Source: Phaeacidiphilus oryzae TH49
Lineage (GTDB): Bacteria > Actinomycetota > Actinomycetes > Streptomycetales > Streptomycetaceae
DNA: 64,000 nt
Reading direction: 5' to 3'
Assembly (NCBI RefSeq): GCF_000744815.1
Contig: NZ_JQMQ01000005.1
Coordinates: forward strand, 628,055-692,054
Shown here: positions 1 to 64,000 of the stretch, piece after piece
Numbering within the stretch: the first letter of the stretch is position 1
How the letters are laid out: every line of letters begins with the position of its first letter
Program-made: the position numbers and the translations under genes
The notes under the pieces: generated by a model
What the model saw: the letters and a program-made list of their open reading frames with translations, nothing else
Database searches by the model: none
Told to the model about the DNA's origin: nothing

Positions 1-285
1 GAGGTCGACCCGCGCGGTGCGGTAGCCCCGGCGCAGCTCCTCCAGCCGCGCCTGGAGGGTGTGCCGGACCAGCCGCGCGAGCAGCGCGGGGTGGGCCCGG
101 AAGAAGTCCTCGTGGCTCCGCCACCCCGGGGCGGCCTGCTCCAGCAGCCAGGCCACGGCCTCCTCGGACCACCCCTCCCGTCCCGGCGCCGGCAGTCCCG
201 CCGGCCAGCCCGGCGGCGTGGCGATCCGCCGCCCCGACCGGAGCGGCGGGACCTCCGTCGCGCGCACCTCTCCCGTTTCGCTCAT
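1..285 (-). CDS. Hypothetical protein, C-terminus cut by window edge
   Basis: An open frame reads leftward from ATG at 285 to the window edge without a stop, giving 95 residues. It begins MSETGEVRATEVPPL, contains a Pro/Gly-rich stretch and then an amphipathic region with WSEEAVAWLLEQ and a Leu/Arg-rich helix (LLARLVRHTLQARLEELRRG). Third codon positions are almost all G or C, as expected for a real gene here. I do not recognise a domain. It lies 35 bases beyond the oxidoreductase stop in the same direction, so it may share that transcript. The product is incomplete and no function is proposed. Confidence 0.6.
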   Translation of the reverse strand, partial: MSETGEVRATEVPPLRSGRRIATPPGWPAGLPAPGREGWSEEAVAWLLEQAAPGWRSHEDFFRAHPALLARLVRHTLQARLEELRRGYRTARVDL

Positions 286-320
286 GCGTTCGATTCTAGG
301 GCCTCATGGCCCCGCCGTCC

Positions 321-1214
321 TCAGACCACCAGCACGCGTCGCCCGCGGGTGTGCCCCGCCTTGCTGTCGGCGTGCGCCGCCGCGGCCTCGGCCAGCGGGT
401 AGGACTTCTCGACCGGGATGCGGAGCCGGCCCCGCGCGATGAGATCGACGGCCACCGCCAGCGCCTCCGGCACGCTCCCGGCCGTCCCGGAGAACCGGAC
501 GCCGTGCCGCGGCGCGTCCAGATCGGCGATCGAGACCACCCGCCGCGGATCCCCGGTCAGCTCGACGAGCTCGCGGACCACCCCCGAGCCGGCCAGATCG
601 AGGGCGGCGTCGACCCGGCCGATCCGCCGCACCCGTTCGACCCAGCCCTCGCCGTAGGTGGTGGCGAGGGCGCCCAGGCTGCGCAGATAGTCCTGGTTGG
701 CGGCTCCGGCGGTGCCGATCACCGCGATCCCGCGGTCCCGGGCGATCTGCAGCACCGCCGAGCCCACTCCCCCGGACGCACCGCTGACCAGCAGCGTCTG
801 GCCGGGTTTCACAGCGGCCTCGCGGATGATCCGCACCGCGGTCTCCACCACCGACGGGTAGCCGGCCGCCTCCTCGAAGGTCAGCCCCTCGGGCATCAGG
901 GCCCAGGCGGACAGCACGGCGTACTCGGCGTAGGTGCTGGAGCCCTCGCCGAACACCCGGTCGCCGACCCGGACCCCCTCGACGCCCTCGCCCACCTCGT
1001 CCACCACCCCGGCGGCGTCCAGGCCGACCCCGGCGGGCAGCTCGATCGGATGCGCCTGGAGCACCTGCCCCTCCCGGATCCTCCAGTCGACGGGGTTCAC
1101 CCCGGCCGCCCCCACGGCCACGCGTATCCGGCCGGGGCCCGCGTGGGGCTCCTCGGCGTCCACCAGCCGCAGCACTTCCGGACCACCGAACTCGGCGAAG
1201 CTCACTTTTCTCAT
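321..1214 (-). CDS. NADP-dependent zinc-free MDR oxidoreductase (quinone oxidoreductase-like)
   Basis: A 297-residue medium-chain dehydrogenase/reductase. The N-terminal GroES-like half has the AGVNPVDW motif (residues 37-44) and no structural-zinc Cys cluster. The Rossmann half carries the nucleotide-binding loop GASGGVG at 145-151. Members reduce quinones or enones with NADPH in the cytoplasm. The frame stays open upstream, but ATG 1214 (MRKVSFAEFGGPEVL) matches the usual family start; ATG 1226 (MFRGMRK) is the alternative. It is divergent from the TetR gene at 1285, with an inverted repeat between them, so repression by that TetR and induction by an electrophile is the natural inference. 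Confidence 0.88.
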   Translation of the reverse strand: MRKVSFAEFGGPEVLRLVDAEEPHAGPGRIRVAVGAAGVNPVDWRIREGQVLQAHPIELPAGVGLDAAGVVDEVGEGVEGVRVGDRVFGEGSSTYAEYAVLSAWALMPEGLTFEEAAGYPSVVETAVRIIREAAVKPGQTLLVSGASGGVGSAVLQIARDRGIAVIGTAGAANQDYLRSLGALATTYGEGWVERVRRIGRVDAALDLAGSGVVRELVELTGDPRRVVSIADLDAPRHGVRFSGTAGSVPEALAVAVDLIARGRLRIPVEKSYPLAEAAAAHADSKAGHTRGRRVLVV

Positions 1215-1226
1215 GCCCCGGAACAT

Positions 1227-1245
1227 AACACTAACGGTTAGCGTT
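1227..1245. promoter_or_regulatory. Candidate TetR operator between divergent genes
   Basis: A 19-base imperfect palindrome centred on base 1236: inner arms CTAAC/GTTAG, then one mismatch (A/C), then AAC/GTT. It lies in the gap between the oxidoreductase and the TetR gene. It directly abuts TTGAAC (1246-1251), a possible -35 for the regulator, and overlaps the likely leftward promoter (TAGTGT on the minus strand). Size and position fit a TetR operator controlling both genes. Confidence 0.6.
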
Positions 1246-1284
1246 TTGAACCAGCGAGGTTTTTGCACCTGATAGCCTCAGGTC

Positions 1285-1854
1285 ATGACCTCGCCGCCCG
1301 GGCGCCGTGAGCGCAAGAAGGCCGCCACCCGCCAGAAGATCGCCGACACCGCCCTGCGGCTCTTCCTGGAGCGCGGATACGACCCGGTGGGCATCCGCGA
1401 GGTGGCCGCCGAGGCCGACGTGGCCGTCACCACGCTGTTCTCCCACTTCGCCTCGAAAGAGGCCCTGGTCTTCGAGCGGGACGACGACTTCGAGCGGCGC
1501 CTCCGCAGCGCCGTCACCGACCTGGCGCCGGACTCGCCGCTGATCCCCGCGCTGCGCCGCGAGGTCGAGGCCCTGGTGCGGCACTGCACCTCGGAGGACG
1601 CCGCACCGGTCTGGCGGCTGATCGCCGCGACCCCCGCCCTGCGGGAGTACGAGGAGTCGATGCGGCTGCGGCACGCCGAGTCGCTGGCGGTCGCCATCGC
1701 CGCCGGCCCCGGCCGGACGCGGACCGCGACGGCCTGCCGGACGATCGCGAGGTTCGTGATCGACGGCTACTCGCTGGCCCGGGAGGCCGCCGATCCGCAG
1801 GCCGCGCTGGACGAGATCTTCCGGATGGTCGAGGCCGCCTGGGAGACCGCCTGA
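1285..1854 (+). CDS. TetR family transcriptional regulator
   Basis: A 189-residue TetR repressor. The N-terminal DNA-binding domain (about residues 8-60) shows the usual pattern: KIADTALRLFLERGYD, then the recognition region IREVAAEADVAVTTLFSHF and SKEALVF. The C-terminal ligand domain is short and Ala/Arg rich. ATG 1285 is preceded by TAGCCT (1273-1278) with six bases between, the spacing of leaderless transcripts in this window. It is divergent from the NADP oxidoreductase, with a palindrome in the gap, so it probably represses that gene and itself. The ligand is unknown. Confidence 0.88.
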   Translation: MTSPPGRRERKKAATRQKIADTALRLFLERGYDPVGIREVAAEADVAVTTLFSHFASKEALVFERDDDFERRLRSAVTDLAPDSPLIPALRREVEALVRHCTSEDAAPVWRLIAATPALREYEESMRLRHAESLAVAIAAGPGRTRTATACRTIARFVIDGYSLAREAADPQAALDEIFRMVEAAWETA

Positions 1855-1872
1855 CCCCCGCTCAGCCCCGGC

Positions 1873-2670
1873 TCAGCTTCGGCCGGCCCGAGCCGGCCGG
1901 CGGGCCTCGAACAGGGTGCGGGAGGAGTACGCGGTGAAGCGGCCGTCGCGGCGGAGCACCGCGTCCAGGGCGCGCAGCCGCTCCTCGTACCGCTCCACGG
2001 TGAAGCCGGGGACCCACCAGACCAGCTTGCGCAGGAGGTAGACCACCGCGCCGATGTCGAAGACCTCGATCCGGGTGCGCTCGCAGCGCGGCGGCCCGGT
2101 GAGTTCGAGACCGGCCGCGCGGGCCTCCTCGGCCTCCACCTCGGGACTGCGGGAGCGGCGGTGCTCCTCGCCCAGCGGACCGAGGAGGAACTCGATCAGC
2201 TCGAAGCCGCTCGCCGGTCCGACGTGCTGGGCCAGGTAGTGCCCGCCGGGCCGGAGCACCCGGGCGATCTCGTCCCACGGGATCCGCGCCGGATGGCGGC
2301 TGGTCACCAGGTCGAAGGCGGCGTCCGGGAACGGCAGCGGACCCGTCTCGGGGGCGCCGACCACCACCACCCCGCGCGGGATCAGCAGTTCGCCGGCCCT
2401 GGCCAGGTTGGGCGGCCAGGCCTCGGTGGCCGCCATCGCCGGCGGGTAGCGGTCCGCGCCAGCCAGCACCTCGCCGCCGCCGGTCTGCAGGTCCAGCGCC
2501 GACCGCAGGGCCGGGTCGGCCAGGCGCCCGGCCATCAGCCGCTGGTACCCCCAGGAGGGGCGGGCCTCGGTGGCCCTGCCCTCCAGCCACGAGAAGTCCC
2601 AGCCGTCCACGGGGACCGCCGCGGCCTCCTCGACCAGCTCCTCGAAGCTCCTGTCACCGTGATCGCCCAT
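1873..2670 (-). CDS. SAM-dependent methyltransferase (class I)
   Basis: A 265-residue class I methyltransferase of the Methyltransf_11 kind. The SAM-binding motif I is the degenerate but recognisable LDLQTGGGEVL (about 59-69). It is followed by FDLVTSRHPARIPWDEIARVLRPGGHYL, with the usual R-V-L-R-P-G-G post-motif. The C-terminal third (VYLLRKLVWWVPGF) probably forms the substrate lid. ATG 2670 was chosen because it opens the conserved N-terminus MGDHGDRSFEELV. It lies 62 bases downstream of the IlvD/Edd stop on the same strand and may be co-transcribed. The substrate cannot be inferred. Confidence 0.82.
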   Translation of the reverse strand: MGDHGDRSFEELVEEAAAVPVDGWDFSWLEGRATEARPSWGYQRLMAGRLADPALRSALDLQTGGGEVLAGADRYPPAMAATEAWPPNLARAGELLIPRGVVVVGAPETGPLPFPDAAFDLVTSRHPARIPWDEIARVLRPGGHYLAQHVGPASGFELIEFLLGPLGEEHRRSRSPEVEAEEARAAGLELTGPPRCERTRIEVFDIGAVVYLLRKLVWWVPGFTVERYEERLRALDAVLRRDGRFTAYSSRTLFEARRPARAGRS

Positions 2671-2732
2671 GCTCCGATGCTGACAGGGGCGACCCCGGCC
2701 GGGCCATCGAATTCCCCCGGAAGGCCCCTCCG

Positions 2733-4466
2733 TCAGTGTGAGTCGCGGGAGACCGCCGAGCCGCTGCGGCCGACCAGGAAGTCGAGGTCGGCCCCGGTGT
2801 CCGCCTGGCGGACGTGGTCCACGTAGAGCCGCTCCCAGCCGCGGACCGGCGCCGCGTAGCCGGCCGCCGCCTCGGTGCTGGGCTTGCGGGCGGCCAGCTC
2901 CTCCGCCGGCAGGTCGACGTTCAACGTCCTTGCCGCTACGTCGAGTTCGATCCAGTCGCCGGTGCGGATCAGCGCCAGCGGGCCGCCGGCCGCCGCCTCC
3001 GGGGCGACGTGCAGCACCACCGTGCCGTAGGCCGTGCCGCTCATCCGGCCGTCGCAGATCCGCACCATGTCGCGGACGCCCTGGCGGAGGAGCTTGGGCG
3101 GCAGCGGCAGGTTGGACACCTCCGGCATGCCGGGGTAGCCCTTCGGTCCGCAGCCGCGCAGCACCAGCACCGTGTCCGCGTCCACGTCCAGGTCCGGGTC
3201 GTCGACCCGGGCGCGGAAGTCCTCGATGCTGTCGAAGACCATCGCCCGGCCGCGGTGGCTGAGCAGCTCCGGGGTGGCCGCGGCGGGCTTGATCACCGCG
3301 CCGTCCGGGGCCAGGTTGCCGCGCAGCACGGCGATCCCGGCGTCCGGCTGGAGCGGCCGCTCGCGCTCCCGGATCACCTCGGTGTCCCAGATCCGGGCGT
3401 CGTCCAGGTAGCCGGCGAGCGGGCGGCCGGTGACCGTCAGCGCCTCCGGGTCCAGCAGGTCGCGCACCTCGCGCAGCACGGCGTGCAGGCCGCCGGCCCG
3501 GTGGAGGTCCTCCATCAGATACCGGCCGGCCGGCTGAAGGTCCGTCAGCAGCGGTACGCCGGAGCCGATCCGGTCGAAGTCGTCCAGGGAGAGCGGTATG
3601 CCGAGGCGGCCGGCTATGGCCAGCAGGTGGACCACCGCGTTGGTGGAACCGCCGAGGGCGGCCAGCGCGACGATCGCGTTCCGGAACGAGCCCTCGGTGA
3701 GGAGCGTCGAGGGGCGGCGGTCCGCGCGGACCATCTCCACCGCGAGCCTGCCGGACTCGCGGGCCGCGCGCAGCAGCCGGCTGTCCGGGGCCGGGATCCC
3801 GGCGGTGCCGGGCAGGACGGTGCCGAGGGCCTCGGCGAGGAGGCCCATGGTGGAGGCGGTGCCCATGGTGTTGCAGTGCCCGCGGCTGCGAATCATCGCC
3901 GACTCGGAGGCGGTGAAGTCCTCGGCGCTCAGCTCGCCGCTGCGGACCTCCTCGCTGAGCCGCCAGACGTCCGTGCCGCAGCCCAGCGGGCGGCCGCGGA
4001 AGGTGCCGGTCAGCATCGGCCCGCCGGGCACCACCACCGAGGGGAGGTCCACCGAGGCGGCGGCCATCAGCAGCGAGGGGATGGTCTTGTCGCAGCCGCC
4101 GAGGAGCACCGCGCCGTCGACCGGATTGCCGCGCAGCATCTCCTCGGTGGACATCGCCGCCATGTTCCGCCAGAGCATCGCGGTGGGCTTGAGGAGCGTC
4201 TCGCCGAGCGAGACGACGGGGAGGTTCAGCGCGATGCCGCCGGCCTCGTGGACGCCGTCCCGGACCGCGGCGGCGACCTCGTCGAGATGCGAGTTGCAGG
4301 GCGTCAGATCCGAGGCGGTGTTGGCGATGGCGATCTGCGGACGGCCGGTGAAGGCGTCGTCCGGCAGTCCGCGCCGCATCCAGGCCCGGTGGATGTACCC
4401 GCTCCGCTCCTCGTCCCCGCTCGACCCCGCGTACCAGCTCTGGCTGCGCAATCCGTTCGTCGGCAT
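2733..4466 (-). CDS. IlvD/Edd family dehydratase, likely sugar-acid dehydratase
   Basis: A 577-residue Fe-S dehydratase of the IlvD/Edd family. The three conserved cysteines are in PCNSH (Cys57), GGCDKT (Cys125) and RGHCNTMGTAST (Cys198). The N-terminus SWYAG...RSGYIHRAWMRRG resembles L-arabinonate/D-xylonate-type dehydratases more than the branched-chain enzyme, so loss of water from an aldonic acid to give a 2-keto-3-deoxy acid is the likeliest reaction; exact substrate is inference. The C-terminal swivelling domain carries ICDGRMSGTAYGT. The start is ATG 4466. It is divergent from the leader ORF/TauD transcription unit, and no sugar transporter or aldolase lies next to it. Confidence 0.85.
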   Translation of the reverse strand: MPTNGLRSQSWYAGSSGDEERSGYIHRAWMRRGLPDDAFTGRPQIAIANTASDLTPCNSHLDEVAAAVRDGVHEAGGIALNLPVVSLGETLLKPTAMLWRNMAAMSTEEMLRGNPVDGAVLLGGCDKTIPSLLMAAASVDLPSVVVPGGPMLTGTFRGRPLGCGTDVWRLSEEVRSGELSAEDFTASESAMIRSRGHCNTMGTASTMGLLAEALGTVLPGTAGIPAPDSRLLRAARESGRLAVEMVRADRRPSTLLTEGSFRNAIVALAALGGSTNAVVHLLAIAGRLGIPLSLDDFDRIGSGVPLLTDLQPAGRYLMEDLHRAGGLHAVLREVRDLLDPEALTVTGRPLAGYLDDARIWDTEVIRERERPLQPDAGIAVLRGNLAPDGAVIKPAAATPELLSHRGRAMVFDSIEDFRARVDDPDLDVDADTVLVLRGCGPKGYPGMPEVSNLPLPPKLLRQGVRDMVRICDGRMSGTAYGTVVLHVAPEAAAGGPLALIRTGDWIELDVAARTLNVDLPAEELAARKPSTEAAAGYAAPVRGWERLYVDHVRQADTGADLDFLVGRSGSAVSRDSH

Positions 4467-4541
4467 ACGAGATCCCTACCACGGGCGGCGGACACCGCGG
4501 CAGGGGGCGGGCACGGCCGGTTCGGTCCGCATACGGCCGTC

Positions 4542-4571
4542 TTGACCAGGGCTCCGCGCGGGCCGCAGAAT
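4542..4571 (+). promoter_or_regulatory. Sigma-70-type promoter for leader ORF and TauD gene
   Basis: TTGACC at 4542-4547 and CAGAAT at 4566-4571, separated by 18 bases, form one of the best vegetative promoter matches in the window. Six bases after the -10 lies GTG 4578, so transcription is predicted to start at or next to that codon, giving a leaderless small ORF. The transcript would then run about 248 bases before the TauD start. Confidence 0.6.
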
Positions 4572-4577
4572 GCTGTC

Positions 4578-4658
4578 GTGATCAATCACCGCGTACCGAC
4601 CGCCGTCCGGGGCTGTTCCGTCCCGGAGCGCTGCGGGTGTACGCGCAGCGGCCTCTGA
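4578..4658 (+). CDS. Candidate leaderless Cys-containing leader peptide upstream of TauD
   Basis: A 26-codon ORF (GTG to TGA) encoding VINHRVPTAVRG followed by CSVPERCGCTRSGL, with Cys at 13, 19 and 21. It starts exactly where transcription from the TTGACC-18-CAGAAT promoter should begin, so it could be translated without a ribosome binding site. The last two Cys codons (4632 and 4638) lie in the 5' arm and loop of a hairpin (CGCTGCG 4629-4635 with CGCAGCG 4644-4650). Leaderless Cys-rich uORFs that attenuate sulfur genes are known in mycobacteria; here the gene downstream is a TauD-type oxygenase. The regulatory role is inferred, and a chance ORF cannot be excluded without transcript data. 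Confidence 0.45.
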   Translation: MINHRVPTAVRGCSVPERCGCTRSGL

Positions 4659-4723
4659 CGCGCTTCCCGCGATCGGCGCAGCCGCCGCCGAAACCCCTTG
4701 CACAGCAGCCGAGTCGACTCGGC
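4629..4723 (+). promoter_or_regulatory. Leader RNA hairpins before TauD
   Basis: Two inverted repeats lie in the TauD leader. The first (4629-4650) pairs CGCTGCG with CGCAGCG across an 8-base loop and covers the last Cys codons of the small ORF. The second is the perfect 16-base palindrome GCCGAGTCGACTCGGC (4708-4723), which can fold into a 6-bp stem. A ribosome stalled on the Cys codons would block the first. Neither has a U-tract, so termination would have to be Rho-dependent or act on translation. Confidence 0.35.
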
Positions 4724-4825
4724 GCCAGGCTCTCCCGCAGCCCCGCTCCACCGTCTCCGCGCGCTCCGCGCCCCCCAGTGGGGCCCTGTCCGCGACCGCC
4801 CGTTCCCCGTTCCCAGGAGGAGCCC

Positions 4826-5770
4826 ATGACCACCGCCCTGCCCGCACTGCCGGCGCCGCCTGCACTGCGTTCCTGGCGGATCCCCGACGACGGCCTGTAC
4901 GAGGGGGCGCGGGTGCTGCGCCGCCTGCCTGAGGGTCAACGCCCGCTTACGTACCAGTCGTTCGAGCTCACCCCGCTCGGTGCGGTGATCGGCGCGGAGA
5001 TCCGCGGTGTGGACCTCTCCCGGCCACTGCCGGAGCCGGTGCGCGCGGAGCTGGACCGGGCACTGCTGGAGTGGAAGGCGCTGTTCTTCCGCGGCCAGCA
5101 CCTGACCTCGGCCCAGCAGCGCGCCTTCGCACGCAACTGGGGCGAGTTGGAGACCAACCCGCTGCTGGCCGCGGGCGACAGCGCGGAGGTGGTGCGGTTC
5201 GACAAGTCCGCTTCGGCGGTGCCGACCTTCGAGAACGTCTGGCACGCCGACGTGACCTTCCGGGAGCGGCCGGCGCTGGGCGCGGTGCTCCAGCTGCGGG
5301 AGGTGCCGCCGCGCGGGGGCGACACCCTGTGGGCCGACATGGCCGCGGCCTACGACAACCTGCCGGAGCGGGTGCGGGAGCGGATCGACGGGGCCCGGGC
5401 GGTGCACGACTTCATCCCCGGCTTCGCCCGCTTCTACCCGCCCGAGCGGCTGGCCGCCCTCCAGGACCGCTTCCCGCCGGTGGAGCACCCCGTGGTACGG
5501 ACCCATCCGCGGACCGGGCGGCGGACGCTCTTCGTCAACGCCTCCTTCACCACCCACATCGTGGGAATGGCGAGCGCCGAGAGCGACCGGCTGCTGCGGC
5601 TGCTCTTCCAGCAGGCGCACGTCCCGGAGTTCCAGGTGCGGTTCAGCTGGCGGGCGGGCGACGTCGCGCTCTGGGACAACCGGGCCACCCAGCACTACGC
5701 GGTCGCGGACTACGGCACCCATCGGCGGGTCGCCGAGCGGGTGGCGATCGCCGGCGACCGCCCGTACTGA
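4826..5770 (+). CDS. TauD/TfdA family alpha-ketoglutarate-dependent dioxygenase
   Basis: A 314-residue Fe(II)/2-oxoglutarate dioxygenase, close to the usual length of taurine or alkylsulfate dioxygenases. The iron ligands are visible as WHADVTF (His140, Asp142) and the distal His in NRATQHYAVADY (His290). The Arg that binds 2-oxoglutarate lies just after it (HRRVAERV). TauD releases sulfite from taurine; relatives act on sulfate esters or aryloxyacetates, so the substrate is open. The frame is open from 4637, but ATG 4826 has a textbook AGGAGG five bases upstream (4815-4820). It is convergent with the Ku gene, 33 bases away. The upstream Cys-containing small ORF supports a role in sulfur supply. 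Confidence 0.87.
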   Translation: MTTALPALPAPPALRSWRIPDDGLYEGARVLRRLPEGQRPLTYQSFELTPLGAVIGAEIRGVDLSRPLPEPVRAELDRALLEWKALFFRGQHLTSAQQRAFARNWGELETNPLLAAGDSAEVVRFDKSASAVPTFENVWHADVTFRERPALGAVLQLREVPPRGGDTLWADMAAAYDNLPERVRERIDGARAVHDFIPGFARFYPPERLAALQDRFPPVEHPVVRTHPRTGRRTLFVNASFTTHIVGMASAESDRLLRLLFQQAHVPEFQVRFSWRAGDVALWDNRATQHYAVADYGTHRRVAERVAIAGDRPY

Positions 5771-5803
5771 CCGGACCGCTCGCGGCAGCGCGCCGACGGA
5801 CCG

Positions 5804-6889
5804 TCAGGAAGCGCGGCGGCGCGAGGACTTGGCCGCCGTCTTCTTGGCGGCGGTCTTCTTCGCGGGGGACCTTCCGGTCGTGGTCTTCTTCGCGGCGGTC
5901 TTCTTGGCGGCGGGCTTCCCACTCGCGGACTTCCCACCCGCGGTCTTCTCACTCGCGGACTTCTCACCCGCGGTCTTCTTCGCCGGGGCCCGCTTCGTCC
6001 CGGTGGACTTCCGGGAGGAGGCCCTGGCCTCGGACGCCTTCTCCGCCGCGGACTTCCTGGCCGGCGCCTCCTTCGAGTCCGCCTCCCCCTCGCCGCCGCG
6101 GCCGCCCCTGGCCGCCTCGACGCTGCTGCGCAGGGCGTCCATCAGGTCGATCACCTGCGCCCCGCCGGCGCGCTCCGCGCCCTCCTCCTCCGTGGGCGGC
6201 TCCACCCCCTCCAGTTTGGCGGTGATCACCCGTTCGAGCGCCTCGGCGTACTCGTCGTACTGCTCGTCCAGATCGAAGCCCTCGGACAGGGTGTCCATCA
6301 GCGACCTGGCCATCTTCAGCTCCTGCGGCCGGACCTGGTCCTTGCCGCCGGGGGCGATCCCGGCCGGGTCGCGGATCTCGTCCGGCCACAGCATGGTCTG
6401 GAGCACCAGCAGGTCGCCCTGGACGCGCAGCACGGCCAGCGACTCCCGGGTCCGCAGGGTCACCTTGGCCACCGCCATCCGCCCCGACTCGACCAGCGCG
6501 TCCCGCAGCAGCTGGTACGGCTTGACCGGCGACTTCTCGGCCGGGCCGACGTAGTACGGGGTGGAGTAGCGCACCGGGTCGACCGACTCCGCGTCCACGA
6601 AGGCCAGCACGTCGATCACCTTGCGGCTGGGCACCGGGAGCTCGGCGAAGTCCTGGTCCTCGAGGACGACGGTCCGCCCGTCCGGGGACTCGTACCCCTT
6701 GGCGATCTCGCGGTACGGGACCTCCTTGCCCTCCTCCTCGCAGATGCGCTTCAGCCTGATCCGGGCGCCGTCCTTGCGGTGCACCTGGTGGAGGGCCGGG
6801 CCGGAGTGCTGCGAAGTGGCGGCGAAGAGCGAGACGGGGACGGTGACCAGCCCGAAGGTGATGGCCCCCGTCCAGGTGGCCTGCGGCAT
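5804..6889 (-). CDS. ku: Ku protein for non-homologous end joining, with basic tail
   Basis: A 361-residue bacterial Ku homologue that would bind DNA double-strand ends as a homodimer and recruit LigD. The Ku core spans about 1-258, beginning MPQATWTGAITFGLVTVPVSLF and including YYVGPAEKSPVKPYQLLRDAL. Residues 259-361 form a Lys/Ala/Ser/Thr-rich tail with repeated AAKKT- and KTAGEK-like units, as in the histone H1-like extensions of some actinobacterial Ku proteins. No ligD lies in the window. The next gene on the same strand ends 66 bases upstream of the Ku start. The low-complexity tail is encoded by GC-rich imperfect repeats. Confidence 0.95.
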   Translation of the reverse strand: MPQATWTGAITFGLVTVPVSLFAATSQHSGPALHQVHRKDGARIRLKRICEEEGKEVPYREIAKGYESPDGRTVVLEDQDFAELPVPSRKVIDVLAFVDAESVDPVRYSTPYYVGPAEKSPVKPYQLLRDALVESGRMAVAKVTLRTRESLAVLRVQGDLLVLQTMLWPDEIRDPAGIAPGGKDQVRPQELKMARSLMDTLSEGFDLDEQYDEYAEALERVITAKLEGVEPPTEEEGAERAGGAQVIDLMDALRSSVEAARGGRGGEGEADSKEAPARKSAAEKASEARASSRKSTGTKRAPAKKTAGEKSASEKTAGGKSASGKPAAKKTAAKKTTTGRSPAKKTAAKKTAAKSSRRRAS

Positions 6890-6955
6890 GGTGCGCGCCT
6901 TTCGTCCGCTTTCGGGTGTTTCACCACGCTAAGCGAGGGCGCGCGCTCGGGCGCG

Positions 6956-8023
6956 TCAGCGGGCTCCGCGCCCACCTCCGCCGTCTCCGCGGCGGACGCC
7001 GGGCGGAACCCGCTCCAGGGCGGCGCGGATCCGGTCGCGCAGGCCGGGCGGGAAGGGCAGGCCGAGGATCTCGTCGCCCACCCCGACCAGCAGGTCGCGG
7101 CGGTCGCAGAGCTCCGTCCGGATCCGGGTCCGGTCCACCAGCACCGTCCGCGGGCCGAACCGCAGCAGCAGCTCACGGGGGGTCACGGTGAGGGCGAACG
7201 GCGCCCGGGGCAGCGGCCAGGGCGGGCGGAGCGGGCCCTCCCCCCGCACCACCTCCGCGGCGGCCGGGCTCTCCGGCCCGGCACCGGCGGCGAGGCCGTC
7301 CTCGACGGGCGCCTGGGCGTGCGCCCGGTCCCATACCCGCTCGGCGAACGGGCGGACCAGCGGTCCGCCCAGCGGGTGATAGCGGAGGGTCAGCTCCCGC
7401 CCGGGGGCGAAGAGGGTCAGCGAGGCGGCACCGGCGCCGCCCGGGCCGCGGTCGTCCTCGGCCTCGTCGCTCCGGTCCAGCAGACACAGCCGGTCCAGCG
7501 GGATCTCCGCACCGACCCCGAGCAGCTCGATCCAGAGCAGCAGCCGGCGGCTGCCGAGCGCCACCACCTGGGAGGGGGTGCAGGCCAGGGCGAGCAGCCC
7601 GCGCCGGTGGATCGGCCGGGTGACGGCGGGGAAGGCGAGGCAGTCCGGCTCCTCGTGATCGCCGGAGGCCGCCAGCGCGTCGCGCAGCTCCGCGCGGGCG
7701 CGCGGCCAGATGCCGCTGCTCCAGCCCGGCCCGGGGGACCGCGCCCCGGCGGCCGGACCGTCCGGGGCCGCCGCGCCCGGAGCAGCCGGGCCGTGCGCAC
7801 CGAGGCCGGGCAGTCCGTCGCAGCCGCGCGGGTCGGCCGGGTCGGCCAGGTCCGCCGGGCCGCCGGGACCGTCCGCGCCGCCCCGGCCGTCGGCGGAGCC
7901 CCGGGCGGACCGGTCCGCCCGCAGGTCGAGGCCCTCACCGGCGGCCAGCCGGCCCAGCTCGGGCGAGACCGGGAACTCCCAGTCCTCCACCGGGCGCTCA
8001 CGCCCGCGCCGCTCCGGACCCAT
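6956..8023 (-). CDS. Hypothetical protein with PH-like C-terminal half
   Basis: A 355-residue protein without a function I can name. Residues 10-40 form a short N-terminal region, about 40-100 a Gly/Ala/Pro/Asp-rich linker, and the rest is globular. The C-terminal part contains two beta-rich stretches: LLALACTPSQVVALGSRRLL...SLTLFAPGRELTLRYHP, then FALTVTPRELLLRFGPRTVLVDR ending in an amphipathic helix (GLRDRIRAALERV). Such alternating strands closed by a helix recall bacterial PH-like domains, but this is a weak inference. There is no signal peptide or membrane segment. It is divergent from the MarR gene across a 58-base gap with inverted repeats, so it may be under MarR control. Confidence 0.65.
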   Translation of the reverse strand: MGPERRGRERPVEDWEFPVSPELGRLAAGEGLDLRADRSARGSADGRGGADGPGGPADLADPADPRGCDGLPGLGAHGPAAPGAAAPDGPAAGARSPGPGWSSGIWPRARAELRDALAASGDHEEPDCLAFPAVTRPIHRRGLLALACTPSQVVALGSRRLLLWIELLGVGAEIPLDRLCLLDRSDEAEDDRGPGGAGAASLTLFAPGRELTLRYHPLGGPLVRPFAERVWDRAHAQAPVEDGLAAGAGPESPAAAEVVRGEGPLRPPWPLPRAPFALTVTPRELLLRFGPRTVLVDRTRIRTELCDRRDLLVGVGDEILGLPFPPGLRDRIRAALERVPPGVRRGDGGGGRGAR

Positions 8024-8036
8024 TCCCGCTCACCTC

Positions 8037-8075
8037 CAACACTCCAGGGCGGAAAGTGTTGTCGCCTGCAATACT
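8037..8075. promoter_or_regulatory. Candidate MarR operator and leaderless promoter
   Basis: Three related 7-base half-sites lie between divergent genes: CAACACT (8037-8043), AGTGTTG (8055-8061) and CAATACT (8069-8075). The first two are perfect inverted copies 11 bases apart; the last two form an inverted pair with one G/T mismatch, 7 bases apart. AATACT (8070-8075) is also the likely -10 of marR, six bases before ATG 8082. MarR bound here would cover its own start and could act on the leftward gene. Confidence 0.5.
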
Positions 8076-8081
8076 CTTCCC

Positions 8082-8597
8082 ATGTCGAGGGCTACCACAA
8101 GGCAGCACGCAGCGAATCCGCACGACGCACCGGATCCGACCGAGGCCGACATCGCGGCCTTCCAGGCGGCTACCCGCGATCTGGTCGGAATCGCCCTGCG
8201 GAGCCTGGAGGTGACGGGCGGTCAGGTCTCGCTGCCGCAGCTGCGCCTGCTGCTGGCCCTGGACGAGCTCGGACGCAGCCCCTCCTCGGCGATCGCCCGC
8301 GCGCTGGGCCTCGGCGCCTCCTCGGTGACCCGGCTGGCCGACCGGCTGGTGGAGTCCGGGCATGTGGTGCGCGGCACCGAGCCCTCGCATCGCAGCGTGG
8401 TCACCCTGGAGCTCACCGAACGCGGCGCCGGCCTGGTCGGGGCCGTGCTCGAGCACCGCCGGGAGCACTTCCGGCGCGCGCTGCGGGGTCTCACCCCGGC
8501 CCAGCGGAAGGCCACCGCCGAGGGCCTCCGCGCCCTCCACGCGGTCCTCGCCGCCGACCCGGAGCACCACTCGCCGATCGCCCCGCTCAGTCTCTGA
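8082..8597 (+). CDS. MarR family transcriptional regulator
   Basis: A 171-residue winged-helix regulator. The DNA-binding domain covers about residues 45-110: SLPQLRLLLALDELG, then SSAIARALGLGASSVTRLADRLVESGHV as the recognition helix region, and the wing with RSVVTLELTERG. The C-terminal helix is the usual dimerisation segment. The frame is open far upstream, but ATG 8082 has a -10-like AATACT six bases before it, indicating a leaderless start. Its stop codon directly abuts that of the MFS efflux gene on the other strand. MarR proteins often control drug exporters, so the neighbour is a plausible target, although no operator was found at the pump's own start. Confidence 0.88.
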   Translation: MSRATTRQHAANPHDAPDPTEADIAAFQAATRDLVGIALRSLEVTGGQVSLPQLRLLLALDELGRSPSSAIARALGLGASSVTRLADRLVESGHVVRGTEPSHRSVVTLELTERGAGLVGAVLEHRREHFRRALRGLTPAQRKATAEGLRALHAVLAADPEHHSPIAPLSL

Positions 8598-10244
8598 TCA
8601 CTCTCTGATCCCGTTCTCCCCCGCGGGTCCTGAGGGTCCGGCGGGGTCGGCGGGGTTCGCGGGGTCCGCCGGCTCAGGCCCGCTCAGGGGACGCCGCGGG
8701 CGGGCGGGCAGCGCGAGGAGGACGAGGGCGGCCCCGGCGGCGGCCACCACCGCGCCCACCCCGAGGCCCAGCACCATCCCGCTGCCGAAGGCGGAGCGGG
8801 CCAGCCCGGCGAGCAGCCGCCCGGTGCCGCCGCCGACCCGGGCGGCCAGCCCCAGCGCACCGCCGAGCGAGCCGAGGACGGTGTCCGAGACACCCGCCGG
8901 GAGGTGGTACGGCGCCAGCGGCGGCCGCATCCGGCCCTGGTAACGGGTCGTCAGCAGGCTGCCGATGACCGCCACCCCGAGCGCCCCGCCCAGTTGGACC
9001 GACACGCCGTTGGTCGCCGAACCGACCCCGGTGTCCCCCGGCGGCAGGGTGCCCATCAGGGAGTCCAGCGCGGCCGGGACGACGAGACCGGCGCCGAGCC
9101 CCAGCAGCAGGAACCCGGGCAGGACCTTCGGATAGGTGGCACCGCCCCCGGCCGCGGCGACCTGCCACAGCCCGCCGGAGATCGCCAGCAGCCCGCTGCC
9201 GACCGCCGCCTTGCTGCCCGCCCAGCGGACCAGGACCGGGCTCAGCGGCGCGACCAGCGCCAGCAGCCCGGCCACCGGCACCATCCGGAGACCGGTCTGC
9301 AGAGCGCTGTAGCCGAGGTCGAACTGGAGGAACTGGGTCAGCACGAAGAGCGCCCCGAAGAGCCCGAACATGGCCAGCGAGACCGCAGCGGTGGCGACCG
9401 AGAACCGGCGCTCGCGGAAGAAGTCCAGGTTCAGCATGGGATGGTCGCTGCGCCGCTCCCAGAGGACGAAGCAGGCCAGCGCCAGCAGCCCGCCGCTGAT
9501 CGCGCCGAGCGCGAGGGGCGACGTCCAGCCGCGGACCGGCGCCTCGATCACCCCCCACAGCAGCAGGCCGAGGGCGAGGATGGACAGCAGCGAGCCGACC
9601 GGGTCGAGCCGCAGCGGCGCCGGGTTGCGGGACTCCGGCACCAGCAGCGGCGCGCAGACCAGCCCGGCCGCCGCGAAGGGGAGGTTGACCCAGAACACCG
9701 AGCCCCACCAGAAGTGCTCCAGCAGCAGCCCGCCGGCCACCGGTCCGATCGCGATGCCCAGGCCGCTGGCGGCGGCCCAGACGCCGATCGCGCGGCGCCG
9801 CTCCACCGGCTCGCGGAAGACGTCGGTGATGATCGACAGCGTGGCCGGCATCATCATCGACGCGCCGAGGCCCATCGCGGCCCGGGCGGCGATCAGCATG
9901 CCGACCGAGCCGGAGTAGGCGGCCCAGGTCGAGGCGGAGCCGAAGACGGCCAGCCCGGTGATGAAGACCCGCCGCCGCCCGAAGCGGTCCGCGCTGCGGC
10001 CGGAGACCAGCATCACCCCGGCGAAGACCAGCGCGTAGGCGTCGACGATCCACTGGAGCTGGGTGGTGGTCGCGCCGAGCTCCCGGACCAGGGTGGGCAG
10101 CGCGACGTTCAGGATCGTGTTGTCCAGCGTCACCATCAGCAGCGACACGCAGAGCACCACGAGGGCGGTCCAGCGTCTCCCGGCGCCGCGGCCCCGCGGC
10201 GCGGGGGCCGCGGCCGTCGGCAGCGATTCGCGTACGTCGGCCAT
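8598..10244 (-). CDS. MFS drug-efflux transporter, DHA2 (EmrB/QacA) type
   Basis: A 548-residue, probably 14-TM, proton-driven exporter. TM1 begins TALVVLCVSLLMVTLDNTIL, including the DHA2 motif LDxTIxNVALP. The loop 2-3 motif is GRSADRFGRRRVF, and GVWAAASGLGIAIGPVAGGLL is motif C of antiporters. ATG 10244 (MADVRESLP) is preferred over an upstream start that would add 15 unconserved residues. The 3' end meets the MarR gene tail to tail with no bases between stop codons, so antisense 3' ends are expected. Substrates of such pumps are mainly hydrophobic toxic compounds; this one's is unknown. Confidence 0.92.
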   Translation of the reverse strand: MADVRESLPTAAAPAPRGRGAGRRWTALVVLCVSLLMVTLDNTILNVALPTLVRELGATTTQLQWIVDAYALVFAGVMLVSGRSADRFGRRRVFITGLAVFGSASTWAAYSGSVGMLIAARAAMGLGASMMMPATLSIITDVFREPVERRRAIGVWAAASGLGIAIGPVAGGLLLEHFWWGSVFWVNLPFAAAGLVCAPLLVPESRNPAPLRLDPVGSLLSILALGLLLWGVIEAPVRGWTSPLALGAISGGLLALACFVLWERRSDHPMLNLDFFRERRFSVATAAVSLAMFGLFGALFVLTQFLQFDLGYSALQTGLRMVPVAGLLALVAPLSPVLVRWAGSKAAVGSGLLAISGGLWQVAAAGGGATYPKVLPGFLLLGLGAGLVVPAALDSLMGTLPPGDTGVGSATNGVSVQLGGALGVAVIGSLLTTRYQGRMRPPLAPYHLPAGVSDTVLGSLGGALGLAARVGGGTGRLLAGLARSAFGSGMVLGLGVGAVVAAAGAALVLLALPARPRRPLSGPEPADPANPADPAGPSGPAGENGIRE

Positions 10245-10379
10245 GCCTCCATACAGCGACCGCGCGTCCGGCGCCGGGCAGGTGCCCAACGGCCCCGGGA
10301 GGGGGCCGCCCGGCTGCCTGCCGGCTGCCTTTCGGCTGGCCTGGCTACCGTCCGCCGGGCCTTCCGGATTCTTCGCTCC

Positions 10380-10922
<543 letters not shown>

Positions 10923-11031
10923 GCCCCAAGCATCGCCCATCCGGCGGGGCGTCCGCTGGCGGAAAAACGACATGAAGGGCGGTCCGCGCGGGCGGCGACC
11001 CGCGGGCGCGGGTCAGGGGGACCGTCCGGAC

Positions 11032-11070
11032 ATGAACGCATGAAGGCTTGTTCATTCTTTCCGGTAAGGT
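11032..11070 (+). promoter_or_regulatory. Candidate metal-sensor operator and -10 before P1B-4 ATPase
   Basis: ATGAAC (11032-11037) and GTTCAT (11050-11055) form a perfect 6-bp inverted repeat with a 12-base spacer. TGAAC...GTTCA half-sites are typical of ArsR/SmtB-family metal sensors. TAAGGT (11065-11070) is a possible -10, eight bases before GTG 11079. No ArsR gene lies nearby, so the sensor would be encoded elsewhere. Confidence 0.4.
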
Positions 11071-11078
11071 GGCTGCCC

Positions 11079-13091
11079 GTGACCGACACGATCCTCCGCC
11101 ACCGGCCCGACTCCGACGCCCCGTCCGGAGGGGCGGCCGGAACGTCCGGCCCGCCGCCCGCCCGGAGAACCGCCGCCCTCTCGCTGCCGGAGGCGCGCTG
11201 GGCGCTGGCCGCCCTGGTGCTCTTCCTGGTCGCGCTGCCGCTCCAGCTGACCGGCGCGCCGGCCTGGTCCTGGGGCCCCCTCTACGCCCTCTGCTACGCG
11301 GCGGGCGGCTGGGAGCCCGGCTGGGCCGGCCTCCAGGCGCTGCGCGAGAAGACCCTGGACGTCGACCTGCTGATGGTGGTCGCGGCGATCGGCGCCGCGG
11401 CCATCGGCCAGGTGCTGGACGGCGCGCTGCTGATCGTGATCTTCGCGACCTCGGGCGCGCTGGAGGCGATCGCCACCGCGCGGACCGAGGACTCCGTACG
11501 AGGGCTGCTCGACCTGGCGCCGGCCACCGCGACCCGGCTGCGCTCCGGGGATCCCGCCGGGGAGCGCGGCGGCGAGCGCGCCGAGGAGACCGTGCCCACC
11601 GCCGAGCTGGCCGTAGGCGACCTCGTGCTGGTCAGGCCCGGCGAACGGGTCGGCGCGGACGGCCGGGTCGTCGACGGCTCCTCCGAGGTGGACCAGTCCA
11701 CCATCACCGGCGAGCCGCTGCCGGTCCCGCGCGCCGCCGGGGACGAGGTCTTCGCCGGCACCCTCAACGGCACCGGCGCCCTCACCGTCCGCGTCGAACG
11801 GGACCCGGCCGACTCCGTGCTGGCCCGGATCGTCGCCATGGTCGAGGAGGCCTCCCGTACCAAGGCGCCCACCCAGCTCTTCGTGGAGCGGATCGAGCAG
11901 CGGTACTCGATCGGGATGGTGGCCGCGACGCTGCTGCTCTTCGCGCTGCCGCTGCTCTTCGGCGACGGGCTCTCGGACTCGCTGCTGCGGGCGATGACGT
12001 TCATGATCGTGGCCTCGCCGTGCGCGGTCGTCCTCGCGACCATGCCGCCGCTGCTGTCCGCGATCGCCAACGCGGGGCGGCACGGCGTACTGGTCAAGTC
12101 GGCCGTAGCGATGGAGCAGCTGGGGCAGGTGGACGCGGTCGCGCTGGACAAGACCGGGACGCTGACCGAGGGCACCCCCCGGGTGGCCGAGGCCGTGCCG
12201 CTGGCCCCCGGGCTGACCGAGGAGGAGCTGCTGGCGCCGGCCGCCGCAGCCGAACTGCCCAGCGAGCACCCGCTGGCCCGGGCGGTGGTCGAGGCCGCCA
12301 GGGCGCGCGGGATCGAGCCGCCGGAGGCATCGGACTTCTCCTCCGAGCCGGGGCGCGGGGTCACCGCGCGGGTCGGCGGAAGGCTGGTCCGGGTGGGCGC
12401 GCCGAGCCGGCTGCTGGAGGCCGGCCCGAGCCCGGAGGTCGCCGCGGCGGTGGGCGAGCTGGAGGCGCGCGGACGGACCGCCGTGGTCGTGCTGCGCGAC
12501 GGGGAGCCGATCGGGCTGCTCGGCATCTCCGACCGGCTCCGCCCGGACGCCGCCGAGGCCGTGGCCGGGCTGACCGCGCTCGCCACCGCCGCCCCGCCGA
12601 TGGTGCTCACCGGCGACAACGCGGCCGCGGCCGCGCGGATCGCCGCCGAGGCCGGGATCTCAGCGGACGCGGTCCGCGCGGGTCTGCTGCCGGAGGACAA
12701 GGCGCGGACGGTCGCGGAGCTCTCCGCGGCCGGCCGGCGAGTGCTGGTGATCGGTGACGGCGTCAACGACGCGCCCGCGCTGGCCGCCGCCCACACCGGG
12801 ATCGCGATGGGCCGGGCCGGCTCCGACCTGGCGCTGGAGACCGCGGACGCGGTGGTGGTCCGGGACGAGCTGGCGGCGGTGCCGCGGGTGCTGCGGCTCT
12901 CCCGGCGGGCCCGGCGGCTGGTGCTGCAGAACCTGGTGATCGCGGCGGTGTTCATCACCGGCCTGGTGGCCTGGGACCTCGCGGGCCATCTGCCGCTGCC
13001 GCTCGGCGTCGCCGGGCACGAGGGCTCCACGGTGATCGTCGGCCTGAACGGGCTGCGGCTGCTGCGGGCGTCGGCCTGGCGGCGAGGCTGA
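11079..13091 (+). CDS. P1B-4-type heavy-metal P-type ATPase (CtpD/CoaT-like)
   Basis: A 670-residue P1B ATPase, counted from GTG 11079. It has the membrane motif SPC (about 313-315) in place of CPC and the C-terminal signature [16 protein letters not shown] (about 647-662); together these define the P1B-4 subgroup, which exports Co2+, Fe2+ or Ni2+. The phosphorylation site is DKTGTLTEG (Asp357), the actuator loop TITGEPLPV, and the hinge [10 protein letters not shown]. There is no N-terminal metal-binding domain, as usual for this group. The start is uncertain: ATG 11040 would add 13 residues but lies inside the putative operator, so GTG 11079 is preferred. It stands alone on its strand, 100 bases before the HAD gene. 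Confidence 0.92.
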
Positions 13092-13181
13092 CGCCGCTCC
13101 CCCGGAGCATCGGCCCACCGCCACCGCCGCGTCAGGCACGGCTCGCCGCCCACCGCGTGACGCGGCGAACCTGGGCCGACC

Positions 13182-13197
13182 CGGCACTAGAGTGCCG
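13182..13197 (+). promoter_or_regulatory. -10 element within a short inverted repeat before the HAD gene
   Basis: CGGCACT (13182-13188) and AGTGCCG (13191-13197) form a 7-bp inverted repeat with a two-base centre. It contains TAGAGT (13188-13193), a good -10, seven bases before ATG 13201. This suggests a leaderless transcript with a promoter that could bind a dimeric regulator. No clear -35 is present. Confidence 0.4.
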
Positions 13198-13200
13198 ATC

Positions 13201-13911
13201 ATGCACGCCGAATGCGACGCCCTCCTCTTCGACATCGACGGCACGCTGGTGGACTCCTCCGCCGTGGCCGAACGGGCCTGGCGCCGCTGGGCGGCGGAGT
13301 ACGGGCAGGACGCGGACGCGGTGCTGGACGCCTCGCACGGCGTGCGGACCGAGGACGTGGCGGCCAGGTTCCTGCCCGGGGACCGGGTCGCCGCAGCGGC
13401 CCGGCGGCTGACCGAACTCGAGGCGGAGGAGGGGGCGGACGCCTCGGCGGGCGTCGTGGCGGTCCGGGGCGCCGCCGAGCTGCTGCACACCATGGACGCC
13501 CTCGGCGACGGGACCGGCCGGGCGCGCTGGGCGGCGGTCACCTCCGGGGAGCGCGAGCTGATGCTCGAACGGCTGGCCGCGGTCGGCCTCCCCACCCCTC
13601 CGGTGCTGGTCGGCGCGGCCGACGTGGCGGCCGGCAAGCCCGACCCGGAGGGTTACCGCACGGCGGCGGCGCGGCTGGGCGCGGACCCGGAGCGCTGCGT
13701 CGTCGTCGAGGACTCGCCCAACGGCATCGCCGCGGCGCGCGCCGCCGGCGCCCGGGTGGTCGCGGTCGCCGGCACCTACCCGCCGCAGGACCTCGTCGAC
13801 CTCCCGCCGGCCGCCGCCCCGGACGCGGTGGTCCCGGACCTCACCGCCGTCCACGTCACCCGCGAGCCGGACGGCGGCCTGGTCGTCCGGCTGACCCCGA
13901 CGGCGGACTGA
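13201..13911 (+). CDS. HAD-superfamily phosphatase (HAD-IA)
   Basis: A 236-residue haloacid-dehalogenase-type hydrolase. Motif I is [11 protein letters not shown] (nucleophile Asp11, acid/base Asp13), motif II is VTSGERE, motif III the Lys in [10 protein letters not shown], and motif [19 protein letters not shown]. The helical cap after motif I makes it subclass IA, like phosphoglycolate or glycerol-phosphate phosphatases, so a small phosphorylated metabolite is the expected substrate. ATG 13201 sits seven bases after TAGAGT; GTG 13192 is an in-frame alternative that would add three residues. It is convergent with the PrmC-like gene. Confidence 0.87.
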
Positions 13912-13978
13912 CCGCGACCCGCGGTCAGCGGCGGGGCGCGGTCGGGGCGACTCGCGGTCGGGGGCGGGGCGCGGTCAA

Positions 13979-14012
13979 CGGCGGATGGCGGTCAGCGGCG
14001 GATGGCGGTCAG
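13979..14012. repeat. 17-bp tandem duplication spanning the prmC-like stop codon
   Basis: CGGCGGATGGCGGTCAG occurs twice in tandem (13979-13995 and 13996-14012). The right copy encodes the last residues of the PrmC-like protein and the left copy lies across and beyond its stop codon (13992-13994). Similar 3'-end repeats occur after other genes in the window. Confidence 0.8.
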
Positions 14013-14870
14013 GACATTGGCGGCGGTGTCCTCGTCCGTCGTGTGGGTGACCGCCAGCGCCGCCCCGCCCAGGACCTCCAGGGCGCTGGGGACCTGACCG
14101 GAGCTGGTCTCCACGAACAGCCGGCCGCCGGGGGCGAGCCAGTCGGGGGCCGCCGCGGCCACCCGGCGGAGGACGTCGAGGCCGTCGGCGCCGCCGTCCA
14201 GCGCCTGCAGCGGCTCGTGGTCGCGGGCCTCCGCGGGCAGCAGCGGGACCTCGTCCGAGGGCACGTAGGGCACGTTGGCCAGCAGGACGTCTATCCGGCC
14301 CCGGACCGCAGGCGGCAGCGCGGCGAAGAGATCGCCGAGGAAGACCCGGCCGTCAGGGAGGTTGCGGCGGGCGCAGTCCACCGCGGCGGGGTCGATGTCC
14401 GCCGCCAGCAGTTCGATTCCGGCCGGTGGCGCGGAGGCGGAGAGCTCGGCGGTGAGGGCGAGGCCGAGGGCGCCGGTGCCGCAGCAGAGGTCGACGACGA
14501 CCAGCGGCCGGGCGTCGCCGAGCGCGGCGCAGCGGGCGCGCGCGTAGGCGGCGGCCTCGCGCAGCATGAACTCGCTGCGGCGGCGCGGGATGAACACCCC
14601 TGGTGCGACGGCCACCCGCAGCCCTCCGAACTCGGCCCAGCCGAGCACGAGTTCGAGCGGTTCGCCGGCGACCCGGCGGCGGATCATCGCCTCCAGGCGG
14701 TCGGCGGCATCCGCCTCCGCCGCCACGGCGGCGAGCAGGAGTGCGGCCTCCTCCTCGGCGAACACGCAGCCGGCGGCGCGCAGTCGGGCCGCGACCTCGG
14801 CCGGGACGCCGGATGCGGAGGAAGGATGGAAAGCGGGGGAATCAGGGGAAGCGGTGGGTTCAGCAGGCAT
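13992..14870 (-). CDS. Putative protein N5-glutamine methyltransferase (PrmC/HemK-related)
   Basis: A 292-residue relative of PrmC, which methylates the GGQ glutamine of release factors. SAM motif I is VVVDLCCGTGALGLAL (about 124-139). The catalytic tetrad is NVPY (199-202) in place of the standard NPPY, as in the actinobacterial PrmC-related group (TIGR03704). PGVFIPRRRSEFML matches the PrmC 'VPRPETE' region in altered form, so the target may not be a release factor. The start ATG 14870 gives a Pro/Ser-rich N-terminus. It is convergent with the HAD gene, and its final codons are part of a 17-bp tandem duplication. Confidence 0.82.
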   Translation of the reverse strand: MPAEPTASPDSPAFHPSSASGVPAEVAARLRAAGCVFAEEEAALLLAAVAAEADAADRLEAMIRRRVAGEPLELVLGWAEFGGLRVAVAPGVFIPRRRSEFMLREAAAYARARCAALGDARPLVVVDLCCGTGALGLALTAELSASAPPAGIELLAADIDPAAVDCARRNLPDGRVFLGDLFAALPPAVRGRIDVLLANVPYVPSDEVPLLPAEARDHEPLQALDGGADGLDVLRRVAAAAPDWLAPGGRLFVETSSGQVPSALEVLGGAALAVTHTTDEDTAANVLTAIRR

Positions 14871-15172
14871 CGTGCGAGTCCTCCGGGATCGCGCGGGACC
14901 TCCGGCGCCCGGTCCGTGAGCGGACTCAGGCCCCGATGGGAGGTGTCCCCGCGGGCCGTTCGTTCCTGGTGATGGGACTCACCTCCCCGATCCGGGCGCG
15001 CGGCCCCGCCGCACGCGTTCGCTGCCGACTGCGTCACTTTACCGGACGCACGCGACCGTCCGTGGAGATGATCGGGCTATCCGCTCGGCCGATCGGAGGA
15101 TCTGCGGACCCGCGTGGGGTGAATCCGCAGGGCGAGCCGTCCCGCCCCGGCCGAACGCCCGTTGGGCAGGGC
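14871..15172. other. Intergenic region between divergent genes
   Basis: A 302-base gap separating the leftward PrmC-like gene from the rightward Gly/Pro-rich ORF. It contains one less GC-rich island near 15025-15040 (TCACTTTACC; TAAAGT on the minus strand could be a -10) and a small inverted repeat GGTGA/TCACC. I see no convincing gene, RNA or operator here. Confidence 0.5.
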
Positions 15173-15730
15173 ATGGATCACGGCTGGGACCGCGAGACAC
15201 CCATCTTCAACGCGCTCCTCCGGGAGTGGCGCGGCCATCATCGCTCCGTGCCCGCGATCGAGCCCGGGCCGCCGGTCCCGGGCGCGCTGCCCGCGGCCGG
15301 GCGGTCCCGGGCCGATCGGGTCGGGGGCGAGCGGGTCGGGGGCGAGCCGCCGATCAGCGCGCTCACCCGCCTGCTGCCGCCGACGGCGCCCGGGGCGGGG
15401 GCTGGGGCCCCGGCTGGGGCCGGGCAGACCGGGCACTTCCGTATCGACGGGCGTCCCGCCCAGGGCGGATCGGCCGGGCAGGGCGGGCAGGGCGGACAGC
15501 CCGCGCAGGGCGCGCACGGTGGGCAACGCGGTCCGGGCGGCGGTCATCCCGCGCCCCCCGCGCGCCCTGCGCCGCATCCGCCCGGCGCGCCGGGCGCGCC
15601 GCCGGCTCCCGGGGCGCCCGGTTCCAGCGGCCCGGGCAACCCCGAAGGCCCCGGCGGCGGCCCCGATGGCTCCGGCGACCCGAGGGACAACGCCCTCCAC
15701 CGGCTGCTGCACCCGCCCAGGCGGCCGTGA
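15173..15730 (+). CDS. Hypothetical Gly/Pro-rich protein
   Basis: A 185-residue ORF with an ordered beginning (MDHGWDRETPIFNALLREWR) and a mostly disordered rest rich in Gly, Pro, Ala and Gln, including GQGGQGG-like and PAPGAPG-like runs, ending in DNALHRLLHPPRRP. GC at third positions is near total, which supports the plus frame over the 211-residue ORF opposite. The short motifs FNALLREW near the start and ALHRLLHP at the end look like two amphipathic helices flanking a disordered spacer. I do not recognise it. It is convergent with the DsbA-like gene, 33 bases away. Confidence 0.5.
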   Translation: MDHGWDRETPIFNALLREWRGHHRSVPAIEPGPPVPGALPAAGRSRADRVGGERVGGEPPISALTRLLPPTAPGAGAGAPAGAGQTGHFRIDGRPAQGGSAGQGGQGGQPAQGAHGGQRGPGGGHPAPPARPAPHPPGAPGAPPAPGAPGSSGPGNPEGPGGGPDGSGDPRDNALHRLLHPPRRP

Positions 15731-15763
15731 ACCGCCGCCCTACCCACGGCAGGTGACACCCCG

Positions 15764-16438
15764 TCAGGAAGCCGGGCTCGCCTCCGCCGCGGCCCAGGCC
15801 TGGTCGAGCGCCTGCGCGAAGACCTCGACCGGCTGTGCGCCGGAGACGCCGAACCGCCGGTCCAGCACGAAGAACGGCACGCCGGTCGCGCCGAGCTGCG
15901 CGGCCTCGCGCTCGTCGGCGCGCACGGCCTCGGCGTACGCCGCCGGGTCGGCCAGCACCGCGCGGACCCCGTCCGCGTCGAGGCCGGCCTCCACGGCGAG
16001 GGCGACCAGCCGCTCGTCGTCGTTGTAGACCGACTCCTCCTCGGCGAAGTTGCCGCGGAAGAAGGCGTCGAGGAGCGCGGCCTGCCGCTCCGGCCCGTGG
16101 GCGCCCTGGTCGGCGGCGTAGTGCAGCAGCCGGTGGAGATCGAAGGTGGAGCCGTGGTCGCGGCCCTCCGTGCGGTAGCCGAGGCCGAGCTCGGCGGCCT
16201 GCTCACCGATGCCGCGCTCGTTGGCGGCGGCCTGCTCCGGGCTGATGCCGTACTTGCCGACCAGCATGTCCAGGACGGGGGCGACGTCCCCCTTGTCGCG
16301 CCCGGGGTCGAGCTCGAAGGAGCGGAACACCACCTCGACCCGGTCGCGCTGCGGAAACCCGGCCAGTGCCCGCTCGAAGCGGGACTTGCCGAGGTAGCAG
16401 AACGGGCAGGCGATGTCCGACCAGATTTCCACGCGCAT
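15764..16438 (-). CDS. DsbA family oxidoreductase (FrnE-like)
   Basis: A 224-residue thioredoxin-fold protein with the redox motif CPFC (Cys11, Cys14) directly after the first strand (MRVEIWSDIACPFCYLGK) and the cis-Pro loop ATGVPFFVLDRRFGVSGAQ near the C-terminus. This matches FrnE/2-hydroxychromene isomerase-like DsbA proteins, which are cytoplasmic (no signal peptide) and catalyse thiol-disulfide exchange. The frame is open further upstream, but ATG 16438 gives the canonical beginning. The downstream overlap-free end is 33 bases from the opposing Gly/Pro-rich ORF. It is 104 bases downstream of the MDMPI-like gene on the same strand. Confidence 0.9.
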   Translation of the reverse strand: MRVEIWSDIACPFCYLGKSRFERALAGFPQRDRVEVVFRSFELDPGRDKGDVAPVLDMLVGKYGISPEQAAANERGIGEQAAELGLGYRTEGRDHGSTFDLHRLLHYAADQGAHGPERQAALLDAFFRGNFAEEESVYNDDERLVALAVEAGLDADGVRAVLADPAAYAEAVRADEREAAQLGATGVPFFVLDRRFGVSGAQPVEVFAQALDQAWAAAEASPAS

Positions 16439-16542
16439 GGGTTGCCGTCTCTCCTTCGTACTCGCGTCCCCGGTCCCAGCACCGGCCGCGGCCTGCGCAT
16501 TCCCGGCCGCCCTAGCCGTCGCCCTCGCCCTCGCCCTCGCCT

Positions 16543-17253
16543 TCAGCCGAAGAGCGGGAAGCGGTCGGCATCCGGGCCGAGGGCCCTGCGCTCGGCGTCG
16601 GTGAGCGGGACGCGGCCGGTGCCGGCCAGGGCGTAGGCGGTGTCGTCCCAGTCGACCGCCGGCGGGTGGCCGAGCAGCCCGTCCAGCACCCGGTGGACGG
16701 CGGCCAGGCCCTCCGGCGCGGGCGCGGGGGCCTCGGGAAGGCCGGCCAGCAGGTCGAGGTGGTGGACGGCGGCCTCCACGGCGAGGGTGTCCAGCAGGTC
16801 GTCCACGGTGATGAGGTGCCCCTGGGTGCGGACCACTTCCGTGCCCGGCAGGCGCGCCGCCAGGGCGAGGACCGCGCGGGCGGTCTCGGTGTAGAGGTCG
16901 GCGAGCGGGCGGATGCCGCTCCAGACCGAGGCCATGATCCGGGTGTTGCGCAGCTGGCGCTCCGCCTGCCGGGCCAGCTCCGCCTCCTCGGGGCCGCGGG
17001 CCGGGTGCCACTCCTTCCAGTAGCCGACCGCGTCCGTGCCGGCGGCGGCGCCGGCGGCGGCCGGGCTGCCGAAGGCGACCAGGGCGCGCTGGGCGTCCGC
17101 GAGAAGATGGAAGATCAGGTCGCCCGCCATCCAGCCGGTGCAGCGGGTGGGGCGCCAGGCCTGCTCGTCGGTCAGGCCGCCGACGGTGTCGAGCAGCGGT
17201 TCGTAGGCGGCCGCGAGGAGGGCCGCCCCGCTCTGGGTGTGCCGTGTCGTCAT
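16543..17253 (-). CDS. Maleylpyruvate isomerase (MDMPI) fold, mycothiol-dependent-type protein
   Basis: A 236-residue DinB/MDMPI-fold helical-bundle protein. The metal-binding His pattern is visible: His49 in GWMAGDLIFHLLADAQ, with the further EAAVHHLDLL segment about residue 160. Members of this actinobacterial family use mycothiol as cofactor or act on thiol conjugates; the substrate here is unknown. The N-terminus (MTTRHTQSGAALLAAAYEPLLDTV) supports ATG 17253. It precedes the DsbA-like gene on the same strand, so a shared thiol theme is possible, and is divergent from the pentapeptide-repeat gene. Confidence 0.78.
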   Translation of the reverse strand: MTTRHTQSGAALLAAAYEPLLDTVGGLTDEQAWRPTRCTGWMAGDLIFHLLADAQRALVAFGSPAAAGAAAGTDAVGYWKEWHPARGPEEAELARQAERQLRNTRIMASVWSGIRPLADLYTETARAVLALAARLPGTEVVRTQGHLITVDDLLDTLAVEAAVHHLDLLAGLPEAPAPAPEGLAAVHRVLDGLLGHPPAVDWDDTAYALAGTGRVPLTDAERRALGPDADRFPLFG

Positions 17254-17361
17254 GGCCTCCCTTCTACCCGCCTGCTACCCGGCGGGGCGGATTGTCAGTG
17301 GGGCGTGCCAGGGTGATCACGTGGCGAGCACGCAGGGAGTCGCGGACTGGAGGAGGCGCTG

Positions 17362-18057
17362 ATGGCCGCGGGACGAGGAAGGACCGGCTGGCCGCCGGCC
17401 GCACGGGAGCTGGCGGACCTGCCCTGGGCGCCGCATCTCACCGGCTTCTCCGGCGAGTTGGAGCGCGAGGGGGACTACGACACGGTCCTCTTCGAAGGCG
17501 GCGAGCACACCGGCGCGGACTGCGGGAACGCGCGGTTCGTGGAGACGGCCTTCGAGTCGACCGGGTTCGACGCGGTGCGGTTCCGGCGCGCCCGGTTCAA
17601 CGACGTCTGGCTGCACCAGGTGCGGATGGTCGGGTGCGACCTGGCCGAGACGAACTGGCTGGACGCGGAGTGGTCCGGCGGGCTGCTGGCCGGGCTCGAG
17701 TTCTACGGCGCGCCCCTGCGCCGGGTGGTCTTCCGCAACTGCAAGCTGGACTCGGTGAACCTGCGGACGGCCGAACTGCGGGAGGTCGCCTTCGTGGACT
17801 GCCTGCTGCGCGAGGTGGACTTCGGCGGGGCGACGCTCACCGACGTCTCCTTCCCGGGGAGCACGCTGGAGCGGGCGCTCTTCCAGCGGGCCCGGCTGAA
17901 ACGGGTGGACCTGCGGGAGGCGGCCGCGCTGGGGATCACCTCCGGCTGGGAGGACCTCCGCGGCGCCACGATCAGCAGCCCGCAACTGCTGGACCTGGCG
18001 CCCGCCCTGGCCGACTCCCTGGGCCTCCTCGTCCAGGACGAGGGCCAGCCGACCTGA
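17362..18057 (+). CDS. Pentapeptide-repeat protein
   Basis: A 231-residue protein built largely of pentapeptide repeats A(D/N)LXX-type from about residue 45 to 190: ARFVETAFEST, FDAVRFRRARFNDVWL, CDLAETNWLDAEW, VNLRTAELREVAFVDC, VDFGGATLTDVSF, LERALFQRARLKRVDL. These form a right-handed beta helix. Some such proteins mimic DNA and protect gyrase; most have no known role. ATG 17362 follows a strong GGAGGAGG. The 3' end including the TGA stop is part of a 21-bp tandem repeat that continues beyond the gene. Confidence 0.88.
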   Translation: MAAGRGRTGWPPAARELADLPWAPHLTGFSGELEREGDYDTVLFEGGEHTGADCGNARFVETAFESTGFDAVRFRRARFNDVWLHQVRMVGCDLAETNWLDAEWSGGLLAGLEFYGAPLRRVVFRNCKLDSVNLRTAELREVAFVDCLLREVDFGGATLTDVSFPGSTLERALFQRARLKRVDLREAAALGITSGWEDLRGATISSPQLLDLAPALADSLGLLVQDEGQPT

Positions 18058-18106
18058 GCGCGGGGGCAGCCGACCTGAGCGCGGGGGCAGCCGACCTGAG
18101 CGCGGG
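18049..18106. repeat. 21-bp tandem repeat spanning the pentapeptide gene stop codon
   Basis: A 21-base unit starting CCGACCTGAGCGCGGG begins at 18049, 18070 and 18091. The first two copies are identical and the third matches for 16 bases. The period is a multiple of three, and each copy contains a TGA in the pentapeptide gene's frame, the first of which is the stop. Confidence 0.85.
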
Positions 18107-18256
18107 GCGCCGACTCAGCGTCGGGGCAGCCGACGCCGGCAAGGGGCTCCCACGGCCCGGCCGCCCGGGGGCCTCAAACCGGGCCGGCCCGACCGGGCGT
18201 CCGCGACGCGTCGGCGCAGGGGCGGTGGGCCGTGGGCGCTGGGCCGTAGGGGTGGT

Positions 18257-18739
18257 TCAGGAGGACTGCTCCCAGGGCTGGGGGCCGGCGAGCTGGCGGG
18301 TGGTGGCGTTGACTCGGTTGAACATGTTGGTCATGGCGATCATCAGCACGATTCCGCTGATCTGGCGCTCGTCGAAGTGCTTGGCGGCGGCGTCCCACAC
18401 CTCGTCTCGCACGCCGTCCGGCTGGTCGGCGAGCCGGGTGGCCGCCTCGGCGAGGGCGATCGCGGACCGCTCGGCCTCCGTGTAGTAGGGGGCTTCCCGC
18501 CAGGCCGCTACGGCGTGCAACCGCTCCTCGCTCATCCCGGCGCGGCGGGCCGAGCGCGCGCCCCCGTCCACGCAGACGCTGCAGCCGTTGATCTGGCTGG
18601 CCCTGAGGTGGACCAGCTCCATCGTCTCCTGCGGCACGCCGGAGGCGTACAGCGACTTCATGATGGCCTGGATGTGGCCGGTCGCCTCGGGGAAGTGCGA
18701 GACGGGGTTCTTGACGCGGGGCTGCAGGGTGTCGCTCAT
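18257..18739 (-). CDS. Carboxymuconolactone decarboxylase family protein (AhpD-like)
   Basis: A 160-residue all-helical AhpD-like protein. The redox motif is NGCSVCVDGG with Cys53 and Cys56, and Glu41 lies 12 residues before the first Cys exactly as in AhpD. The histidine that completes the AhpD proton relay (Cys133+4) is Gly60 here, so the mechanism may differ; related actinobacterial sequences share the CVDGG form. The likely role is peroxide or alkylhydroperoxide defence with a dihydrolipoyl or thiol partner. ATG 18739 has GGAG seven bases upstream. It is divergent from the SDR gene across a gap with a well-formed rightward promoter. Confidence 0.87.
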   Translation of the reverse strand: MSDTLQPRVKNPVSHFPEATGHIQAIMKSLYASGVPQETMELVHLRASQINGCSVCVDGGARSARRAGMSEERLHAVAAWREAPYYTEAERSAIALAEAATRLADQPDGVRDEVWDAAAKHFDERQISGIVLMIAMTNMFNRVNATTRQLAGPQPWEQSS

Positions 18740-18851
18740 GGTGTGACTCCGTTTCGGTGGTTCGGTATGCCTGATCGGCCGACACAGCACTGACGGGCCG
18801 GCCGGCGGAGTTGTGACAGCCGCGACCGGAACTCCCCGCAGGGGGCGGTGC

Positions 18852-18903
18852 TTGACGCCCTCTCGGCGGCCGACCTACGGTGAGCTCGAGTCACGTGAGT
18901 GAC
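18852..18903 (+). promoter_or_regulatory. Promoter with downstream inverted repeat for the SDR gene
   Basis: TTGACG (18852-18857) and TACGGT (18876-18881), separated by 18 bases, fit the Streptomyces housekeeping promoter consensus. Just past the expected start site is GTCAC-GTGA-GTGAC (18890-18903), a 5-bp inverted repeat that could be an operator. The SDR start codon is 35 bases further on. Confidence 0.55.
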
Positions 18904-18938
18904 CGTTAACCTCGGCGCGGGTGAAAGGCGAAACGAGC

Positions 18939-19703
18939 ATGAAGATCGCGGGCAGCACCGCTGTCATCACCGGCGGGGCCTCCGGCCTCGGCCGGGCCAC
19001 CGCAGAGCGGCTGCTGGCCGCGGGCGGCAACGTCCTGCTGCTCGACCTGCCGTCCTCGGACGGCGAGGCGGTCGCCGCCAAGCTCGGCGAGCGCGCGGCC
19101 TTCGCCCCGGCGGACGTCCGCGACGAGGCCCAGGTCTCGGCAGCGCTGGACGCCGCCCAGGCGCTCGGCGGAGACCTGCGGATCGCCGTCAACTGCGCGG
19201 GGATCGGCACCCCCGCGCGGGTGCTGGGGAAGAACGGCCCGTTCCCGCTGGACGTGTTCACCCGGGTCGTCGAGATCAACCTGATCGGCACCTTCAACGT
19301 GATCCGCCTGGCCGCCGAGCGGATGGCCGCCAACGAGCCGCTGGACGGCGACCGCGGGGTGATCGTGAACACCGCCTCGGTGGCCGCCTTCGACGGGCAG
19401 ATCGGGCAGGCCGCGTACTCCGCGTCCAAGGGCGGCGTGGTCGGCATGACGCTGCCGATCGCCCGCGACCTGGCCGGCCGGTCGATCCGGGTGATGACCA
19501 TCGCCCCGGGCCTGTTCGCCACCCCGATGCTGGCCGGGCTGCCGCAGGAGGCGCAGGACTCGCTGGGCGAGCAGGTGCCGCACCCGCCGCGGCTGGGCAA
19601 CCCGGTGGAGTACGCCGCCCTGGCCCAGCACATCGTCGAGAACCCCATGCTGAACGGCGAGGTGATCCGCCTGGACGGGGCGATCCGGATGGCGCCGAGG
19701 TAG
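18939..19703 (+). CDS. SDR family dehydrogenase, 3-hydroxyacyl-CoA dehydrogenase type 2-like
   Basis: A 254-residue classical short-chain dehydrogenase. The cofactor loop is TGGASGLG (11-18), NCAG follows at 85-88, and the catalytic Ser147-Tyr160-Lys164 set lies in [23 protein letters not shown]. The DVRDEAQV acidic residue after strand 2 indicates NAD(H). The overall sequence, with [24 protein letters not shown] and the [10 protein letters not shown] tail, matches the type-2 3-hydroxyacyl-CoA dehydrogenase (HSD17B10-like) group of fatty-acid or branched-chain oxidation. ATG 18939 has GAAAGG upstream. It stands alone on its strand. Confidence 0.88.
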
Positions 19704-19839
19704 CCGGGCGGGTCTCCTGGGTCGCGGCTTGTGCGTGGGACTGTTGACACGACGTCAGTTACGCGTTGCACTGGCGAATCGAGTCGCACAACGTGTTCAC
19801 AGCACGCTCACCTCGGCCCTGCCCCCTGGAGGCTGCTCG

Positions 19840-21633
19840 ATGCGCGGACGACGTACGGCCACCCTTGGTTCTCTTCTGCTCGCCGCGGCGGTGGCGGTGG
19901 CCGCCGCGCCGGCGGCGAGCGCCGCCCCGACGGCCCCGCGCGCGGGCGCGGGCGCCCCGGTGGACGCCCGGGTGGACGCCGTGCTGGCGGGGATGACCCT
20001 GCCGGAGAAGGTCGGCCAGATGTTCGTGGACTACGTCTACGGCCAGAGCGCCACCACCACCGATCCGACCGACGTCGCCGCCAACCACACGATGTACGGC
20101 GCGGACGTGGACAACGGCGCAGAGGCCGTCGCCAAGTACCACCTGGGCGGCGTCATCTACTTCGCCTGGAGCGACAACCTCGCCTCGCCGGCCCAGATCG
20201 CCGGCCTCTCCAACGGCCTCCAGCAGGCCGCCGCCACCTCGGGCGCCGACGTCCCGGTGCAGATCAGCACCGACCAGGAGGGCGGCGTGGTGAACCGGAT
20301 CGGGGCGCCGCTCGCGGTCTCCCCCGGCAACATGGCGATCGGCGCCACCGGTGACCCGGCCAACGCCCGGGCGGCGGCCCGGGTCACCGGGGAGCAGCTG
20401 CGGGCGATGGGCATCAACACCGACGACGCCCCCGTCTCGGACGTCAACACCAACCCGCGGAACGCGGCGGACGGCCCGCGCTCCTTCGGCGACCGCCCGG
20501 CGATCGTCGCCCGGTACGCCGCCGACGCGGTCCGGGGCTTCGCCGACGCCGGGGTCGGCGCCCAGGCCAAGCACTTCCCCGGGCTCGGCGACACGACCGT
20601 CAACACCGACAACGGGGTGGCGGTCAGCAACGAGACCAGGGCCCAGTTCCTGGCCCGGGACATCCCGCCGTTCCGGGCTGCGATCGCGGCCGGGGTGCCC
20701 TCGGTGATGGCGGCGCACATCGTCGCGCCCCATCTGGACCCCTCCGGGACCCCGGCCAGCCTCTCCGAGCCGATCGTCACCGGGCTGCTGCGCGGCACCC
20801 TCCACTACGACGGCGTGGTGATCACCGACGCGCTGGGCGCGGGTGCCCTCGGCAACCTGACGGAGCAGCAGATCATCCTCGGCGCCGTGCGGGCCGGCGA
20901 CGACCAGCTGCTGATGCCCACCGACCTGCCGCAGGCCGAGCAGATCCTGCTGGACGCGGTGCGGAACGGCACCGTCAGCCAGGCCAGGATCGACCAGTCG
21001 GTGCGCCGGATCCTGCGGATGAAGGCCGGACTGGGCCTCCTCGGCGGCGGCGCGCCCAAGCCGGTGGACGGGTCCGGGGTCGGCACCGCCGAGCAGCTGG
21101 CCACCATGGCGGGCATCGCCCGGCGGTCCGTCACCCTGCTGCGCAACGAGGCGGGCGCGCTGCCGCTCTCCGCCTCCTCGCATCAGCATGTGCTGGTCAC
21201 CGGCTGGGGCGCGGGCACCACGCAGAACCTGTCGGACGCGCTGGCCCAGCGCGGGCTGGTCACCACCCGGCTGTGGACCGGCTCCCCGGACCAGGCCGCC
21301 ATCGACCAGGCGGTCGCCGCCGCCGAGCAGAACGACGTCACGGTGGTGACCACCTACAACGCCTGGAACGACAGCACCCAGCAGAGCCTGGTCAAGCAGC
21401 TGCTGGCGACCGGCAAGCCGGTGGTCGTCGTGTCGGTCGGCGGCCCGTACGACCTCTCCGCGTTCCCCTCCGCGCCGACCTATCTGGCCGCCTACGGCTA
21501 CCAGCCGGTGACCACCACCGCGCTGGCCGACGTGCTGCTGGGCGGCCGGCCGCTCGGCCGGCTGCCCGTCACCGTGCCGAGCGCGGACGGGAGTTCGGTG
21601 CTGCTGCGGTGGGGCAGCGGGCTGCGGTACTGA
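19840..21633 (+). CDS. Secreted glycoside hydrolase family 3 (beta-N-acetylhexosaminidase-like)
   Basis: A 597-residue secreted GH3 enzyme. The signal peptide (MRGRRTATLGSLLLAAAVAV to about residue 29, AASAAP) is followed by the TIM-barrel. Catalytic features are KHFPGLGDT (244-252), the Asp-His region of NagZ-type enzymes, and the nucleophile Asp330 in VVITDALGAGAL. A C-terminal alpha/beta sandwich domain (about 400-597) is present, as in two-domain GlcNAcases. It probably releases GlcNAc from chitin or peptidoglycan fragments outside the cell. ATG 19840 follows CTGGAGG. TTGACA at 19743 could be a -35, but no matching -10 is clear, and no DasR-like site was recognised. Confidence 0.9.
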   Translation: MRGRRTATLGSLLLAAAVAVAAAPAASAAPTAPRAGAGAPVDARVDAVLAGMTLPEKVGQMFVDYVYGQSATTTDPTDVAANHTMYGADVDNGAEAVAKYHLGGVIYFAWSDNLASPAQIAGLSNGLQQAAATSGADVPVQISTDQEGGVVNRIGAPLAVSPGNMAIGATGDPANARAAARVTGEQLRAMGINTDDAPVSDVNTNPRNAADGPRSFGDRPAIVARYAADAVRGFADAGVGAQAKHFPGLGDTTVNTDNGVAVSNETRAQFLARDIPPFRAAIAAGVPSVMAAHIVAPHLDPSGTPASLSEPIVTGLLRGTLHYDGVVITDALGAGALGNLTEQQIILGAVRAGDDQLLMPTDLPQAEQILLDAVRNGTVSQARIDQSVRRILRMKAGLGLLGGGAPKPVDGSGVGTAEQLATMAGIARRSVTLLRNEAGALPLSASSHQHVLVTGWGAGTTQNLSDALAQRGLVTTRLWTGSPDQAAIDQAVAAAEQNDVTVVTTYNAWNDSTQQSLVKQLLATGKPVVVVSVGGPYDLSAFPSAPTYLAAYGYQPVTTTALADVLLGGRPLGRLPVTVPSADGSSVLLRWGSGLRY

Positions 21634-21702
21634 GCGGTGTAAGGGAGTCGAACCGGGTCCGGGGCTGGGATAGCGTCGTCCGCCAGGCCGCCGAAGCTCC
21701 TC

Positions 21703-23124
21703 ATGGACGTCCGCCCGCTGCGCGAGTCGCCGGACTTCCGGCGGCTGTGGTGGGGGACGGCGCTCTCCCAGCTCGGTTCCCGGATGACCGACTTCGCGGT
21801 GGCGCTGCAGATCTTCCGGCTCACCGGATCCTCGCTTGCGGTCGGCGCGGTGGGCCTCGCCTCGGCGCTGCCGAGCCTCGTCTTCGGGCTCTTCGGCGGT
21901 GCGCTGGTGGACACCGTCGACCGGCGGAAGGCGGTGCTGTTCTGCACCAGCGGGCAGGCCGGGCTGTCGGCGGTGTTCGCCGTGCAGGCCTTCTTCGGGA
22001 CGGGGGCGGGGCCGGGGACGGGGCTGGGGGCCGGCGGCGACGGCCGGCTGTGGCTGCTGTACGCGCTGGTGGTGCTGAAGTCCACGCTGGGCTCGGTGAA
22101 CGCCCCGGCCCGGCGTACCTTCATGCCCCGGCTGCTGCGGGCGGAGCAGATCCCGGCGGGGGCCGCGCTCACGATGTTCGCCATGCACAGCGCGATGACC
22201 GCGGGACCGCTGCTGGCCGGTCTGGTCGCCGGGCCGGCCGGCCTGAAGGGCTGCTACCTCGCCGACCTGGTCAGCTTCTCCGCGGCGCTGTACGGGGTGG
22301 GGCGGCTGCCGGCGATGCTGCCGGAGGCGGTCGCGACCGGGCGACGGCCGGGCGATGACAGCGGCAGCGGCGATGGCAGCGGCAGCGGCAGCGGCCGCAG
22401 CGGTGGGAACGGCGGCGCCCGGCGGCCCGGGCTGCGTGCCATCGGCGAGGCCCTGCGGTTCCTGACGGTCGGTCAAGTGCTGCGCGGGGCGCTGCTCGCC
22501 GACGTCTCGGCCTGCGTGCTGGCGATGCCGACCGCCCTCTTCCCGCAGATCAACGCGGAGCGCTTCGGCGGGGGCAGCCTCACCCTGGGGGTGCTCAGCT
22601 CCTCGCTGGCGATCGGCGGAGTGCTGGGCTCGACGCTCTCCGGGCACGTCGGCCGGATCACCAGGCCGGGGCGCGGGATGCTGGTGGGCGGCGCGGTCTG
22701 GGGGCTCGCGCTGGCGGGCTTCGGGATGCCCGGTCCGCTCTGGGCGGCCGTCCTGCTGCTGGTGGTGGCCGGCGCGGCGGACGCCAACTCGGTGGTCTTC
22801 CGCACCTCGATCATCCAGGCCGCGGTCCCGGACCGGATGCGCGGGCGGGTCAACTCGGTGGAGTACATGGTCGGCGCCGGCACCCCGCAGCTGGGCGACT
22901 TCCGGGCCGGCGCGGTCGCCTCGGTCAGCTCGCCCGGCGTCTCCGCGGTGACCGGCGGGCTGGCCGAGGTGATCGCGGTCGGGCTGATGTGGCTGCTGCT
23001 GCCCGGGCTGGTGCGCTACCGCGCGGCGGTCGGCAGCGGGCAGGCCGGAGCGGCGGCGATGCCGGCTCAGGCCGCCGGCACGGGTGCCGCCAGCCCCGAG
23101 ACCACCTCGACGCCGGGGAGTTGA
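21703..23124 (+). CDS. MFS transporter, EntS-like (MFS_3)
   Basis: A 473-residue, probably 12-TM transporter. The start MDVRPLRESPDFRRLWWGTALSQLGSRM is characteristic of the enterobactin-exporter-like MFS_3 group, as are FGGALVDTVDRRKAV and the late PDRMRGRVNSVEYMV. The central cytoplasmic loop (about 208-245) holds a Ser/Gly/Asp-rich stretch encoded by a short GGCAGC-type repeat (22360-22400). Its natural substrate is unknown; siderophore or drug export is the family theme. The last 58 bases overlap the YbaK gene on the other strand. Confidence 0.88.
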   Translation: MDVRPLRESPDFRRLWWGTALSQLGSRMTDFAVALQIFRLTGSSLAVGAVGLASALPSLVFGLFGGALVDTVDRRKAVLFCTSGQAGLSAVFAVQAFFGTGAGPGTGLGAGGDGRLWLLYALVVLKSTLGSVNAPARRTFMPRLLRAEQIPAGAALTMFAMHSAMTAGPLLAGLVAGPAGLKGCYLADLVSFSAALYGVGRLPAMLPEAVATGRRPGDDSGSGDGSGSGSGRSGGNGGARRPGLRAIGEALRFLTVGQVLRGALLADVSACVLAMPTALFPQINAERFGGGSLTLGVLSSSLAIGGVLGSTLSGHVGRITRPGRGMLVGGAVWGLALAGFGMPGPLWAAVLLLVVAGAADANSVVFRTSIIQAAVPDRMRGRVNSVEYMVGAGTPQLGDFRAGAVASVSSPGVSAVTGGLAEVIAVGLMWLLLPGLVRYRAAVGSGQAGAAAMPAQAAGTGAASPETTSTPGS

Positions 23125-23654
23125 GCCACCGCGGCGCCCGGCAGGATCAGCTTGCCGCGCCGGCGGCCGCTGCCGATCAGCACGTGCGCGGTCTCGGCCA
23201 CGGCCTCGTCCACGAGCAGCGGCCAGTCGGCGGGCAGGCCGATCGGGGTGATGCCGCCGTACTCCATGCCGGTCTCCTGGACGGCGGTGTCCATCGGCGC
23301 GAAAGAGGCCTTGCGCGCCCCGAGCCGCTTCCGCACCACCTTGTTGACGTCCAGCCGGGTGTCGGCCCGGACCAGGCAGCCGGCCAGGGTGGTCTCCTGC
23401 CCCCGCTTCGCGGCCACCACCACGCAGTTCGCCCCGCAGTCCAGCGGCACCCCGTAGGCCTCGGCGAAGGCGGCGGTGTCCGCCTTCGCCGGGTCGGTGT
23501 CCACGAACAGCACCGACTCGGCGGCCGCGCGGTCGGCCCAGCCGCGCAGTGCCTCGGCCACCGGGTCCGGCAGCAGGTCCAGCCGCTCCAGCGCGGGCGC
23601 CCAGGAGTCGAATCGGCCGAAGGGAGGGGTGCTTGAGGTGGCTGCGGTACTCAT
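23067..23654 (-). CDS. YbaK/EbsC family aminoacyl-tRNA deacylase-like protein
   Basis: A 195-residue YbaK/ProX-domain protein that would hydrolyse mischarged aminoacyl-tRNA in trans. Typical features are VVVAAKRGQETTLAGCLVRADTRLDVNKVVRKRLGARKASF, with the conserved Lys of the active site, and MEYGGITPIGLP, the GG-x-x-P-x-G motif. The N-terminal 50 residues are an actinobacterial extension. ATG 23654 lies six bases after TAGAGT (minus strand, 23661-23666), so the transcript is probably leaderless. Its C-terminal coding sequence overlaps the end of the MFS gene by 58 bases in antiparallel orientation. Confidence 0.9.
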   Translation of the reverse strand: MSTAATSSTPPFGRFDSWAPALERLDLLPDPVAEALRGWADRAAAESVLFVDTDPAKADTAAFAEAYGVPLDCGANCVVVAAKRGQETTLAGCLVRADTRLDVNKVVRKRLGARKASFAPMDTAVQETGMEYGGITPIGLPADWPLLVDEAVAETAHVLIGSGRRRGKLILPGAAVAQLPGVEVVSGLAAPVPAA

Positions 23655-23660
23655 GCCCGC

Positions 23661-23666
23661 ACTCTA
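23661..23666 (-). promoter_or_regulatory. -10 element of the ybaK-like gene
   Basis: TAGAGT on the minus strand lies six bases before ATG 23654. The same hexamer, seven bases before the ATG, precedes the HAD gene. The geometry predicts a leaderless transcript starting at the ATG. Confidence 0.5.
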
Positions 23667-23723
23667 GTCGGCATGCCGCGGGGGCCTGGGCGGCGGCCCT
23701 GACGGACGGGTCCGGCGGTGACC

Positions 23724-23759
23724 GGGCGGACGGTTGGGCGGACGGCTGGGCGGACGGCC
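23724..23759. repeat. 12-bp tandem repeat in an intergenic region
   Basis: GGGCGGACGG starts at 23724, 23736 and 23748, a 12-base period with small differences in the last two bases. It lies in the 284-base gap between the divergent YbaK and Rv1733c-like genes. No function is apparent. Confidence 0.7.
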
Positions 23760-23938
23760 GGGAAGCGCCCCCGAGGCCGGGTTTGGGACGGAGTCCGCCG
23801 AAGGGCTTCTGAGCGCTGCCGGGCGCGCGTACCGTCGACGTGGAGACCCGGAGCTCGACCCGGTCCGGGCGCGGGGTACCTCATCGGCACGACGCCGCGC
23901 GCCGACCGCCGGTCGGCTCCGCCGCGGGGAGGCGCAGC

Positions 23939-24616
23939 ATGTCCGACACCGCCGATCGCAGACGCGGGGCGGCTCCGGAAGCCGGTCCGCCGCCCCGTAA
24001 CGGCCTGCGCGAGCGGGTGGCGCGGAATCTGCGCCGGGCCCTCGGCCGCGACCCCAACCCGCTGGTGCGCGAGCTGGACCGGACCCGCAGCCGGCTGCTG
24101 GTGCTCCTGGGGATGCTGCTGGCCGCGGTGTTCGTCGCCGCCTGGTGCGTCGGCCTGATCACCCTGCGCGTCAGCATGGCCGAGTTCCACCGGCAGCACG
24201 CCACCCGGCACCGGGTGGTGGCGGTCACCACCGCGCCCGCGTATCCGCGCGCCGGCGCCGAGCCCACCGGCGGGGTCTCCGACGGGAACTCGGTCGCCGC
24301 GGCGGTCTGGGCGGACTCCGGCGGGCAGCGGCACAGCGGCCTGCTGCGCGCGCCGGACGGCGCCCCGCCCGGGACCCCCATACCGACCTGGGTGGACGCC
24401 TCCGGCGCACCGGTGGCCGCGCCCTCCCCGATGGCGCTCGCCGTGGGCAACGCGCTGATCGCGGGCGGCGGGACGCTGTGCGGGGCCATCGGCATCGCGG
24501 TGGGCGTCACGGGGCTGACCGCTCGGCTGCTGGACCGGCGGGCCGGCCGGGTGTGGGAGCGCGAGTGGGCCCGGGTCGAGCCCGAGTGGTCCAGGCGGCA
24601 CCGGAACGGCGGCTGA
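23939..24616 (+). CDS. Rv1733c-family membrane protein
   Basis: A 225-residue protein with two membrane helices, about 52-76 (RLLVLLGMLLAAVFVAAWCV) and about 168-192, enclosing a roughly 90-residue extracytoplasmic domain (AVWADSGGQRHSGLLRAP...IPTWVDASG). This arrangement and the W-x-D-x-x-G pattern match the actinobacterial Rv1733c family, of unknown function. The N-terminus is basic (RERVARNLRRALGRDPNPLVRELDR). ATG 23939 has GGGGAGG upstream. It stands alone; an in-frame upstream ATG at 23840 lacks a binding site. Confidence 0.83.
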   Translation: MSDTADRRRGAAPEAGPPPRNGLRERVARNLRRALGRDPNPLVRELDRTRSRLLVLLGMLLAAVFVAAWCVGLITLRVSMAEFHRQHATRHRVVAVTTAPAYPRAGAEPTGGVSDGNSVAAAVWADSGGQRHSGLLRAPDGAPPGTPIPTWVDASGAPVAAPSPMALAVGNALIAGGGTLCGAIGIAVGVTGLTARLLDRRAGRVWEREWARVEPEWSRRHRNGG

Positions 24617-24704
24617 CGGGGTGCCGGGGGCAGGCCGGCCGGCGTCCGGCTTCCCGGCGTCGGCCCAGCCGAGGTCAGGCCCGCCAGCGCCGGCCCCGCC
24701 GGTG

Positions 24705-25310
24705 TCAGGCGCCGTCGCGGCGCTCGCCCGCGCCGAACTCCTTAACCAGGCGCTCGAATCGGAGGTCCGGGCGCCGGGGCAGCCCGAAGCGCTCGTCGCC
24801 GTACGGGAACGGCTCGAACTCGCCGGTACGGCGGTAACCCCGCCGCTCATACCAGGCGATCAGGTCGGCGCGCTGCTCGATGACGGTCATCTCCATCCGC
24901 TCGGCGCCCCACTCCTCGCGGGCGTAGCTCTCGGCGCGGGCGAGGAGGGCACGGCCGAGGCCGGCGCCCTGGCTGCCCGGATCGACGGCGAACATGCCGA
25001 AGTAGGCGGTGGCGCCCCGGTCCTCGAGCTGGCAGGAGGCGGCGATCGCGCGGCCGCCGGGCCCGGCGGACTCCACCTCGGCGACGAGGATCAGCCCGCC
25101 CTCGGCGGTGATGATCTCCGAGACCTGCTCCCGGTCGGTGCGCTGCCCGTCGATCAGATGCGCCTCCGTGGTCCAGCCGCCCGCGCCGGGGCCCCCGCGG
25201 TAGGCCGACTCGACCAGGTCGACCAGGGCCGGCACGTCGTCGAGGTCCGCGATCCGGAAATCCGGCGCCGCGGCGGGGATGGAGGGAGCGGTCAGGGATG
25301 CGTCGGTCAT
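24705..25310 (-). CDS. GNAT family N-acetyltransferase
   Basis: A 201-residue acetyltransferase. The acetyl-CoA loop is VDPGSQGAGLGRALLARAE, with the Q-x-x-G-x-G/A motif A; strand 4 is ATAYFGMFAV, and the C-terminal IAWYERRGYRRTGEFEPFPYGD is the typical motif B of GNAT enzymes that modify small molecules. The insert LIDGQRTDREQVSEII gives substrate specificity, which I cannot predict. ATG 25310 gives the natural start MTDASLTAPSIPAAAPDFRI. It is divergent from the DUF5107 gene. Confidence 0.88.
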   Translation of the reverse strand: MTDASLTAPSIPAAAPDFRIADLDDVPALVDLVESAYRGGPGAGGWTTEAHLIDGQRTDREQVSEIITAEGGLILVAEVESAGPGGRAIAASCQLEDRGATAYFGMFAVDPGSQGAGLGRALLARAESYAREEWGAERMEMTVIEQRADLIAWYERRGYRRTGEFEPFPYGDERFGLPRRPDLRFERLVKEFGAGERRDGA

Positions 25311-25389
25311 GCGGGGCTCCGGGGATCGGTCCGGCGATGCAGAAGGGTAAGGCGGGACTGACCATGGTCGCACGCCCGGAAGGCCGCCG

Positions 25390-27552
25390 ATGAGCAGCCT
25401 CGGCCTCGGCGCCCTCACCCTCCCGACCGCCGAGCTCGGCCCGCTGAACCCGCTGCCGCCGCTGCCGGGGCTCCCTGCGCTCCACGGGCTCCCTGGGCAC
25501 GCGGGGTATCCGGCGAGCCCGGAGGGCCCGGGGTGGCCGGACGGCCCGGCCGGCGGCCCGGCCTGGGACGGCGCCCCCTCGGAGCCCGAGGACGGCTTCG
25601 ACGCCGAGCTCCTCCGCGACCTCCGCTACGGCCGGGTGGACTCGGTGCTGCCGTACCTCCTCCGGGACGGCTACGGCCGCGAGCGGCGGCCGCGCCGGCA
25701 TCCGGCCGCGGTGCTGGAGAACGACCGGCTGCGGGCGGTCTTCCTGCCCGGCACCGGAGGCCGGCTGTGGTCGCTGACCCACCTTCCGACCGGCCGCGAG
25801 CTCCTCCACGCCAACCCCGTCCACCAGCCGGCCGCCCTGGCCCTGCGGGACGCCTGGGTGGCCGGAGGGGTGGAGTGGAACATCGGCACCACCGGCCACT
25901 CCCCCACCACCTGCGAGCCGCTGCACACCGTCCGCGCCCGCCGCCCGGACGGGCAGCCGGTGCTGCGGATGTACGAGTACGAGCGGCTGCGGCGGGTGGT
26001 GTTCCGGATCGACGCCTGGCTCCCGGACGGCTCCGAGCTGCTGCTCGTCCACGTCCGGATCGTCAATCCGAACGACCGGCCGGTGCCGATGTACTGGTGG
26101 TCCAACGCCGCCGTGCCCGAGACCGAGGGGACCCGGGTGCTGACCCCGGCCACGGCGGCCTGGCGCTTCGACCCCGGGCGGCGACTGGCCCGGGTCCGCT
26201 TCCCGGACGATCCCGGGGACCCGCACGACTCCAGCTACCCGGCACTCGGCCGCTGCTCCGCCGACCACTTCTTCGACCTCGCGGGCTCCGCGACCGCCTC
26301 TGCGACCGCCTCCGCGAACGCGTCCCCGCCGGCCCGCCCGTGGATCGCCGCGCTCGGCGCGGACGGCAGCGGCCTGGTGCAGGCCTCCACCGCGCGGCTG
26401 CGCGGCCGGAAGCTGTTCCGCTGGGGCCGGCACCCCGGCGGCCGCAACTGGCAGGAGTGGCTCAACGGCGGTACCGGGCGGCCGTATCTGGAGATCCAGG
26501 CCGGACTGGCCAGGACCCAGCTGGAGCATCTGCCGATGCCGCCGCGCGCCGCCTGGTCCTGGCTGGAGGCGTACGGCCGGCTGGCCGCGGACCCGCTGGA
26601 GGTCCACTCCCCGGACTGGGGGCGGGCGGTGGCGGCGGCCGGCTCCGCGCTGGACGCGCTGCTGCCCGAGGACCGGCTGAACGCCGAACTCGCCGACGCG
26701 CAGGCCTGGTTGGGCGGCCCGCCGACCGCGGTACTGCACCGCGGCAGCGGCTGGGGGGCGCTCGAACGCCATCTGCGGGCCCGGAGCGGCGATCCCTGCC
26801 CCGCCCTCCACGATCCGGCGACGCCGTTCCCCGACGACACTCTGGGGCCCGAGGAGGAGCCCTGGCTGACGCTGCTCTCCACGGGCCGGATGACCGGCGC
26901 CGCACCCGTCTCCTACCAGGCCGACCAGGACTGGGCCCCGCTGCTCGCGGACGCCGGCCGCTGGCTGGCCGAGCTGCTGCTCGGCGTGGTGCACGCCGCC
27001 CAAGGCCGCCCCGAGTCCGCCGCGGCGGCCTGGCGGCGCTCCCTCGCGGACGCGCCGAACGGCTGGGCCTGGCGCGATCTCGGCGTGCTGGCGGCCGCCC
27101 GCGGCGACCGGGCGGAGGCCGCGGACGCTTTGCTGGCGGCCTGGGAGCTGATGCCGCATCAGCAGCCGCTGCTCCTTGAGGCGGTGGCGGCGCTGCTGGC
27201 GGCCGAACGGCCGCGGGACGCGCTCGGCCTCGTCGAGCGGGCGGGCGGCCGTCCGGCCGGCGCGACGAGCTTGACGGGCGCGGCGCCGGAGGGCCGGCTC
27301 CGGCTGCTGGAGGCCCGGGCCGCGCTGGAGTCCGGCGATCCCGACCGCTGCGGCGCGCTGCTGCGGGCCGGGATCGTGCTGCCGAACATCCGCGAGGGCG
27401 AGCTCTCCCTGGCCGAACTCTGGGAGCTGTATCGCGCCGCCCGACCGGAGGCCGGACCGCTCCCGCCCGACTACGACTTCGCCATGCGGCCGCCGGACTC
27501 CTGTCGGCCCCAGGACGCGAAGGACGCCAAGGACGAGAGCCCTAGGGCTTGA
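25390..27552 (+). CDS. DUF5107 domain protein with C-terminal TPR-like region
   Basis: A 720-residue protein. After a Pro/Gly-rich N-terminus (1-65), residues about 75-370 match DUF5107: AVLENDRLRAVFLPGTGGRLWSL, GGVEWNIGTTGHSP, and VRIVNPNDRPVPMYWWSNAAV. This has the look of a galactose-mutarotase-like beta-sandwich that binds carbohydrate. Residues about 490-690 are helical with TPR-like pairs (AAWRRSLADAPNGWAWRDLGVLAAARGDRAEAADALL). No signal peptide is seen, so it is probably cytoplasmic. The function is unknown; a role in oligosaccharide degradation is inferred from family context. The 3' end overlaps the next gene by 11 bases in antiparallel orientation. Confidence 0.82.
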   Translation: MSSLGLGALTLPTAELGPLNPLPPLPGLPALHGLPGHAGYPASPEGPGWPDGPAGGPAWDGAPSEPEDGFDAELLRDLRYGRVDSVLPYLLRDGYGRERRPRRHPAAVLENDRLRAVFLPGTGGRLWSLTHLPTGRELLHANPVHQPAALALRDAWVAGGVEWNIGTTGHSPTTCEPLHTVRARRPDGQPVLRMYEYERLRRVVFRIDAWLPDGSELLLVHVRIVNPNDRPVPMYWWSNAAVPETEGTRVLTPATAAWRFDPGRRLARVRFPDDPGDPHDSSYPALGRCSADHFFDLAGSATASATASANASPPARPWIAALGADGSGLVQASTARLRGRKLFRWGRHPGGRNWQEWLNGGTGRPYLEIQAGLARTQLEHLPMPPRAAWSWLEAYGRLAADPLEVHSPDWGRAVAAAGSALDALLPEDRLNAELADAQAWLGGPPTAVLHRGSGWGALERHLRARSGDPCPALHDPATPFPDDTLGPEEEPWLTLLSTGRMTGAAPVSYQADQDWAPLLADAGRWLAELLLGVVHAAQGRPESAAAAWRRSLADAPNGWAWRDLGVLAAARGDRAEAADALLAAWELMPHQQPLLLEAVAALLAAERPRDALGLVERAGGRPAGATSLTGAAPEGRLRLLEARAALESGDPDRCGALLRAGIVLPNIREGELSLAELWELYRAARPEAGPLPPDYDFAMRPPDSCRPQDAKDAKDESPRA

Positions 27553-28405
27553 CCGCCACGACCCCGTACCCGGCGGCCTCCGCCGGCGACAGCGCGAGAT
27601 CCTCCGGATTGCCGTCCGCGCGCCACCGGTTGACCGGCGCCACGCCCGGCTCGACGAGTTCCCAGCCCGGGAAGAAACGCTCCACCTCGGCCTTGGTCCG
27701 GGACACCATCTTCAGCCCGACCTCGGCGTAGGTGCGCATCACGGACTCGGCCACCGCCGGGTCCATGGTCTCGCCGGTGCCGTGGGAGAGGATGTGCACG
27801 CTGCCCGAGGGCAGCGCCGACTGGTAGCGCCGGACCAGCTCGTACGGGCCGTCGGCGTCCTGGAAGAAGTGCAGCAGGGCCACCGTGAGGAGCGCCACCG
27901 GCTGGTCGAAGTCGAGGATGTCGCGGACGGCCGGGGCGGCGAGCACCGCGTCCGGATCGCGGAAGTCCGCGTCCACATAGGCGGTGCGGCCCTGCGGGGA
28001 GCTGGTGAGCAGCGCGCGGGCGTGGGCCAGCACGATCGGGTCGTTGTCGACGTAGACCACCCGCGCCTCGGGGGCCGCGGCCTGGGCGACCTCGTGGGTG
28101 TTGTCGGCGGTCGGGATGCCGGTGCCGATGTCCAGGAACTGGCGGATCCCGCGGTCGACCGCGAGGCGCACCGCCCGGCCGAGGAAGCGCCGGTTGGCGC
28201 GGCAGCCGGCGGGCGTGCTCGGCAGCAGCTTCACCACCTGGGCGGCGGCCGCGCGGTCGGAGGGGAAGTTGTCCTTGCCGCCGAGGTAGTAGTCGTACAT
28301 CCGGGCCGGATGCGGCAGATCCGTCCGCAGATCGAGCGACGGCGGCCGCTGCTCCCCTGCAAGGTCCGTCACGACATCCCCGCCCTGCTGCTGACGCTCC
28401 GACAT
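27542..28405 (-). CDS. SAM-dependent methyltransferase, Methyltransf_19 family
   Basis: A 287-residue protein of the family abundant in streptomycetes (PF04672, formerly DUF574). Hallmarks are HPARMYDYYLGGKDNFPSDR (32-51), SAM motif I FLDIGTGIPTADNTHEVAQ (90-108), VVYVDNDPIVLAHARALL, and the ending PGVAPVNRWRADGNPED...GYGVVAV. These proteins are often linked to secondary metabolism or signalling, but substrates are mostly unknown. ATG 28405 gives MSERQQQGGDVVTDLAGE. No partner operon is visible; the gap to the next leftward TetR gene is 145 bases. Confidence 0.9.
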   Translation of the reverse strand: MSERQQQGGDVVTDLAGEQRPPSLDLRTDLPHPARMYDYYLGGKDNFPSDRAAAAQVVKLLPSTPAGCRANRRFLGRAVRLAVDRGIRQFLDIGTGIPTADNTHEVAQAAAPEARVVYVDNDPIVLAHARALLTSSPQGRTAYVDADFRDPDAVLAAPAVRDILDFDQPVALLTVALLHFFQDADGPYELVRRYQSALPSGSVHILSHGTGETMDPAVAESVMRTYAEVGLKMVSRTKAEVERFFPGWELVEPGVAPVNRWRADGNPEDLALSPAEAAGYGVVAVKP

Positions 28406-28550
28406 CTCTCAGTCCCCTCCTGCCACTTGAGCGGGATGCTACCCCGCCGTAGCCCTTCACACCGGACTTACGGATCTTCCGCCGACCGTCCCGGCTGTCC
28501 GTACCCGATCCAGGCGTTCGCCATCCCGTGGCAGCGTCGCCCGCCCCCGG

Positions 28551-29168
28551 CTAAGGACCGCTGACGCCCTTGACGCCGGCCAGGATGGTGTCGACCAGCT
28601 CGTCGAGGTAGCTCTGCGAGCGGGCACGGGCGGTGTCGCGGAGGGGGGCCGGGGTGACCGTGGCGTGCATCATGGCGGCTCCGAAGAGGAGGTCCATCAG
28701 GACGGTGGGGCTGGTCCCGGGCGGCAGGTCGCCGCGGGCGACGGCGTTGCGGACCAGGCGGCGGGCGGCGAGGACGGTCGGGCTGCCGTCGCGGTGCCTG
28801 GTGCCGAAGAACTCCGGGTGGACGGCGGCGTCCACGTTCCGCCGCAGATAGGCCAGTCCGGCGTCGGTCCAGAAGAGGCCGAGCATCTGCTCCGCCAGCC
28901 GGCGGAGGTCGGCGCGGAGGTCGCCGGTGTCGATGTGGGTGTCCAGCACGATCCGCGCCTCCAGCGCGTCCAGCAGCAGAGACTGCTTGTCCGGCCAGCG
29001 CAGGTAGAGGGAGGCCTTGCCGACCCGCGCCTCGCGGGCGACCGCGCCGATGCTCACCACGTCCAGGCCGCCGTGGGCGTAGAGGGCGATGGCGGCGTCG
29101 AAGACCCGGTCCTCGAAGCCGGGGTCGCGCGGTCGGCCGCGGGTGCTCTCGACTGCCTTGTCGGCCAT
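28551..29168 (-). CDS. TetR family transcriptional regulator
   Basis: A 205-residue TetR repressor. The DNA-binding domain begins GRPRDPGFEDRVFDAAIALYAHGG, with the recognition helix region VSIGAVAREARVGKASLYLRW and PDKQSLLLDAL. The C-terminal domain (TetR_C-like) has LRRLAEQMLGLFWTDAG. ATG 29168 is the only good start. It is divergent from the thiolase-fold/DUF35/TIGR03084 operon, and the gap holds CAGACC-5-GGTCTG, so it most likely represses that operon. An acyl-CoA or lipid intermediate is the probable ligand by context only. Confidence 0.88.
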   Translation of the reverse strand: MADKAVESTRGRPRDPGFEDRVFDAAIALYAHGGLDVVSIGAVAREARVGKASLYLRWPDKQSLLLDALEARIVLDTHIDTGDLRADLRRLAEQMLGLFWTDAGLAYLRRNVDAAVHPEFFGTRHRDGSPTVLAARRLVRNAVARGDLPPGTSPTVLMDLLFGAAMMHATVTPAPLRDTARARSQSYLDELVDTILAGVKGVSGP

Positions 29169-29255
29169 GGCGCCTGCGTCGCCCTTCTCGTCCTGCCGCT
29201 CCGGTCGGGCCCTTGCCCGGCGGTGGATCCGGGAGCAATGATGGCACCGGATTTT

Positions 29256-29272
29256 CAGACCGCCTAGGTCTG
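29256..29272. promoter_or_regulatory. Candidate TetR operator before the thiolase-like operon
   Basis: CAGACC (29256-29261) and GGTCTG (29267-29272) form a perfect 6-bp inverted repeat with a 5-base centre, 17 bases in all, as for many TetR operators. It ends 22 bases before the GTG start at 29295 and lies between the divergent TetR and operon. Confidence 0.55.
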
Positions 29273-29294
29273 TTATTGAGTCGAGGAGGCCGCG

Positions 29295-30530
29295 GTGCCG
29301 GACCCGCTGAGCAGCGACAGCAACTCCCCGGCGCCGCCTGCCGCCTCGGCGACGTTCCGGGCGAACCCGGCCCTCTCCCCCGCCGTGGTGGGCCTCGGGA
29401 TCACCGAGATGGGCAAGGTGTACGGCCGCACCGCCCCGGACTTCGCCGCCGACGCCGTCCGCCGGGCGGTCGCCGACGCCGGACTGCGGACCGCCGACCT
29501 GGACGGGCTGCTGATCAACTCCGGGGTCCGCAACGACCTCGGGCTCGAACTCGCCCGCGACCTCGACCTCCGCGACCTGCGGCTGCTGGACTACCTCCAG
29601 GGCTACGGCTCCTCGGCCGGCGCCATGGTCTCGTTCGCCTCACTGGCCGTCTCCTCCGGCCTGGCCACCACCGTGGCCTGCGTCTTCGCCGACGCCCCGC
29701 TCCGCGAGGGCCGCGGCACCGGGGCCGCGTACGCCGCCCGCAAACCGCCGTCCGGCTTCGACGGGCTGCTCGTCGACGCCGGTCTGGCCAGCGTCAACGC
29801 CCGCTACGCGCTGGCCGCCCGCCGGCACATGACCACCTACGGCACCACCTCCGAGCAGCTCGGCGCGGTGGCCGTGGCCCAGCGCGGATGGGCGGTACGG
29901 AACCCGCTGGCCCAGCTGCGCACCCCGATCACCCTCGCCGACCACCAGGCCTCCCGGATGATCGCCGACCCGCTGCACCTGCTGGACTGCTGCCTGGTCA
30001 GCAACGGCGGGATCGCGGTGGTCGTCACCACCGCCGAGCGCGCCCGCGACCTGGCCCAACCCCCCGTCCACGTAAAGGGGTTCGCTCAGGCCCACCCCGG
30101 CTACCCGGACGCGGGGGACAGCGCCTTCGGACTGGTCTCCGGCGCCGCCCGGTCCGGCCCGGCCGCGCTGGCGATGGCGGGCGCGTCGATCGAGGACGTG
30201 GACGTCGCGGAGCTCTACGACTGCTACACCTTCACCGCCCTGCTGAGCGTCGAGGACTACGGCTTCTGCGCCAAGGGCGAGGGCGGTGCCTTCGCGGAGA
30301 GCGGCGCGCTGGGCCCCGGCGGCGGCCGGACCGCCTTCAACACCGGTGGCGGGCAGCTCTCCTCGTACTACATGTGGGGGATGACCCCGCTCTCCGAGGC
30401 GGTGATCCAGGCCCGCGGGCAGGGCGGCGAACGCCAGGCGCCGCGCAACGACCTGGTGCTGGTCAGCGGCAACGGCGGGGTGCTGGACCACCACTCCACG
30501 CTGCTGCTCAGCCCGCACGCCGGTTCCTGA
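29295..30530 (+). CDS. Thiolase-superfamily protein lacking the catalytic Cys (Ltp2/SCPx-like)
   Basis: A 411-residue thiolase-fold protein. The region where thiolases carry the nucleophilic Cys reads GYGSSAGAMVSFASLAV (103-119) with no Cys, so Claisen thiolysis is unlikely. VAELYDCYTFTALLSVEDYGFCAKGEGG (304-331) and NTGGGQLSSYYMWGM (349-363) resemble lipid-transfer-protein thiolases such as the steroid aldolase Ltp2, which uses Tyr residues and pairs with a DUF35 protein. The next gene is a DUF35 protein, which supports an acyl-CoA retro-aldolase or related complex; that is inference. GTG 29295 follows GAGGAGG. It heads an operon opposite a TetR gene. Confidence 0.85.
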   Translation: MPDPLSSDSNSPAPPAASATFRANPALSPAVVGLGITEMGKVYGRTAPDFAADAVRRAVADAGLRTADLDGLLINSGVRNDLGLELARDLDLRDLRLLDYLQGYGSSAGAMVSFASLAVSSGLATTVACVFADAPLREGRGTGAAYAARKPPSGFDGLLVDAGLASVNARYALAARRHMTTYGTTSEQLGAVAVAQRGWAVRNPLAQLRTPITLADHQASRMIADPLHLLDCCLVSNGGIAVVVTTAERARDLAQPPVHVKGFAQAHPGYPDAGDSAFGLVSGAARSGPAALAMAGASIEDVDVAELYDCYTFTALLSVEDYGFCAKGEGGAFAESGALGPGGGRTAFNTGGGQLSSYYMWGMTPLSEAVIQARGQGGERQAPRNDLVLVSGNGGVLDHHSTLLLSPHAGS

Positions 30531-30535
30531 CGCTC

Positions 30536-30586
30536 CGTCAACCCAACTGACTCGTCGACCCACTGGATTCGTCAACCCACCGGAGA
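30536..30586. repeat. 17-bp imperfect tandem repeat after the thiolase-like gene
   Basis: CGTC(A/G)ACCCA begins at 30536, 30553 and 30570, a 17-base period, six bases after the thiolase-like stop codon and reaching the DUF35 ribosome binding site. The copies are diverged in their second half. Confidence 0.7.
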
Positions 30587-30596
30587 GGAGGGCCTC

Positions 30597-31046
30597 GTGC
30601 CCACCATGCCGATCGCCCGGGACGCGGCCTCCGCCGAGTTCTTCGACGGCACCGCCCGCGGCGAACTGCTGCTGCGCCGCTGCACCGGCTGCGGGCGGAT
30701 CTCCGCGCCGCAGGCCCGGCAGTGCCCGGACTGCGCGGCGACGGAGTTCACGCCCGCGCCCGCCTCGGGCGCCGCCACGCTGGTGAGTTGGGCGGTGCCA
30801 CATGACCGCGAGGGGCGTCCGCTGACCGTGGCCGCGCTGGTCGAACTGGCCGAGGGGCCGTGGCTGCGGCTGCGGCTCACCGGCGTGGCGGAGCCGGCGG
30901 CGGACCTCTCCGCGGGGCTGCCGCTGACCGTCTCCTTCGAGGCGGTGGCGGACGGCGAGACCGTGCCGGTGGTCTCCGTCGCCCGGGAGGGTCGCCATGA
31001 GACGGTGGACCGGATCCCGGCCCCCCAGGAAGGCCCGACGCCATGA
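30597..31046 (+). CDS. DUF35 Zn-ribbon/OB-fold protein (partner of thiolase-like protein)
   Basis: A 149-residue Zn-ribbon plus OB-fold protein. The ribbon has four cysteines, RRCTGCGRISAPQARQCPDC (Cys29, 32, 43, 46); the OB half (about 55-135) includes SGAATLVSWAVPHDREGRPLTVAALVELAEG and GLPLTVSFEAV. DUF35 proteins bind thiolase-fold partners and are needed for Ltp2-type aldolases, fitting the upstream gene. GTG 30597 follows GGAGAGGAGGG at good spacing; ATG 30606 is the alternative. The TGA stop overlaps the ATG of the next gene (ATGA at 31043-31046), indicating translational coupling. Confidence 0.87.
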   Translation: MPTMPIARDAASAEFFDGTARGELLLRRCTGCGRISAPQARQCPDCAATEFTPAPASGAATLVSWAVPHDREGRPLTVAALVELAEGPWLRLRLTGVAEPAADLSAGLPLTVSFEAVADGETVPVVSVAREGRHETVDRIPAPQEGPTP

Positions 31047-31882
31047 CCACCACCCCCGACCGCGAGGACCGCCGAACGGCCGTCCTCCACGCACTGCTGG
31101 CGGACCTCCGGGCGGAGAACGCCGAGCTGGACGCCCTGGTCGCGGGGCTGCCCGCGGAGGCCTGGGCGACCCCGACCCCGGCCGAGGGCTGGACGGTCGC
31201 CCACCAGATCGCCCATCTCGCCTGGACCGACCGGTGGGCCGTGCTCTCCGCCGACTGCGCCGACGATCCCGAGCGGTTCCACGCCCCCCTGCGCGAGGCG
31301 CTCACGGCGGCCGAGGCGGCCGGCCGGGAGGCCACCGACATCGGCGCCGACGAGGGCGCGGCACAGCCGCCGGAGCGGCTGCTCGCCGAGTGGCGGGAGG
31401 CCCGGGACGGCGCGGCGGCGGCGCTGTCCGCCGCGCCCGCGGACCGGAAGCTGCCGTGGTTCGGCCCGCCGATGAAGCCCGCCTCCATGGTCACCTCCCG
31501 GCTGATGGAGACCTGGGCGCACGGCCAGGACGTGGCGGACGCGCTGGGGGCGGTCCGCACCCCGACCGCGCGGCTGCGGCATATCGCCCATCTCGCCCAC
31601 GCCACCGTCGGCTGGTCCTTCCAGGTCCACCGGCAGACCCCGCCGGCCGTCCCCGTCCGCTTCGCACTCACGGCTCCCGGCGGCGAGTCGTGGCACTTCG
31701 GCCCCGCCGATGCGGAGAACGTGGTCACCGGACCCGCCCTCGACCTCTGCCTGCTGGCCACCCGGCGGCGCCACCCGGACGACCTGGACCTCACCGCGCA
31801 CGGCGAGGCCGCGATCGCCTGGCTCGGCGTCGCCCAGGCCTTCGCGGGGGCTCCGGGCCCCGGCCGCCGCCCGTCCGCCTGA
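31043..31882 (+). CDS. TIGR03084-type MDMPI-fold protein
   Basis: A 279-residue DinB/MDMPI-fold protein of the actinobacterial TIGR03084 group. Likely metal ligands lie in TVAHQIAHLAWTDRWAV (about 50-66) and MVTSRLMETWAHGQDVADALG (about 152-172), and HIAHLAHATVGWSFQVH is the conserved third segment. The family is found next to acyl-CoA and lipid metabolism genes; the reaction is not known. It is the last gene of the thiolase-like/DUF35 operon, joined to the DUF35 gene by an ATGA overlap. It ends four bases before the stop of the convergent LysR gene. Confidence 0.85.
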   Translation: MTTTPDREDRRTAVLHALLADLRAENAELDALVAGLPAEAWATPTPAEGWTVAHQIAHLAWTDRWAVLSADCADDPERFHAPLREALTAAEAAGREATDIGADEGAAQPPERLLAEWREARDGAAAALSAAPADRKLPWFGPPMKPASMVTSRLMETWAHGQDVADALGAVRTPTARLRHIAHLAHATVGWSFQVHRQTPPAVPVRFALTAPGGESWHFGPADAENVVTGPALDLCLLATRRRHPDDLDLTAHGEAAIAWLGVAQAFAGAPGPGRRPSA

Positions 31883-31886
31883 CGAC

Positions 31887-32915
31887 TCAGGAGTCGGCGC
31901 CGGCCGCCGCCCCCGCCGGGAAGAACTCGCGGTCGGGGTCCGGCAGCCACAGATCCGGCCCGACGGTCACCCGGGGGGCGGGTGCCGGGCGCCCGCCCCC
32001 CACGCCCCGCACGTGGTCGATGAACCGCGGCAGCAGCGGGTGCCGGTTGGCCTCGTGCCACAGCAGCGACCACGGATAGACCGGGGTGGGATCGACCACG
32101 GGGATCTGCACCACGCCCGGGTGGCCGCCGAACTGCCGCTGCGCCGCGAACATCAGCCGGTCCGGCGCTGCGGCGATCGTCTCCAGCATGTGCTCGGCGC
32201 CGAAGACCGGGCCCGAGCTGTCGATCTCGACGGCGAACTCGGCGCTCAGATAGCGGTAGTACTCCGCCCACTCGCTGTCCCGGTTGTTGCCCGGCATCCA
32301 CGCGGTGAGCCCCGCCAGGTCCGCCGGACGCACCCGCCGGCGCCGCGCCAGCGGATGCCTGCGGCCGACGAAGATCGGAATCGGCTCCAGCGCGGCGGGG
32401 ACGGCCCTGATCCCGGGGCCGCGGGTCCAGGCGGCCCGCCCGAAGGCCGCGTCCACGGAGCCCTCCGCCAGGGCGGTGGCCGCGGGGTGGTTCCCCCGCG
32501 AGATCACCATGTCGACATCGACATCGACATCCACGTCTGCGTCTGCGTCGCCGTCGCCGGAACCGCCGTCCGCGCCGCCCGACTCGTAGAAGGCGCGCAC
32601 GAGGTCGACGGGTTGGGCGTCACGCGCCAGGACGTCCACCCGCAGCGGCCGCCGCCGGCCCCGCAGCATCGCGGCGGCCTGGTCGGCGAGGGCGATCAGC
32701 GCCCGGGCGCTGGGCAGGAAGGCGCCCCCGTCCTCGGTCGGCCGGGCGCCGGTCCGGGAGCGGCTGAGCAGCTGGACGCCGAGGTCGGTCTCCAGCTTGG
32801 CGATCCGCTTGGAGACCGCCTGCTGGGTCATCCCGAGCAGCCCGGCCGCGTCGGTGAACTGCCCCTCGTCCACCACGGCGAGGAACGCCCGCACGGCGCT
32901 GAGGTCCAGATCCAT
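31887..32915 (-). CDS. LysR family transcriptional regulator with Asp/Val-repeat insertion
   Basis: A 342-residue LysR regulator. The winged HTH is residues 1-60 (LSAVRAFLAVVDEGQFTDAAGLLGMTQQAVSKRIAKLE, then GVQLLSRSR). The effector domain begins at LRVDVLARDAQPV and ends with HRGxGG-like VRGVGGG. Between the first strand and its continuation lies GDGDADADVDVDVDVDM (121-137), an acidic tract encoded by hexanucleotide repeats that most LysR proteins lack. ATG 32915 was chosen as MDLDLSAVRAF; the frame is open 18 codons upstream. It is convergent with the TIGR03084 gene and downstream of the small membrane protein gene. Its target is not evident, because no divergent gene lies at its start. Confidence 0.88.
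   Translation of the reverse strand: MDLDLSAVRAFLAVVDEGQFTDAAGLLGMTQQAVSKRIAKLETDLGVQLLSRSRTGARPTEDGGAFLPSARALIALADQAAAMLRGRRRPLRVDVLARDAQPVDLVRAFYESGGADGGSGDGDADADVDVDVDVDMVISRGNHPAATALAEGSVDAAFGRAAWTRGPGIRAVPAALEPIPIFVGRRHPLARRRRVRPADLAGLTAWMPGNNRDSEWAEYYRYLSAEFAVEIDSSGPVFGAEHMLETIAAAPDRLMFAAQRQFGGHPGVVQIPVVDPTPVYPWSLLWHEANRHPLLPRFIDHVRGVGGGRPAPAPRVTVGPDLWLPDPDREFFPAGAAAGADS
32511..32558. repeat. Hexanucleotide repeat inside the LysR gene
   Basis: Eight consecutive hexamers run from 32511: GTCGAC, ATCGAC twice, ATCCAC, GTCTGC twice and GTCGCC twice. On the coding strand they encode alternating Asp and Ala/Val. The period of six keeps the frame whatever the copy number. Confidence 0.8.
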
Positions 32916-33096
32916 CCACAACCCCTGGTTGTCGCCCGTCGACAGGTCCCGCCACCCTGACGGCCGCAACGGCGCATCAGGACAACCGGAGGGAGTGTAG
33001 GCGAAGAGCTGGGGAGTGCGCTGCGGCGGCGTCTGGGGGACCCCGCCGGGGCTCCTCCCCCCCGCGTCCCAGGCGTCCTGCCCGCGCCAAGGCGCC

Positions 33097-33354
33097 CTAG
33101 GCGCCCTGCGCGCGCCAGGCGTCCCGGCCGGCCTGGGCGGCGAGCTGGGCCTGGCGGAGCCTGCGGTTGGCCATCTCGGACGGGGGGACGTCCCAGCGGC
33201 CGACCCAGTCGCGGCCCGCGCGGGCCACGCTGACCAGGAAGAGGGCGGTGCCGGCCGCCCAGATCAGCCCACCGGCGCCGGCGACCGCGGCCCCGATGGT
33301 GAGCATCCGGGTGTCCGCCTGGAACTCCCGCCACGGAATCTGAGTATTCGCCAT
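33097..33354 (-). CDS. Small single-pass membrane protein, unknown function
   Basis: An 85-residue protein beginning MANTQIPWREFQADTRML with one or two hydrophobic segments (about 17-45, TIGAAVAGAGGLIWAAGTALFLVS) and a basic, Ala/Arg/Gln-rich tail (SEMANRRLRQAQLAAQAGRDAWRAQGA). I do not recognise the family by name, although small proteins of this layout are common in streptomycetes. ATG 33354 is preceded in frame by a longer Arg/Pro-rich extension without conservation-like features. It lies 87 bases downstream of the ThDP enzyme on the same strand and could be the end of that operon. Confidence 0.7.
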   Translation of the reverse strand: MANTQIPWREFQADTRMLTIGAAVAGAGGLIWAAGTALFLVSVARAGRDWVGRWDVPPSEMANRRLRQAQLAAQAGRDAWRAQGA

Positions 33355-33441
33355 GGTGCCCAGCCTGCGGGGCGCACCGGGGCCCCGCATGCCGGATGGG
33401 CCGCCCGGGGTGTGCCGCTACCGCACCCGGGTGACGCCCCG

Positions 33442-35250
33442 TCACATCGGACGGTCCGGCACCGCCTCCGGGATGTGCACGGAGAGCACCGCGCTCCGGC
33501 CCCCGTCCACTGCGTCCAGCGCCTCGCGGACGGCCTCCGGCAGCTCGTCCGGCTTGGTGACGGTGCGCCCCCAGGCTCCCCCGGCCGCCGCCGCGACGCC
33601 CGGCAGGTCGGCCTCCTCCGGGCCGAAGCCGACGGGGAAGGCGCCGCTGCGGGCGGCGTGGCCGTCGGGGTGCAGAGCGAGGGTGGACAGCCTGGGCGCC
33701 TGCCACCCCTGGTTGTCGAGGACGACGACCAGGTGCGGGGTGCCGTAGCGGCGCGCGGTCCACTGCGCGGAGGCGGGCACGCCGAAGAGGTACGAGCCGT
33801 CGCCGACCACCGCGACCACCCTCCGCGCCGGGTCGGCGAGCTTGGCGCCGATCGCCGCGCCCGCGTACCAGCCGAGCGAGCTGCCGCCGGACGCCAGATA
33901 GCCGCCGGGGCGGTCGATCCGCAGGTGCTCGCTGACCACGTGGTAGTGGGAGACGGCCTCGGAGAGGACCAGGGTGTCGCCGCCGCGCCGGGCCAGCTCC
34001 TCGCGGAGGGCGGCGGCGGTCAGCTCGGGGGTGATCCGGCCGTCGGCGTCCGGCCGCTCGCGGCCGGCCAGCTCGGCGGTGCGGGCGGCGTGGGCGGCCC
34101 GGGCCGCGTCCAGCCGCAGAGCGGTCCGGCGGGCCGGCAGCCGCTCGGTGCGGTCGGCCAGCTGGCGGATCGCCGTCCCGAGGTGGGCGCGGGCGTAGAG
34201 CTCGGCGGGGAGGTGCCAGAGCGGCGTCTGCTCCTTGAGCGGGTCGGGGTCGACGACGAGGATCCGGGCCCGGGGCCCCGGCCGGTTCACCGTCGGGATC
34301 CAGGGCACATCGCTGCCGAGCACCAGCACCACGTCCGCCTCGGCCAGCGCCGGATGCCGCCGGGGCTGGTTCCACTGGTAGCCGGCGTGCAGCGGATGGC
34401 TCGCGGGGAAGTTGAGGTAGGCCGGGACGGATTCCAGCACCCGGATCGCCGCCGACTCGGCCAGCCGCACCAGTTCGGGCACCGCCGCCGGGTCGCGGCC
34501 GGCGTTGCCGGTGACGATCAGCGGGTGCTCGGCGCCGGCCAGCGCCTGGGCGATCCGGTCGGCGGTGGCCCCGTCCAGGGCGGCCGGGGCGACCGGGGTG
34601 AAGTGCGCCGGATCGACCGGGACCACGGCCCCGCCGCCGGGGACCGGTTCCTCCATCACCTCGCGCGGGCCCGTCAGGTAGACCGGGCCGGCCGGCTCGC
34701 TGCGGGCGATCTGCAGCGCCCGGTGGGTCAGTTGGGCCACCTGCCGCCCGGTGCGGAACTCGTTGTCGTACTTCACGTAGCCGCGGACGATCCCGCGCTG
34801 GTCCCGGACGTCCTGCAGCCAGTGGATGAACTCGTTGCGGCTGCCCGGCAGTTCGCCGTGCTGGGTGTACGGCGAGGCGCCCGCGTAGATCAGCACGGGG
34901 ACCCGTCCCCGTGCGGCGTTGTGGAGCATCCCGCCGAGGTTCTGGGTCCCGCACTCCACGTGCACCACCACGGCCTGCGGCCGGCCGCTGACCTGGGCGT
35001 GCCCCTGGGCGGCGGAGAGCGCGACGCTCTCGTGCGGGCAGACCACCAGCCGGGGCAGACGGTCGGCGTCGCCGGTGGCGCCGGCCCTGGCGTAGGCCTC
35101 GATCAGCCCGGGGTGATCGCTGCCCAGATTGGCGAAGACGTACTCGACGCCGGCCGCCGCCAGCGCGTCCAGGAATGCCTCGCTCGCCGTGGAAGGAAAC
35201 GGTGCCAACGGTGCCGCCGCGTCGTCGCGGGCGGAGTCGGAGTCAGCCAT
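33442..35250 (-). CDS. Thiamine diphosphate-dependent enzyme (acetolactate synthase-like)
   Basis: A 602-residue ThDP enzyme with the three-domain layout of acetolactate synthases and benzoylformate decarboxylases. The activating Glu is Glu74 in VVCPHESVALSAAQGHA; the ThDP/Mg motif is GDGSYLFGV (483-491) with Asn513 in VVLDNQGW. The central FAD/ADP-like domain begins GATADRIAQALAGAEHPL. The 'stand-alone' subgroup with ASPYTQHGELPGSRNEFIHWLQDV is annotated as ALS-like but is not the branched-chain IlvB, and no small regulatory subunit is present. ATG 35250 gives MADSDSARDD. It is 52 bases downstream of the alpha/beta hydrolase, probably one operon. Substrate unknown. Confidence 0.86.
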   Translation of the reverse strand: MADSDSARDDAAAPLAPFPSTASEAFLDALAAAGVEYVFANLGSDHPGLIEAYARAGATGDADRLPRLVVCPHESVALSAAQGHAQVSGRPQAVVVHVECGTQNLGGMLHNAARGRVPVLIYAGASPYTQHGELPGSRNEFIHWLQDVRDQRGIVRGYVKYDNEFRTGRQVAQLTHRALQIARSEPAGPVYLTGPREVMEEPVPGGGAVVPVDPAHFTPVAPAALDGATADRIAQALAGAEHPLIVTGNAGRDPAAVPELVRLAESAAIRVLESVPAYLNFPASHPLHAGYQWNQPRRHPALAEADVVLVLGSDVPWIPTVNRPGPRARILVVDPDPLKEQTPLWHLPAELYARAHLGTAIRQLADRTERLPARRTALRLDAARAAHAARTAELAGRERPDADGRITPELTAAALREELARRGGDTLVLSEAVSHYHVVSEHLRIDRPGGYLASGGSSLGWYAGAAIGAKLADPARRVVAVVGDGSYLFGVPASAQWTARRYGTPHLVVVLDNQGWQAPRLSTLALHPDGHAARSGAFPVGFGPEEADLPGVAAAAGGAWGRTVTKPDELPEAVREALDAVDGGRSAVLSVHIPEAVPDRPM

Positions 35251-35302
35251 CCCCCAACGGAACACCAGCCCCGCCCGGGCGTACAGGCCCCGCGCGGGCG
35301 GA

Positions 35303-36208
35303 TCAGTCGGTTTCCGGCGCGGCCGCCCGCTCGTCGGCGGCCGACTCCCCGGTGCCGGGGCGCGGGACGAACTCGCGGAGGGCGGTCACCAGGGCATCCG
35401 GACGGTCCTCGGGGACCAGGGTGTAGCTGTCGGAGACCCAGACCAGGCGGGCGTCCTTGCAGAGGGCGGCCAGCCGGGGCCCGTGCTCGTGCGGCATCAT
35501 CCGGTCCTCCTCGGCCCAGACGACCAGCACCCGGCCCGGGAAGTCGGCGAGCCTGCCGGTCCAGCTCAGCAGTTCCCGGTGGGACGGCACCGACCGGGTG
35601 TACTTGAGGAGGTCGCGGCGGATCAGCCCGGCCTGCGCACCGCGCGAACCGGAGTGGAACCAGCCGTCCGCGACCTCGCGCGGCACCGGCCGCTTGGAGA
35701 GCCAGCCGAAGCCGCCGGGCGCCCGCCGGACCGCCGGCACCGAGGCGAACAGCCACAGCGCTCCGGCCAGTCCGAGCCCGCGCGGCACCCGGCTCACCAC
35801 GTCCACGATCCGCCCGGGGACGCCCGGCGGGTAGTTGTCGAAGGCCTCGCAGGCGACCAGGCCGAGCCGGGCCACCCGGTCCAGCAGCCCCTGCTCGGCC
35901 ATCGCGGGCGCCCCGTTCCAGTCGTTGAAGACCAGGGTGACGTCGCGCAGGTCGAGGCGCTCCAGGAACTCGCCGATCAGCCGGGCGAGTCCGGGCATCG
36001 ACAGGTCGGCGTCCGGCCTCATCGGCCGGCGGTGCGCGCCGAGCGGCAGGGTGGGCAGGATGCAGCGGTACTCCCCGCGGAGTTCGGCCACCACCTTCCG
36101 CCAGACCGTGCCGTCCATGAAGAGTCCGTGCAGCAGGACCAGGACCGGCCCGTCGCCACCGGTGTCCTGGTATTCGACGGTACCCGGCGTGAGTTCGACC
36201 TCGGGCAT
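35303..36208 (-). CDS. Alpha/beta hydrolase with Asp at the nucleophile position
   Basis: A 301-residue alpha/beta-hydrolase fold protein. The oxyanion loop is LLHGLFMDGTVW. The nucleophile elbow reads VFNDWNGAPAMA, so Asp96 replaces the usual Ser, as in haloalkane dehalogenases and epoxide hydrolases. The third acid is probably in WAEEDRMMP. The C-terminal position where the catalytic His normally lies reads DSYTLVPEDRP, with no His. It may therefore act by an altered mechanism or bind rather than hydrolyse. ATG 36208 gives MPEVELTPGTVEYQD. It heads the probable operon with the ThDP enzyme and is divergent from GH16. Confidence 0.84.
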   Translation of the reverse strand: MPEVELTPGTVEYQDTGGDGPVLVLLHGLFMDGTVWRKVVAELRGEYRCILPTLPLGAHRRPMRPDADLSMPGLARLIGEFLERLDLRDVTLVFNDWNGAPAMAEQGLLDRVARLGLVACEAFDNYPPGVPGRIVDVVSRVPRGLGLAGALWLFASVPAVRRAPGGFGWLSKRPVPREVADGWFHSGSRGAQAGLIRRDLLKYTRSVPSHRELLSWTGRLADFPGRVLVVWAEEDRMMPHEHGPRLAALCKDARLVWVSDSYTLVPEDRPDALVTALREFVPRPGTGESAADERAAAPETD

Positions 36209-36379
36209 GGTGCACTCCCTCCCCCGCATGGCGGTGGTGTGGACGGTCCCCTCGGGTGAGAATCTAACGCAGCTTCAGAGGACTGGCTGTGATGCGGTGA
36301 TGACGCCGGGTCAGGTTGGCCGGATCGGCCGATGGGGGGAGAGGACCATGGAGGTCGGCGAGGTCCCGGGAGGGGTCCG

Positions 36380-37276
36380 ATGAGCACGGGGTTCCGCCTG
36401 AGGTCGAGGGCGGGCGCGGCGGTGGCCGTCGCGGTCTGCGCGGTGGCGGCCGCGGTGGCCCTGACGCTGCTGCTGTCGGCCGGCCGTACCGGCGGCGACG
36501 GCGGCGGGGGAACCGCCGCTCCGCCGCCCCCGCCCACCACCACCCATCTGAACGTCGCGGGACCGGCCGGGCTCGGCGGGAGGTGGAAGCTGGCCTTCGA
36601 CGACGAGTTCGACACCGGCCGGCTGGACACCTCCAAGTGGACCTCCGCCTGGGGCCGGGTCTCCGGCGTCAGCCAGCCGGTCAACGGCAGCGAGCTGGAG
36701 TGCTACGACTCCTCGCAGGCGGCGGTCTCGGGCGGGGAGTTGCACCTCACCGTCGTCCAGCGGGACAGCGACTGCGGCGGCACCACCCGCCCGTACACCT
36801 CGGGGATCGTCACCACCGACCCGGAGGTGCTGGGGGCCGGGCGGGGCTTCCAGTTCACCCACGGGGTGGTCGAGGTGCGGGCGTATGTGCCGCCGGGCAG
36901 CGGGCAGTGCACCAACTGGCCGGCGATCTGGACGGACGGCCGGAACTGGCCGAAGGACGGCGAGATCGACGTCTACGAGTGCCTGTCCGGCAAGGCCAGT
37001 TGGCACCTGGTCTCGGGCTCGCACGGGGCCGAGGCGAACGCCCCCGGCGCCTACCCGCCGGCCTCGGCGTACACCGGCTGGCACACCTTCGCGGCCGACT
37101 GGGAGCCCGGCGAGGTCACCTTCTACTACGACGGCGTGAACGTCGGCAGCCACTCCTACCGCCCGTCCTCCCCCAACTACGTCATCCTCAACAACGCGGT
37201 GGGCGCGGAGGGCGGCCAGGCCTCGGCGCCCGCCGACTTCCGGGTCGACTGGGTGCGGGTCTGGCAGCGCCCGTAG
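36380..37276 (+). CDS. Glycoside hydrolase family 16, secreted or membrane-anchored
   Basis: A 298-residue GH16 enzyme. A basic N-terminus and hydrophobic helix (about 10-34, SRAGAAVAVAVCAVAAAVAL) serve as signal or anchor, followed by a Gly/Pro/Thr linker (38-56). The catalytic motif is DGEIDVYE, with nucleophile Glu195, Asp197 and acid/base Glu200. WPAIWTDGRNWP and FYYDGVNVGSHSY are typical sandwich strands of laminarinase-type members. A beta-1,3- or mixed-linked glucan is the most likely substrate. ATG 36380 follows GGGAGGGG; the frame is open further upstream. It is convergent with GH65, 21 bases apart. Confidence 0.9.
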   Translation: MSTGFRLRSRAGAAVAVAVCAVAAAVALTLLLSAGRTGGDGGGGTAAPPPPPTTTHLNVAGPAGLGGRWKLAFDDEFDTGRLDTSKWTSAWGRVSGVSQPVNGSELECYDSSQAAVSGGELHLTVVQRDSDCGGTTRPYTSGIVTTDPEVLGAGRGFQFTHGVVEVRAYVPPGSGQCTNWPAIWTDGRNWPKDGEIDVYECLSGKASWHLVSGSHGAEANAPGAYPPASAYTGWHTFAADWEPGEVTFYYDGVNVGSHSYRPSSPNYVILNNAVGAEGGQASAPADFRVDWVRVWQRP

Positions 37277-37297
37277 CGGCTGCGGCGGCGGGCGGTC

Positions 37298-40072
37298 TCA
37301 GTCGACGGTCAGTTCCTCGATCGAGGCCGGACGGCCGCCGCTCAGCAGCAGGCGGAGGGCCGGCGTCCGGGTCGGCCGCCAGGAGACGCTGAGGTCGCTC
37401 CGCCCGGGCACGGCACCGGAGGCGAGGGTGGTCCAGCGGCCGGGAGCGGTCTCGGCCTGGACGGTGTAGCGGGCCGGGCGGCCGGCGCCCCACCGCACCC
37501 GGGCGTCGCGGGTGCCCACCGGGCTTCGACCGGGCGCGCTCAGCTCCACCGTGAAACGCGAGCGGGCGCCGGTGGCGGTCCACGGGGTGGCGGTGTCGCC
37601 GTCGACCGCAGCCTCGGCGGGAGCGACCGCGCCCGCGGAGCTCGCGGTCGCCGGGCGGCACCGGGCGAGGTCGGCGGTCGGCGTCAGGTCCGGTCGTGCG
37701 GTGGGGAGTTCGAGGGTGCCGACCAGGAGCCGGGAGCCGGCCGGGGTCCTGACCTCGACCGGCGCTCCGGAGTCCAGCCGCACCCGGGTGGTGCGCGGAC
37801 CGATCGCCACGGTGATCCGCCGGCCCTGGTAGCTCAGGCCGTGGACGGTGATCCCCCGGGACAGCTGCGGCGGCAGCGTGGGGTCGAGGCGCAGCGCGTC
37901 CGCGTCCCAGCGGAGTCCGGCGAACCCGTAGACGAAGGTCTGCAGGAAGCCGCCGGCCCCGGTGGCGAAGGCGAAGGCCGGGTCGTCCTGGCCACCGGAG
38001 GGGGTGAGGTACTGGGTCTCGTTGAACTGCCGGAAGGAGCCGCGGAGGAAGGGCCGGTAGGAGTTCTCGAAGAGGCTGTGGTCCAGGCAGCCGGGCGGGC
38101 GCACCTGGGCGGCGATGACGGCCTCCACGGAGGCGGTCATGGCCGGGCCGCCGGTGTCCGTCAGGGGCAGGTAGCGGTGGAGGTCGGCGGCGGCCGAGCG
38201 GGGGTCGGCGACGTACTGGAAGGGGTAGGTCAGCAGGACCGTGTCGGCCTGCTTGAGCTTCTGGTTCCGGTAGCCGGCGTACTCCGGGTGGCTGCCGGCC
38301 GGGTCGGCGGCGACCCGGATCCGGTCGGCGATCCGGGACCAGGCCGGGTCGGGGACCGCGCCGATCCGCTGGGCGGCCTGGACCGCGTCGCGCAGCGCGA
38401 CCACCGCCCCGCCGTTGGTCGCCGCCTCGTCGTCGACCCCGGCGGTGTACTCGTCGGGGCCGGTCACATGGTCGATGTGGTACTCGCCGTCCCCGCCGAG
38501 GCGGACCCGGCTGGCCCAGAACCGGGCGACGTCCGCCAGCACCGGGTAGCCGTACCGGCGCAGCCAGGCCAGGTCGCCGGTGGCCTGGTAGTACTGCCAC
38601 TGGGCGAGGGCGATGTCGCTCTGCAGATGGTCCTCGTAGCCGCGGCAGGGGGCGAGGCCGCCGCAGCGGCCGGACGGCCCGTCGTCCCACGGCCAGGCGC
38701 CGCCTCGGTAGCCGGCGCCGGCCGCGTCCGCCTCGGCGGCGCGCCGGGTGTCGTAGCGGAACTGCACGATGGGGCGGGCGAGTTCGGGGTGGAGGGCGAG
38801 GAGGGCCGGGAACATCCAGGTGTCCGCGTCCCAGAAGATCGCGCCCGCGTAGCCGTCGCTGGAGAGGCCGGTCGGCGGAATGCTGAAGTCCACACCGGCC
38901 CGGAGGCTGGAGTAGAGGAGGTAGAAGGACGTGTCGGCGGCGGTCTGCGCGGAACGGTCGCCGACGGTGAGGTGCGGGGCCCAGAGGGCGGCCCAGGCGC
39001 GGGTGTGCTCGCGGAGGAGGCGCCGCCAGCCGGTGGCGGCGGCGCGGGCGGCGGTGTCCGCGGCGACGGCGGCGGGGTCTCCCCCGCTCGCGTCCGTTCG
39101 AGAGGCCGGGAAAGGGGCGCCGGGGTCGTTGGAGGAGGAGATCCCGACGTACTTGTCCACGGTGTAGTGGCGGCCGGCGGTGACCGGGATGGTCCACCGC
39201 ACGCCCGCGGTGCCGAGCGCGCCACGCGGTTCGACCGCCGTAGCGCGGCGGACGGTGGTGCCGGGGCCCGGCACCAGCCGTTCGGACTCCGCGGCCACGG
39301 TGCCCCGGCCGGGGGTGCGGAGGCGGACGCCGGCGGTGCCGGCGGCCGGGTCGGCCGAGCGCGAGACGGGGGTGATCCGCTCGGCGCCGCGGCCGTCCAG
39401 CAGGCCGGTGAGGGAGAGGTCGCCGCTCCAGGCCGGGGTGATCTCCACCCGCACCTGCCCGAGGTGCATCCGCTCGCGGTTGGCGAGCACCTGGTAGGTC
39501 ACCCGGGTGGCGCGGCCGGGGGCCGGGGTCCAGAGGTACGAGGTGGTGACGGTGGCGCGCCGGATGTCCAGCCGCTGGCGGTAGTGGCTGATCCTGGAGG
39601 GCGACACCCCCGGGTCGAGGACGGCCCGGCCCACCCCCAGGCTCATCCCGGACCAGGTGGGCAGCGCGGAGATGTAGTCGTTGGGGCCGGTGGCGCCGCT
39701 GGTGCCGTTCGCGATCCGGAGCTTGGCCCGCTCGTAGACGCCGGCCACCAGCGCGGTGGTGTAGCGGTCGTTCTTCAGCGGCCAGCCGGACCGGCCGAGG
39801 ACGCCGCCGCCTTCGTATCCGGCGCCGGAGGCGGGGAGCCGGAGGCCCAGGTAGCCGTTGCCGACGAAGGGCATCTCGGTGTGGTCGGCGGGGCGGTAGG
39901 CGGTGGCGACGAGCGCCTCCGGGGCGCCGCCGCGGGGCGCGGGCGCGGCGGGCGCGGCGAGTGGGTACGCGGCGTGCGCGGCCTGCGCGGCGGTCGGGGG
40001 TACGGCCGCCGTCCCCGCGAGCAGCAGGGCGGCGGCGAGGACCGCGCGCCCTCCGGAACCGAACCTGAGCAT
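37298..40072 (-). CDS. Secreted glycoside hydrolase family 65 with C-terminal discoidin-like domain
   Basis: A 924-residue secreted GH65 protein. The signal peptide covers about 1-33 (VLAAALLLAGTAAVPPTAAQ). The N-terminal beta-sandwich has MPFVGNGYLGLRLP; the (alpha/alpha)6 barrel has FSIPPTGLSSDGYAG-AIFWDADTWMFPAL (397-425) and the catalytic acid Glu541 in HVTGPDEYTAG. A C-terminal F5/8 type C-like domain (about 785-924: ATASSAGAVAPAEAAVDGD, then YTVQAE) probably binds carbohydrate. This architecture matches acid trehalases (ATH1-like) rather than intracellular phosphorylases, so extracellular trehalose hydrolysis is likely. ATG 40072 was taken as the start ahead of the signal peptide; GTG 40114 would add 14 residues. 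Confidence 0.9.
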   Translation of the reverse strand: MLRFGSGGRAVLAAALLLAGTAAVPPTAAQAAHAAYPLAAPAAPAPRGGAPEALVATAYRPADHTEMPFVGNGYLGLRLPASGAGYEGGGVLGRSGWPLKNDRYTTALVAGVYERAKLRIANGTSGATGPNDYISALPTWSGMSLGVGRAVLDPGVSPSRISHYRQRLDIRRATVTTSYLWTPAPGRATRVTYQVLANRERMHLGQVRVEITPAWSGDLSLTGLLDGRGAERITPVSRSADPAAGTAGVRLRTPGRGTVAAESERLVPGPGTTVRRATAVEPRGALGTAGVRWTIPVTAGRHYTVDKYVGISSSNDPGAPFPASRTDASGGDPAAVAADTAARAAATGWRRLLREHTRAWAALWAPHLTVGDRSAQTAADTSFYLLYSSLRAGVDFSIPPTGLSSDGYAGAIFWDADTWMFPALLALHPELARPIVQFRYDTRRAAEADAAGAGYRGGAWPWDDGPSGRCGGLAPCRGYEDHLQSDIALAQWQYYQATGDLAWLRRYGYPVLADVARFWASRVRLGGDGEYHIDHVTGPDEYTAGVDDEAATNGGAVVALRDAVQAAQRIGAVPDPAWSRIADRIRVAADPAGSHPEYAGYRNQKLKQADTVLLTYPFQYVADPRSAAADLHRYLPLTDTGGPAMTASVEAVIAAQVRPPGCLDHSLFENSYRPFLRGSFRQFNETQYLTPSGGQDDPAFAFATGAGGFLQTFVYGFAGLRWDADALRLDPTLPPQLSRGITVHGLSYQGRRITVAIGPRTTRVRLDSGAPVEVRTPAGSRLLVGTLELPTARPDLTPTADLARCRPATASSAGAVAPAEAAVDGDTATPWTATGARSRFTVELSAPGRSPVGTRDARVRWGAGRPARYTVQAETAPGRWTTLASGAVPGRSDLSVSWRPTRTPALRLLLSGGRPASIEELTVD

Positions 40073-40177
40073 GCGCCACCACCGCGTTCCCACGCCGACA
40101 GACCGACCGCCCACGCTAGGCCCGAGGGGCGGGGAACCGGCGTTCCCTCACCCGGACGGGTGTGTCGGAGCTCGGGT

Positions 40178-40885
40178 TCAGCGGCCGTCCGACAGCAGCT
40201 TGCGCAGTTCGGGGATGAGGGTGTCGAGGTCCTCGCCCGAGCGGAAGGCGACGACCGTCGCACCGCCCCCGGCAGCCCCCTCTCGCGGCGAGAACAGCGC
40301 GACGACCTCGCTCATCGCCTCGTCCACCTCCGCCGTCGGGTCCTCGCACTCGCCACGCAGCCAGCGCCGCAGCACATGGTTGTGGGCGGAGACCACCGCG
40401 CCCGCCATCAGCTCGGCCCGCAGCGAGATCATCGACTCGGACTCGCCCGTCCCCGCCTCGCCGCGCATCCACTGCGAGATGAACTCCCGGAACAGCCGCT
40501 GGTACTGCGCCTGGCTGGCGATCTCCCGGTCCCGCAGCACCGCGACCCTGCTGGTCAGCTTGTACCGCCGGCGGGCCAGCTCCCCCTCCTCCAGGTAGTG
40601 CAGCAGCACCAGCCGCACCGCCTCGGAGACCGCGATCAGCGCGGTCGCATGGCTCGACGTGGCGAGTCGGTCCCGGATCGCCTCGAGCAGTCGGGCATGC
40701 TCGGGGAAGATCACGTCCTCCTTGGAGCGGTAGTGCCGGAAGAAGGTGGTCCGTCCGACCCCCGCCCGCTCGGCGATCTCGTCGACCGTCGTCCGCTCGT
40801 AGCCCTGCTCGTCGAACAGCGTGAGGGCGGCGTCGGCGAGTCGTTCCCGTACCGACATGGCGGGGGACCCCTGCGAGCTGGCCAT
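40178..40885 (-). CDS. TetR family transcriptional regulator
   Basis: A 235-residue TetR repressor. The DNA-binding domain has MSVRERLADAALTLFDEQGYE, TTVDEIAERAGVGRTTFFRHY and SKEDVIFPEH. The C-terminal ligand domain is long and acidic at its end. ATG 40885 (MASSQGSPAMSV) and ATG 40858 (MSVRERL) are both possible; the second is nearer the family norm. It is divergent from the acyl-CoA mutase/carboxylase operon, with a 17-base palindrome in the gap, so it probably controls that operon. The location suggests an acyl-CoA ligand, which is not visible from sequence. Confidence 0.87.
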   Translation of the reverse strand: MASSQGSPAMSVRERLADAALTLFDEQGYERTTVDEIAERAGVGRTTFFRHYRSKEDVIFPEHARLLEAIRDRLATSSHATALIAVSEAVRLVLLHYLEEGELARRRYKLTSRVAVLRDREIASQAQYQRLFREFISQWMRGEAGTGESESMISLRAELMAGAVVSAHNHVLRRWLRGECEDPTAEVDEAMSEVVALFSPREGAAGGGATVVAFRSGEDLDTLIPELRKLLSDGR

Positions 40886-40980
40886 CCTGCACACCGTCCG
40901 TTTCGTGGTCTCGGTCCGGGCGCCGGGGAGGCGCCATGTAGCGCTGATCACGTGCCGGGTCGCGCCGGCGACCCTTGCCT

Positions 40981-41023
40981 CTCAGTATGGAACTGAGTAC
41001 CGTCCTTGTGGAATCCAGTTCCA
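40981..41023. promoter_or_regulatory. Candidate TetR operator before the mutase-carboxylase operon
   Basis: CTCAGT-ATGGA-ACTGAG (40981-40997) is a perfect 6-bp inverted repeat with a 5-base centre. Overlapping it, TGGAACTG (40988-40995) and CAGTTCCA (41016-41023) form an 8-bp inverted repeat 20 bases apart. These lie directly upstream of AAGGAG (41027-41032) and ATG 41039, placing a bound repressor over the start of the transcript. Confidence 0.6.
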
Positions 41024-41038
41024 GTCAAGGAGTAGCCG

Positions 41039-42661
41039 ATGGGCTCCGCAGGCCCCAGTTCCTCAGACCCGCGCTCCGCCGCATCCGAGTCGGGCCTGCC
41101 GATCAAGGCGGTCTACGACGCGGCCGATCTGAGCGGGTTCGATCCGGCGGAGAAGCTGGGGGCGCCCGGCAGCTATCCGTACACCCGCGGCGTGTACCCC
41201 AGCATGTACACCGGCCGCCCCTGGACGATGCGCCAGTACGCGGGCTTCGGCACCGCGAAGGAGTCCAACGAGCGGTACCACGAACTGGTCGCCGCCGGCA
41301 CCGGCGGCCTCTCCGTCGCCTTCGACCTGCCCACCCAGATGGGCTACGACTCGGACGAGGCGATCGCCCACGGCGAGGTCGGCAAGGTCGGCGTGGCCAT
41401 CGACTCCATCGACGACATGCGGGTGCTCTTCGACGACCTGCCGCTGGACAAGGTGTCCACGTCGATGACGATCAACGCCCCGGCGGCCACCCTGCTGCTG
41501 ATGTACCAGCTGGTCGCCGAGGAGCAGGGGGTCTCCGGCAAGCAGCTCACCGGCACGATCCAGAACGACGTGCTGAAGGAGTACATCGCCCGCGGCACCT
41601 ACATCTACCCGCCGCAGCAGTCGCTCCGCCTGATCAGCGACATCTTCGCGTACTGCCACCGCGACCTGCCGCGCTGGAACACCATCTCGATCTCCGGCTA
41701 CCACATGGCCGAGGCCGGGGCGACGCCCGTCCAGGAGATCGCCTTCACCCTGGCCAACGCCAAGGAGTACGTCCGCGCGGCGATCGCCGCCGGTCTCGAC
41801 GTGGACGACTTCGCGCCGCGGCTGTCCTTCTTCTTCGTGGCCCGCACCACCCTCCTGGAGGAGGTGGCCAAGTTCCGTGCCGCGCGCCGGATCTGGGCCC
41901 GGATCATGCGGGAGGAGTTCGGGGCGAAGAACCCGAAGTCGCAGATGCTGCGGTTCCACACGCAGACCGCGGGCGTGCAGCTGACCGCCCAGCAGCCCGA
42001 GGTCAACCTGGTACGGGTCGCCCTCCAGGGCCTCGGCGCGGTGCTCGGCGGCACCCAGTCCCTCCACACCAACTCCTTCGACGAGGCCATCGCCCTGCCC
42101 ACGCAGAAGGCCGCCCGGCTCGCCCTGCGCACCCAGCAGGTGATCGCCTACGAGACGGACGTCACCAAGACCGTCGACCCGTTCGCCGGCTCGTACGTGG
42201 TCGAGGCGATGACGGACGAGATCGAGCAGGCGGCCACCGAGCTGATCCAGGCGGTGGAGGATCGCGGCGGCGCGGTGCACGCCATCGAGCAGGGCTTCCA
42301 GAAGTCCGAGATCGAGCGCTCCGCGTACAGGACCGCGATGGAGATCGACGACGGCAGCCGCACCGTGGTCGGGATGAACAGGTTCACCCTCGACGAGGAG
42401 GAGCCCTACACCCCGCTCCGCGTCGACCCGCAGATCGAGATCGACCAGTGCCGGCGCCTGGAGCGGCTGCGCGCCGAGCGGGACGGGGAGGCCGTGCGGC
42501 GGGCGCTGGACGAGCTGCGCCGGGCCGCCGAGGGCACGGGCGCCGAGTCCAACGTCCTGCCGCCGATGCGGGAGGCCCTGCGGCTGCGCGCCACCGGCGG
42601 CGAGGTCGCCCACGCGCTGCGCGACGTCTGGGGCACCCACGTCCCGGTCGACCCGTTCTGA
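41039..42661 (+). CDS. Acyl-CoA mutase large subunit (methylmalonyl-CoA mutase family, no B12 domain)
   Basis: A 540-residue TIM-barrel subunit of an adenosylcobalamin-dependent acyl-CoA mutase. [32 protein letters not shown] (49-80) keeps the Tyr of methylmalonyl-CoA mutases (MRQYAGF) rather than the Phe of isobutyryl-CoA mutases, and [20 protein letters not shown] is also mutase-like. The protein stops at about residue 540, before the B12-binding domain, so it needs a separate small subunit; none is in the window. ATG 41039 follows AAGGAG. It is first in the operon with carboxylase beta and alpha subunits, indicating propionyl/methylmalonyl-CoA or a branched acyl-CoA as substrate. Confidence 0.88.
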
Positions 42662-42732
42662 CCGACCCTCAACCACCCGACGCCACCAGCCACTTGCCCG
42701 ATGACCCCCCAGCAAGGACGGACACACAAGCC

Positions 42733-44343
42733 ATGAGCGGGGAGACCCCGACCTCTACGACCGCAGACGTCCACACCACCGCCGGCAAGATCGCCGACCT
42801 GCGGCGGCGGATCGACGAGGCCAAGCACGCCGGTTCCGCGCGCGCCGTGGAGAAGCAGCACGCCAAGGGCAAGATGACCGCCCGCGAGCGGATCGAGCTG
42901 CTGCTCGACGAGGACTCGTTCGTGGAGTTCGACGAGTTCGCCCGGCACCGCTCCACCAACTTCGGCCTGGACGCCACCCGCCCGTACGGCGACGGCGTGG
43001 TCACCGGGCACGGCACGGTGGAGGGCCGCCCGGTCGCCGTCTTCTCGCAGGACTTCACCGTCTTCGGCGGGGCGCTCGGCGAGGTCTACGGCCAGAAGAT
43101 CGTCAAGGTGATGGACTTCGCGCTGAAGACCGGCTGCCCGATGATCGGCATCAACGACTCCGGCGGCGCCCGGATCCAGGAGGGCGTCTCGGCGCTCGGC
43201 CTGTACGGCGAGATCTTCCGCCGCAACACCCTGGCCAGCGGCGTCATCCCGCAGATCTCGCTGATCATGGGCCCGTGCGCGGGCGGCGCGGTCTACTCCC
43301 CCGCCATCACCGACTTCACCGTGATGGTCGACCAGACCAGCCACATGTTCATCACGGGGCCCGACGTCATCAAGACCGTCACCGGCGAGGACGTCGGCTT
43401 CGAGGAGCTGGGCGGCGCCCGGGCGCACAACTCCCGCTCCGGCGTGGCCCACCACATGTCGGGCGACGAGAAGGACGCCATCGAGTACGTCAAGGCGCTC
43501 CTCTCCTACCTGCCCTCCAACAACCTCGAGGAGCCGCCTGTCGAGCCCGGCGCCGAGGCCGACCTCGCGGTCAGCGAGCAGGACGAGGAGCTGGACGCCC
43601 TCGTCCCGGACTCGGCCAACCAGCCGTACGACATCCACACCGTGATCGAGCACATCCTGGACGAGGGCGAGTTCCTGGAGACCCAGGAGCTGTACGCGCC
43701 GAACATCGTCACCGGCTTCGGCCGGGTCGAGGGCCGGCCGGTCGGCATCGTCGCCAACCAGCCGATGCAGTTCGCCGGCTGCCTGGACATCCACGCCAGC
43801 GAGAAGGCCGCGCGCTTCGTGCGCAGCTGCGACGCCTTCAACGTGCCGGTGCTGACGCTGGTAGACGTGCCGGGCTTCCTGCCGGGCACGGAGCAGGAGT
43901 GGGAGGGGATCATCCGGCGCGGCGCCAAGCTGATCTTCGCCTACGCCGAGGCCACCGTCCCGCTGGTCACCCTGATCACCCGCAAGGCCTTCGGCGGGGC
44001 GTACGACGTCATGGGCTCCAAGCACCTCGGCGCGGACATCAACCTGGCCTGGCCGACCGCGCAGATCGCGGTGATGGGCGCGCAGGGCGCGGTCAACATC
44101 CTCCACCGGCGGACGCTGGCGGAGGCCGCCGAGTCGGGCGGCGACGTCGAGGCCGAGCGCGCCCGGCTGATCACGGAGTACGAGGACGCCCTCCTCAACC
44201 CGTACGAGGCCGCCGAGCGCGGCTACATCGACGCCGTGATCGAGCCCTCGCGGACCCGGCAGCACGTGGTCAAGGCGCTGCGCGCACTCCGCAACAAGCG
44301 GGAGTCGCTGCCGCCGAAGAAGCACGGCAACATTCCGCTGTGA
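42733..44343 (+). CDS. pccB: Acyl-CoA carboxylase beta subunit (propionyl-CoA carboxylase type)
   Basis: A 536-residue carboxyltransferase of the biotin-dependent acyl-CoA carboxylases. The N-terminal half has [18 protein letters not shown] and [19 protein letters not shown] with the oxyanion loop [12 protein letters not shown]; the C-terminal half has [19 protein letters not shown] and [18 protein letters not shown]. In Streptomyces PccB the Asp in GGAYDVM favours propionyl-CoA, and it is present here. It carries CO2 from biotin onto propionyl-CoA, giving methylmalonyl-CoA. ATG 42733 starts [32 protein letters not shown]. It sits 71 bases after the mutase and 54 bases before the alpha subunit, an operon that makes methylmalonyl-CoA. 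Confidence 0.93.
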
Positions 44344-44397
44344 CCCCTCCCCGCTGACGACCCGTCACCCCCTCAAGCCATTACGCAGGAGCAGACG

Positions 44398-46172
44398 TTG
44401 AACAAGGTGCTGATCGCCAACCGCGGGGAGATCGCGGTCCGGGTCGCGAGGGCGTGCCGGGATGCCGGGATCGCCTCCGTGGCGGTGTATGCCGAGCCGG
44501 ACCGGGACGCGGTACACGTCCGGGCCGCCGACGAGGCCTACGCGCTGGGCGGCGACACCCCCGCCACCAGCTACCTGGACATGGACAAGGTCCTGGCCGC
44601 GGCCGCCGAGTCGGGCGCGGACGCCGTCCACCCCGGCTACGGCTTCCTGTCGGAGAACGCCGAGTTCGCCCAGCGGGTCCTGGACGCGGGCCTGACCTGG
44701 ATCGGCCCCCCGCCCTCGGCCATCCGCGACCTGGGCGACAAGGTCGCCGCCCGGCACATCGCCCAGCGCGCCGGCGCGCCCCTGGTCGCCGGCACCCCCG
44801 ACCCGGTCGCGGACGCGCAGGAGGTGGTCGCCTTCGCCCGCGAACACGGCCTGCCCATCGCCATCAAGGCCGCGTTCGGCGGCGGCGGGCGCGGCCTGAA
44901 GGTGGCCCGCACCCTGGAGGAGATCCCCGAACTGTTCGACTCCGCGGTGCGCGAGGCCATCGCCGCCTTCGGCCGCGGCGAGTGCTTCGTGGAGCGCTAC
45001 CTGGACAAGCCCCGGCACGTGGAGACCCAGTGCCTGGCCGACACCCACGGCAACGTCGTGGTCGTCTCCACCCGCGACTGCTCCCTGCAGCGCCGCCACC
45101 AAAAACTCGTCGAGGAGGCCCCCGCCCCCTTCCTGACCCAGGCCCAGACCACCGAGCTCTACCGCGCCTCCAAGGCCATCCTCAAGGAGGCCGGCTACGT
45201 CGGCGCCGGCACCTGCGAGTTCCTCATCGGCCAGGACGGCACCGTCTCCTTCCTGGAGGTCAACACCCGCCTCCAGGTCGAACACCCGGTCACCGAGGAG
45301 GTCGCCGGCATCGACCTGGTGCGGGAGATGTTCCGCATCGCCGACGGCGAACCCCTGGGCTACGACGACCCCCAGCTGCGCGGCCACTCCTTCGAGTTCC
45401 GCATCAACGGCGAGGACCCCGGCCGCGGCTTCCTGCCCGCCCCCGGCACCGTCACCGCCTGGAACCCGCCCAGCGGCCCCGGCGTGCGCCTGGACGCCGG
45501 AGTGGAGGCCGGCTCCGTGATCGGACCGGCCTGGGACTCCCTGCTGGCCAAGCTCATCGTCACCGGCGCCACCCGCCGACAGGCCCTCCAGCGCGCCGCC
45601 CGCGCCCTGGCCGAGTTCCAGGTCGAGGGGATGGCCACCGCCCTGCCCTTCCACCGCGCCGTGGTCGTCGACCCCGCCTTCGCCCCCGAACTGACCGGCT
45701 CCACCCAGCCCTTCACCGTCCACACCCGCTGGATGGAGACCGAGTTCGACAACACCATCCCGCCCTTCCAGCCTCCTGCGGGCGCGGAGGCGGAGGAGCC
45801 GAGCGGACGCGAGACGGTGGTGGTGGAGGTCGGCGGCAAGCGCGTGGAGGTCACCCTGCCGGCCGGCTTCGGCGCGCCGGCGCCGGGGCGGCGGCCCCGG
45901 CGGCCAAGTCCCGCCGGCGCGCGGGGGGTTCGCGCAAGGCCGCCTCGGCGGTCTCGGGTGACACCCTGGCCTCCCCGATGCAGGGCACCGTCGTCAAGGT
46001 CGCCGTCGAGGACGGGCAGAGCGTGAGCCAGGGCGAGTTGATCATCGTCCTGGAGGCGATGAAGATGGAACAGCCCATCAACGCCCACAAGTCCGGCACC
46101 ATCGTCGACCTCAAGGCCACCATCGGCGCCTCCCTCACCTCCGGCGCGCCGATCTGCGAGATCAAGGACTGA
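44398..46172 (+). CDS. Acyl-CoA carboxylase alpha subunit (biotin carboxylase + BCCP), frameshifted in linker
   Basis: This gene encodes the biotin carboxylase and biotin-carrier domains of an AccA2-type alpha subunit, but in two frames. From TTG 44398 (AGGAG upstream) the biotin carboxylase part reads [18 protein letters not shown], with [13 protein letters not shown] (ATP grasp) and [15 protein letters not shown], through [10 protein letters not shown]. Then the original frame turns into Arg/Pro-rich noise and stops at 46026, while the next frame carries [21 protein letters not shown] and the biotinylation site EAMKMEQPI, ending at 46172. One extra G in the GGGG at 45885-45888 would join them as ...[13 protein letters not shown]. 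Either a recent indel or a sequencing error; if real, biotin carrier function in cis is lost. Confidence 0.85.
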
Positions 46173-46191
46173 CAGCTCCCCGTCAGCCGCC

Positions 46192-46218
46192 GGGCCGCCT
46201 CCCCACGGGAGGCGGCCC
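46192..46218. terminator. Strong hairpin between convergent genes
   Basis: GGGCCGCCTCCC (46192-46203) pairs perfectly with GGGAGGCGGCCC (46207-46218) around a 3-base loop. It lies 19 bases after the carboxylase alpha stop and 18 bases before the stop of the facing lipoprotein gene, so it can serve both strands. There is no U-tract, as is usual in streptomycetes. Confidence 0.8.
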
Positions 46219-46236
46219 TCGCCGTCACCGCACCGG

Positions 46237-46812
46237 CTACTGCGCCGACGGGTCGGGAGAGAACGACGGCGTGGCGATCGGGGTCCCGGGCAGGCAGGGC
46301 GGGACGCCCATCAGCTGAACGCTGCCGTCTCTGGCGGTGTCCAGCACCGTGACCGTGTAGCCGGCGCGGTGTCCGCGCGCGAGCTTCACGCTGCCTTCCG
46401 ACTGCCAACCCCCGAACCGCCAACCCCGCGCCTCCAGCCAATTCCTGGCGCGGAGGCCGATGTCCGGTGTCGACCCCGGCGGCCCCGCACTCATCATCGC
46501 GATGCTCACTTCGTGCTGTACCCGTCCCGGGGTGCCGCACCGCCCCTTCGGCAGTCCGGTCGACGCGGCCGACAGCATCTCCCCCTGATGGAAGTCCCCG
46601 ACCTTGGGCCGCACCGCCCCGAGAACCTCCGTGAGCAGCTGGTGCACCTGCGCATCGGCACCGGCCGCCGTCGTCGCGGAGAGGACGGCTTCGCCGGAAG
46701 CGGACGGGGTGCTCGAACCAGCCGCCGATGCGCTCGAGCCGCCCTCCCCCGCACAACCGGCCGTCAACAGCAGTGCGCTCGCGCCGAGCAGCGCCAGGGC
46801 GTTGCGCCTCAA
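46237..46812 (-). CDS. Lipoprotein, paralogue of its upstream neighbour
   Basis: A 191-residue lipoprotein. The signal peptide MRRNALALLGASALLL ends in the lipobox LTAGC, with Cys20 the lipidation site. After a Ser/Ala linker (24-45) the globular part contains ARNWLEARGWRFGGWQSEGS and GHRAGYTVTVLDTARDGSVQLMGVPPCLPGTP. The neighbouring protein has the same order of segments (RGWxF...W, GHRAGYTVT, PxWLTGTPV), so the two arose by duplication. No domain is recognised. It starts 21 bases downstream of that neighbour, in one operon, and shares the bidirectional hairpin with the carboxylase operon. Confidence 0.8.
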   Translation of the reverse strand: MRRNALALLGASALLLTAGCAGEGGSSASAAGSSTPSASGEAVLSATTAAGADAQVHQLLTEVLGAVRPKVGDFHQGEMLSAASTGLPKGRCGTPGRVQHEVSIAMMSAGPPGSTPDIGLRARNWLEARGWRFGGWQSEGSVKLARGHRAGYTVTVLDTARDGSVQLMGVPPCLPGTPIATPSFSPDPSAQ

Positions 46813-46833
46813 GTCCTTTTCCTCACGTTTCGT

Positions 46834-47343
46834 TCAGCCTTTCGGCAGGGTCTTCTCGGAGCCCACGGACAGTTGGGACACCGGTGTTCCGGTAAGCCAG
46901 GGCGGGGCGGCCATAAGGGCGACGTCTCCGTGGACGGACTTGTAGAGGAGCGTCACCGTGTAGCCGGCGCGGTGCCCGGTCGTCGTTTCGGTCCCGGGCG
47001 AGATTCGGGACTTCGCCCACGGCGAGAAGGCCCAGCCCCGCTGCTGGAGGAAGCCCCTGACCCGCGGCCCGGCCTCGTGAACGGTGCCCCGCTCGTTGAC
47101 GTCCGACAGCACGCTCATCACCTGGTGCCGCGCCTGACCGGCCTTCGCGCACGGGGCCGCGAGCGGCACCGGACCGACCGACTCCGCCACCACGAGGCCC
47201 GCCGGGCGAGGCCCCTGGACGGCGGGCCGGCTGTGCGCGGCGGAGGCCGATCCTGCGGAGCAGCCGGCCGCCAGCAGCGCGGCCGCCGCTGCGAGTGCCG
47301 GCAGAACGATGCGCTGCACGACTCCCCCGATCCCTTCGCTCAT
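46834..47343 (-). CDS. Lipoprotein, paralogue of its downstream neighbour
   Basis: A 169-residue lipoprotein with signal peptide MSEGIGGVVQRIVLPALAAA and lipobox LAAGC (Cys28). The mature part has RGFLQQRGWAFSPWAKSRISPGT and GHRAGYTVTLLYKSVHGDVALMAAPPWLTGTPVSQL, which aligns with the next gene. ATG 47343 has no strong ribosome site, but the signal peptide fixes the start. Function is unknown. It is the first gene of a two-gene lipoprotein operon; the APC permease ends 116 bases upstream with a hairpin between. Confidence 0.8.
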   Translation of the reverse strand: MSEGIGGVVQRIVLPALAAAAALLAAGCSAGSASAAHSRPAVQGPRPAGLVVAESVGPVPLAAPCAKAGQARHQVMSVLSDVNERGTVHEAGPRVRGFLQQRGWAFSPWAKSRISPGTETTTGHRAGYTVTLLYKSVHGDVALMAAPPWLTGTPVSQLSVGSEKTLPKG

Positions 47344-47428
47344 GATCGCTGGCAGCGTATCGATCCGCGCGGGGGCCAGGAGGCCCGAAAGGGGCACAGA
47401 ATCATCACAGTTGCCGCAGAGAAGGCGG

Positions 47429-47452
47429 GGAGGGCGCCGGCCTGCGCCCTCC
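47429..47452 (-). terminator. Hairpin terminator after the APC permease
   Basis: GGAGGGCGC (47429-47437) pairs with GCGCCCTCC (47444-47452) around a 6-base loop, starting 7 bases after the permease stop codon (on the minus strand). It separates the permease from the lipoprotein operon downstream. Confidence 0.7.
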
Positions 47453-47459
47453 ACCGGGT

Positions 47460-49037
47460 TCAGCGTTGCGGCGTGGCCGCCGCCTCGCGGGCGGGCTCCG
47501 CGACGTCGGGGCCGCGCCCGGGCCGGCGCAGCAGGAAGCAGACCAGGCCGACGAGCGCGACCGCGGCCATCACCAGGAGGGTGATCCAGTCCAGGTTGAA
47601 GTAGCCGCGGGGGCTGGTGAGGCCGGTGGGGGCGACGACGTTGACCAGCATCGCGACCAGATACGCGGCGGCGACGACGGTCACCGGCCAGCCCCATCGG
47701 CCGAGGCGGAACCTGCCCTCCGGGATCCAGCCGCGCGCCCGCGCGACCATCGCGCCGACGACGGCGAGGAGGAAGGAGAGGTAGATGCCGCTCACGCCGA
47801 AGGAGACCAGGGAGACCAGGGCGTTGGTGTGGGCGGGATAGGTGAGGAAGCCGAGCTTGATGTCATGGGTGGGCGAGGCGAATTCGAGGAGTACGAAGAG
47901 CGCGGTCACCACCGAGCCGGCGAGGAGGGCGTTGACGGGGGTGCGGAAACGGCGGTGGACCCGTGCCACCCAGGCCGAGCCGGGCAGCGCGCCGTCCCGC
48001 GCGTAGGAGAACATCAGGCGGCTGCCGGCGCCCTGCACCGAGGTGCCGCAGGAGAAGAAGGCGAAGACGATCAGCAGCAGCAGCACGTCCTGGAGCCAGC
48101 TGGGGAGTTGGCCGAGGATGAACGGCACTCCCCCGCCCTTGACCGTCGCGCCCACCGGGTTCGCCCCGCCCGGCATGGCCATCAGCAGCGCCGCCACCAG
48201 GACGAAGGAGGCGACCCCGCCGCCCAGCAGGGCCATCCGCATCGAACGCGGCACCTGCCGGCCGGCGTCCGAGGTCTCCTCGGAGATGTCCCCGGCGGAC
48301 TCGAAGCCGTAGAAGATGTACACCGGCGCGAGGACGGAGATCAGCGCGGCCCCGGTGATCCAGTTGCCGTGGAAGTCCAGGCCGAGCGGGTTACCCGCGG
48401 CATGCTGCACGTTCTGGGTGGAGAAGAGGAAGCCGGGCCCGTGGTGGAAGCCGTGGACGGCGAGGACGATCGCGATCCCCACCGTGCCCAGCAGCTCCAC
48501 GTACGCGCCGAACTGGGCGACCCGGCCCATCACCTGAGCACCCGTCACGTTCAGCAGCGTCTGGACGGCCAGCAGGACGACGGTGACCACCAGGATGACC
48601 ACGTGCGAGGTCGGGTCGGCGTCGATGCCGAACCAGTTGTGGCCCAGGGCGACCACGTAGCCGACCACCCCGGTGTCCACCGAGGCCACCGTCACCAGCA
48701 GGGCGATGCCGTAGAACCAGCCGACGAACCAGCCGTAGCGCGGTCCTACGGAGAACTTGCCGTACTGGTAGAGCGCCCCGGCGACCGGGAAGTGGCTGGC
48801 CAGCTCGCCGAAGACGAGGGCGACCAGCAGCATGCCGCCCACCGGCAGCCAGGTGAGCCAGACGTAGGCCGGCCCGCCGGTGCCGACGCCGAGGACGAAG
48901 AGGGAGTAGATCCCGACCATCGGGGAGAGGTAGGTGAAGGCCACCGAGAAGTTCGCGAACAGTCCTAGTACGCGGTTGAGTTGGGGCTGATAGCCGAGGC
49001 TTCGGAGTCTTGCGTCGTCAGAGGAGTCTTCGGTCAT
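47460..49037 (-). CDS. APC-family amino acid permease
   Basis: A 525-residue, probably 12-TM transporter of the APC superfamily. The start RVLGLFANFSVAFTYLSPMVGIYSLFVLGVGTGGPAYVW is the TM1-TM2 region; the conserved SETSDAGRQVPRSM-like segment appears as DISEETSDAGRQVPRSMRMALLGGG (about 248-272). GELASHFPVAGALYQYGKF is the typical first loop. Members take up amino acids or amines (GabP/choline-like). Two features suggest no other partner: no metabolic gene adjoins it, and the strong hairpin isolates it. ATG 49037 gives MTEDSSDDARLRSLGY. Confidence 0.88.
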   Translation of the reverse strand: MTEDSSDDARLRSLGYQPQLNRVLGLFANFSVAFTYLSPMVGIYSLFVLGVGTGGPAYVWLTWLPVGGMLLVALVFGELASHFPVAGALYQYGKFSVGPRYGWFVGWFYGIALLVTVASVDTGVVGYVVALGHNWFGIDADPTSHVVILVVTVVLLAVQTLLNVTGAQVMGRVAQFGAYVELLGTVGIAIVLAVHGFHHGPGFLFSTQNVQHAAGNPLGLDFHGNWITGAALISVLAPVYIFYGFESAGDISEETSDAGRQVPRSMRMALLGGGVASFVLVAALLMAMPGGANPVGATVKGGGVPFILGQLPSWLQDVLLLLIVFAFFSCGTSVQGAGSRLMFSYARDGALPGSAWVARVHRRFRTPVNALLAGSVVTALFVLLEFASPTHDIKLGFLTYPAHTNALVSLVSFGVSGIYLSFLLAVVGAMVARARGWIPEGRFRLGRWGWPVTVVAAAYLVAMLVNVVAPTGLTSPRGYFNLDWITLLVMAAVALVGLVCFLLRRPGRGPDVAEPAREAAATPQR

Positions 49038-49139
49038 GGCGGGGACTGTATGGGCTGCCCGCTCGGGGAGCCAGAGGCCGCGTACGGGGGCCTTCGGTCG
49101 GGCGTTGGGTAAGAAAGGCGCATCCTCGCTGGACAGGCC

Positions 49140-49180
49140 GTGACCCCGGTCACAGAATTTCGACTACCTCATACGGTATG
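49140..49180. promoter_or_regulatory. Two inverted repeats between permease and OFA genes
   Basis: GTGACC-CC-GGTCAC (49140-49153) and CATAC-G-GTATG (49170-49180) lie in the divergent gap, their centres about 28 bases apart. ATACGGTAT resembles FadR/GntR-type operator cores. TACGGT or TATGCA could be -10 elements for the rightward gene, but no -35 is convincing. No GntR gene is nearby. Confidence 0.45.
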
Positions 49181-49313
49181 CAATCGGGCGCTCGGTCCAC
49201 AGAGCCGGAGCGCCGGTCCCCGTCCCCCGCAACCACCGGTCTGCCGCTCTGCTGCGGTCCACTGCGGCCGACTGCGGTCGTCGCCCGGCAGAGGCAGTGA
49301 GAGGAGAACTTCG

Positions 49314-50774
49314 ATGTCATCCACGTCTCCCCCGGACATCTCGTCCGGTTACAGAGAGGTCGTCGGCCCCACCGGCCGGGTCTTCCGGGTCGGCGAGACC
49401 CCCAAGCAGCTGCTGGGGTACCCGCGGGCACTGGTCATCATGGCGGCCTGGCTGGTGATGTGCCTGTCCGGGCTCGTCGAATACACCTGGGGCGCGCTCA
49501 GCGGTTCGCTGGCCGCCGCCCACCACTGGGGGCCCGCCCCCGTCTTCTGGCTGTTCTCCTGCTTCGTGATCTGCGAGTCCTTCGTGCAGATCGGCACCGG
49601 CTTCCTGCGCAACAAGGGGATACTGCCGGTCAAGTACGCGGTGATCGCCGGCGGTGTCGTCTGCGGGATCGTGGCCTACGCCATCACCGCGTACTCCACC
49701 GGCATCTGGCAGGCCTACCTCGGTTATGCCGTCTGCGGTGGCATCGGCTCCGGGATGGTGTACTCCAGTGCCATCAACATCGTCGGCAAGTGGTATCCGG
49801 AGAAGAAGGGCTGGCGCACCGGGTTCGTCAACGGCGGCTGGGCCTATGGCTCGGTCCCCTTCATCCTCGCCATCGGCGGGTTCAGCACCGGAGCCGGGGC
49901 GGGCACCCTCTCCCCCGCCTCGGTGCGGGACTTCATCCTGGTGCAGGGCGTCATCATGACCGTCGGCATCGCCCTGGCCGGGCTGCTGATGAAGGACCCG
50001 CCGAAGAACTGGTGGCCCGCCGACGTGGACCCGGTGAACTGGGCCAAGGACAAGCGGACCGCCCGCGACCTGCGCAGCAACCCGCCGGCCTTCGACCACT
50101 ACACACTGCGGGAGATGTGGTCCACACCGCAGGCCAAGTGGCTCGGCATCCAGTACTCGCTCTTCATCGGCTGCTCGCTCTTCGGGGTGGCGTACTACTT
50201 CGAGTTCGGCGAGTCCATGCACCTCGGGGCAGCCGCGGTGGTCGGCGGCGTGGCCGGCTTCTCGCTCGCGGACGGGCTCTTCCGGCCGGTCTACGGCTGG
50301 GTGTCGGAGTACATCGGCCGCCGCCGGACGATGACCGGCGCCTACGCCCTCAATGTGGTGTTCCAGCTGCTGGCACTGGTGGCCGGACTGAATCACCTCG
50401 CGGTGTTCTTCGCGATCTGCGCGGTCGTTTCGGGCGGTCTCTCCGGCGCCTGCTTCCCGATGACCGCGGCCGCGGTCGCGGACTACTACGGGGAGAACAA
50501 CAACGCCGTCAACTACGGTTCGGTGTACGCCTGGAAAGCGCTGGGCGGCAGCTTCGCCGGCGGCCTGGCCGCCCTGGTGATGACCGGCACGCTGTACGGC
50601 AGCGCCCATTTCCACTGGGTGCAGGGCTTCCTCTTCGGAGCGGGGTTGGGCGCTATCGCGGTGTTCGTCGTCCACTTCAAGTGCAAGGCGCCGACACTCG
50701 AGCAGCGGCAGGCCGCGGTCGCCAGGGCCGCGGCCGCGACCGGCGGCGGACGGGAGCCGGAACTGGTCGGCTGA
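49314..50774 (+). CDS. OFA family MFS transporter (oxalate/formate antiporter-like)
   Basis: A 486-residue, 12-TM MFS member of the oxalate/formate antiporter group. Characteristic segments are the long N-terminus with GETPKQLLGYPRALVIMAAWLVMCLSGLVEYTWG, YAVCGGIGSGMVYSSAINIVGKWYPEKKGWRTGFVNGGWAYGSVPF and GWVSEYIGRRRTM. Members exchange dicarboxylates such as oxalate for formate. The neighbouring genes hold no oxalyl-CoA decarboxylase or formyl-CoA transferase, so the substrate is open. ATG 49314 follows GAGAGGAGAA, ahead of a longer in-frame extension. It ends 9 bases from the facing crcB gene, with no obvious terminator. Confidence 0.9.
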   Translation: MSSTSPPDISSGYREVVGPTGRVFRVGETPKQLLGYPRALVIMAAWLVMCLSGLVEYTWGALSGSLAAAHHWGPAPVFWLFSCFVICESFVQIGTGFLRNKGILPVKYAVIAGGVVCGIVAYAITAYSTGIWQAYLGYAVCGGIGSGMVYSSAINIVGKWYPEKKGWRTGFVNGGWAYGSVPFILAIGGFSTGAGAGTLSPASVRDFILVQGVIMTVGIALAGLLMKDPPKNWWPADVDPVNWAKDKRTARDLRSNPPAFDHYTLREMWSTPQAKWLGIQYSLFIGCSLFGVAYYFEFGESMHLGAAAVVGGVAGFSLADGLFRPVYGWVSEYIGRRRTMTGAYALNVVFQLLALVAGLNHLAVFFAICAVVSGGLSGACFPMTAAAVADYYGENNNAVNYGSVYAWKALGGSFAGGLAALVMTGTLYGSAHFHWVQGFLFGAGLGAIAVFVVHFKCKAPTLEQRQAAVARAAAATGGGREPELVG

Positions 50775-50783
50775 CCGCGCCGC

Positions 50784-51152
50784 CTAGAGCGCGGCGACGA
50801 TCGCGAAGGCGGCGGCCGCCGCGGCCAGGCCGGCCACCAGACTGCCGAGGGCGTTCAGTCCCGCCTCGGCCAGGGAGCCCTGCTCCAGCAGGCTGACGGT
50901 CTCGTAGCCGAAGGTGCTGAAGGTGGTGAGGCCACCGCACACGCCGGTGCCGAGGAGGAGGCTGAGATCGCCGGGGAGGCCGTGTTCGGCCGCTCCGGCG
51001 GTCAGCCCGCCGAGGATCACCGCGCCGACCAGGTTGACCGCCAGGGTGCCGAACGGGAAGACCGACTCGTGGCGGGACTGCACGAACCTGTCGAGGAGGT
51101 ACCGCAGCGGAGCCCCTATCGCGCCGCCGACGAAGACCAGCAGGACCGGCAT
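50784..51152 (-). CDS. crcB: Fluoride channel CrcB (Fluc)
   Basis: A 122-residue four-TM Fluc channel that forms dual-topology dimers and exports F-. Conserved parts are GAIGAPLRYLLDRF, FPFGTLAVNLVGAVILGG with the pore Asn, and LLLGTGVCGGLTTFSTFGYE containing the Phe-box region TTFSTF. ATG 51152 has GAGGAGG about ten bases before it. It is the last gene of a three-gene operon, 4 bases after DUF190; a second crcB heads the operon. Two copies often assemble as heterodimers. Confidence 0.94.
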   Translation of the reverse strand: MPVLLVFVGGAIGAPLRYLLDRFVQSRHESVFPFGTLAVNLVGAVILGGLTAGAAEHGLPGDLSLLLGTGVCGGLTTFSTFGYETVSLLEQGSLAEAGLNALGSLVAGLAAAAAAFAIVAAL

Positions 51153-51156
51153 CGGT

Positions 51157-51516
51157 TCAGCCCTCCTCACCGGTGAGGTGGGCCACGACCTCGACGTCGT
51201 CGAGGGTGATCAGCCCGCGCGTCATGATCTCCCGGACCTGCGGGAGGAAGTCCCTGATCCGCTGCTCCTCGTCCACGATGATCACCGCGAGCGGCAGGTC
51301 CTCGGCGAGGTCGAGCAGCCGGGTGGTGTGGATCTGCGAGCTGCCGCCGAAGCCCTCGATCCCGCGCAGCACGGCCGCGCCGGCCAGCCCGGCGTCGTGC
51401 GCCCGGCGGACGATCTCGTGGTACATCGGGTGCCGGTGGTAGCGGTCGTGCTCGCTGAGGTAGACCGTCAGGCGCAGGGCGTGGCCGGTGGGGAGCGGCT
51501 CTCGGCGCGGGCTCAT
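51157..51516 (-). CDS. DUF190 protein of the fluoride-export operon
   Basis: A 119-residue DUF190 protein with a ferredoxin-like/PII-like pattern: [45 protein letters not shown], then [25 protein letters not shown]. Such proteins are frequently encoded next to crcB and might modulate the channel or bind a small ligand; the role is not established. ATG 51516 overlaps the stop of the upstream crcB (ATGA), and its own stop is 4 bases before the next crcB start, so the three genes are translationally coupled. Confidence 0.88.
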
Positions 51517-52085
51517 CGGCGGGTTCCTTCCGATGCGCGGGGGTGGTCGGTCGTCGGGCTGCTGCCGGTGGTACAACTGCTGCCGGTGGTACCACCGCGG
51601 CCGGCGTCTCCGCCGGGGGGCACGGTCGGCGCGGAGGGCGCTGGTTCCCGCCGGCGCGGGCCGCGGCGGACCGGGAGGCGACCGGCCAGCCGGCCCAGCA
51701 CCATACCGGTCCAGATCGCGGCCAGCCCGGCCACCAGGCTGCTCAGCGCGTAGGCGTCGGCCATCGAGAAGTGGCCGGTGGCGAGGAGCCCGCGGGTCTC
51801 CACCACATAGGTGGAGAAGGTGGTGAAGCCGCCGAGGAAGCCGACGCCGAGGAAGGGGCGGCGGTAGCGGGAGGGAGCCCAGACCTCCAGGACGTACACC
51901 ATCAGCAGCCCTATCAGCAGGCAGCCGCCGACGTTGGCGACGAAGGTGGCCCAGGGGAAGCCGCCGGCTTCGGTCGGCAGCGCCCGGGCGATCCCGTAGC
52001 GGGCGATCGAGCCCAGTCCGCCGCCGAGTGCGATCACCGCCAGGATGTCCAGCTGCCTGCGGGCAGCGGGGCGCGGTTCGCCCAT
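51513..52085 (-). CDS. crcB: Fluoride channel CrcB (Fluc) with Pro/Arg/Thr-rich tail
   Basis: A 190-residue Fluc channel. The core (about 12-125) has [36 protein letters not shown] and [20 protein letters not shown]. It is followed by a 55-residue tail rich in Pro, Arg, Gly and Thr ([20 protein letters not shown]) not seen in short Fluc proteins. ATG 52085 has GGGAGGGA at good spacing. A fluoride riboswitch lies 40 bases upstream, so expression should rise with fluoride. Its TGA overlaps the DUF190 start (ATGA). Confidence 0.93.
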
Positions 52086-52124
52086 CGCTCGTCCCTCCCT
52101 ACCTGTCCGGGGCGTTACGTCTCA

Positions 52125-52176
52125 GGCAGGGACCGTTGGCACCGTAGGGCGCGGTTTCGGCGAGCCCCTCCGCCGT
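52125..52176 (-). promoter_or_regulatory. Fluoride riboswitch (crcB RNA motif)
   Basis: Read on the minus strand, the 5' stem CGGCG pairs with CGCCG across the loop GAGGGGCT, followed by AAAC, then a second stem GCGCC/GGTGC with loop CTAC, then AACGGTCCCTGCC. The loop AGGGGCT can pair with GGTCCCT to give the pseudoknot of the fluoride aptamer. Order, the AAAC joint and the terminal segment match the published Thermotoga-type aptamer. It precedes a crcB operon by 40 bases, as expected. The assignment is from manual folding only. Confidence 0.78.
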
Positions 52177-52215
52177 CGCTGCCGCCCAGGGTACCGAACG
52201 CCACGGGGGCGCCGG

Positions 52216-53706
52216 TCAGTGGGCACGCCGCGCCAGCAGGGTGAACGCGGTGACCGCGCAGGCGAGCAGGAGCCCGGCGCAGAGGAGCATGGCGCTCGGC
52301 AGCCCGGCGGAGAAGTCGGGGCCGTGCACCAGCACTCCGAGCAGCGCGATCCCGAGGGTGCTGCCGATCTGCCGGCAGGTGTTGTGGACGGCGGACGCCG
52401 TACCGGAGTGTTCGGTGGGGACGCTGGAGACGGCGGCGTTGCTCATCGGCGAGCTCATCAGGCCGGCGCCGGCGCCGAGCAGGGCCATCCGCCATTCCAG
52501 GTCGGGCAGCGCCGGGTGGCCGGGGAGGGCGGCCAGCGCGAGGCAGCCGAGGGCGGTGACCAGGAGCCCGGTGCCGAGGACGGTCCGGGTGCCGAGCCTG
52601 GCGGCGAGCCGGCCGGCGACGGGGGCGAGGCCCGCCATGCAGAGGGTCATCGGCAGGAAGAGGGCGCCGGTGGCGAGGGCGGAGAGGTGGAGGTCGCGCT
52701 GGAGGTCGAGGCTGTAGAAGAAGAGGACGCCGAAGAAGGTGAAGAAGTAGCAGAACCCGGCGGCGTTGGCGGCGATGAAGCCGCGGGACCGCCAGAGCTG
52801 AAGGGGCATCAGCGGACTCGCCGGCGTGGTCGGCGCGCCGGGCTTCGGTGCACCGGTGTTCGGCGCACCGCTGTCCGGCGCACCGGTGGCGGCGGCGGAC
52901 GGACGGCGGCGCTGGGAGAGGCCGAAGGCGACCAGCCCGAGGGCGGCCACGGCGTAGCAGACCAGGATCCCGGGGGCGGTCCAGCCGATGTCGCCCGCCT
53001 CGATCAGGGCGTAGACCAGCGCGGCCGGCCAGAGGACGCCGAGCACCGCGCCCAGCAGGTCGACCCGGCCGGCGTCCGCGGGCCGGCCGTGGCTGGCCGC
53101 CGGGATGGCGCGCCGGCCGAGCAGCAGCGCGACCACGGCGACCACGCAGGTGAGGGCGAACCCGGTGCGCCAGTCGGCGACCGCGATGATCACCCCGCCG
53201 ATGACCGGCCCGGCCGCCAGGCCGAGGCTGGCCACTCCGGCCCAGACGCCGACCGCCCGGGCCCGGGCCGCCGGCTCGGCGTACTCGTGGACCAGGATGG
53301 CCAGGGTCTGCGGCAGCATCGAGGCCACCCCGGCGGCCTGCACGAACCGCGCGACCAGCAGGACGGGGAGGTCGGGCGCGAGCGCGCAGAGCAGCGAGCC
53401 GAGGAGGAAGACGGCGACCCCGCCGAGGAAGGCCGGGCGCCGGCCGATCCGGTTGCCGAGCGCGCCGCCGGGCAGCAGCAGGCTCGCGTAACCCAGGGTG
53501 TAGATGTCGGCCACCCACTGCAGCCCGGAGTCGGAGGCGTGCAGCTGGGCGCCGATCTGCGGCATGGTCACGTTGACCAGCGTGGAGTTGAGCATGGAGA
53601 GCATCAGGCCGAGGCACATCGCCAGGAGTACGCCGCCGGGGGGCGAGGAGGACGCGGGAGGCTCGGTCCGGCGGCGTACGGCGGTGTGGGTGCGGCGGAG
53701 GATCAC
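52216..53706 (-). CDS. MFS efflux transporter, DHA2 (EmrB/QacA) type
   Basis: A 496-residue, probably 14-TM drug:H+ antiporter. LLAMCLGLMLSMLNSTLVNVTMPQIG includes the LxSTLVNV motif of TM1; GGALGNRIGRRPAF is the loop 2-3 motif; GVWAGVASLGLAAGPVIGGV is motif C. A Ala/Pro/Gly-rich linker (TGAPDSGAPNTGAPKPGAP) splits the two halves at about residue 255. The start is GTG 53706, six bases after TATGAT on the minus strand (53713-53718), implying a leaderless mRNA. The substrate is unknown. It is directly upstream of the 7-bp tandem repeats that follow the peptidase gene on the same strand. Confidence 0.88.
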   Translation of the reverse strand: MILRRTHTAVRRRTEPPASSSPPGGVLLAMCLGLMLSMLNSTLVNVTMPQIGAQLHASDSGLQWVADIYTLGYASLLLPGGALGNRIGRRPAFLGGVAVFLLGSLLCALAPDLPVLLVARFVQAAGVASMLPQTLAILVHEYAEPAARARAVGVWAGVASLGLAAGPVIGGVIIAVADWRTGFALTCVVAVVALLLGRRAIPAASHGRPADAGRVDLLGAVLGVLWPAALVYALIEAGDIGWTAPGILVCYAVAALGLVAFGLSQRRRPSAAATGAPDSGAPNTGAPKPGAPTTPASPLMPLQLWRSRGFIAANAAGFCYFFTFFGVLFFYSLDLQRDLHLSALATGALFLPMTLCMAGLAPVAGRLAARLGTRTVLGTGLLVTALGCLALAALPGHPALPDLEWRMALLGAGAGLMSSPMSNAAVSSVPTEHSGTASAVHNTCRQIGSTLGIALLGVLVHGPDFSAGLPSAMLLCAGLLLACAVTAFTLLARRAH

Positions 53707-53712
53707 ATTCGG

Positions 53713-53718
53713 ATCATA
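53713..53718 (-). promoter_or_regulatory. -10 element of the MFS gene, leaderless start
   Basis: TATGAT (minus strand) is a nearly ideal -10 hexamer, six bases upstream of GTG 53706. It is part of the palindrome TCATATGA. No clear -35 is present. Confidence 0.55.
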
Positions 53719-53783
53719 TGACTGCGGGGAGGGGCAGGTTGCCGGCCCTTCCTCCGTGGACCGCGAGCCGCGTTGCGGACCCT

Positions 53784-53818
53784 GGATCGCGGATCGCGGA
53801 TCGCGGATCGCGGATCGC
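53784..53818. repeat. 7-bp tandem repeat, five copies
   Basis: GGATCGC occurs five times head to tail (53784-53818), flanked by near copies. It begins 14 bases beyond the peptidase stop codon (53832) on that gene's strand. The unit contains GATC and can fold only into short hairpins. It lies in the 125-base gap before the MFS gene. Confidence 0.85.
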
Positions 53819-53831
53819 GGACCCAGGTCGG

Positions 53832-54602
53832 TCAGTAGCGGATGTTCTGGCGGGCGGTCTGCCCTGCCCCACCGGAGTGGGCGCCCACCGCGGCGCCGCC
53901 CGGGCTGATGGTGAAGTCGCCGCCGGAGAGCGGACCGGGCACGTAACCGCCGCTGTCCAGGGCGGACGGGCCGGCGTCCGAGAACGGCCGGCCGTCCACC
54001 GTGACGCCGCTGAAGGAGAGGCTGCCGAAGCTCGGGTAGGAGGAAGTGGGCGACTCGATGACGGCCTCGGCGCTGGCGTTCTGGCCGGCGTAGGACTGGT
54101 CGGTCTTCTCGGTCCAGCCCTGGGTGTTGTCGGTCAGCGTGAGGCTGTAGTTCCCGCCGCCGTCGCTCACCACCGAGGCGGTCATGCTGTCGCCCTCGGA
54201 GACCGGGTCGTTCCAGTACACCGGCGAGGCCGGGTACATCTCGTACCAGGCGGAGAGCACCGGACGGCCGCTGGAGCAGTCGGTCTGCACGCCGGTCTGC
54301 TCCACACTGCCGGAGCCGTAGCCGTCCAGGCCGACCCACGGCGCGAAGAGGTCGTTGCTGGAGTTGCAGGTCACCTGGGGTTCGGTCCAGGAGCCGGAGA
54401 TGCTGCTGAAGCTGCCCTGGGCGACGTAGCCGCCCCAGTTGCTGTCGTCGGGGTGGATGCCCGAGGAGCCGTGGGCGGTGGTCGCCGGACCGAAGGTCGC
54501 GACGGAGGTCGCGAGGGCGCTCGCGCCGGCGGTTCCGGCGGCGCAGGGCACGAGCGCGGCGGCGAGGAGGAGCGCCGACGCGGCCGAGGGGCGTATCCGC
54601 AT
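53832..54602 (-). CDS. Secreted G1 family glutamic peptidase (eqolisin)
   Basis: A 256-residue secreted protein with signal peptide about 1-28 (LLLAAALVPCAAGTAGASA). The mature part matches eqolisins: SNWGGYVAQG (54-63), SGSWTEPQV (69-77), WVGLDGYGSGSVEQTGVQ with catalytic Gln102, and ASAEAVIESPTSSYP with the catalytic Glu (Glu183 or Glu179). This acid-active peptidase uses a Gln/Glu dyad. No propeptide as long as in fungal forms is evident. ATG 54602 starts MRIRPSAASALLL. It is divergent from a two-domain regulator, the likely controller, and followed by 7-bp tandem repeats. Confidence 0.9.
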   Translation of the reverse strand: MRIRPSAASALLLAAALVPCAAGTAGASALATSVATFGPATTAHGSSGIHPDDSNWGGYVAQGSFSSISGSWTEPQVTCNSSNDLFAPWVGLDGYGSGSVEQTGVQTDCSSGRPVLSAWYEMYPASPVYWNDPVSEGDSMTASVVSDGGGNYSLTLTDNTQGWTEKTDQSYAGQNASAEAVIESPTSSYPSFGSLSFSGVTVDGRPFSDAGPSALDSGGYVPGPLSGGDFTISPGGAAVGAHSGGAGQTARQNIRY

Positions 54603-54722
54603 GATGTTCCCAACTCCTGTGCTGTGGGGGCGAACGGGGGGCGTGGGGCCCCCGTCGAGTGGGGTTCATCGTGGGGTCGGGGTGGCGGACGCTCAAGGGC
54701 GGCGGAGGTTCCGAAAGTCGAA

Positions 54723-54751
54723 ATGGCGAGAACATGCCATAATTTCGCCAT
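54723..54751 (+). promoter_or_regulatory. Inverted repeat over the regulator's -10 and start codon
   Basis: ATGGCGA (54723-54729) and TCGCCAT (54745-54751) form a perfect 7-bp inverted repeat with a 15-base spacer. It encloses CATAAT (54738-54743), the probable -10, six bases before ATG 54750, and reaches into the start codon. This is a natural place for autoregulation and for acting on the divergent peptidase gene. Confidence 0.45.
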
Positions 54752-55802
54752 GGCAGCTGAGCTCACGGGCAGTCGCGCTCCCGTCCCCCATCGCCCGCAG
54801 GCCGCCCCAGGGCTGCTCGAAGGCCTCGGCCTCGGCGCCTCCGAGCAGTTGGCGTATCTCAGACTGCTCAGCGCCCCGGACAGAACCGCCGCCGAGCTCG
54901 CCGCCGAACTCGGCTGCCCGCCCCGGGCGGCCGAGGAGCTGCTGTGCAGCCTGGCCGCCCACGGCCTCGCCGAACAGCTCCCGGCTCCGGCGTCGGCGTC
55001 CGCCCCTGCGGCGGCTCCGGTGTCGGCCCCGGCGCAGGACGGCGCCCGGCGCTGGGCCGCCACCGCGCCCAACCTCGCCGTCGAGATGCTGCTGCTCCGC
55101 CGCGAGGAGGAGCTGCTGCGCACCCGCGGCCGGATCGCCGAGCTGATGCGGCTCTACCGCCGCGCCCAACAGCCCACCGCCACCGACCTGGTGGAGGTGG
55201 TCAGCGGCCGGGAGGCGATCGCGCTGCGCTGGCGCCAGCTCCAGCAGGGCGCCCGCCGACGGCTGCTGGTCTTCGACCGCTCCCCGCATGTGGCCCTGCC
55301 GGACGCCGAGTTGGAGCGCAGCGTACTGGCCCGCGGGGTGCGGGTGCGCTCGGTCTACGAGACCGGCGGCGGCGGAGGTCCGGCCCGGCTGGCCCGGATA
55401 CGGGAGCAGCTGGCGGCCGGCGAGGAGGCCCGCCTGCTGCCCGAACTCCCCTGCAAGCTGGCGGTCGTCGACGACACCTGGGCGCTGCTCCCGGTCACCG
55501 CGGGGGCGGAGCTGGCCAGCGCCCTGCTGGTCCGGCCGTCCTCACTGCTGGACGCGCTGATCGAGCTCTTCGAGGCGTACTGGCACCGGGGCGTCCGGCT
55601 GCCCGACGGCAGGGACGCCGCCGACCGGCGCGGGGAGCTGCTGGCGCTGCTCTCCGCCGGGTTCACGGACGACAGCATCGCCCGCCAACTCGGCGTCTCC
55701 GCCCGAACGGTGCAGCGCTGGGTACGCGAGCTGATGGACGAGCTGGGAGCGCGGACCCGGTTCCAGGCGGGACTGCAGGCCACCAGGGCCGGGCTGCTGT
55801 GA
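54750..55802 (+). CDS. Two-HTH transcriptional regulator (N-terminal winged helix, C-terminal LuxR-type HTH)
   Basis: A 350-residue regulator. Residues about 22-75 form a TrmB/GntR-like winged helix (LGASEQLAYLRLLSAPDRTAAELAAELGCPPRAAEELLCSLAAHGL), followed by an Ala/Pro linker (about 78-98) and a coiled-coil stretch rich in Glu/Arg. The middle part (TDLVEVVSGREAIALRWRQLQQGARRRLLVFDRSP) resembles the PLD-like sensory region of TrmB-type proteins. The C-terminus (about 296-345: ELLALLSAGFTDDSIARQLGVSARTVQRWVRELMDELGARTR) is a LuxR-type HTH. The start follows CATAAT by six bases. It is divergent from the G1 peptidase, which it may control. After the stop, the 229-base gap holds only GC-rich imperfect repeats, e.g. 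GCGAACCGC three times (55911-55942). Confidence 0.83.
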   Translation: MAAELTGSRAPVPHRPQAAPGLLEGLGLGASEQLAYLRLLSAPDRTAAELAAELGCPPRAAEELLCSLAAHGLAEQLPAPASASAPAAAPVSAPAQDGARRWAATAPNLAVEMLLLRREEELLRTRGRIAELMRLYRRAQQPTATDLVEVVSGREAIALRWRQLQQGARRRLLVFDRSPHVALPDAELERSVLARGVRVRSVYETGGGGGPARLARIREQLAAGEEARLLPELPCKLAVVDDTWALLPVTAGAELASALLVRPSSLLDALIELFEAYWHRGVRLPDGRDAADRRGELLALLSAGFTDDSIARQLGVSARTVQRWVRELMDELGARTRFQAGLQATRAGLL

Positions 55803-56031
55803 GCCGACCGGCCGCGGCCGATCGGTCGCGAGCGACTGGGCGCGGCCGACCGGGCGCGGCGCGGGACCCGCGGATGCGCGGCCAGCAGGGGCGGTCGCAT
55901 GAGCGGCGCGGCGAACCGCCCTGCGAACCGCGCCGCGAACCGCGCGCCCAGCCGCCCACCGCACCGCGCCGCGCCGCCTCGCGCCGTCTCGCCGCGCCTC
56001 GCACCGACCGCGCCCGGGAACCCGCGGCGCC

Positions 56032-57804
56032 CTACTCGTCCTTCCACGACCGCCACAGCTCCGCGTAGGCCCCGCCGGAGGCGATCAGCTCGGCGTGGCT
56101 GCCGTGTTCGGCGATCCGGCCGCCGTCGACCACCGCGATCCGGTCCGCGTCGTGCGCGGTGTGCAGCCTGTGGGCGATGGCGATCACCGTGCGGCCGTGC
56201 AGCACCCGGGCCAGCGAGCGCTCCAGGCGGCGGGCCGCCCGCGGGTCCAGCAGCGAGGTGGCCTCGTCCAGGACCAGGGTGTGCGGGTCCGCGAGCACCA
56301 GCCGGGCCAGCGCCAGCTGCTGGGCCTGCGGGGGCGTCAGGGTGTGGCCGCCGGAGCCGACCTCGGTGTCCAGGCCCTCCGGCAGGGCGTCGGCCCAGTC
56401 CGCGTCCACCGCCCGCAGCGCCGCGCGCAGTTCGGCGTCGTCCGCGTCCGCGCGGGCCAGCGCGAGGTTGTCGCGCAGGGTGCCGACGAAGACGTGGTGC
56501 TCCTGGTTGACCAGCGCCACATGCGCCCGCACCCGTTCGGCCGGCATCTCGGCGAGCGCCGCCCCGCCCAGCGCGACCCGCCCCGACCTGGGCGCGTACA
56601 CCCCGGCGAGCAGCCGGCCGAGGGTGGACTTGCCCGCGCCCGAGGGGCCGACCAGGGCCAGCCGCTCCCCCGGCCGGACGTCCAGGTCGATGCCGTGGAG
56701 GACGTCCGCGCTGTGGTACGCGAACCGTACCTGGTCGGCGACCAGTTCGCGGCCCCGCGGGTCGAGCCGCTCGTCGGACTCCGCGTCCGGGATCTCGCGC
56801 ACCCCGACCAGCCGGGCCAGCGAGGCCTGGCCGACCTGGAGTTCGTCGTACCAGCGGATGATCGAGTCCACTGGGTCGACCAGCATCTGCGCGTACAGCA
56901 CGCCGGCGGTGAGCTGGCCGAGGGTGGTCCAGCCGTGCAGGGTGTAGAGGCCGCCCAGGCCGAGGGTGGCCACCACGGCGAGGGAGTAGGGCATGTCGAC
57001 GGTCGGGAAGAAGACCGAGCGCAGCCAGAGGGTGTAGCGCTCCCAGGAGGTCCAGGTGCCGATCCGCTCGTCGGTTGCCCGCACCCGGCGCTCGCCGAGG
57101 CCCAGCGCCTCCACCGTCCGGCCGGCGTCCACGGTCTCCGCGATCGCGGTGTTGACGGCGGCGTAGGAGGCGGACTCGGCGCGGTAGGACTGCGGGGCGC
57201 GGGCGAAGTACCAGCGTGAGCCGACCAGCAGCACCGGGGCGCCGATCAGCGCGCTCACCGCGATCAGCGGCGAGGTGACCAGCATCGCGGCGAAGATCAC
57301 CACCACCGACACCACGGCGACGGCGAGTTCGGGCACGGCGTCACGGACCGACTTGGCCAGCCGGTCCACGTCGGTGGTGGTCCGGGAGACCAGGTCGCCG
57401 GTCCCGGCCCGCTCCAGTACGCCCGGCGGCAGGCCGACCGAGCGGACCAGGAAGTCCTCCCGCAGGTCGGCCAGGATCTTCTCGCCGAGGATCGAGCCGC
57501 GCAGCCGGGACAGACCGGTGAACAGCGACTGTACGGCGATCGCGGCCAGGAAGAGCCCGCCGGCCTGCGCGATCCGGCCGGCGGTGGTGCTGGTGGACAG
57601 GCCCTCGACCAGTCCGCCGAGCACCCACGGCCCGACCAGTCCGGCGACGGCGCCGACCGCGTGGAGGCCGACGACGGCGGAGAACGCCCGGCGGTGGCGG
57701 CGGGCCAGCAGCCGCACGTAGCTCCGCACCCCGGCCGTGGAGCCGACCGGGAGGAGGGTGGCGGTGTCCCGTTCCAACTGGGCGGGATCGGCGGGCGGTT
57801 TCAC
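56032..57804 (-). CDS. ABC exporter half-transporter with degenerate signature motif
   Basis: A 590-residue fused membrane-NBD protein (TMD about 30-330, NBD about 345-590). The nucleotide-binding domain has an intact Walker A GPSGAGKST (386-394), Walker B LVLDEATS with Asp513-Glu514 and the switch His in IAHRLH. The ABC signature is degenerate: LTPPQ (489-493) replaces LSGGQ. It forms a complementary pair with the next upstream gene, whose Walker A is degenerate but whose signature is intact. Such heterodimers have one active and one non-hydrolytic site. Its start (57804) overlaps the partner's stop by four bases (ATGA). Substrate unknown. Confidence 0.9.
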   Translation of the reverse strand: MKPPADPAQLERDTATLLPVGSTAGVRSYVRLLARRHRRAFSAVVGLHAVGAVAGLVGPWVLGGLVEGLSTSTTAGRIAQAGGLFLAAIAVQSLFTGLSRLRGSILGEKILADLREDFLVRSVGLPPGVLERAGTGDLVSRTTTDVDRLAKSVRDAVPELAVAVVSVVVIFAAMLVTSPLIAVSALIGAPVLLVGSRWYFARAPQSYRAESASYAAVNTAIAETVDAGRTVEALGLGERRVRATDERIGTWTSWERYTLWLRSVFFPTVDMPYSLAVVATLGLGGLYTLHGWTTLGQLTAGVLYAQMLVDPVDSIIRWYDELQVGQASLARLVGVREIPDAESDERLDPRGRELVADQVRFAYHSADVLHGIDLDVRPGERLALVGPSGAGKSTLGRLLAGVYAPRSGRVALGGAALAEMPAERVRAHVALVNQEHHVFVGTLRDNLALARADADDAELRAALRAVDADWADALPEGLDTEVGSGGHTLTPPQAQQLALARLVLADPHTLVLDEATSLLDPRAARRLERSLARVLHGRTVIAIAHRLHTAHDADRIAVVDGGRIAEHGSHAELIASGGAYAELWRSWKDE

Positions 57805-59699
57805 AGCGGGTCTCCGGTGAGTGCGGCGGTGTCGGCGGATGTCTCGGGGGCGCGGGCGACGTCCTGCTCCTCCGCCTCGCGGGTGACCACGGCCCGGTAC
57901 GCCGGTTCGGTGTGGAGGAGCCGCCGGTGGGTGCCGGTCGCGGCCACCCGGCCGTCGCGGACGAAGAGCACCCGGTCGGCCGCGTCCAGCAGCAGCGGGC
58001 TGGTGGCGAAGGCCACCGTGGTGCGGCCGGCGCGCAGCTCGGCGAGGCCGCGGGCGACCCGGCTCTCGGTGTGGGCGTCCACCGCGCTGGTCGGCTCGTC
58101 CAGCACCAGGACCGGCGGGTCCGCGATCAACGCCCGTGCCAGCGCCACTCGTTGGCGCTGGCCGCCGGAGAGCGAGCGGCCGCGCTGGGTGATCCGGGCC
58201 CGCATCGGGTCGCCCTCCGCCTCCGGGTCCCCGTCCAGCAGGGCGTCCAGGGCGTCCTGCGCCTGGGCGGCGGCGAAGGCCTCGGCGGCCGGCACCCGGC
58301 CGGAGGAGGGTACGTCCATCAGCTCGGCCAGGGTGCCGGAGAGCAGCACCGGGTCCTTGTCGTGGACCAGCACCAGCGCCCTGGCCCGGTCGCGCGGCAG
58401 CGAATCCAGCGGTACGCCGCCCAGGCGGACCCGGGAGGCCTCGCCGCCCGGCAGATGCCCGCCGAGGCGGTCGGCGAGCAGCCCGGCGAGATCCGGGTCG
58501 CCGCAGACCACGGCGGTGAACTCGGCGGCGCGGGCGGTGATCCCGCTCTCCGGGTCGTGGAGGTCGGAGCGGGCGGCGCGCTCGGGGTCGAGCTCGACGG
58601 CGCCGGCCCCGTTAGCGCGGGCCGCGCCGGCGGCGCCGTCGGCGGCGGCGCCGGTCCCGTCGGACCTGTCGGCGGCGCCGGCCCCGTCGGCCGGTCCGGT
58701 CCCCTCGCGGCTGAGCGACAGTACCCGGACCGCCCGGGCGGCCGACACCCTGGCCACCGTCCAGGCGTGGGCGGCCTCGCCGAGCACCCGCAGGGGCAGC
58801 GCCAGGAAGGCGGTGGAGCCGTAGACCGCGATCAGGGTGCCCGCGCTCATCCGGCCGTCCGCCGCCAGCGTCGCGCCGTACCAGGTCACGGCGACCACGA
58901 AGAGCCCCGGCAGCAGCACCTGCTGGGCCTGCATCAGCGCCCAGATCCGGGCCGCCCGGACGGCGGCCGCGCGGACCAGCTGGGAGGCCCTGCGGTAGCG
59001 GGTCAGGAAGAGCTCCTCGCCGCCGATCCCGCGCAGCACCCGCAGTCCGGCGACCGTGTCGGCGGCCAACTCGCTCGCCTTGCCGCCCAGTTCGCGCTGC
59101 CGGTCGAAGCGCCGCTCGAACGGCCCGATCAGCGGCCAGACCGCGGCCGCCAGCAGCGGAACCCCGAGCAGCACGGCCAGTCCGAGCACCGGCTGCACCA
59201 GCAGCACCCCGACTCCCACGCCGAACCAGACCACCACCGAGCCGGCCAGCCGGCCCAGGGTCTCCACGTACCAGCCGATCTTCTCCACGTCTCCGGAGCT
59301 GACCGCGACGATCTCACCGGTGGCGATCCGCCGGGAGAGGCCGCCGCCCAGCTCGGAGGCCTGCCGGGCGACCAGCTGGCGGACCTGGGAGGCGGCGTGG
59401 ATCCAGTTCCACACCGACTGGCGGTGCAGCAGGATCAGGGTGCCCGAGTTGACCGCGCCCAGGGCGAGCGCCCCGCCCGCCGACCACCAGAGCTCGGCGG
59501 TCCGGTGGTGGACGACGGCCTGCACGCCGAGCCCGATGAAGACCGGCACGGCCGCCTGGGCGCCCAGGCCGAGCGCGGCCCACAGCGCCGCCAGCGCTCG
59601 GCCGCGCCGCTGGCAGTGGCCGAGCCACCGCAGGAACGCGAGCCCGGTCCGGAGGTCGGGACTGCCGGGGTCGGGCAGCGGAAGTCTGATCAAGGGCAT
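57801..59699 (-). CDS. ABC exporter half-transporter lacking Walker A
   Basis: A 632-residue fused membrane-NBD protein, first of the two-gene exporter operon. The TMD (about 20-320) has IGWYVETLGR and other exporter signatures, followed by an Ala/Gly/Asp-rich linker (335-368). In the NBD the P-loop position reads AEFTAVVCGDPDLAGLLADR (392-411) with no GxxGxGKS/T, so it cannot bind ATP normally; the signature LSGGQRQR (510-517) and Walker B VLVLDEPTS are intact. ATG 59699 follows GCAGGGAG; a longer in-frame upstream extension is unsupported. It sits between two large hairpins and the ergothioneine cluster. Confidence 0.88.
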   Translation of the reverse strand: MPLIRLPLPDPGSPDLRTGLAFLRWLGHCQRRGRALAALWAALGLGAQAAVPVFIGLGVQAVVHHRTAELWWSAGGALALGAVNSGTLILLHRQSVWNWIHAASQVRQLVARQASELGGGLSRRIATGEIVAVSSGDVEKIGWYVETLGRLAGSVVVWFGVGVGVLLVQPVLGLAVLLGVPLLAAAVWPLIGPFERRFDRQRELGGKASELAADTVAGLRVLRGIGGEELFLTRYRRASQLVRAAAVRAARIWALMQAQQVLLPGLFVVAVTWYGATLAADGRMSAGTLIAVYGSTAFLALPLRVLGEAAHAWTVARVSAARAVRVLSLSREGTGPADGAGAADRSDGTGAAADGAAGAARANGAGAVELDPERAARSDLHDPESGITARAAEFTAVVCGDPDLAGLLADRLGGHLPGGEASRVRLGGVPLDSLPRDRARALVLVHDKDPVLLSGTLAELMDVPSSGRVPAAEAFAAAQAQDALDALLDGDPEAEGDPMRARITQRGRSLSGGQRQRVALARALIADPPVLVLDEPTSAVDAHTESRVARGLAELRAGRTTVAFATSPLLLDAADRVLFVRDGRVAATGTHRRLLHTEPAYRAVVTREAEEQDVARAPETSADTAALTGDPL

Positions 59700-59830
59700 G
59701 GACGCTCCCTGCGGGGGTGGATGCGGCTGGCGGGACGGGCGGCTGATGGGTGGACGCGCAGGAAGCGTCAGTTGCTCGGCATGTCTGGCAGCGTCCCGAA
59801 ATTCCGGGGCGGGTTTCAACCGAATAACGG

Positions 59831-59906
59831 CGTGCGGCCGGAGCCGTCCCGGAATCCGGGACGGCTCCAACGGCTTCAACGGCTCCAGGACGGCTCCGGC
59901 CGCACG
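59831..59906 (-). terminator. Nested, mutually exclusive hairpins after egtD
   Basis: A 14-bp perfect hairpin (GGAGCCGTCCCGGA 59840-59853 with its complement 59855-59868, one-base centre) serves as terminator of the egt operon. The segment 59831-59849 is also the exact reverse complement of 59888-59906 (19 bp), so one half of the terminator could pair with a more upstream segment instead. Copies of GGCTCC in between give further near matches. No U-tract is present. Confidence 0.65.
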
Positions 59907-59924
59907 GCCGCGGCCCGGCCGGCC

Positions 59925-61739
59925 TCAGTCGCCGATCGGCTGGGCCAGCAGCAGCGCGAACCGTTCGCCCGGGTCGGTCCACCATTCGGTGAGGGCGAGA
60001 CCGGACTCGGCGAGCTCAGCCGCCAGGCCCTGCCGGCGGAACTTTGCCGAGGTCTCGGTGCGCAGGGTCTCGCCCGGCGCGAACTCGGCGCTCAGATCGA
60101 GCGCCGGTATCTTCACCGAGAGCGCGCGCCGGGCGCGGAGATGCATCTCGATCCGCTCCTCCCCGGCGTTCCAGAGCGCGAGGTGGTCGAAGTCCTCGGG
60201 GTCGAGGTCGGCGCCCAGCTCGCGGTTGAGGACGTGCAGCACGTTCTTGTTGAACTCGGCGGTCACCCCGGCCGCGTCGTCGTAGGCCCGGACCAGCACC
60301 TCCGGGTCCTTGACCAGGTCGGCGCCGAGCAGCAGGAAGTCCCCCGGGCCGAGGACGGTGCCCCGCAGCGCCGCGAAGAGCCTGGCCCGCTGGCCCCGGT
60401 CGAGGTTGCCGATGGTGCTGCCGAGGAACGCGACCAGCCGAGGGCCGGGGCCCGCACCCGCCTCCGGCGGCAGCGCGTCCTCGGTGAAGTCGGCCAGCAC
60501 CGCGGCCACTTCGAGCCCGGGGTAGTCGGCGGCCACCGACTCCCCGGCGGCCCGCAGCGCCTCCTCGCTGACGTCCAGCGGGGTGTAGCGGCGCAGGGTG
60601 CCGTTCGAGCGCAGGGCGTCCAGCAGCGTACGGGTCTTGCGGGAGGAGCCGGAGCCCAGCTCGACCAGCGTCCTGGCACCGGTCCTGACCGCGGTCTCCG
60701 GGGCGTGCCGAAGCAGGATCTCCAGCTCGGCCCGGGTCGGGTAGTACTCGGGCAGCCGGGTGATCTCCTCGAAGAGCTCGCTGCCGCGGGCGTCGTAGAA
60801 CCACTTGGGCGGGAGGATCCGCGGCTCCCCCGGCGCACCGCCGAAGGCCGCGCGGGCGTCGGCGCGCAACCCGCGCGCCGCGTGGTCGGCGGGGAGCCGG
60901 CCGTGGAGGCTGAAGGACGGGGCCATCACCTGGCGGGTCTCCCCCCGGGCCGGCTCGGGTTGCCGGCCGGCCTGCGGGGCCGGCTCCCCGAGCGGGGTGA
61001 CCTGGATCCGCCCCGGCTCGGCGACCAGCAGGCTGTCGGCCGGTACCTCCCGCCACTCCGCGCCCTCGGTGGCCGGATCGCCGTCCGGCTCCGAGGCGAC
61101 CAGCACCGAGGTGCCGTCCTCCCGGTACCAGAGGGTGTCCCGCCAACGGGTGGCGACGATCGAACGCCCGTCGGTGAGCAGCAGGTTCAGCCGCGCCTCC
61201 GGCCGGGCCGCGGCGGTCTCCCGGACCACCGCGGCGGCCGCCTCCGGGGCCGGCTCGCCTGCCCGCAGCCGGCGCGAGAGCAGCGCCCAGAGCAGCGCGG
61301 AGTCACTGCGGGCGGCCAGACCGAGCAGCTCGGCGGAGGTCAGCCCGGAGACCGGCAGACCGGTCCAGTCCGGCACCGCGCCGTTGTGGCTGAAGAGCCA
61401 CCGCCCGTCGGCGAACGGCGCCGCCGCGGACTCCTCCGGCGAGGTCCCGGCGGTGGCGTCCCGGACGGCCGCGATGACGGCGCCCGAGCGCACGGTGCGG
61501 GCCAGGTCGGGGAGGTTGCCGTCGTTCCAGATGGGGACCGCGCGGCGGTAGCGGGCCGGCAGGGAGGGGGTGCGGCGGGCGTCCGCCGGGTACCAGCCGA
61601 TGCCGAAGCCGTCGGCGTTGACCGTTCCGTGCTGCTGCCGCCGGGGCGCCCAGGCCTGCTCGAAGAGGCCCCCGGAGGGCCGCAGCAGCAGCTGGTCGAG
61701 CGACAGCTCGGGGCCCACGTAGGCGAGGTGACGGCACAT
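59925..61739 (-). CDS. egtC/egtD: EgtC-EgtD fused ORF: hercynylcysteine sulfoxide amidohydrolase and histidine trimethyltransferase
   Basis: One uninterrupted 604-residue frame contains both ergothioneine enzymes. Residues 1-about 250 are EgtC, a class II glutamine amidotransferase-like hydrolase with Cys2 as N-terminal nucleophile (MCRHLAYVGPELSLDQLLL, NADGFGIGWY, FSHNGAVPDW). Residues about 272-604 are EgtD, which trimethylates histidine to hercynine (LPPKWFYDARGSELFEEITRLPEYYPTR, SAM motif LVELGSGSSRKT, LGSTIGNLD). The normal EgtD start would be ATG 60926 (MAPSFSLHGRL), with GGAG and GTGATG upstream. A six-G run (60941-60946) just before it decides the frame: with one G fewer, EgtC would stop at the TGA in TGATG. 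ATG 61739 overlaps the egtB stop in the same TGATG way. Confidence 0.9.
   Translation of the reverse strand: MCRHLAYVGPELSLDQLLLRPSGGLFEQAWAPRRQQHGTVNADGFGIGWYPADARRTPSLPARYRRAVPIWNDGNLPDLARTVRSGAVIAAVRDATAGTSPEESAAAPFADGRWLFSHNGAVPDWTGLPVSGLTSAELLGLAARSDSALLWALLSRRLRAGEPAPEAAAAVVRETAAARPEARLNLLLTDGRSIVATRWRDTLWYREDGTSVLVASEPDGDPATEGAEWREVPADSLLVAEPGRIQVTPLGEPAPQAGRQPEPARGETRQVMAPSFSLHGRLPADHAARGLRADARAAFGGAPGEPRILPPKWFYDARGSELFEEITRLPEYYPTRAELEILLRHAPETAVRTGARTLVELGSGSSRKTRTLLDALRSNGTLRRYTPLDVSEEALRAAGESVAADYPGLEVAAVLADFTEDALPPEAGAGPGPRLVAFLGSTIGNLDRGQRARLFAALRGTVLGPGDFLLLGADLVKDPEVLVRAYDDAAGVTAEFNKNVLHVLNRELGADLDPEDFDHLALWNAGEERIEMHLRARRALSVKIPALDLSAEFAPGETLRTETSAKFRRQGLAAELAESGLALTEWWTDPGERFALLLAQPIGD
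60924..60946 (-). other. EgtC/EgtD junction with six-G run and latent TGATG overlap
   Basis: On the minus strand the run GGGGGG is followed by AGACCCGCCAGGTGATGG. In the observed frame this reads through into EgtD. If the run had five Gs, the frame would be AGA-CCC-GCC-AGG-TGA, ending EgtC with a stop that overlaps the EgtD ATG, as at the egtB/egtC junction. Confidence 0.75.
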
Positions 61740-63181
61740 CAGTCGGTGGTCCCTTCGGCGTCGCGGGCGGTGCGGAAGCCGCTGAAGATCTGGCGGCGGA
61801 TCGGGTAGTCCCAGTTGCGGAAGGTGCCCCGGCAGGCCACCGGGTCGACGGCGAACGAGCCGCCGCGCAGCACCTTGTACTCCGGTCCGAAGAAGACCTC
61901 GGAGTACTCCTGGTAGGGGAAGGACTCGTAGCCGGGGTGGCCGCGGAAGTCGCTGGAGGTCCACTCCCACACGTCGCCGATCAGCTGGCGCGCACCGCTC
62001 GGCGCCGCGCCCGCGGGGTAGCCGCCGACGGGGGCCGGGCCCAGGTGGCGCTGGCCGAGGTTGGCGTGCTCGGGGCCGGGGTCGGCGTCGCCCCAGGGGT
62101 AGCGCCGGGAGCGGCCGGCGGCCGGGTCCCAGCGGGCGGCCTTCTCCCACTCGGCCTCGGTCGGCAGCCGCCGGCCGGCCCAGCGGGCGTAGGCGTCCGC
62201 CTCGTACCAGCAGACGTGGAGCACGGGTTCGTCCGGCGGCACCGGCTCGGTGTGGCCGAAGCGGCGGCGCAGCCACCGGTAGCCGTCCCTGGTCCAGAAG
62301 AGCGGCGCGGTAAGGCCCTCGCTCCGGACGTGCTCCCATCCGGCGGGCGTCCACCAGCGGGGGTCCTCATAGCCGCCGTCCTCGATGAACTCCTGGTACC
62401 GGCCGTTGCTGACCGGGACGGTGTCCAGGTGGAAGGCGGGGACGTGCACCGCGCGGGCCGGGCGCTCGTTGTCCAGCGCCCACGGGTCGGTGTCGGTGCC
62501 CATGGTGAACTCGCCGCCCGGGACCAGCACTTCGGCGGGCAGCCGGTCCGCGCCCGGTGGCGCGGGCCGTGGCGCGGGGGCGTCCAGCACGGCCGGGCCC
62601 CGGCGCAGCTGGTGGGTGGCGAGCATGGTCTCGTCGTGCTGCTGCTCGTGCTGGGCGAGCATGCCGAAGACGAAGGCGTGGGCGGTCAGCCGCTCGGCGT
62701 CCGGCCCCAGCTGGGCGGTGTCGAGCACGTCCAGCGCCGCTTCGCGGACCTGGACGCCGTAGCGCCGGGCGTCCGCCGCGCCGAGCAGCGGCAGTGCGGG
62801 GCGGTCGGCGCGCGGATGCCGGAAGGCGTCGTACAGCGGGTCGAGCTCCGGCCGCAGTGCGGGGCGCCGGCCGGCCGCGCGGACCAGCCAGATCTCCTCC
62901 TGGTTGGCGATGTGGGCCAGGTCCCAGACCAGTGGGGACATCAACGGCGAGTGCTGGGCGTTGAGTTCGGCCTCGTCCACGCAGTCGGTCAGCAGCGCGG
63001 TACGGCGGCGGGCGCGCTCCAGCACCTCGCGGACGACGGCGCGGAGGACCTCGGGGCCGTCCTCGGTCCGGGCGCCGGCGGCGGGCGCGGGGGCCTGGGC
63101 CTCGGCGGCGGGCGCGCCGGCGCCGGAAGCGGACACGGTGGATGCGGTGGAGGCGGCGGTGGATGCGGTGCTTCTGCTCAT
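61739..63181 (-). CDS. egtB: Ergothioneine sulfoxide synthase EgtB
   Basis: A 480-residue mononuclear iron enzyme that joins hercynine and gamma-glutamylcysteine with O2 to form the C-S bond. The DinB domain has the iron ligands His90 (LAHIANQEEIWL) and HEQQHDE (His178, His182). The C-terminal FGE-sulfatase domain has VPGGEFTMGTD, ALDNERPARAVHVPAF, RLPTEAEWEKAARWD and IGDVWEWTSSDFRG. The first 40 residues form a Ser/Thr/Ala-rich extension. It starts 15 bases after egtA and its TGA overlaps the egtC ATG (TGATG), so the genes are translationally coupled. Confidence 0.95.
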   Translation of the reverse strand: MSRSTASTAASTASTVSASGAGAPAAEAQAPAPAAGARTEDGPEVLRAVVREVLERARRRTALLTDCVDEAELNAQHSPLMSPLVWDLAHIANQEEIWLVRAAGRRPALRPELDPLYDAFRHPRADRPALPLLGAADARRYGVQVREAALDVLDTAQLGPDAERLTAHAFVFGMLAQHEQQHDETMLATHQLRRGPAVLDAPAPRPAPPGADRLPAEVLVPGGEFTMGTDTDPWALDNERPARAVHVPAFHLDTVPVSNGRYQEFIEDGGYEDPRWWTPAGWEHVRSEGLTAPLFWTRDGYRWLRRRFGHTEPVPPDEPVLHVCWYEADAYARWAGRRLPTEAEWEKAARWDPAAGRSRRYPWGDADPGPEHANLGQRHLGPAPVGGYPAGAAPSGARQLIGDVWEWTSSDFRGHPGYESFPYQEYSEVFFGPEYKVLRGGSFAVDPVACRGTFRNWDYPIRRQIFSGFRTARDAEGTTD

Positions 63182-63196
63182 CTGGTTCGTCTCTCC

Positions 63197-64000
63197 TCAG
63201 GTGGTGAGGGCGTCGAGCCGGTCGTCGGCGGGACATCGGCCGCGCTCGGCGTAGCGCTCGGTGAACTCGCCGACCGCCTTCCGCAGCCCGCCCTCGTCCA
63301 GGGCGGACTCGGCCGCGGCCAGGCAGGCGCGGACCGCGCGGCCGATCTCCGGGTCCGCCGGGCCGAGCCGGGCCGCGCGCAGCCACACCTCGCGGTCCGG
63401 CGTCCGCGCGCCGGGCGGGCAGAGCGGTTCGGTGGCCTCGCGGGCGGCGTCGGCGGCCGTCGGATCGTCCAGCAGCGTGGCGGCGACAGCGGTGGCGGCC
63501 AGCCAGTCGTCGCCCTGCTGGGCGTCGACCATCCGCAGTTCCAGCCAGCCGCGCGGGCGGACCGGCGGGAAGAGGGTGCTGCAGTGGTAGTCCAGATCCT
63601 CGAGGGTGGCCGGCCGGCCGACCCGTCCGCTCCCGTTGCCGGCCGACACGCCGCCGCGCAGCCAGTCGCGGAAGGACAGCCCCGGCGGGGCCGTCCATTC
63701 GAGGTCCGGCGCCCGTTCCTGCCCGCGCAGGCAGAGCAGATGGGCGTCGAGGACGTAGCGGGCCCATTCGGCTCCCGGGTCCGGGTCGGTGTCGTGGGGA
63801 TCGCCGCCGTCCGCGAATCGTCCGTGGCGGGCGGCGGGCAGCGTGCGCCCGGGGTCAAGCCTGGCCCAGACCGCCTGGCGGGTGGACCGCCAGCCGGTCG
63901 GCCGGCCCTGCCAGAGGGGCGAGTTGGCGAACGCCGCGACCAGCACCGGGCCTATCCGGTGGGCCAGCAGCCAGCGGTCGCGGTAGCCGGTGGTGCCGGG
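63197..64000 (-). CDS. egtA: EgtA, glutamate-cysteine ligase, 5' end outside window
   Basis: An open frame runs from the window edge to TGA 63197 (267 residues, N-terminal part missing). It contains PVLVAAFANSPLWQGRPTGWRSTRQAVWARLDP (a GCS2-type stretch), LSFRDWLRGG, DYHCSTLFPPVRPRGWLELRMVDAQQGDDW and a C-terminal helical region ending DDRLDALTT. EgtA makes gamma-glutamylcysteine, the sulfur donor for EgtB. It is first of the egtA-egtB-egtC/D operon in this window; egtE, the C-S lyase, is not seen and may be encoded upstream or elsewhere. Confidence 0.93.
   Translation of the reverse strand, partial: PGTTGYRDRWLLAHRIGPVLVAAFANSPLWQGRPTGWRSTRQAVWARLDPGRTLPAARHGRFADGGDPHDTDPDPGAEWARYVLDAHLLCLRGQERAPDLEWTAPPGLSFRDWLRGGVSAGNGSGRVGRPATLEDLDYHCSTLFPPVRPRGWLELRMVDAQQGDDWLAATAVAATLLDDPTAADAAREATEPLCPPGARTPDREVWLRAARLGPADPEIGRAVRACLAAAESALDEGGLRKAVGEFTERYAERGRCPADDRLDALTT

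Follow-up and report, generated by a model that had tools for sequence, protein, structure and literature searches.

A tauD-type gene in Phaeacidiphilus oryzae TH49 is preceded by a short open reading frame with three Cys codons. This raises the question of whether the frame encodes a real control peptide and, if it does, how such a peptide could act on tauD. The stretch of DNA that was analyzed, called the window, comprises 64,000 nucleotides. A sequence-only reading of it had proposed a leaderless upstream frame (uORF) working by cysteine-dependent attenuation of the mycobacterial type.

The tauD locus and its predicted promoter

The features of the locus, in window coordinates, are as follows.
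4542-4547, plus strand: -35 element TTGACC, the sole promoter-like match in 4300-5000; TTGAC occurs in 44 of 44 leaders
4566-4571, plus strand: -10 element CAGAAT, 18 nucleotides past TTGACC and 6 nucleotides before GTG
4578-4658, plus strand: uORF of 26 codons and a stop, VINHRVPTAVRGCSVPERCGCTRSGL, predicted to be leaderless; homologues at 47 loci
4623-4658, plus strand: conserved peptide end P-E-R-C-G-C-T-R-S-G-L-stop, defined by column counts in 44 leaders
4629-4650, plus strand: hairpin 4629-4638/4641-4650 containing Cys19 and Cys21, present in the sequence
4659-4814, plus strand: C-rich, G-poor spacer (C 50%, G 28%), a candidate Rho-loading region
4708-4723, no strand: perfect 16-nucleotide palindrome GCCGAGTCGACTCGGC, present in the sequence
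4815-4822, plus strand: Shine-Dalgarno sequence of tauD, AGGAGGAG
4826-5770, plus strand: tauD-type Fe(II)/2-oxoglutarate dioxygenase of 314 amino acids (Pfam TauD, 6e-68)

A base-by-base check of the window places the uORF between the GTG at 4578 and the TGA at 4656-4658, with Cys at codons 13 (TGT), 19 (TGC) and 21 (TGT). The distance from the stop to the ATG of tauD at 4826 is 167 nucleotides. The 26-codon frame, its three Cys codons and the position of tauD are as they had first been described. A dihydroxy-acid dehydratase-type gene (2733-4466, minus strand) is divergent from the leader and tauD. Convergent with tauD, on the minus strand at 5804-6889, is a gene, identified only by eye, for a Ku-type protein whose tail is long, repetitive and rich in Lys and Ala.

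One promoter-like match, TTGACC-18-CAGAAT, was found in 4300-5000, compared with a mean of 0 in 50 shuffles. TTGAC lies 35-37 nucleotides 5' of the uORF start codon in all 44 leaders that were compared, and the -10 hexamer is CACAAT or CAGAAT in 33 of them. The -10-like hexamer is separated from the start codon by 6 nucleotides in 17 leaders, by 7 in 26 and by 8 in one, while the spacer between the two promoter elements is 17 nucleotides in 22 leaders and 18 in 20 (42 of 44 together). This spacing is the geometry of a leaderless transcript, and the transcript start is predicted at the first codon of the uORF. The promoter originally proposed, with six bases between CAGAAT and GTG 4578, is borne out base by base, and its geometry is kept in the 44 leaders, the start itself being a prediction.

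The nearest solved relatives of the TauD protein are bacterial taurine dioxygenases (3pvj, 5e-70; 1gqw, 6e-68). It narrowly misses the cut-off of the NCBIfam taurine dioxygenase equivalog NF007104 (294 versus 313 bits). The segment GELHIHP of E. coli TauD aligns to WGELETNP in nearly all members of the clade to which the window TauD belongs. The first His of GELHIHP, a taurine contact in the E. coli enzyme, is changed, and the substrate of this clade may therefore be another sulfonate instead of taurine. The putative link to sulfur is supported by the solved taurine dioxygenase relatives and by orthologous tauD genes located in an ABC-transporter operon with an NF042934-like leader.

Conservation of the peptide and of the RNA

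Orthologues of the tauD product were taken from 298 family genomes and from a species-level genome collection. An ORF with the end motif was found upstream of 47 of approximately 70 Streptomyces-type orthologues. These 47 loci contain 44 distinct leaders, which were found by the end motif, so that the motif is also the search criterion. All 44 Streptomyces-type leaders are 25-26 codons long and end in P-x-R-x-G-C-x-R-[S/C]-G-x-stop. In the window numbering, P16, R18, G20, C21, R23 and G25 are invariant, and S24 is present in 43 of 44; V before P and E after C are each found in 38 of 44. Conservation is poor in the first half of the peptide. One Cys is present in 17 of the leaders, two in 20 and three in 7. 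What is under selection is the end of the peptide, which keeps a constant spacing to the stop, and not a Cys run. Over the last 14 codons of the 44 leaders, the pairwise identities at codon positions 1, 2 and 3 are 0.82, 0.79 and 0.54, which means that the residues are kept while the synonymous positions drift. The amino-acid identities across the three forward frames are 0.76, 0.42 and 0.49.

A profile of the 43 other leaders, with the window left out, recovers the window uORF with E=7e-7, and the next match among the six-frame segments of the window has a value of 0.55. The profile used for 296 family genomes was built from an alignment that contains the window peptide; it gave 22 matches below 1e-8, the next being no better than 7e-5, and all 22 strong matches precede tauD. 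One candidate for a leader away from tauD (genome G145, contig C32) was ruled out, since tauD is split there at the contig end. Searches by DNA pattern, which misses TAG stops, and by profile gave no convincing copy of the peptide ahead of a gene other than tauD. In NCBIfam, nothing up to E=10 corresponded to the window peptide or to two relatives, and no description of the motif was found in the literature searched. Rfam covariance models over 4400-4900 gave nothing near the gathering scores.

This comparison gives strong support to the idea that tauD has a leaderless leader ORF: across Streptomyces the reading frame, the place of the start, the length, Cys21 and the end motif are all kept. 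The combination of promoter, predicted leaderless start and peptide, all kept in 44 distinct leaders, is above chance. The uORF is almost certainly a real, tauD-specific leader (control) peptide of a kind missing from NCBIfam.

The homologous leaders retain the frame and Cys21, whereas the hairpin is without conservation. The hairpin holding two Cys codons and the second palindrome, both pointed out in the sequence-only reading, exist in the window, but the stability is at chance level and the palindrome core is not conserved. The z-value of hairpin folding in the 3' part of the uORF is -0.19 in the window (mean -0.31 over the 44 leaders), and that of the whole leader is 0.18 against shuffles. 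No excess of RNA stability over shuffles was found for the 3' part of the uORF, the region after the stop, the junction or the whole leader, and none of the other 43 leaders contains the core of the palindrome 4708-4723. RNA hairpins were rejected as the working element because of their shuffle-level stability and lack of conservation. The palindrome GCCGAGTCGACTCGGC is a possible regulator site. A search of both strands of 4300-5000 for an intrinsic terminator (a hairpin with a U run) found nothing that resembles one. Masking of the Cys codons raises the predicted accessibility of the tauD ribosome binding site in the window by 0.12. Over 41 leaders this effect is like that of shuffles (mean 0.007 versus 0.005, p=0.29), and general masking of the site by the uORF was rejected for this reason.

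The end of the leader has an unusual composition. The Cys codon is TGT in 40 of 78 cases, compared with 77 of 538 in nearby genes (p=3e-12), and the stop is TAG or TAA in 35 of 44 leaders against 31 of 208 (p=1e-16). Of the 23 leaders whose last residue is Arg, 17 encode it by CGA, a codon that makes up 3.2% of Arg codons (p=6e-21), and the +4 base after the stop is C in 42 of 44 leaders against 81 of 173 (p=4e-10). All these statistics count related leaders as independent. Both leader subgroups contain CGA-TAG and CTC-TAG. The rare CGA, the TAG/TAA stops and the +4 C suggest a leader end that would be slow to translate and to terminate. The window copy ends in CTC TGA, with neither CGA nor TAG/TAA, and has only the +4 C in common. 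The 44 spacers between leader and tauD average 44% C and 29% G, compared with 38% C and 33% G in control intergenic regions (C minus G, p=3e-8). Such C-rich, G-poor spacers are as expected for Rho loading, for which they are candidates; the composition falls short of proof.

Other leaders preceding tauD

Thirteen Streptomyces orthologues have a different uORF, ...CAPRG.SFLRRRGRVGSPPA.C., the start codon of which lies in most of them about 7 nucleotides past a TACGGT-like -10 sequence. This second family of tauD leaders ends in (L)RRRGR[VL]GSPPA and is Cys-bearing in Streptomyces (loci L012, L014, L016, L021, L025, L029, L035, L036, L049, L052, L058, L065 and L110) and Cys-free in other genera of Actinomycetota (loci L073-L075, L077-L081 and L083). 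The copies ending in RRGR[LV]GSPP that were read and that have no Cys come from Amycolatopsis, Qaidamihabitans and Saccharomonospora (Pseudonocardiaceae) and from Nocardiopsis and Streptomonospora (Nocardiopsidaceae). One Streptomyces example of the second family was compared with NCBIfam and had no match. A search for RRGR[LV]GSPP over the order gave real matches at tauD; six other matches were read in their context and rejected, none being leader-like. A tauD paralogue, 50% identical, is present in the genome of the window (G000 C5:516213-517118, equal to L148 5205-6134), and neither the GC.RSG nor the RRGR leader motif was found upstream of the tauD paralogue (locus L002).

In another clade, tauD shares an operon (ssu-type) with genes for an ABC permease, an NMT1-type binding protein and an ATPase. 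In related Streptomyces this operon is preceded by a leaderless uORF, ...HIDLCRVSSASC, which scores 23.5 bits against NCBIfam NF042934 'putative leader peptide', below the cut-off of 27. The leaderless uORF VTVDRFLVECLHIDLCRVSSASC, likewise a sub-threshold match to NF042934, is found before the ABC-transporter-tauD operon at L142 (position 3915), and also at L143, L144, L145, L034 and L037.

On a tree of 90 TauD sequences, the four leader-label groups need 7 changes, compared with a shuffled mean of 38.8; the label 'H' was given to operon-type genes before all leaders had been read, and at L015, L017, L031, L050 and L055 what was seen was the preceding transporter gene. The difference indicates that leader types follow clades. 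The window TauD groups with the operon-type clade, yet it has the GC.RSG leader, which is also found in two basal Streptomyces. The GC.RSG leader may therefore be ancestral in the genus Streptomyces. One gene is thus preceded in different clades by different leaders that bear Cys or a motif, which speaks for control by a translated leader as the function that is conserved.

Possible mechanism and comparison with known systems

The reading that we prefer, at roughly even confidence, is that of a ribosome-pausing attenuator acting on tauD in cis through the invariant Cys codon and the conserved end of the nascent peptide. Its observed basis is the promoter and start geometry, the selection on the peptide, the exclusive linkage to tauD, the unusual end codons and stop, and the C-rich spacer; we infer in addition that the uORF is translated, that the ribosome pauses, that cysteine is the signal and that attenuation works through Rho. 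Transcription would start at the first codon of the uORF, as promoter spacing in the 44 leaders implies, and a ribosome would load at once. Near the end it would read P-x-R-x-G-C-x-R-S-G-x-stop at a speed that depends on the invariant Cys codon, the slowing probably being aided by the conserved nascent chain, the rare codons and the weak termination site. Under a shortage of cysteine (sulfur), this ribosome would pause and tauD would be expressed. With sulfur in good supply, the ribosome would leave and tauD would be attenuated, for which the loading of Rho on the C-rich spacer would be the simplest means. The leader peptide probably senses the supply of sulfur or cysteine via a pausing ribosome. 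Against a pausing attenuator are the lack of a terminator in 4300-5000, the lack of general masking of the ribosome binding site, and the CTC TGA end of the window copy. Of the mechanism first suggested, with hairpins and Cys codons, the Cys part is retained in the invariant Cys21, but the conserved object is the peptide motif and not the hairpins.

The selection on a peptide motif with one invariant Cys points to pausing linked to the nascent peptide or to termination. The 17 leaders with a single Cys make a purely tRNA-based sensor a weak proposition, and the second leader family, without Cys in five genera, indicates that tauD leaders need not count cysteine. It is possible, although we consider it less likely than the preferred reading, that the P-x-R-x-G-C-x-R-S-G chain is an arrest peptide which halts the ribosome by contacting the exit tunnel, with the charging of tRNA-Cys being irrelevant. 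As part of this explanation, what is sensed would be a small molecule, such as a sulfonate, sulfide or cysteine itself, or else slow termination. It would account for the seven residues that are invariant or nearly so while their synonymous positions vary freely, and for their constant spacing to the stop, for the rare CGA, TAG/TAA and +4 C, and for the RRGR[LV]GSPP family, which is Cys-free in Pseudonocardiaceae and Nocardiopsidaceae. However, it does not call for a Cys that is invariant in 44 of 44 leaders with TGT favored, and the libraries and literature searched yielded no arrest peptide with this sequence. A more general suggestion, which is tentative but deserves some weight, is a new actinobacterial arrest-peptide system for organosulfur use. 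Its two tauD leaders, ending in GCxRSGx-stop or RRGR[LV]GSPP, would stall near the stop and sense the sulfur status via the nascent chain, not by Cys runs.

A plain attenuator of the mycobacterial polycysteine type, in which the number of Cys codons alone matters and the stalled ribosome frees the tauD ribosome binding site, appears improbable. The leaderless start, the Cys near the end, the sulfur-type gene downstream and the accessibility gain of 0.12 in the window agree with it, but there is no Cys run, six other residues are invariant or nearly so, 17 of 44 leaders have one Cys, and the accessibility effect in the 41 leaders is that of shuffles. It is very improbable that the product is a trans-acting small protein, for example one binding a metal or thiol, that is merely co-transcribed with tauD: selection at the amino-acid level would fit, but all strong copies stand directly before tauD, the first half is poorly conserved, and related tauD clades have unrelated leaders. 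A chance ORF can practically be dismissed, since the leave-one-out match (E=7e-7) and the conservation in 44 leaders contradict it, even though short ORFs are common in GC-rich intergenic DNA and the folding does not exceed that of shuffles.

The preferred pausing attenuator and its alternatives concern what has grown from a hunch about a single genome into a family of leader peptides that is defined by an exact motif, by its promoter geometry and by its linkage to one gene. It suggests that in Actinobacteria leaderless uORFs can regulate through the sequence of the peptide as well as by counting amino-acid codons. The natural leader variants are a clean set for separating the Cys codon, the nascent chain and slow termination as the sensor.

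The closest comparison, and a precedent for the preferred reading, is with the mycobacterial attenuators that are leaderless polycysteine short ORFs (Canestrari et al. 2020, as described in PMC9031893). They share with the tauD leader, whose leaderless start is predicted, a leaderless 5' uORF, Cys near its end and a sulfur-related gene downstream. They differ from the window leader, in which the Cys residues are not contiguous (C-x-C at 19/21 plus C13), and from the tauD leaders generally, where a peptide motif surrounds one invariant Cys and no conserved structure masking the ribosome binding site was found. The proposed attenuation of mycobacterial type is consistent with the invariant Cys21, but not with the absence of a Cys run and the single Cys in 17 of 44 leaders. 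The NCBIfam families NF042934 (cis_reg_atten) and NF042936 (Ms4527A Cys-rich leader) are likewise short with Cys near the end, although the window peptide and the two relatives match neither. Leaders predicted for cys operons of Mycobacterium, Propionibacterium and Bifidobacterium, which the authors suggest may depend on Rho (PMC1262725), are a further precedent and also have Cys near the stop and no terminator; they differ in having Cys runs and cys/cbs genes downstream instead of tauD. The leaderless leader peptides leuL, trpL, ilvL, thrL and metL of S. lividans (PMC8079986) are, similarly to the tauD leader, short and located before metabolic genes, several of them without a clear terminator. 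Their action is put down to codons for the amino acid under regulation, and none of the eight is described there as cysteine-dependent or as preceding tauD. Since a Cys run was tested for and is absent, the tauD leader is kept out of the polycysteine class, and by its sequence features it is filed as a putative variant of leaderless leader-peptide attenuation.
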